Positions 1 through 10,629 of a stretch of 10,629 bases of DNA are shown here, one piece after another (position 1 is the stretch's first letter; each line of letters begins with the position of its first letter). The stretch spans positions 1 through 10,629 of the forward strand of contig JAUVCP010000040.1 in assembly GCA_030590765.1 (NCBI GenBank). The letters are read 5' to 3'. Under the pieces are notes generated by a model, which was not told where the DNA came from, made no database searches, and saw only the letters and a list, made by a program, of their open reading frames with translations. The stretch comes from Flavobacteriaceae bacterium. GTDB lineage: Bacteria > Bacteroidota > Bacteroidia > Flavobacteriales > Flavobacteriaceae. The position numbers and the translations under genes are program-made.

Positions 1-1
1 A

Positions 2-598
2 TATACTGATCCTGTCCAATCTTTTGAATTTCGCCGAAAATTAGCAGAAAGAGTGAGAGATCTACAAAATACAGATTCCATATTGTATCATAATTTAGAA
101 ACTCAATTTGATAATTTTTTTAATAAGATTGATGATTTAAAAATTACTCAGGGCTTTTTCCGTTCTTCCTTTCTCGAAAAAAACAAGAGTATTGTTTTAA
201 TGGCCTATATATTTCAATTAGCCCTGCTATTCCCTTTTTATATAATCGGACTTATCACAAATTATATCCCTTATAAGGTCCCTTTATGGATCTTTAAGGC
301 TCTAAAACCTGATATTGAATATCGAGCTTCCATTCATATGATCAGCGGAATGATTGTTTTCCCCTTGTTTTATCTGGTTAATATCATCTTGTTTCATAAG
401 TATATTAGCAGCGAATTTGTATGGAGTATTTTATTTCTTTTCTCCTTACCTTTTTTAGGATTTATTGTGTTGTTTTATTGGAAAATCATAAAGCGTTTTT
501 TAAGAGTTTTAAAATTTTATTTTAGTGTTAAGCAAACAGACAAAGAAAAATTGATTAAGCTGAGGAATTCGCTTTCAGAGCAAATCAGAAATATTTAA
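2..598 (+). CDS. Probable PlsC-type lysophospholipid/glycerolipid acyltransferase, C-terminal part (5' truncated)
   Basis: The reading frame is open from base 2, so the gene begins outside the window; the GTG at 53 is internal, not a demonstrated start. About 198 residues are visible. They begin with a charged helical stretch, followed by a hydrophobic hairpin: one segment around FQLALLFPFYIIGLI, a motif NYIPYKVPLWI, then PDIEYRASIHMISG and two more hydrophobic segments (LVNIILFH and SILFLFSLPFLGFIVLFYW). It ends in a basic, probably cytosolic tail. The NYxPYKxP...EYRAS...G pattern resembles the C-terminal extension of Bacteroidota PlsC-type acyltransferases, which transfer acyl chains to glycerolipid precursors at the inner membrane. 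The catalytic HxxxxD block would lie upstream and cannot be checked, so the assignment is inference from the tail alone. No convincing terminator follows. Confidence 0.5.
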   Translation, partial: YTDPVQSFEFRRKLAERVRDLQNTDSILYHNLETQFDNFFNKIDDLKITQGFFRSSFLEKNKSIVLMAYIFQLALLFPFYIIGLITNYIPYKVPLWIFKALKPDIEYRASIHMISGMIVFPLFYLVNIILFHKYISSEFVWSILFLFSLPFLGFIVLFYWKIIKRFLRVLKFYFSVKQTDKEKLIKLRNSLSEQIRNI

Positions 599-1071
599 TT
601 ATTCAAAAATGTGTTGATTAATGACACCTTAAATAGGACTTCCTTTGTAGATATATTACAAATAGATCAAAGCGGAGTATTTATGATTTAAAAAAGCATT
701 TCACTTATTTATCTGTAAATCAATAGAATCTATGATTTTAATTTTGTTTTCATGAATAATAAGTGCAAAGTGCCTTTATTTCATATAAAAACATATATTT
801 GTAGACCATTTTGTATTTGTGGTAACTAAAAAAAAGGGGATTCTGTATAAAATACAATAGCTTTCAATATGTGTTTAATGTATTGATATTTCTATTTAAT
901 TCCCTAATTTTTATTGTTAAAAAGATTAAACAATTGCTGTTATTCATTGATGGTTATTTGAAAACAATTTGGAGTTAGTATTGCTATGCTAAAGAATAAA
1001 TGCTATTTGGTGTTTTAAATGAAGTAGAATAATAAAGAAGAATAAGATTCTTTAGCATTAAATTTTTAGGA
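599..1071. other. Long AT-rich intergenic gap without a recognisable gene
   Basis: This 473-bp stretch contains no ORF of convincing length on either strand and no obvious RNA fold. TATATTTG at 794-801 matches the Bacteroidota -7 consensus TAnnTTTG exactly, but no TTG lies about 19-20 bp upstream, so it is only a weak promoter candidate for the gene at 1072 and would imply a leader of roughly 260 nt. TAGTATTG at 976-983 is a one-mismatch alternative with a -33-like TTTG at 957-960, but the 15-bp spacing is short. No tandem palindromes like those of the stress module occur here. Confidence 0.4.
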
Positions 1072-1842
1072 ATGAAAAAAGCAATAGCAGTTTTACTTAT
1101 CGGAATTTCAATGAATCAGTTGAATTCTCAAATCAAGGTAGATCTTTCGGAAGTTGAAAAAAGGAATATTGATGGAAAATCAATGATCTATAAGGATAAT
1201 AAAAAATTTGAGGGAGTGGTTTATGAGAATTACACTACTAAAAAGCAGGTATACAGTGTAAAGGATGGTCTAAAAGAAGGACCATATGAGTATTATTATG
1301 AAAATGGTCGGTTAAAAAGAAAGACATTTTTTAAAAATGATAAAATTGATGGATCCTATGAAGAGTACTATGAAAATGGTCAGTTAAAGATAAAAACTGT
1401 ATTTTCAGATGGAAAATATAATGGTCCTCTTGAAATGTATTTCAAAGATGGTCAGTTACAAACAAAAGGAGCACTTGTAAATGGTGAATATGATGGAATA
1501 CTGGAGAAATATCATGATAATGGACAACTGAAGAAGGTTCTAACTTTTGAAAATGGGGTTCAGAATGGGCCTTATAAAGCATATTATGAAAATGGTAAAT
1601 TAAGAATTAAAATTTCATATATGAATGGTATGCGAAATGGTATTTTGGAGAAGTATTTTGAAAATGGAAATCTTTTTGTTAGTGCTAATTATAAGGACAA
1701 TAAGGAAGATGGGGTTTTTAAAAAATATTATGAAAATGGTAAATTAGAGTCAAAACAATTCTTCAAAAACGGTAAGGAATCTCAGGAAAGTGAAGAGTTT
1801 GCTGAAAATGGCAATAGTAAAACCAAGAAAACCTATAATTAA
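1072..1842 (+). CDS. Secreted YwqK-type (MORN-variant) repeat protein
   Basis: A 256-residue protein with an N-terminal signal peptide (MKKAIAVLLIGISMNQLNS, likely cleaved near residue 19-20). Behind a short linker with one diverged unit, it consists of tandem repeats of the YwqK/MORN_2 type, core YYENGxLK...F.NGK.DG. The repeats are strikingly regular: the glycine of each xNG/xDG core falls at residues 79, 103, 127, 151, 175, 199, 223 and 247, a constant 24-residue (72-bp) period, with the last unit degenerate. These proteins form elongated beta-hairpin stacks. Database names often call them antitoxins (after Bacillus YwqK), but in Bacteroidota exported versions are common, have no proven toxin partner, and their function is unknown. 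It appears monocistronic, with no toxin-like neighbour. The ATG at 1072 is preceded by a poor ribosome-binding site, normal for the phylum. Confidence 0.8.
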   Translation: MKKAIAVLLIGISMNQLNSQIKVDLSEVEKRNIDGKSMIYKDNKKFEGVVYENYTTKKQVYSVKDGLKEGPYEYYYENGRLKRKTFFKNDKIDGSYEEYYENGQLKIKTVFSDGKYNGPLEMYFKDGQLQTKGALVNGEYDGILEKYHDNGQLKKVLTFENGVQNGPYKAYYENGKLRIKISYMNGMRNGILEKYFENGNLFVSANYKDNKEDGVFKKYYENGKLESKQFFKNGKESQESEEFAENGNSKTKKTYN

Positions 1843-2010
1843 TTCTGTTTTAATTCAAGAGACTATTTTTTTATCAAGTGTCTTGTACTCTGGCTTCATG
1901 CTTTTAACAACCTACTATTTGAATTTACAGATCTAAAAAAACTTTATTATTCCTTCTTTAATTCTAATTTATTTAGTAATTTAATAGTCTGAATTGTAAA
2001 TAGTTATTAA

Positions 2011-2116
2011 GGCTTGCTGAAACAATGCTATATAATTGTCTATAATTGAATTACGAGTGATCTGTACAATATTTAGTACAATTTTTTAATTGGTCATTAT
2101 TGACTTTCAGCAAGCC
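2011..2116. mobile_element. Candidate MITE: 106-bp element with 12-bp perfect terminal inverted repeats and TTAA flanks
   Basis: The left end GGCTTGCTGAAA (2011-2022) and right end TTTCAGCAAGCC (2105-2116) are exact reverse complements. Both are flanked outside by TTAA (2007-2010 and 2117-2120). This looks like a 4-bp target duplication, although TTAA is itself palindromic, so the repeat could equally be read as 16 bp. The 82-bp interior is very AT-rich and non-coding; it holds two copies of TATAATTG in direct repeat (2031-2038, 2041-2048) and a small TGTAC/GTACA hairpin (2063-2080). The size, non-coding interior and ends suggest a non-autonomous miniature element mobilised by a transposase encoded elsewhere; the IS family cannot be named from this. 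It ends 22 bp before the kinase ATG, so it must carry or displace that gene's promoter. Confidence 0.6.
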
Positions 2117-2138
2117 TTAAAAACATTAAATATTTGTC

Positions 2139-3383
2139 ATGCTAAAAGATGATAAAATATTTTATGAATTGTGCTTTAACTCTTTATCAGAAGGTATATG
2201 TATCACCAATGAAAGAGGAGATATTATTATGAATAATATTTCCTTGGAAAGGATTTTTAAATACGATAAAGGAGAACTTCAAGATAAGAGCATTAGTTTA
2301 ATAATTCCACAACAATACAAAGAAAGACACCATAGCCATATTGAGAATTATTTTAAAAACCCTTCGGAGTTTTACAAGGGGGAGAAGCGTGAGTTTTATG
2401 GCCAATGTAAAAATGGAGATATAATTCCGATTGAGATTGGATTGAGTTATTTGAAGTACAAAGGCAATACCTATGCCAAAGCAATGATCTCTGATATTTC
2501 AAAAAGGAGAGGCAAGGAAAACAAAATTATAGAAGATAAACAGCTACTTGAAAAAGAAGTTAAAAAGAAAACAAAGAAATTATCAAGATCCGTTAAGAAA
2601 TTAAAACGGACCAATTTAAAACTTGAGGAAGAAATACAAAATAGAATTTATGCAGAAGAGAAGGCAAAAAAAGCATTCCAAAAAGAAAAAGAGTTAAGTA
2701 TTTTAAAAACAAAGTTTTTGTCATTGGCATCTCATGAATTTAAAACTCCCTTGAGTGGAGTGCTTTCTTCGGCTATTCTAATTGAAAAATATAACCAAAA
2801 CAATCCAAATCAAAGAATAAATGACCATGCACTAACCATTAAAAAACTTGTTAAGCAATTAAATACAGTTTTAGATGATTTTTTGTTTTTAGATAAAACA
2901 GAAAATCAAAAAATTAGCTATAACTATTCTAAATTTTTGTTTTCCAATTTTTTAAATAAAATTGTTCACAATACAAAGCCAATATTAAAAAAGGGTCAAA
3001 TAATTACATATACTGCAAATAATGAGGATGTTAAAGTATTTTTAGATAAGAAAATCATTGAGATTATTTTTAGAAATATTTTGTATAATGCCATAAAGTA
3101 TTCTTCCGAAAAATCAAAAATTGAAGTTAAGTTCCATACCAATTCTTATATCAAAGTTACAATTATAGATGAAGGTATTGGAATTCCGAAACAAGATCAA
3201 AAACATGTTTTTGAGCGATTTTTTAGAGCCAAAAATGCAATTCATTTTCAAGGAACAGGAATTGGATTGAATATTGTTAAACATCATATTGAAAAATTTG
3301 GAGGTACAATTCAATTTAAAAGTAAAGAGAATGTGGGAACAACTTTTACGATTAAATTACCATTAAAAGCTAGCATAAATTAG
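2139..3383 (+). CDS. Soluble PAS-domain sensor histidine kinase
   Basis: A 414-residue hybrid-free kinase with no transmembrane segment, so probably cytosolic. Residues 1-125 form one PAS domain. A long charged coiled coil follows (about 125-190), then the HisKA dimerisation helix with phospho-acceptor His199 in SHEFKTP, and an HATPase_c domain with N box (N313, N317), G1 box DEGIGI (344-349), F box VFERFF (357-362) and G2 box GTGIGL (372-377). All catalytic boxes look intact. In the PAS domain, His64 and Arg84 align without gaps with the heme ligand His200 and oxygen-contacting Arg220 of Bradyrhizobium FixL (20 residues apart in both); many heme-free PAS domains share part of this pattern, so heme binding is only a hypothesis. 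The response regulator starts 21 bp downstream and is the expected partner, very likely in one transcript. The ATG lies 22 bp after the candidate MITE. Confidence 0.92.
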   Translation: MLKDDKIFYELCFNSLSEGICITNERGDIIMNNISLERIFKYDKGELQDKSISLIIPQQYKERHHSHIENYFKNPSEFYKGEKREFYGQCKNGDIIPIEIGLSYLKYKGNTYAKAMISDISKRRGKENKIIEDKQLLEKEVKKKTKKLSRSVKKLKRTNLKLEEEIQNRIYAEEKAKKAFQKEKELSILKTKFLSLASHEFKTPLSGVLSSAILIEKYNQNNPNQRINDHALTIKKLVKQLNTVLDDFLFLDKTENQKISYNYSKFLFSNFLNKIVHNTKPILKKGQIITYTANNEDVKVFLDKKIIEIIFRNILYNAIKYSSEKSKIEVKFHTNSYIKVTIIDEGIGIPKQDQKHVFERFFRAKNAIHFQGTGIGLNIVKHHIEKFGGTIQFKSKENVGTTFTIKLPLKASIN

Positions 3384-3404
3384 AAGTAACAAAAAACAGA
3401 ACTT

Positions 3405-4436
3405 GTGAAAAAAAAGATATTACTTATTGAAGATGACGCAATTGTAAGAGAAAACACGGCTGAAATTTTAATACTTGCAAATTATAATGTTTTAACTTCT
3501 GATAATGGTAAAGATGGTATTACAAAAGCAAATACATATCAACCGGATTTGATCATATGTGATATTTTAATGCCTGAACTTGATGGTTATGGGGTTTTAC
3601 AAATTATGATGCGCAATGAAGAGTTACAAAAGATCCCTTTTATTTTTATGACTGCAAAAACCAATCATTCCGATATTAGAAAAGGGATGAATCTTGGGGC
3701 GAGTGATTATATTACAAAACCTTTTGAAGAATCAGAATTATTAAGCGCAATTGAAAGCAGGTTAAAAAGGAATGAGATCTTTGAAAAGAAGACCAGAAAA
3801 GAAGACAGTGGTGTAATTAAAAAGATTCGGTTTGAAGATCTGGAAAAAGTCTTTAAGAACAAAAAGAGATTTTTATACAAAAAAAGGAAAACGATTTATT
3901 GTAAAGGAAATAGCAGTAATTTTATTTTTTATGTAGTAAGTGGTTTGGTTAAAACCTACAGTACACACGAAGACGGGAAGGAGTTGATAACCGGTATTTT
4001 TAAAAAACATGATTTTTTTGGTTTTACATCACTTACAAAGAATATACCTTATCATGAGAATGCTGTTGCAATTAAAGAGAGTAAATTATTAAAAATAAGC
4101 AAAAAAGAGATCTATGATCTGGTAATTCAAAATCCACAGCTTGCAATTAATTTCTTTGATATACTTACCGAAAATCTAAATAGTTTAAAAGAAAGTTTGA
4201 TCCATTTGGCCTATGATTCTGTAAGAAAAAAAACAGCAGAATCTATTTTATTAATGAATAATAAAAGCAAAAAGAATAATGTAGAAATATCAAGATATGA
4301 TCTGGCAAGTTTGATTGGTATTGCAAAAGAAACACTTATCAGGGCACTAACTGAATTTAAAGAAGAAGGTATTATTGAAACAGATAGAAATTCAATTAGA
4401 ATATTGGATATTGAAAAACTGGAAAATATCAAGTAA
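3405..4436 (+). CDS. Response regulator fused to a CRP/FNR-type sensor and helix-turn-helix domain
   Basis: A 343-residue transcription factor starting at GTG. Residues 1-125 are a receiver domain with acidic pocket E9/D10/D11, phospho-acceptor Asp53 (IICDILMP), Thr83 and Lys105 (ITKPFE). Residues about 145-265 resemble a cNMP-binding beta-roll plus dimer helix, and about 270-335 form the Crp-type winged helix, with recognition helix IAKETLIRALTEF. The Glu309 and Arg313 positions match the E-xxx-R that CRP and FNR use to read TGA. The usual cAMP phosphate-binding Arg-Ala/Thr-Ser/Ala motif is missing (the region reads PYHENAVA), and there is no FNR-like Cys cluster. Control therefore probably runs through receiver phosphorylation by the preceding kinase, not through cAMP or an Fe-S cluster (inference). 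A matching palindrome begins only 2 bp after the stop codon. It is the best candidate activator of the four tandem-box promoters downstream. Confidence 0.9.
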   Translation: MKKKILLIEDDAIVRENTAEILILANYNVLTSDNGKDGITKANTYQPDLIICDILMPELDGYGVLQIMMRNEELQKIPFIFMTAKTNHSDIRKGMNLGASDYITKPFEESELLSAIESRLKRNEIFEKKTRKEDSGVIKKIRFEDLEKVFKNKKRFLYKKRKTIYCKGNSSNFIFYVVSGLVKTYSTHEDGKELITGIFKKHDFFGFTSLTKNIPYHENAVAIKESKLLKISKKEIYDLVIQNPQLAINFFDILTENLNSLKESLIHLAYDSVRKKTAESILLMNNKSKKNNVEISRYDLASLIGIAKETLIRALTEFKEEGIIETDRNSIRILDIEKLENIK

Positions 4437-4438
4437 TA

Positions 4439-4504
4439 CTGATCATAATCAATAAAAACGCTGATGACGGTCAATGTATTTCATATTTGAATGTATTAAA
4501 TTTA
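4439..4504 (+). promoter_or_regulatory. Tandem FNR-like box promoter A (universal stress gene)
   Basis: Box 1 CTGATCATAATCAA (4439-4452) and box 2 CTGATGACGGTCAA (4461-4474) start 22 bp apart. Box 2 is followed by TGT, and 22 bp after it comes TAAATTTA (4497-4504), one mismatch from the Bacteroidota -7 TAnnTTTG. The expected start of transcription is near 4508, about 20 bp before the ATG of the Usp gene. The layout is identical in length and order to the promoters at 5782, 6070 and 6994. It begins directly after the stop codon of the CRP-fused regulator. Confidence 0.78.
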
Positions 4505-4529
4505 GAACGGAATATTAAATACTAGAATT

Positions 4530-5372
4530 ATGAAAAATATACTTCTACCAACTGATTTTTCAACAAATTCTTTAAATGCAATTCGATATGCCAAAGATTT
4601 TTTAAAAGATGAGGATTGTACATTTTATTTGTTGAATATTTATCGCATGCCATATCTGGAGCATGATGAATTAATGATGTACAACGTAGAAAAACTAGCT
4701 TCACTTGAAAACACATTGTTAAAATCATCTCAAAGAGATTTAAAAGCAACTGTTAAAAAGATTAATTTTAGTTCTAATCACAAAATTAAACTCTTGAGTG
4801 ATTATAGTTTTTTTATTGATTCAGTCAAACAAAAAATTGATGAATTCAATATTGACCTTATCATTATGGGAACCAAGGGGGCGACTGGAGCCAAGGAGAT
4901 TTTTATGGGATCAAATACGGGTGATGTGATCATGAAAACTGATTGTGATGTAATGGCCGTACCAGATAAGGCAACTTTTAAAACACCAAAAGAAATTGTT
5001 TTTCCAACCGATTTCAGATTACTTTATGAGGAGGAGGATTTAGAGATCTTGAAAAAAATAGCAATTAAAAATGGGTCAAATATCAGGGTTTTATATGTTC
5101 AAAATGATGATCCACTTGATACCGAACAAAAAGCAAATAAAAAAGATCTGGAATGGGGTTTTGATGATCTAAATTATAGTTTTCACACTTTAACCAATAC
5201 TGATTTTGAATCTGCTGTGAATTGTTTTACACAAAGTAGAGGTGATGTAGATATGATTGCAATCATTGCAAAGCACTATAATATTTTTCAACGATTATTC
5301 TTTAAACCGAAAGTAGAGGAACTTAGTTTTCATACCAAGATTCCTTTGTTAGTCTTACATAAAAGTAAATAG
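4530..5372 (+). CDS. Tandem-domain universal stress protein (UspA family)
   Basis: A 280-residue cytosolic protein made of two Usp folds. Domain 1 (residues 1-146) begins MKNILLPTDFS and carries the full nucleotide-binding signature G-2x-G-9x-G-S (G114, G117, G127, S128), typical of ATP-binding Usp proteins. Domain 2 (about 152-278) begins EIVFPTDF and ends IPLLVLHK, but at the equivalent loop reads IAKHYNIFQRLF without the glycine motif, so it probably does not bind ATP and may be structural or regulatory. Usp proteins support survival under growth arrest, hypoxia and other stress; the exact biochemical role varies. It is driven by tandem-box promoter A and is followed after 6 bp by a small membrane protein gene, so the two form an operon. 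Confidence 0.92.
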   Translation: MKNILLPTDFSTNSLNAIRYAKDFLKDEDCTFYLLNIYRMPYLEHDELMMYNVEKLASLENTLLKSSQRDLKATVKKINFSSNHKIKLLSDYSFFIDSVKQKIDEFNIDLIIMGTKGATGAKEIFMGSNTGDVIMKTDCDVMAVPDKATFKTPKEIVFPTDFRLLYEEEDLEILKKIAIKNGSNIRVLYVQNDDPLDTEQKANKKDLEWGFDDLNYSFHTLTNTDFESAVNCFTQSRGDVDMIAIIAKHYNIFQRLFFKPKVEELSFHTKIPLLVLHKSK

Positions 5373-5378
5373 TAAAAT

Positions 5379-5765
5379 ATGGAATTATCTGTTTTTTTAG
5401 CTAAATTTTGGGGTTGGTACTTAATTACTTTTTTTGTTTTGTTTATTTTTTATCCAAAAAGGATAAAGCAATTATTTGACTTTACAAAAGATGAAAAGTT
5501 TATAATGATCATATCCATTATGGCTATTACGTTTGGCTTGCTTAGTATCATTGCTCACAGTTTGTGGGTTACTGATTGGCGTTTAGTGATCACACTTTTC
5601 GGATGGTTTGTTTTTATAAAAGGAGTGGTTCACTTTTCATTTCCACAACTTGCATTAAAATGGGTTGAAAAAGTTGACTTTAAATGGTTTCAGTTTATGA
5701 TGTTTTTGTCTTTTCTTATCGGAATTATTTTACTCAATCAGGCATATGGTTTGGTACAATTTTAA
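5379..5765 (+). CDS. Small four-helix integral membrane protein, function unknown
   Basis: 128 residues, strongly hydrophobic, with four predicted membrane segments: about 8-25 (KFWGWYLITFFVLFIFYP), 41-62, 67-86 and 104-123. Loops are short; the basic one (PKRIKQ, after helix 1) would be cytosolic by the positive-inside rule. There is no signal peptide and no conserved catalytic motif that I recognise. The start ATG lies 6 bp after the stop codon of the universal stress gene, which implies co-transcription and translational coupling from promoter A. This makes it a likely member of the same stress response, perhaps acting on the inner membrane, but that is inference from position only. Confidence 0.8.
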   Translation: MELSVFLAKFWGWYLITFFVLFIFYPKRIKQLFDFTKDEKFIMIISIMAITFGLLSIIAHSLWVTDWRLVITLFGWFVFIKGVVHFSFPQLALKWVEKVDFKWFQFMMFLSFLIGIILLNQAYGLVQF

Positions 5766-5781
5766 TAAAAAGTTATTTTTA

Positions 5782-5847
5782 TTGATGAGAATCATCATTT
5801 TCGTTGACCGTCGTCATTGTTTTGTAATTATTGGCAATTTACCTTTA
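5782..5847 (+). promoter_or_regulatory. Tandem FNR-like box promoter B (candidate sRNA)
   Basis: Box 1 TTGATGAGAATCAT (5782-5795) and box 2 TTGACCGTCGTCAT (5804-5817) again start 22 bp apart. The last T of box 2 begins a TTG (5817-5819) at the -33 position, and 22 bp after box 2 stands TACCTTTA (5840-5847) as the -7 element. Expected start near 5851. No coding region of useful length follows before the hairpin at 6029-6054, so the product appears to be a non-coding RNA. Confidence 0.78.
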
Positions 5848-5851
5848 CACC

Positions 5852-6060
5852 ATATTTAGAAGCAAGGATTGTAGAAATACGAATTGTGGAAAAGTATAGA
5901 TTGAACAAGAGGATGATTGAGTTCAATTGAAAGGAGTGAGAAGTTCTAAAGATTTTTAAAAAAGGTTAATTGAACCGAAAGGAGAAAAGAGAACAATTAA
6001 AAATAGTTTAGAAAAGATCACACCAGAGGAACAGGAGGTAATCACCTCCTGTTCTTGTTA
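5852..6060 (+). ncRNA. Candidate regulated small RNA (about 200 nt)
   Basis: Between promoter B and a strong intrinsic-terminator-like hairpin lies a gene-free stretch. The longest in-frame possibilities are a 14-codon frame from the GTG at about 5886 (with a 5-codon internal ATG frame), so it does not look like an mRNA. The RNA is purine-rich and contains seven GGA triplets, including two GAAAGGAG copies and ACAGGAGGT in the terminator stem, plus short hairpins such as GGTTAATTGAACC and the palindrome TTCAATTGAA. Promoter C starts only 10-16 bp after the terminator, which argues that transcript B ends there. Both ends are predicted only; targets are unknown. The alternative is a long leader reading through to the gene at 6203, made less likely by the terminator. 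Confidence 0.55.
6029..6054 (+). terminator. Strong hairpin terminator of the candidate sRNA
   Basis: GAACAGGAGGT (6029-6039) pairs perfectly with ACCTCCTGTTC (6044-6054) around a 4-nt AATC loop, giving an 11-bp stem extendable by a wobble and an A-T pair. A short T-rich tail (TTGTTAT) follows. The tail is weaker than a classical T run, so termination efficiency is uncertain. The right arm contains ATCACCTCCT, the same ten bases found at the 3' end of many bacterial 16S rRNAs, and the left arm is the matching Shine-Dalgarno-like AGGAGGT. Confidence 0.7.
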
Positions 6061-6069
6061 TGGTCTAAA

Positions 6070-6135
6070 TTGATAACAATCAATAGTTTTATTGACGCCC
6101 GTCATTGTATCCTATTATTTTCGGTTTTAACTTTA
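6070..6135 (+). promoter_or_regulatory. Tandem FNR-like box promoter C (PepSY-like secreted protein)
   Basis: Box 1 TTGATAACAATCAA (6070-6083) is a perfect match to the classical FNR consensus TTGAT-N4-ATCAA. Box 2 TTGACGCCCGTCAT (6092-6105) starts 22 bp later, with TTG of the -33 position overlapping its last base, and TAACTTTA (6128-6135) follows after 22 bp. Expected start near 6139, giving a leader of about 63 nt to the ATG at 6203. Confidence 0.8.
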
Positions 6136-6202
6136 TACTGTGTGAATTTTTTGGATCTGAAAGACAGAATCCAAGACAATATTAATTTAAAACCTTTTAA
6201 TC

Positions 6203-6727
6203 ATGAAAAAAGTAATGTTAGGTTTGTTTGTATTTGGACTAACCCTCCAGCTTGGATTGACCTCCCAATTAAATGCGCAGGTCATTAATGATGGTATGTT
6301 GCCTGAAATTGAAGTTCGCTATATGAATTATAAATACTTAAATAGTGTTGGTAATGCAGCTGCACCAATTGAGGTTAAAGAACTTGAACGGAAAGTAGCA
6401 AATTTTGATATTAAAGGATCAGAATTTTATCAGGATGATTACGATTTCTATTCTGTTAATTTTTATATTCCTGATGGTCATATACTTGCAGCTTATGATA
6501 AAGATGGAAAACTTGTAAGAACTATTGAGAAGTTTAAAGATATTACACTTCCTAAATCTGTTTTAAATTCTGTTTCCAAACGATTCCCTGGATGGGCTAT
6601 CTATCAAGATGTATACAAAGTTAATTACCATAAAGATAAAGGTTCTACACATGTGTACAAAATGAGACTATCAAACGGAGATAAAAAAATGAGAGTAAAA
6701 ACAGATGAAAATGGAAATTTCATTTAA
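6203..6727 (+). CDS. Secreted PepSY-like (DUF2874-type) protein
   Basis: A 174-residue exported protein. Residues 1-25 form a signal peptide ending LNA before QV, a good signal peptidase I site without a lipobox, so the mature protein is probably periplasmic or released. The C-terminal half (about 115-174) shows the PepSY-like pattern: LPKSVLNSVSKRFPGW, then a strand pair with VYKMRLSNGDKKMRVKTDENG, as in the BLIP/PepSY-like beta-alpha domains common in Bacteroidota. An earlier part (about 80-110, FYIPDGHILAAYDKDGKLV) may be a diverged first copy. Function is unknown; family members are thought to bind or inhibit extracytoplasmic partners. Flavobacterial relatives are sometimes misnamed as nucleotide adenylyltransferases, which the sequence does not support. 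It has its own tandem-box promoter (C), so it likely belongs to the same stress regulon. Confidence 0.75.
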   Translation: MKKVMLGLFVFGLTLQLGLTSQLNAQVINDGMLPEIEVRYMNYKYLNSVGNAAAPIEVKELERKVANFDIKGSEFYQDDYDFYSVNFYIPDGHILAAYDKDGKLVRTIEKFKDITLPKSVLNSVSKRFPGWAIYQDVYKVNYHKDKGSTHVYKMRLSNGDKKMRVKTDENGNFI

Positions 6728-6771
6728 CCCGGATTATACAGGTTTTAGGTTTGTACAGATGTGAGACATCG

Positions 6772-6806
6772 AAACTTTTAGATATAGGCTTCTATTTCAA
6801 AAGTTT
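6772..6806 (+). terminator. Possible hairpin terminator after the PepSY-like gene
   Basis: AAACTTTT (6772-6779) pairs with AAAAGTTT (6799-6806), with an inner ATAG/CTAT pairing around GCTT. It lies 45 bp past the stop codon. The stem is AT-rich and lacks a real T run, so it could be a weak terminator or a 3'-UTR stabilising fold. The next 150 bp, to 6960, hold only a tiny ORF and no other clear signal. Confidence 0.35.
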
Positions 6807-6896
6807 TGTAACGAAGTAGATGTGCAAAGATAAAAAAAGCTACACCCAAAATAGGGTATTATGTTTTTGTATAAAATACATATTATATAGTTGAAT

Positions 6897-6962
6897 ATGA
6901 GTTTATTAGATCATATAAAAATAATTTTCGATGAATATTACGGGTTAATTCTGATTTTATAA
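6897..6962 (+). CDS. Possible 21-residue hydrophobic peptide (doubtful)
   Basis: ATG at 6897 opens a 21-codon frame with an amphipathic to hydrophobic peptide (MSLLDHIKIIFDEYYGLILIL) whose TAA stop overlaps the first base pairs of the terminator at 6961-6992. That tight link to a terminator is what one sees for real small genes and leader peptides. There is no ribosome-binding site and no clear promoter (the nearest -7-like string is imperfect), and such short frames arise by chance in AT-rich DNA. No family recognised. Confidence 0.2.
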   Translation: MSLLDHIKIIFDEYYGLILIL

Positions 6963-6992
6963 AAAGGGCTATTTGAAAAGATAGCCTTTTTT
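6961..6992 (+). terminator. Intrinsic terminator upstream of the hsp20 promoter
   Basis: AAAAAGGGCTAT (6961-6972) pairs with ATAGCCTTTTTT (6981-6992) around an 8-nt loop, with one G-U wobble. The arm ends in six T, so it works as a classical rho-independent terminator, and its A-rich left side makes it potentially bidirectional. Box 1 of promoter D begins 2 bp further on, insulating hsp20 from upstream transcription. Confidence 0.8.
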
Positions 6993-6993
6993 A

Positions 6994-7059
6994 TTGATCA
7001 GGATCAGTCTTTTTACTGATGGTCATCATTGTTTATTATCTTTTCAAAAATTAAATTTG
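6994..7059 (+). promoter_or_regulatory. Tandem FNR-like box promoter D (hsp20)
   Basis: Box 1 TTGATCAGGATCAG (6994-7007) and box 2 CTGATGGTCATCAT (7016-7029) start 22 bp apart. TTG at 7029-7031 sits at the -33 position, and 22 bp after box 2 stands TAAATTTG (7052-7059), an exact match to the -7 consensus TAnnTTTG. Expected start near 7063, about 34 bp before the hsp20 ATG. This is the best -7 element of the four. Confidence 0.82.
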
Positions 7060-7096
7060 GGTGTTAGAATGAATATTAATTAAAAATTATTGTGTC

Positions 7097-7540
7097 ATGA
7101 CAATTGTAAAATTTAAAAAGCACCGTTTACCTTGGTATGATAATATGTTTACCGACCTTTTAGGCACGGACAGATTACTTACCAATGACTTTTTTAGAGA
7201 TGACAAATGGATGCCGGCAATGAATATCAAAGAAAATGACGAAAACTTTGAAATTGAATTGGCAGCTCCAGGATTCAATAAAAAAGATTTTGAGATCACC
7301 ATTGAAAATGGAATACTTCATATTTCTGCTGAAAAAAAAGTGGAAAAAGAAGAAAAAGAAGAGGATTTCACTCGTAAAGAATTTAGCTACACCTCATTTA
7401 CCCGTTCCTTTACCCTACCGGATAATGTAAATGATGAGGACAAGATCAATGCAAAATACAAAAATGGTATTTTAAAATTGACCTTGGCTAAACTACATGA
7501 AGATGAAATTACGCACAAAAGGATAATTGAAATTTCTTAG
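7097..7540 (+). CDS. Small heat shock protein, Hsp20/alpha-crystallin family
   Basis: A 147-residue ATP-independent holdase chaperone that keeps unfolding proteins soluble in the cytosol. The alpha-crystallin domain spans about 38-131, with the opening MPAMNIKENDENFEIELAAPGF, the middle strand ENGILHISAEKK, a highly charged Lys/Glu loop (80-94), and the family signature AKYKNGILKLTLAK near its end. The C-terminal tail RIIEIS holds the IxI motif used for oligomer assembly. The N-terminal arm is short (about 37 residues). The length is normal for the family. It is preceded by an intrinsic terminator and the tandem-box promoter D, and followed by a terminator hairpin, so it is probably transcribed alone. 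No HrcA-type CIRCE element is visible, consistent with control by the boxes. Confidence 0.95.
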   Translation: MTIVKFKKHRLPWYDNMFTDLLGTDRLLTNDFFRDDKWMPAMNIKENDENFEIELAAPGFNKKDFEITIENGILHISAEKKVEKEEKEEDFTRKEFSYTSFTRSFTLPDNVNDEDKINAKYKNGILKLTLAKLHEDEITHKRIIEIS

Positions 7541-7550
7541 TCCCCTCATT

Positions 7551-7585
7551 TATTCTCTGCCTGTTAATATTTCAGGCAGAGAATA
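7551..7585 (+). terminator. Hairpin terminator of hsp20
   Basis: A perfect 13-bp stem, TATTCTCTGCCTG (7551-7563) with CAGGCAGAGAATA (7573-7585), closes a 9-nt loop, 10 bp after the hsp20 stop codon. Only TTTC follows, so it may terminate partially or act as an RNA-stabilising fold that allows some read-through into the gene at 7628. Confidence 0.7.
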
Positions 7586-7627
7586 TTTCGTATAAAGAAA
7601 TTCTGTTTAATTTAAAAATCCATTCCA

Positions 7628-8065
7628 GTGAAAAAAGATAAAAAAGAAAAATTTAGAAACAAATTGTTCAAACTGCATGAACAAAATGTCACATGGTTGA
7701 CAGAATTGGAATTTGTACAAGACGAACATATTTTTTTAGAAAACTTGTTAAGTGCTCATTTTTTAGACCTGAGTTCAGAAAAATTGTTTGAGCCTACCAA
7801 AAAACTAATTCATAGGTTGAATGATGTTGAGAAAATGGATAATGAGTTGGAAGATGCTATCCAAACGCACAATAAACACGTAGCAACTTTACTTGAAAGT
7901 TTACAGTTAGATGGGAAAAAAGATGTGGTAAAAGAGCATCAATCCATTAAAAGGGATTTTGAGACTTTTTATTTAAAATTCAAGTTTGTAAAAAAGAAAA
8001 TATACAATATGATCAAGGAAATCATGAAAGAGCACAAACAGAAATTATTGATCAGCAATAGGTAA
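7628..8065 (+). CDS. All-helical cytosolic protein, function unknown
   Basis: A 145-residue protein starting at GTG, rich in Lys, Glu, Leu and His, without signal peptide, membrane segment or a motif that I recognise. It appears to be a bundle of long amphipathic helices: roughly 5-45 (including HEQNVTWLTELEFVQDEHIFL), 52-92, and 97-140, with a basic end. The spacing of His and Glu residues is loosely reminiscent of helical-bundle proteins, but no metal-binding pattern is clear. It lies 88 bp after hsp20 beyond a hairpin, with no tandem boxes and no good -7 element before it, so it may depend on read-through from hsp20. Position suggests a role in the same stress response; this is inference only. 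Confidence 0.75.
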   Translation: MKKDKKEKFRNKLFKLHEQNVTWLTELEFVQDEHIFLENLLSAHFLDLSSEKLFEPTKKLIHRLNDVEKMDNELEDAIQTHNKHVATLLESLQLDGKKDVVKEHQSIKRDFETFYLKFKFVKKKIYNMIKEIMKEHKQKLLISNR

Positions 8066-8110
8066 ACTATCTGTTTAATTACTTATCCCTTTTTTTATTT
8101 AAATTGATAG

Positions 8111-8141
8111 AGAAAGAGGTCTCTTGTCAAGGCCTCTTTCT
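8111..8141 (+). terminator. Hairpin terminator between converging genes
   Basis: AGAAAGAGG (8111-8119) pairs with CCTCTTTCT (8133-8141), a 9-bp stem with a 13-nt loop, placed between the plus-strand gene ending at 8065 and the minus-strand gene ending at 8185. There is no strong T run on either side, but a T-rich stretch (8089-8098) precedes it. It may serve transcripts from both directions. Confidence 0.5.
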
Positions 8142-8184
8142 GCATTTCATCTAAAAGTTACACAATGCTTTAAACATGTGCTAT

Positions 8185-9345
8185 CTATTTCTTTGATTTA
8201 TTATAGAATTGCATTCCTAAATTTGCTTTTTTATCATGATCAAATAAAGTAGCATTGTCCCAGTGAGAGCCCTTTCCCCAAAGAGTACTGCAACCCGTAG
8301 AAACCCAGGCAGGCTCCCAATATACAAGTCCTTTGCCTCCTGATTTTTCAATTACATCTTGCAGTTTAATTAGATAATCTAGCTGTCCTTGTTCAGTAGC
8401 AGGAAACCCATCTATCAGAGCATTACTATCTAATATATTATTAGCTTCATCAGCATTTGTTAAGGTAAATGGATAGGCAGTTTCAGCTACCATCAATTTT
8501 TTACCGTATGTATTTATTAAGTTTCGGAATGGAACAGAAACATTATCCAATGTATACTCAGACCACTTTGGATAATAAGATAATCCTATCCAATCAAAAT
8601 CTGTAACGCCATTTTTAGTTGCTTGTTCAAACCACCATAAACCATTTTCTGGCTGAGCAATATGAAGCATAACTTCCACTTTTTTATTTTGAGTTTTTGA
8701 GATATCTCTCACTGCTTTAATTCCTTTATTTAATAAATAAGCGTTTCTGTCCCAGTCTATAGGCCATTCTAAAACATCTTTTTGTAAAATCATTGGGTTT
8801 GTTTCGTTGCCTATTTGAACAATTTCAGGTAAAAGATTTGCAATTGCCAAATTGTTCAATATTTCGTAGGTATAGCTATAAAGCAATTCTCCCAGAGCTT
8901 CTTTATTACTAAATTCACTTTCCCAGGCCAATGGAATTTTTTGTTGTGAAGGATCTGCCCATGTATCTGAATAGTGAAAATCGAGTAATACATTCATTCC
9001 TGTTGCTTTTGCTCTTTGAATGGATTTTTTCACATCTTCATAGTTTGAATAATTAGTCCAGGATGGGTTATGCCATAGTCGTAAACGAACTAAGTTGGCA
9101 CCTGCATCCTTAAAAATTAAATAAGGATCTTTTACAACATCATTTTTATCCTTATATATTGCTCCGCAATCTTCCATTTCATTTATATACGATAAATCTG
9201 CTCCAAAATAAAATGAAGGAGGTTTTTCGGGCAATGGATCCGGAGGTTGAGTTGACTCATTTTGAGAAGAACAACTTAATGAATTAAGTAATATGGCTAT
9301 GAATATAAATTTCCTCATATAATTAGTTATTACACTTTTCCTCAT
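8185..9345 (-). CDS. GH53 arabinogalactan endo-1,4-beta-galactosidase, lipoprotein
   Basis: A 386-residue enzyme that cleaves internal beta-1,4-galactan bonds, as in pectic type I arabinogalactan. A short hydrophobic signal ends in SLSC (Cys25), a relaxed Bacteroidota lipobox, so it is probably anchored to the outer membrane or periplasmic side; a Pro-rich linker follows. The GH53 TIM barrel runs from about 46 to 382, with hallmark blocks FYFGADLSYINEME, GANLVRLRLWHNP, LLDFHYSDTWADPSQQ, the acid/base Glu181 in IGNETN, and the nucleophile Glu288 in VAETAYP; near the end VYWEPAWVST closes the barrel. All key residues are present. Two start codons are possible: the ATG at 9345 and the ATG at 9318 (Met10), both followed by AGGAAA; the second gives a more typical lipoprotein signal. 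It starts 3 bp after the amylase stop codon, so it is in the same operon. Confidence 0.92.
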   Translation of the reverse strand: MRKSVITNYMRKFIFIAILLNSLSCSSQNESTQPPDPLPEKPPSFYFGADLSYINEMEDCGAIYKDKNDVVKDPYLIFKDAGANLVRLRLWHNPSWTNYSNYEDVKKSIQRAKATGMNVLLDFHYSDTWADPSQQKIPLAWESEFSNKEALGELLYSYTYEILNNLAIANLLPEIVQIGNETNPMILQKDVLEWPIDWDRNAYLLNKGIKAVRDISKTQNKKVEVMLHIAQPENGLWWFEQATKNGVTDFDWIGLSYYPKWSEYTLDNVSVPFRNLINTYGKKLMVAETAYPFTLTNADEANNILDSNALIDGFPATEQGQLDYLIKLQDVIEKSGGKGLVYWEPAWVSTGCSTLWGKGSHWDNATLFDHDKKANLGMQFYNKSKK

Positions 9346-9348
9346 ACT

Positions 9349-10629
9349 TTAATAATTTTGAAGTTTTAAAATAAGAGATTCTAGCGGGGCGATTTTTATT
9401 CTCATAGTAGACATATCTTTTTTAATCTTCAAATTAGTGGTGATTTTATCGTACAATTGATCTTTAAACTGATAATTACCTTCTTTTAAATTCCATTTTG
9501 TAATTACAGATTCAGGCAGGTGCAGATCAAACTCATAACTTTCTATTGCGTCAAAATTGCTAATGATGATAAGTTTTTCATTATCATTCCATCTTACAAA
9601 AGAAAACAATTTGTGGTTATACTTTTTTGTATTGGAGCGATTATAGCTGTGAATTTCTTGATAATTTCCCATAAGGGAGCTGCTGTTGATCGTGAAATTT
9701 AATAATCGTTTATAGAAACCTCGCAATTCCTTTTCTTGTTCGCTAGATTGCCCTCCATCAAATTTTTTATGATTCATCCATCTTTGGTAGTGAGGTACTC
9801 CAATATAATCAAATATCGAAGTTCGGGTAGGTTTGCCAAAACCGGCATCTTCACTACCTGGTTCTCCAACCTCTTGTCCGAAATAGATCAAAGTTGGCGA
9901 TGTACTTATAGTTGCCGATACAACCATAGCTGGTTTCCCTTTTTTTGCCGATCCTGCAAAATCAGGACTTGCTATACGTTGTTCATCATGATTTTCTAAA
10001 AAATGCAACATATTATGCTCTATATCTGAATGATCCTTTTGAATCTTCGTAAGATTATCGGTTAAACCATGACCCTGCATAATATGTTTTATGGTGTCAT
10101 AAAAAGCAACTTTATCATATAAATAATCCATTTTTCCTAAATGGATATAGTCACGGTACATGGCCGGGTTATATACTTCTGCCAAAAGAAAAGCATCTGA
10201 ATATTTTACCTTTATGGATGAATTCATATAACTCCAAAACTCAACAGGAACCATTTCAGCCATATCAAATCGAAGTCCGTCTACCCCTTTTTCCAACCAA
10301 AATAATGCAATATCTTTAAATTTGATCCATGAATCAGGTAAGTCTTTGTCCTTCCAAAATGCTAAATGTTCTTCGTATCCTTTTTTATCAAATCCTTCTG
10401 GTAATTGGTCAAAGTCTTTAGTTCCATCAGGCTGCACGCCATAATTTATTTTTACTGTTTCATACCAGTCGTAAAAATCTGGTTGTGCCAATCGAGATCC
10501 GTTACCAGTCCATTTTGCTGGAATTTCTTTAAATTTTCCATCTGCCAAAGGATGTTTTTCTCCACCAAGGGGCAAATAGTTGTTTTTCCAAACAGGCACT
10601 TTAAAATTCTCACCTACTACATAATAATA
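9349..10629 (-). CDS. GH13 alpha-amylase family enzyme, C-terminal part (5' truncated)
   Basis: The frame stays open to the window edge (ten further codons precede the GTG at 10599), so the true start lies outside. The visible 427 or so residues contain the second half of the GH13 barrel and the C-terminal beta domain. Numbered from the GTG, Asp112 in GVDGLRFDMAE is the nucleophile, Glu141 in FLLAEVYNP the acid/base, and His204-Asp205 in FLENHDEQR the transition-state stabiliser; these are conserved regions II, III and IV. The enzyme should hydrolyse alpha-1,4-glucans such as starch or maltodextrin; the subfamily and location cannot be judged without the N terminus. The C-terminal domain (about 320-416) is a normal beta-sandwich-like end. 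It is followed after 3 bp by the GH53 gene. Confidence 0.9.
   Translation of the reverse strand, partial: YYYVVGENFKVPVWKNNYLPLGGEKHPLADGKFKEIPAKWTGNGSRLAQPDFYDWYETVKINYGVQPDGTKDFDQLPEGFDKKGYEEHLAFWKDKDLPDSWIKFKDIALFWLEKGVDGLRFDMAEMVPVEFWSYMNSSIKVKYSDAFLLAEVYNPAMYRDYIHLGKMDYLYDKVAFYDTIKHIMQGHGLTDNLTKIQKDHSDIEHNMLHFLENHDEQRIASPDFAGSAKKGKPAMVVSATISTSPTLIYFGQEVGEPGSEDAGFGKPTRTSIFDYIGVPHYQRWMNHKKFDGGQSSEQEKELRGFYKRLLNFTINSSSLMGNYQEIHSYNRSNTKKYNHKLFSFVRWNDNEKLIIISNFDAIESYEFDLHLPESVITKWNLKEGNYQFKDQLYDKITTNLKIKKDMSTMRIKIAPLESLILKLQNY

Follow-up and report, generated by a model that had tools for sequence, protein, structure and literature searches.

The stretch of DNA analyzed here (the window, 10,629 nucleotides of contig JAUVCP010000040.1 from a Flavobacteriaceae bacterium) carries a likely kinase-regulator pair followed by four promoters of a common layout, several genes, and a predicted RNA, as follows.

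2139..3383, + strand: PAS-histidine kinase (Pfam PAS_9, HisKA, HATPase_c), the likely partner kinase
3405..4436, + strand: response regulator with a receiver, a cNMP-binding fold, and a Crp-type HTH (Pfam), proposed from co-occurrence to read the paired sites
4440..4504, + strand: promoter A (sites 4440-4451 and 4462-4473; -7 box 4497-4504; predicted +1 ~4509)
4530..5372, + strand: universal stress protein, Usp (Pfam Usp 5.1e-21), target of promoter A; order the same in relatives
5379..5765, + strand: 128-aa protein following Usp; no Pfam match
5783..5847, + strand: promoter B (sites 5783-5794 and 5805-5816; -7 box 5840-5847; predicted +1 ~5852)
5852..6057, + strand: structured non-coding RNA, ~205 nt, predicted from fold, covariation, and model matches; 3' hairpin 6029-6054
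6071..6135, + strand: promoter C (sites 6071-6082 and 6093-6104; -7 box 6128-6135; predicted +1 ~6140)
6203..6727, + strand: 174-aa protein with a signal-peptide-like start (by eye), target of promoter C; no Pfam match
6995..7059, + strand: promoter D (sites 6995-7006 and 7017-7028; -7 box 7052-7059; predicted +1 ~7064)
7097..7540, + strand: Hsp20 small heat-shock protein (Pfam HSP20 7e-25), target of promoter D
7628..8065, + strand: 145-aa protein after Hsp20; sub-threshold Pfam match only, position conserved

The 128-aa protein also adjoins Usp in the G191, G192, G205, and G017 loci, and the 174-aa protein is kept as the target of promoter C in relatives.

Each of the four promoters contains two TGAYN4RTCA palindromes, 22 bp apart center to center, followed by 23 nt and then TAnnTTTR. 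All four pairs match TGATN4ATCA-N10-TGAYN4RTCA without mismatch (4440-4473, 5783-5816, 6071-6104, and 6995-7028), where a preliminary description of the sequence had placed them, and TAnnTTTR lies exactly 23 nt past the second palindrome in 4/4, equivalent to the 22 nt counted from the 14-mers of that description. It had called the promoters identical, which is true of their layout but not of their bases; because the spacer bases differ among them, local duplication is ruled out as the source of the pairs, as it had also argued. When up to three mismatches are allowed, the window yields eight matches (the four places on both strands), compared with a mean of 0.82 and a maximum of 6 in 200 shuffles.

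Perfect pairs recur across the genus, with 161 of them in 17 of 22 same-genus genomes and up to 23 per genome; the genus is probably Lutimonas. In the same scan, 39 other genomes of the family had no perfect pair and the reversed pattern gave 0 pairs, and in the complete genome G011 a gap of 10 accounts for 21 of the 23 palindrome pairs having gaps of 0 to 30. A chance pattern is ruled out by the shuffles, the reversed control, and this preference for gap 10. We read 63 perfect pairs closely (21 from G011, 20 of the 23 in G013, 18 from G004, and 4 from the window), and 61 lie outside any open frame of at least 80 codons, contrary to what equal occurrence within coding regions would give; the other two are contained in frames of 106 codons (same strand) and 88 codons (antisense). 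TAnnTTT stands at offset 23 on the assigned side of 40/63 pairs, a figure favored by our assigning the side of each pair by its score at that offset, and on the other side of none; at every other offset on the assigned side, the count is 6 or fewer. That the pairs arose by chance, or spread through recent promoter copying, is extremely improbable and is already refuted for most sites: near-identical promoters do occur at some targets in G011 and G013, but the spacer positions of the 63 sites are near random, the reversed control is empty, and the pairs are kept through divergent orthologues. This supports a conserved paired arrangement that is linked to promoters, with both sites on the same face of the DNA, and also a regulon defined by it.

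The regulon had been described as local, which is too narrow given its genus-wide extent. Scanning the remainder of the assembly that contains the window (2.44 Mb, 67% complete) gave no further perfect pair, one place with one mismatch (C3:2245-2278), and seven with two. The one-mismatch place lies between genes, with the -7-like TACCTTCA at offset 23 and the start of a 186-aa frame ~60 nt downstream, and so resembles a fifth member of the promoter set, located on another contig. The seven two-mismatch places all lie within open frames of at least 430 codons and look like chance matches. Promoter C has TGAG in place of TGAY in seven genus genomes. Outside the genus, G205 (another genus of the family) has three pairs, and other families of the order have ten, in 7/39 genomes. 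Seven of these other-family pairs were fetched. None is inside a frame of at least 60 codons, and TAnnTTTR follows at offset 23 in two of them; the layout may therefore extend beyond this lineage.

Mapped flavobacterial transcription starts place the TAnnTTTG -7 box at -12 to -5 (PMC9723704), from which the +1 positions of promoters A to D are inferred; with the 23-nt offset, the palindromes center on -41.5 and -63.5. By this reckoning the downstream site is at the ordinary class II activator position. Among the 63 sites, positions -35 to -33 are T (80%), T (87%), and G (55%) or T (33%). The palindromes conform to the FNR type TTGATN4ATCAA, the core TGAYN4RTCA being fixed by construction, and the outer T is found at -70 in 60% and at -48 in 66%. 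The resemblance is to class II CRP/FNR promoters of Escherichia coli, with a palindrome like TTGATN4ATCAA at -41.5 beside the -35/-33 region; among directly activated E. coli FNR promoters whose start is known, the sites of 19/23 fall at -41.5 ± 4, and a single site underlies 89% of the FNR peaks in the direct regulon (PMC3688515). Unlike these, the promoters here have the Bacteroidota -7/-33 form, and every one of the set carries a second site at -63.5. Tandem (class III) CRP/FNR promoters bind two dimers per promoter, as proposed here, with a spacing that varies between promoters, whereas here it is fixed at 22 bp over 161 sites of one genus. A partial literature search, with most subscription journals outside it, found neither a paired Crp/Fnr layout in Bacteroidota nor the RNA discussed below.

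Relatives in other genera are predicted to use one site, at -41.5. In G028, G048, G054, G191, and G192, the RNA promoter has one palindrome 23 nt ahead of TAnnTT. Fifteen family genomes that encode the regulator give 450 single-site matches at spacings of 18 to 28, of which 325 are at 23; a reversed control gave 75 matches over all 11 spacings together. The second site therefore looks derived, and the novelty would lie in the added upstream site; we infer that the family originally had the -41.5 site alone and that the second arose along the Lutimonas branch of the regulator.

The likely reader of the paired sites is the receiver-CRP fusion at 3405-4436, which joins Response_reg (1.4e-27), cNMP_binding (3.7e-18), and HTH_Crp_2 (3.9e-15) in one chain; the same three domains are present in the 120 listed of its 7987 homologues. 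Its phospho-acceptor Asp is residue 53, counted on the translation, and the kinase gene is adjacent. The term FNR-like given to the sites describes the DNA but does not extend to this protein, whose 343 residues include two cysteines, compared with the four 4Fe-4S ligand cysteines of an Fe-S FNR. By eye, a frame like the kinase in length and N terminus precedes the regulator at 13/15 genus loci (not G003 or G017), and a kinase-like frame does so at 11/13 other loci (not L204 or L208). PMC8547461, considered as a precedent for the fusion, describes none in the portion consulted.

Pairs are present in 15/15 genus genomes with the regulator and 2/7 without it (Fisher p 8e-4, uncorrected for kinship). 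In a 33-member tree of the regulators, the proteins from the family's tandem-site loci cluster in one supported group that includes G205. One pair in another family (G088) lies 3.7 kb from a regulator falling outside this group. An unlikely alternative is that another Crp/Fnr paralogue, of the oxygen- or NO-sensing FNR/DNR type, reads both single and paired sites and that the fusion gene is merely a neighbor. Several other Crp-type proteins are encoded in these genomes (~26-33% identity to the C-terminal half of the regulator), single-site promoters also occur in family genomes without the fusion protein, and two of the genus genomes in which the regulator was not found (G006 and G020, assemblies 61% and 84% complete) have four and eight pairs. 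Nonetheless, G009 and G021 (86% and 97% complete), which lack the fusion protein, have 27 and 25 single-site matches and 0 pairs, within the family, tandem sites track a single group of fusion proteins, and spacer composition differs: in G011 the GC content of N4 at the -41.5 site is 60% for paired promoters (n = 5) and 7% for single ones (n = 25; p 1.7e-4).

We consider it probable, from sequence evidence, that the 66-bp units are promoters dependent on the receiver-CRP activator, with two dimers at -41.5 and -63.5 and a stress package as output. In this model, a phosphorylated dimer of the regulator would occupy the downstream palindrome, at -41.5, where it would lie directly against the -33 TTG and the sigma-A RNA polymerase in the manner of a class II CRP/FNR activator. 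A second dimer, on the same side of the helix but two turns farther upstream, would adjoin the first at -63.5 and either stabilize it or add a polymerase contact. The adjacent kinase (2139-3383), responding to its presumed signal, would set the phosphorylation state of the regulator. Core output would comprise Usp, Hsp20, a secreted protein, and the structured RNA, with further targets elsewhere in the genome, and the second site would set this regulon apart from single-site FNR-type promoters in the same cell. The upstream palindrome could instead be a repressor or antiactivator site, or belong to a second regulator, such that the pair acts as a logic gate rather than in cooperative activation. 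The spacers of the two sites do differ, that of the upstream site being A-rich at -64, -62, and -61 (82%, 69%, and 90% A in the 63 sites), but both sites share the same core in a fixed 22-bp phase and the pair is kept at so many promoters, as suits one protein binding twice, and we regard the gate as somewhat unlikely.

The proposed activator circuit has parallels elsewhere. FixLJ-FixK2 of rhizobia also combines a PAS kinase, receiver output, an FNR-like site, and stress protein targets, whereas the system here is from Bacteroidota and has its receiver and Crp domains on a single polypeptide. The actinobacterial DosR dormancy regulon places Usp and Hsp20 under two-component control and includes a regulated RNA, DrrS; the proposed control here is similar, with an RNA, but the sites and phylum are different and the regulator is of the Crp type rather than LuxR type. 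HcpR, which regulates hcp, has a delta-proteobacterial motif, wyTTGACnnnnGTCAArw, that resembles variants of the second site here, and a different Bacteroides motif, GTAACnnnnGTTAC; unlike the paired promoters, it has no paired layout reported in the portion of the source consulted (PMC1274295). Bacteroidota promoters are unlike those of E. coli, and transcription activation in this phylum has received little study; the promoters here offer a compact, testable case of a fixed -41.5/-63.5 two-site code with a likely one-protein two-component activator. Because relatives have one site only, the function and origin of the second are open to promoter swapping. What appears new is the fixed second upstream site on a known class II-type promoter, together with an apparently undescribed RNA family.

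Promoter B precedes no gene and appears to drive this RNA, which the preliminary description did not mention. The region at 5852-6057 has a fold z of -5.95, and compensatory base changes are seen in a 13-sequence covariation. The RNA is conserved: model R1 matches 13/22 genus genomes, with 13/14 copies being the model's own sequences, and model R2, built without Lutimonas, matches 5905-6059 (E 5e-5, filters off). Matches on the opposite strand of the same hairpin were taken as echoes and left uncounted. A coding origin was rejected, as no + strand frame of at least 20 codons starts and ends inside the region; four such frames overlap its ends. Rfam 15 gives 0 matches at gathering score in the window and in six related loci, and the best at a loose threshold has E 0.13 and 17.2 bits, against a gathering score of 128. 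The RNA thus apparently represents an undescribed family, and points to a Flavobacteriaceae structured RNA in a stress locus with Usp and Hsp20.

It is quite improbable that the region past promoter B serves the 174-aa gene as a long leader or attenuator rather than being an independent RNA. It does lie upstream of that gene in most genus loci, and the T run after the hairpin is short in the window and in G005; in the window the run is weak and a terminator scan did not list the hairpin. However, a paired promoter of the gene's own separates its start from the hairpin, 11/13 RNA copies end in five or more T, and G003 retains promoter B and the RNA and shows no 174-aa gene. In other genera, the RNA modules come after Usp and the 128-aa gene, and the loci compared contain no match to the 174-aa gene.

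As an independent RNA, the window's copy has the structure and the Crp/Fnr-type promoter of its own expected of a regulatory RNA, and a hairpin without a good T run. PhrS of Pseudomonas is a small RNA under a Crp/Fnr-type site near -41.5; the predicted RNA here is placed like it and E. coli FnrS, although it matches no Rfam family at gathering score and forms tandem modules in other genera. The site of fnrS is at -42.5 (PMC3688515). Modules are ~180-200 nt long; most Lutimonas have a single one, and some other genera have tandem arrays of two to four. A tentative and somewhat doubtful extension is that the receiver-CRP regulator controls a modular RNA that works through its repeated hairpins as a dose-adjustable sponge or base-pairing stress regulator, and that Lutimonas swapped module copy number for a tandem-site promoter needing two cooperating phospho-dimers, insulated from single-site FNR promoters.

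Several RNA matches stand apart from these loci. An R1 match in G013 (C3:944610, E 6e-4) has no related gene within its 3 kb. Matches in G169, G174, and G178 (E 5e-4 to 2e-3), with no regulator or Usp in the 3 kb fetched, were left out of membership; the 3 kb of G178 includes a 25% match to the 145-aa protein.

Promoters A to D (paired cores at 4440-4473, 5783-5816, 6071-6104 and 6995-7028) all lie where the preliminary description had placed them, and the box-to-box distance of 22 bp that it gave is correct between core centres. With the 12-base core TGAYN4RTCA, the promoter unit consists of a core, 10 nt, a second core, 23 nt, and TAnnTTTR. Start-site mapping in a transcriptome study of F. 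psychrophilum locates TAnnTTTG, the sigma-A box, between -12 and -5 (PMC9723704), and on that scale the predicted positions are -47 to -36 for the downstream core (centre, -41.5) and -69 to -58 for the upstream core (centre, -63.5). Of 23 E. coli promoters that FNR activates directly and whose start is known, 19 have sites at -41.5 ± 4 (PMC3688515). The window's downstream core is thereby predicted to occupy the class II activator position (-41.5), and we regard the paired layout as a novel form of class II Crp/Fnr control.

The distribution of the pairs was determined by scanning 100 genomes with TGAYN4RTCA-N10-TGAYN4RTCA, using the reversed pattern, which gave no matches, as a control. The promoters had been proposed to define a local regulon; the window does hold a regulon-like set of four, but the layout recurs throughout the genus (probably Lutimonas), with 161 pairs in 17 of 22 genomes and 0 to 23 per genome, and none of the 39 remaining family genomes has a pair. 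The spacing is strict in the complete genome G011, where, of 23 pairs counted at gaps from 0 to 30, 21 have a gap of 10. The window's own assembly (2.44 Mb, 67% complete) contains four perfect pairs, one place with a single mismatch, and seven with two mismatches, the last all within open frames of at least 430 codons. The single-mismatch pair (G000:C3:2245-2278; L005 1501-1534, minus strand) is intergenic, with TACCTTCA at offset 23 (nt after the downstream core) and a 186-aa lipoprotein-like frame ~60 nt downstream, and is probably a fifth member of the set in this genome. At order level, ten pairs were found in 7 of 39 genomes of other families, and none of the seven fetched (L060, L061, L062, L079, L080, L081 and L082) is within a frame of at least 60 codons; two of these seven have TAnnTTTR at offset 23, the pairs of G073 and G084:C39 are near-identical to each other, and one of the ten, in G088, is 3.7 kb from a regulator homologue. 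On these sequence matches, the paired layout may exist sparsely beyond the family.

The genomic surroundings of 63 pairs were inspected: all 21 in G011, 20 of 23 in G013, all 18 in G004, and the four in the window. It had been asked whether a genome scan would find pairs as often within coding regions; 61 of the 63 are contained in no open frame of at least 80 codons, and the other two lie within frames of 106 and 88 codons. On the assigned side, 40 of the 63 pairs have TAnnTTT at offset 23, compared to none on the other, a count favoured by choosing the side by its score at that offset. Positions -35 to -33 are T (80%), T (87%), and G (55%) or T (33%), resembling the -33 TTG element of Bacteroidota. 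A downstream frame was assigned by script for 56 of the 63 pairs, that for the window's promoter B being spurious (it overlaps C), and three of the seven without a frame belong to the conserved locus as B-type promoters. Pfam-named targets include Usp, Hsp20, dodecin, a molybdopterin oxidoreductase, a putative esterase, an AMP-binding enzyme, and repeat proteins of the LRR and InlB-like types, of which one carries a secretion-system sorting domain; no Pfam family matches several other targets. LRR/InlB-like surface protein genes are clustered in L114 (G013:C4:68534-88000) and L128 (G011:C1:586000-597000), and several have near-identical paired-site promoters with the -7 box TTCCTTTA.

The gene order of kinase, regulator, A with Usp, a 128-aa gene, B, C with the secreted protein, and D with Hsp20 recurs in 15 loci of the genus. 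The G010 locus is without B and its stretch stops after C; G003 keeps B and Hsp20, with no kinase, Usp or C seen; the G002 contig stops after Usp; masked stretches interrupt the G017 locus, whose B unit and RNA are ~42 kb off; G005 has no Hsp20 after D; and G008 has two B units. In promoter C, TGAG replaces TGAY in seven loci. G205, from another genus, has the same order as Lutimonas, with three pairs in its 3 kb. Upstream of the window's kinase, at 2007-2120, is an inverted repeat (attaaggcttgctgaaa ... tttcagcaagccttaaa) ~110 bp across that is MITE-like by eye. After the stress locus, 8185-10629 (minus strand) encodes two proteins that appear glycoside-hydrolase-like by eye, and similar frames come after the locus in several relatives.

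The candidate reader of the sites is encoded within this locus:

3405-4436: regulator, with receiver, cNMP-binding and Crp HTH domains

It is not a 4Fe-4S FNR, because it has only two cysteines. Pairs are present in all 15 genomes of the genus with a full-length regulator; of the seven without it, five lack pairs, and the other two, whose assemblies are 61% and 84% complete, have four and eight (Fisher p 8e-4 for co-occurrence, kinship ignored). In a midpoint-drawn tree of 33 proteins from 36 loci (G003, G043 and Sphingobacterium gave no usable row), the 15 regulators of family tandem-site loci form one group with 100/100 support, with G205 nested within it; the regulator of G088, a genome with a single pair, falls outside. 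We infer that the regulator binds the paired sites and activates. A homologue in G028 (L205 6169-12001) adjoins NorB, an ScdA/hemerythrin protein and a heavy-metal ATPase, neighbours that hint at a low-oxygen or NO signal.

Promoter B precedes a predicted structured RNA. On the plus strand of 5852-6057, no frame of at least 20 codons has both start and end inside, and four overlap its ends; 5848-6060 folds at -52 kcal/mol, compared to -30.9 ± 3.6 for shuffles (z -5.95). Thirteen Lutimonas copies, gathered as stretches after B, were aligned by sequence (A1), giving 36 base pairs, of which 21 show changes in both partners. Pairing cells are 90.0% versus 80.4% in shuffles and 44-55% when slid, the structure being derived from A1 itself, which favours it over slid versions; the covariation score was reached by 0 of 500 shuffles, and the number of further pair types by 7 of 500. 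At least five Ts follow the 3' hairpin in 11 of 13 copies, the exceptions being the window and G005, and the window's hairpin was missing from the terminator scan results. An RNA model, R1, detects 14 strong copies, spread over 13 of the 22 genomes of the genus (13 of 15 with the regulator, 0 of 7 without), 13 of the copies being the model's own sequences, chosen via the paired site; the independent finds are the G017 copy and a match in G205 (E 4.5e-14), outside the genus, both preceded by a perfect pair. Twelve of the 14 genus copies follow a perfect pair, and two (the first G008 copy and G012) a pair with a mismatch. Rfam 15 gave no family at gathering score for the window and six related loci, and nothing resembling this RNA was found in the literature searched. 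As judged by these sources it appears to be an undescribed family; many sRNAs are described in the F. psychrophilum transcriptome (PMC9723704), which may include it.

Related modules occur in tandem in other genera, where each array is preceded by one class II site and comes after Usp in G048 or after Usp and the 128-aa gene in G054, G191 and G192:

G192, L168 1396-2174, minus strand: four modules, spacing 181-200 nt
G054: three modules, spacing 179-180 nt
G191: two modules
G048: two modules, the second short

R1 at E up to 0.01 matches 11 of 149 genomes of the family sample, two of them in the genus. An alignment of ten modules (A2) has 32 base pairs, both partners changing in 12 of them, and 94.0% pairing versus 88.0% in shuffles, none of 500 reaching its covariation score. 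A second model, R2, built from A2 alone, matches loci in neither alignment (G028, 8e-8; G057, 3e-9; G205, 2e-7), as well as the sense strand of two of four given Lutimonas loci with default filters (4e-5 and 1.6e-3) and the window's RNA with filters off (5e-5). Default filters recover 7 of its own 10 modules, and switching them off recovers the missing three (G191 and G192). Conversely, R1 matches G028 (1e-6), G057 (1e-5) and G205, as well as some modules of the G192 and G191 arrays (9e-5 to 0.03); it matches G054 only on the opposite strand and nothing in L203, although G048 matched at 5e-4 in the family sample. In four outsider loci (L046, L047, L055 and L057), the best match has E 0.04. These moderate scores, together with the same gene order, are the basis for taking the Lutimonas and array RNAs as homologous. 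Not every such regulator has the RNA as a neighbour in these searches, since 18 of 24 regulator loci outside the genus (several only 4 kb) lack a sense R2 match at E <0.01; in G057, the RNA and the nearby regulator copy lie on opposite strands. Near the Usp cluster of G054, L201 1527-3781 encodes an RNase-like protein of the beta-CASP metallo-beta-lactamase type and a protein of the ATP-cone/Mrr type, and N-termini that look alike by eye are present in several loci of the family.

Across the family, single cores often stand exactly 23 nt ahead of TAnnTTTR: 15 family genomes with the regulator have 450 matches at spacings 18-28, 325 of them at 23, and the reversed control gives 75 summed over all 11 spacings. 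G011 has 53 matches at spacing 23, and the 30 fetched comprise 5 paired and 25 single sites. The N4 of the -41.5 site has a GC content of 60% in the paired sites (n=5) versus 7% in the single sites (n=25; p 1.7e-4), and the single-site targets are anaerobic-looking by eye (2-oxoacid:ferredoxin oxidoreductases, PPDK and HemA); from this contrast and these targets, two site classes, paired and single, seem to coexist. The second, upstream site looks derived, because the RNA promoter in the relatives G028, G048, G054, G191 and G192 has a lone site, followed after 23 nt by a TAnnTT box that does not always extend to TAnnTTT.
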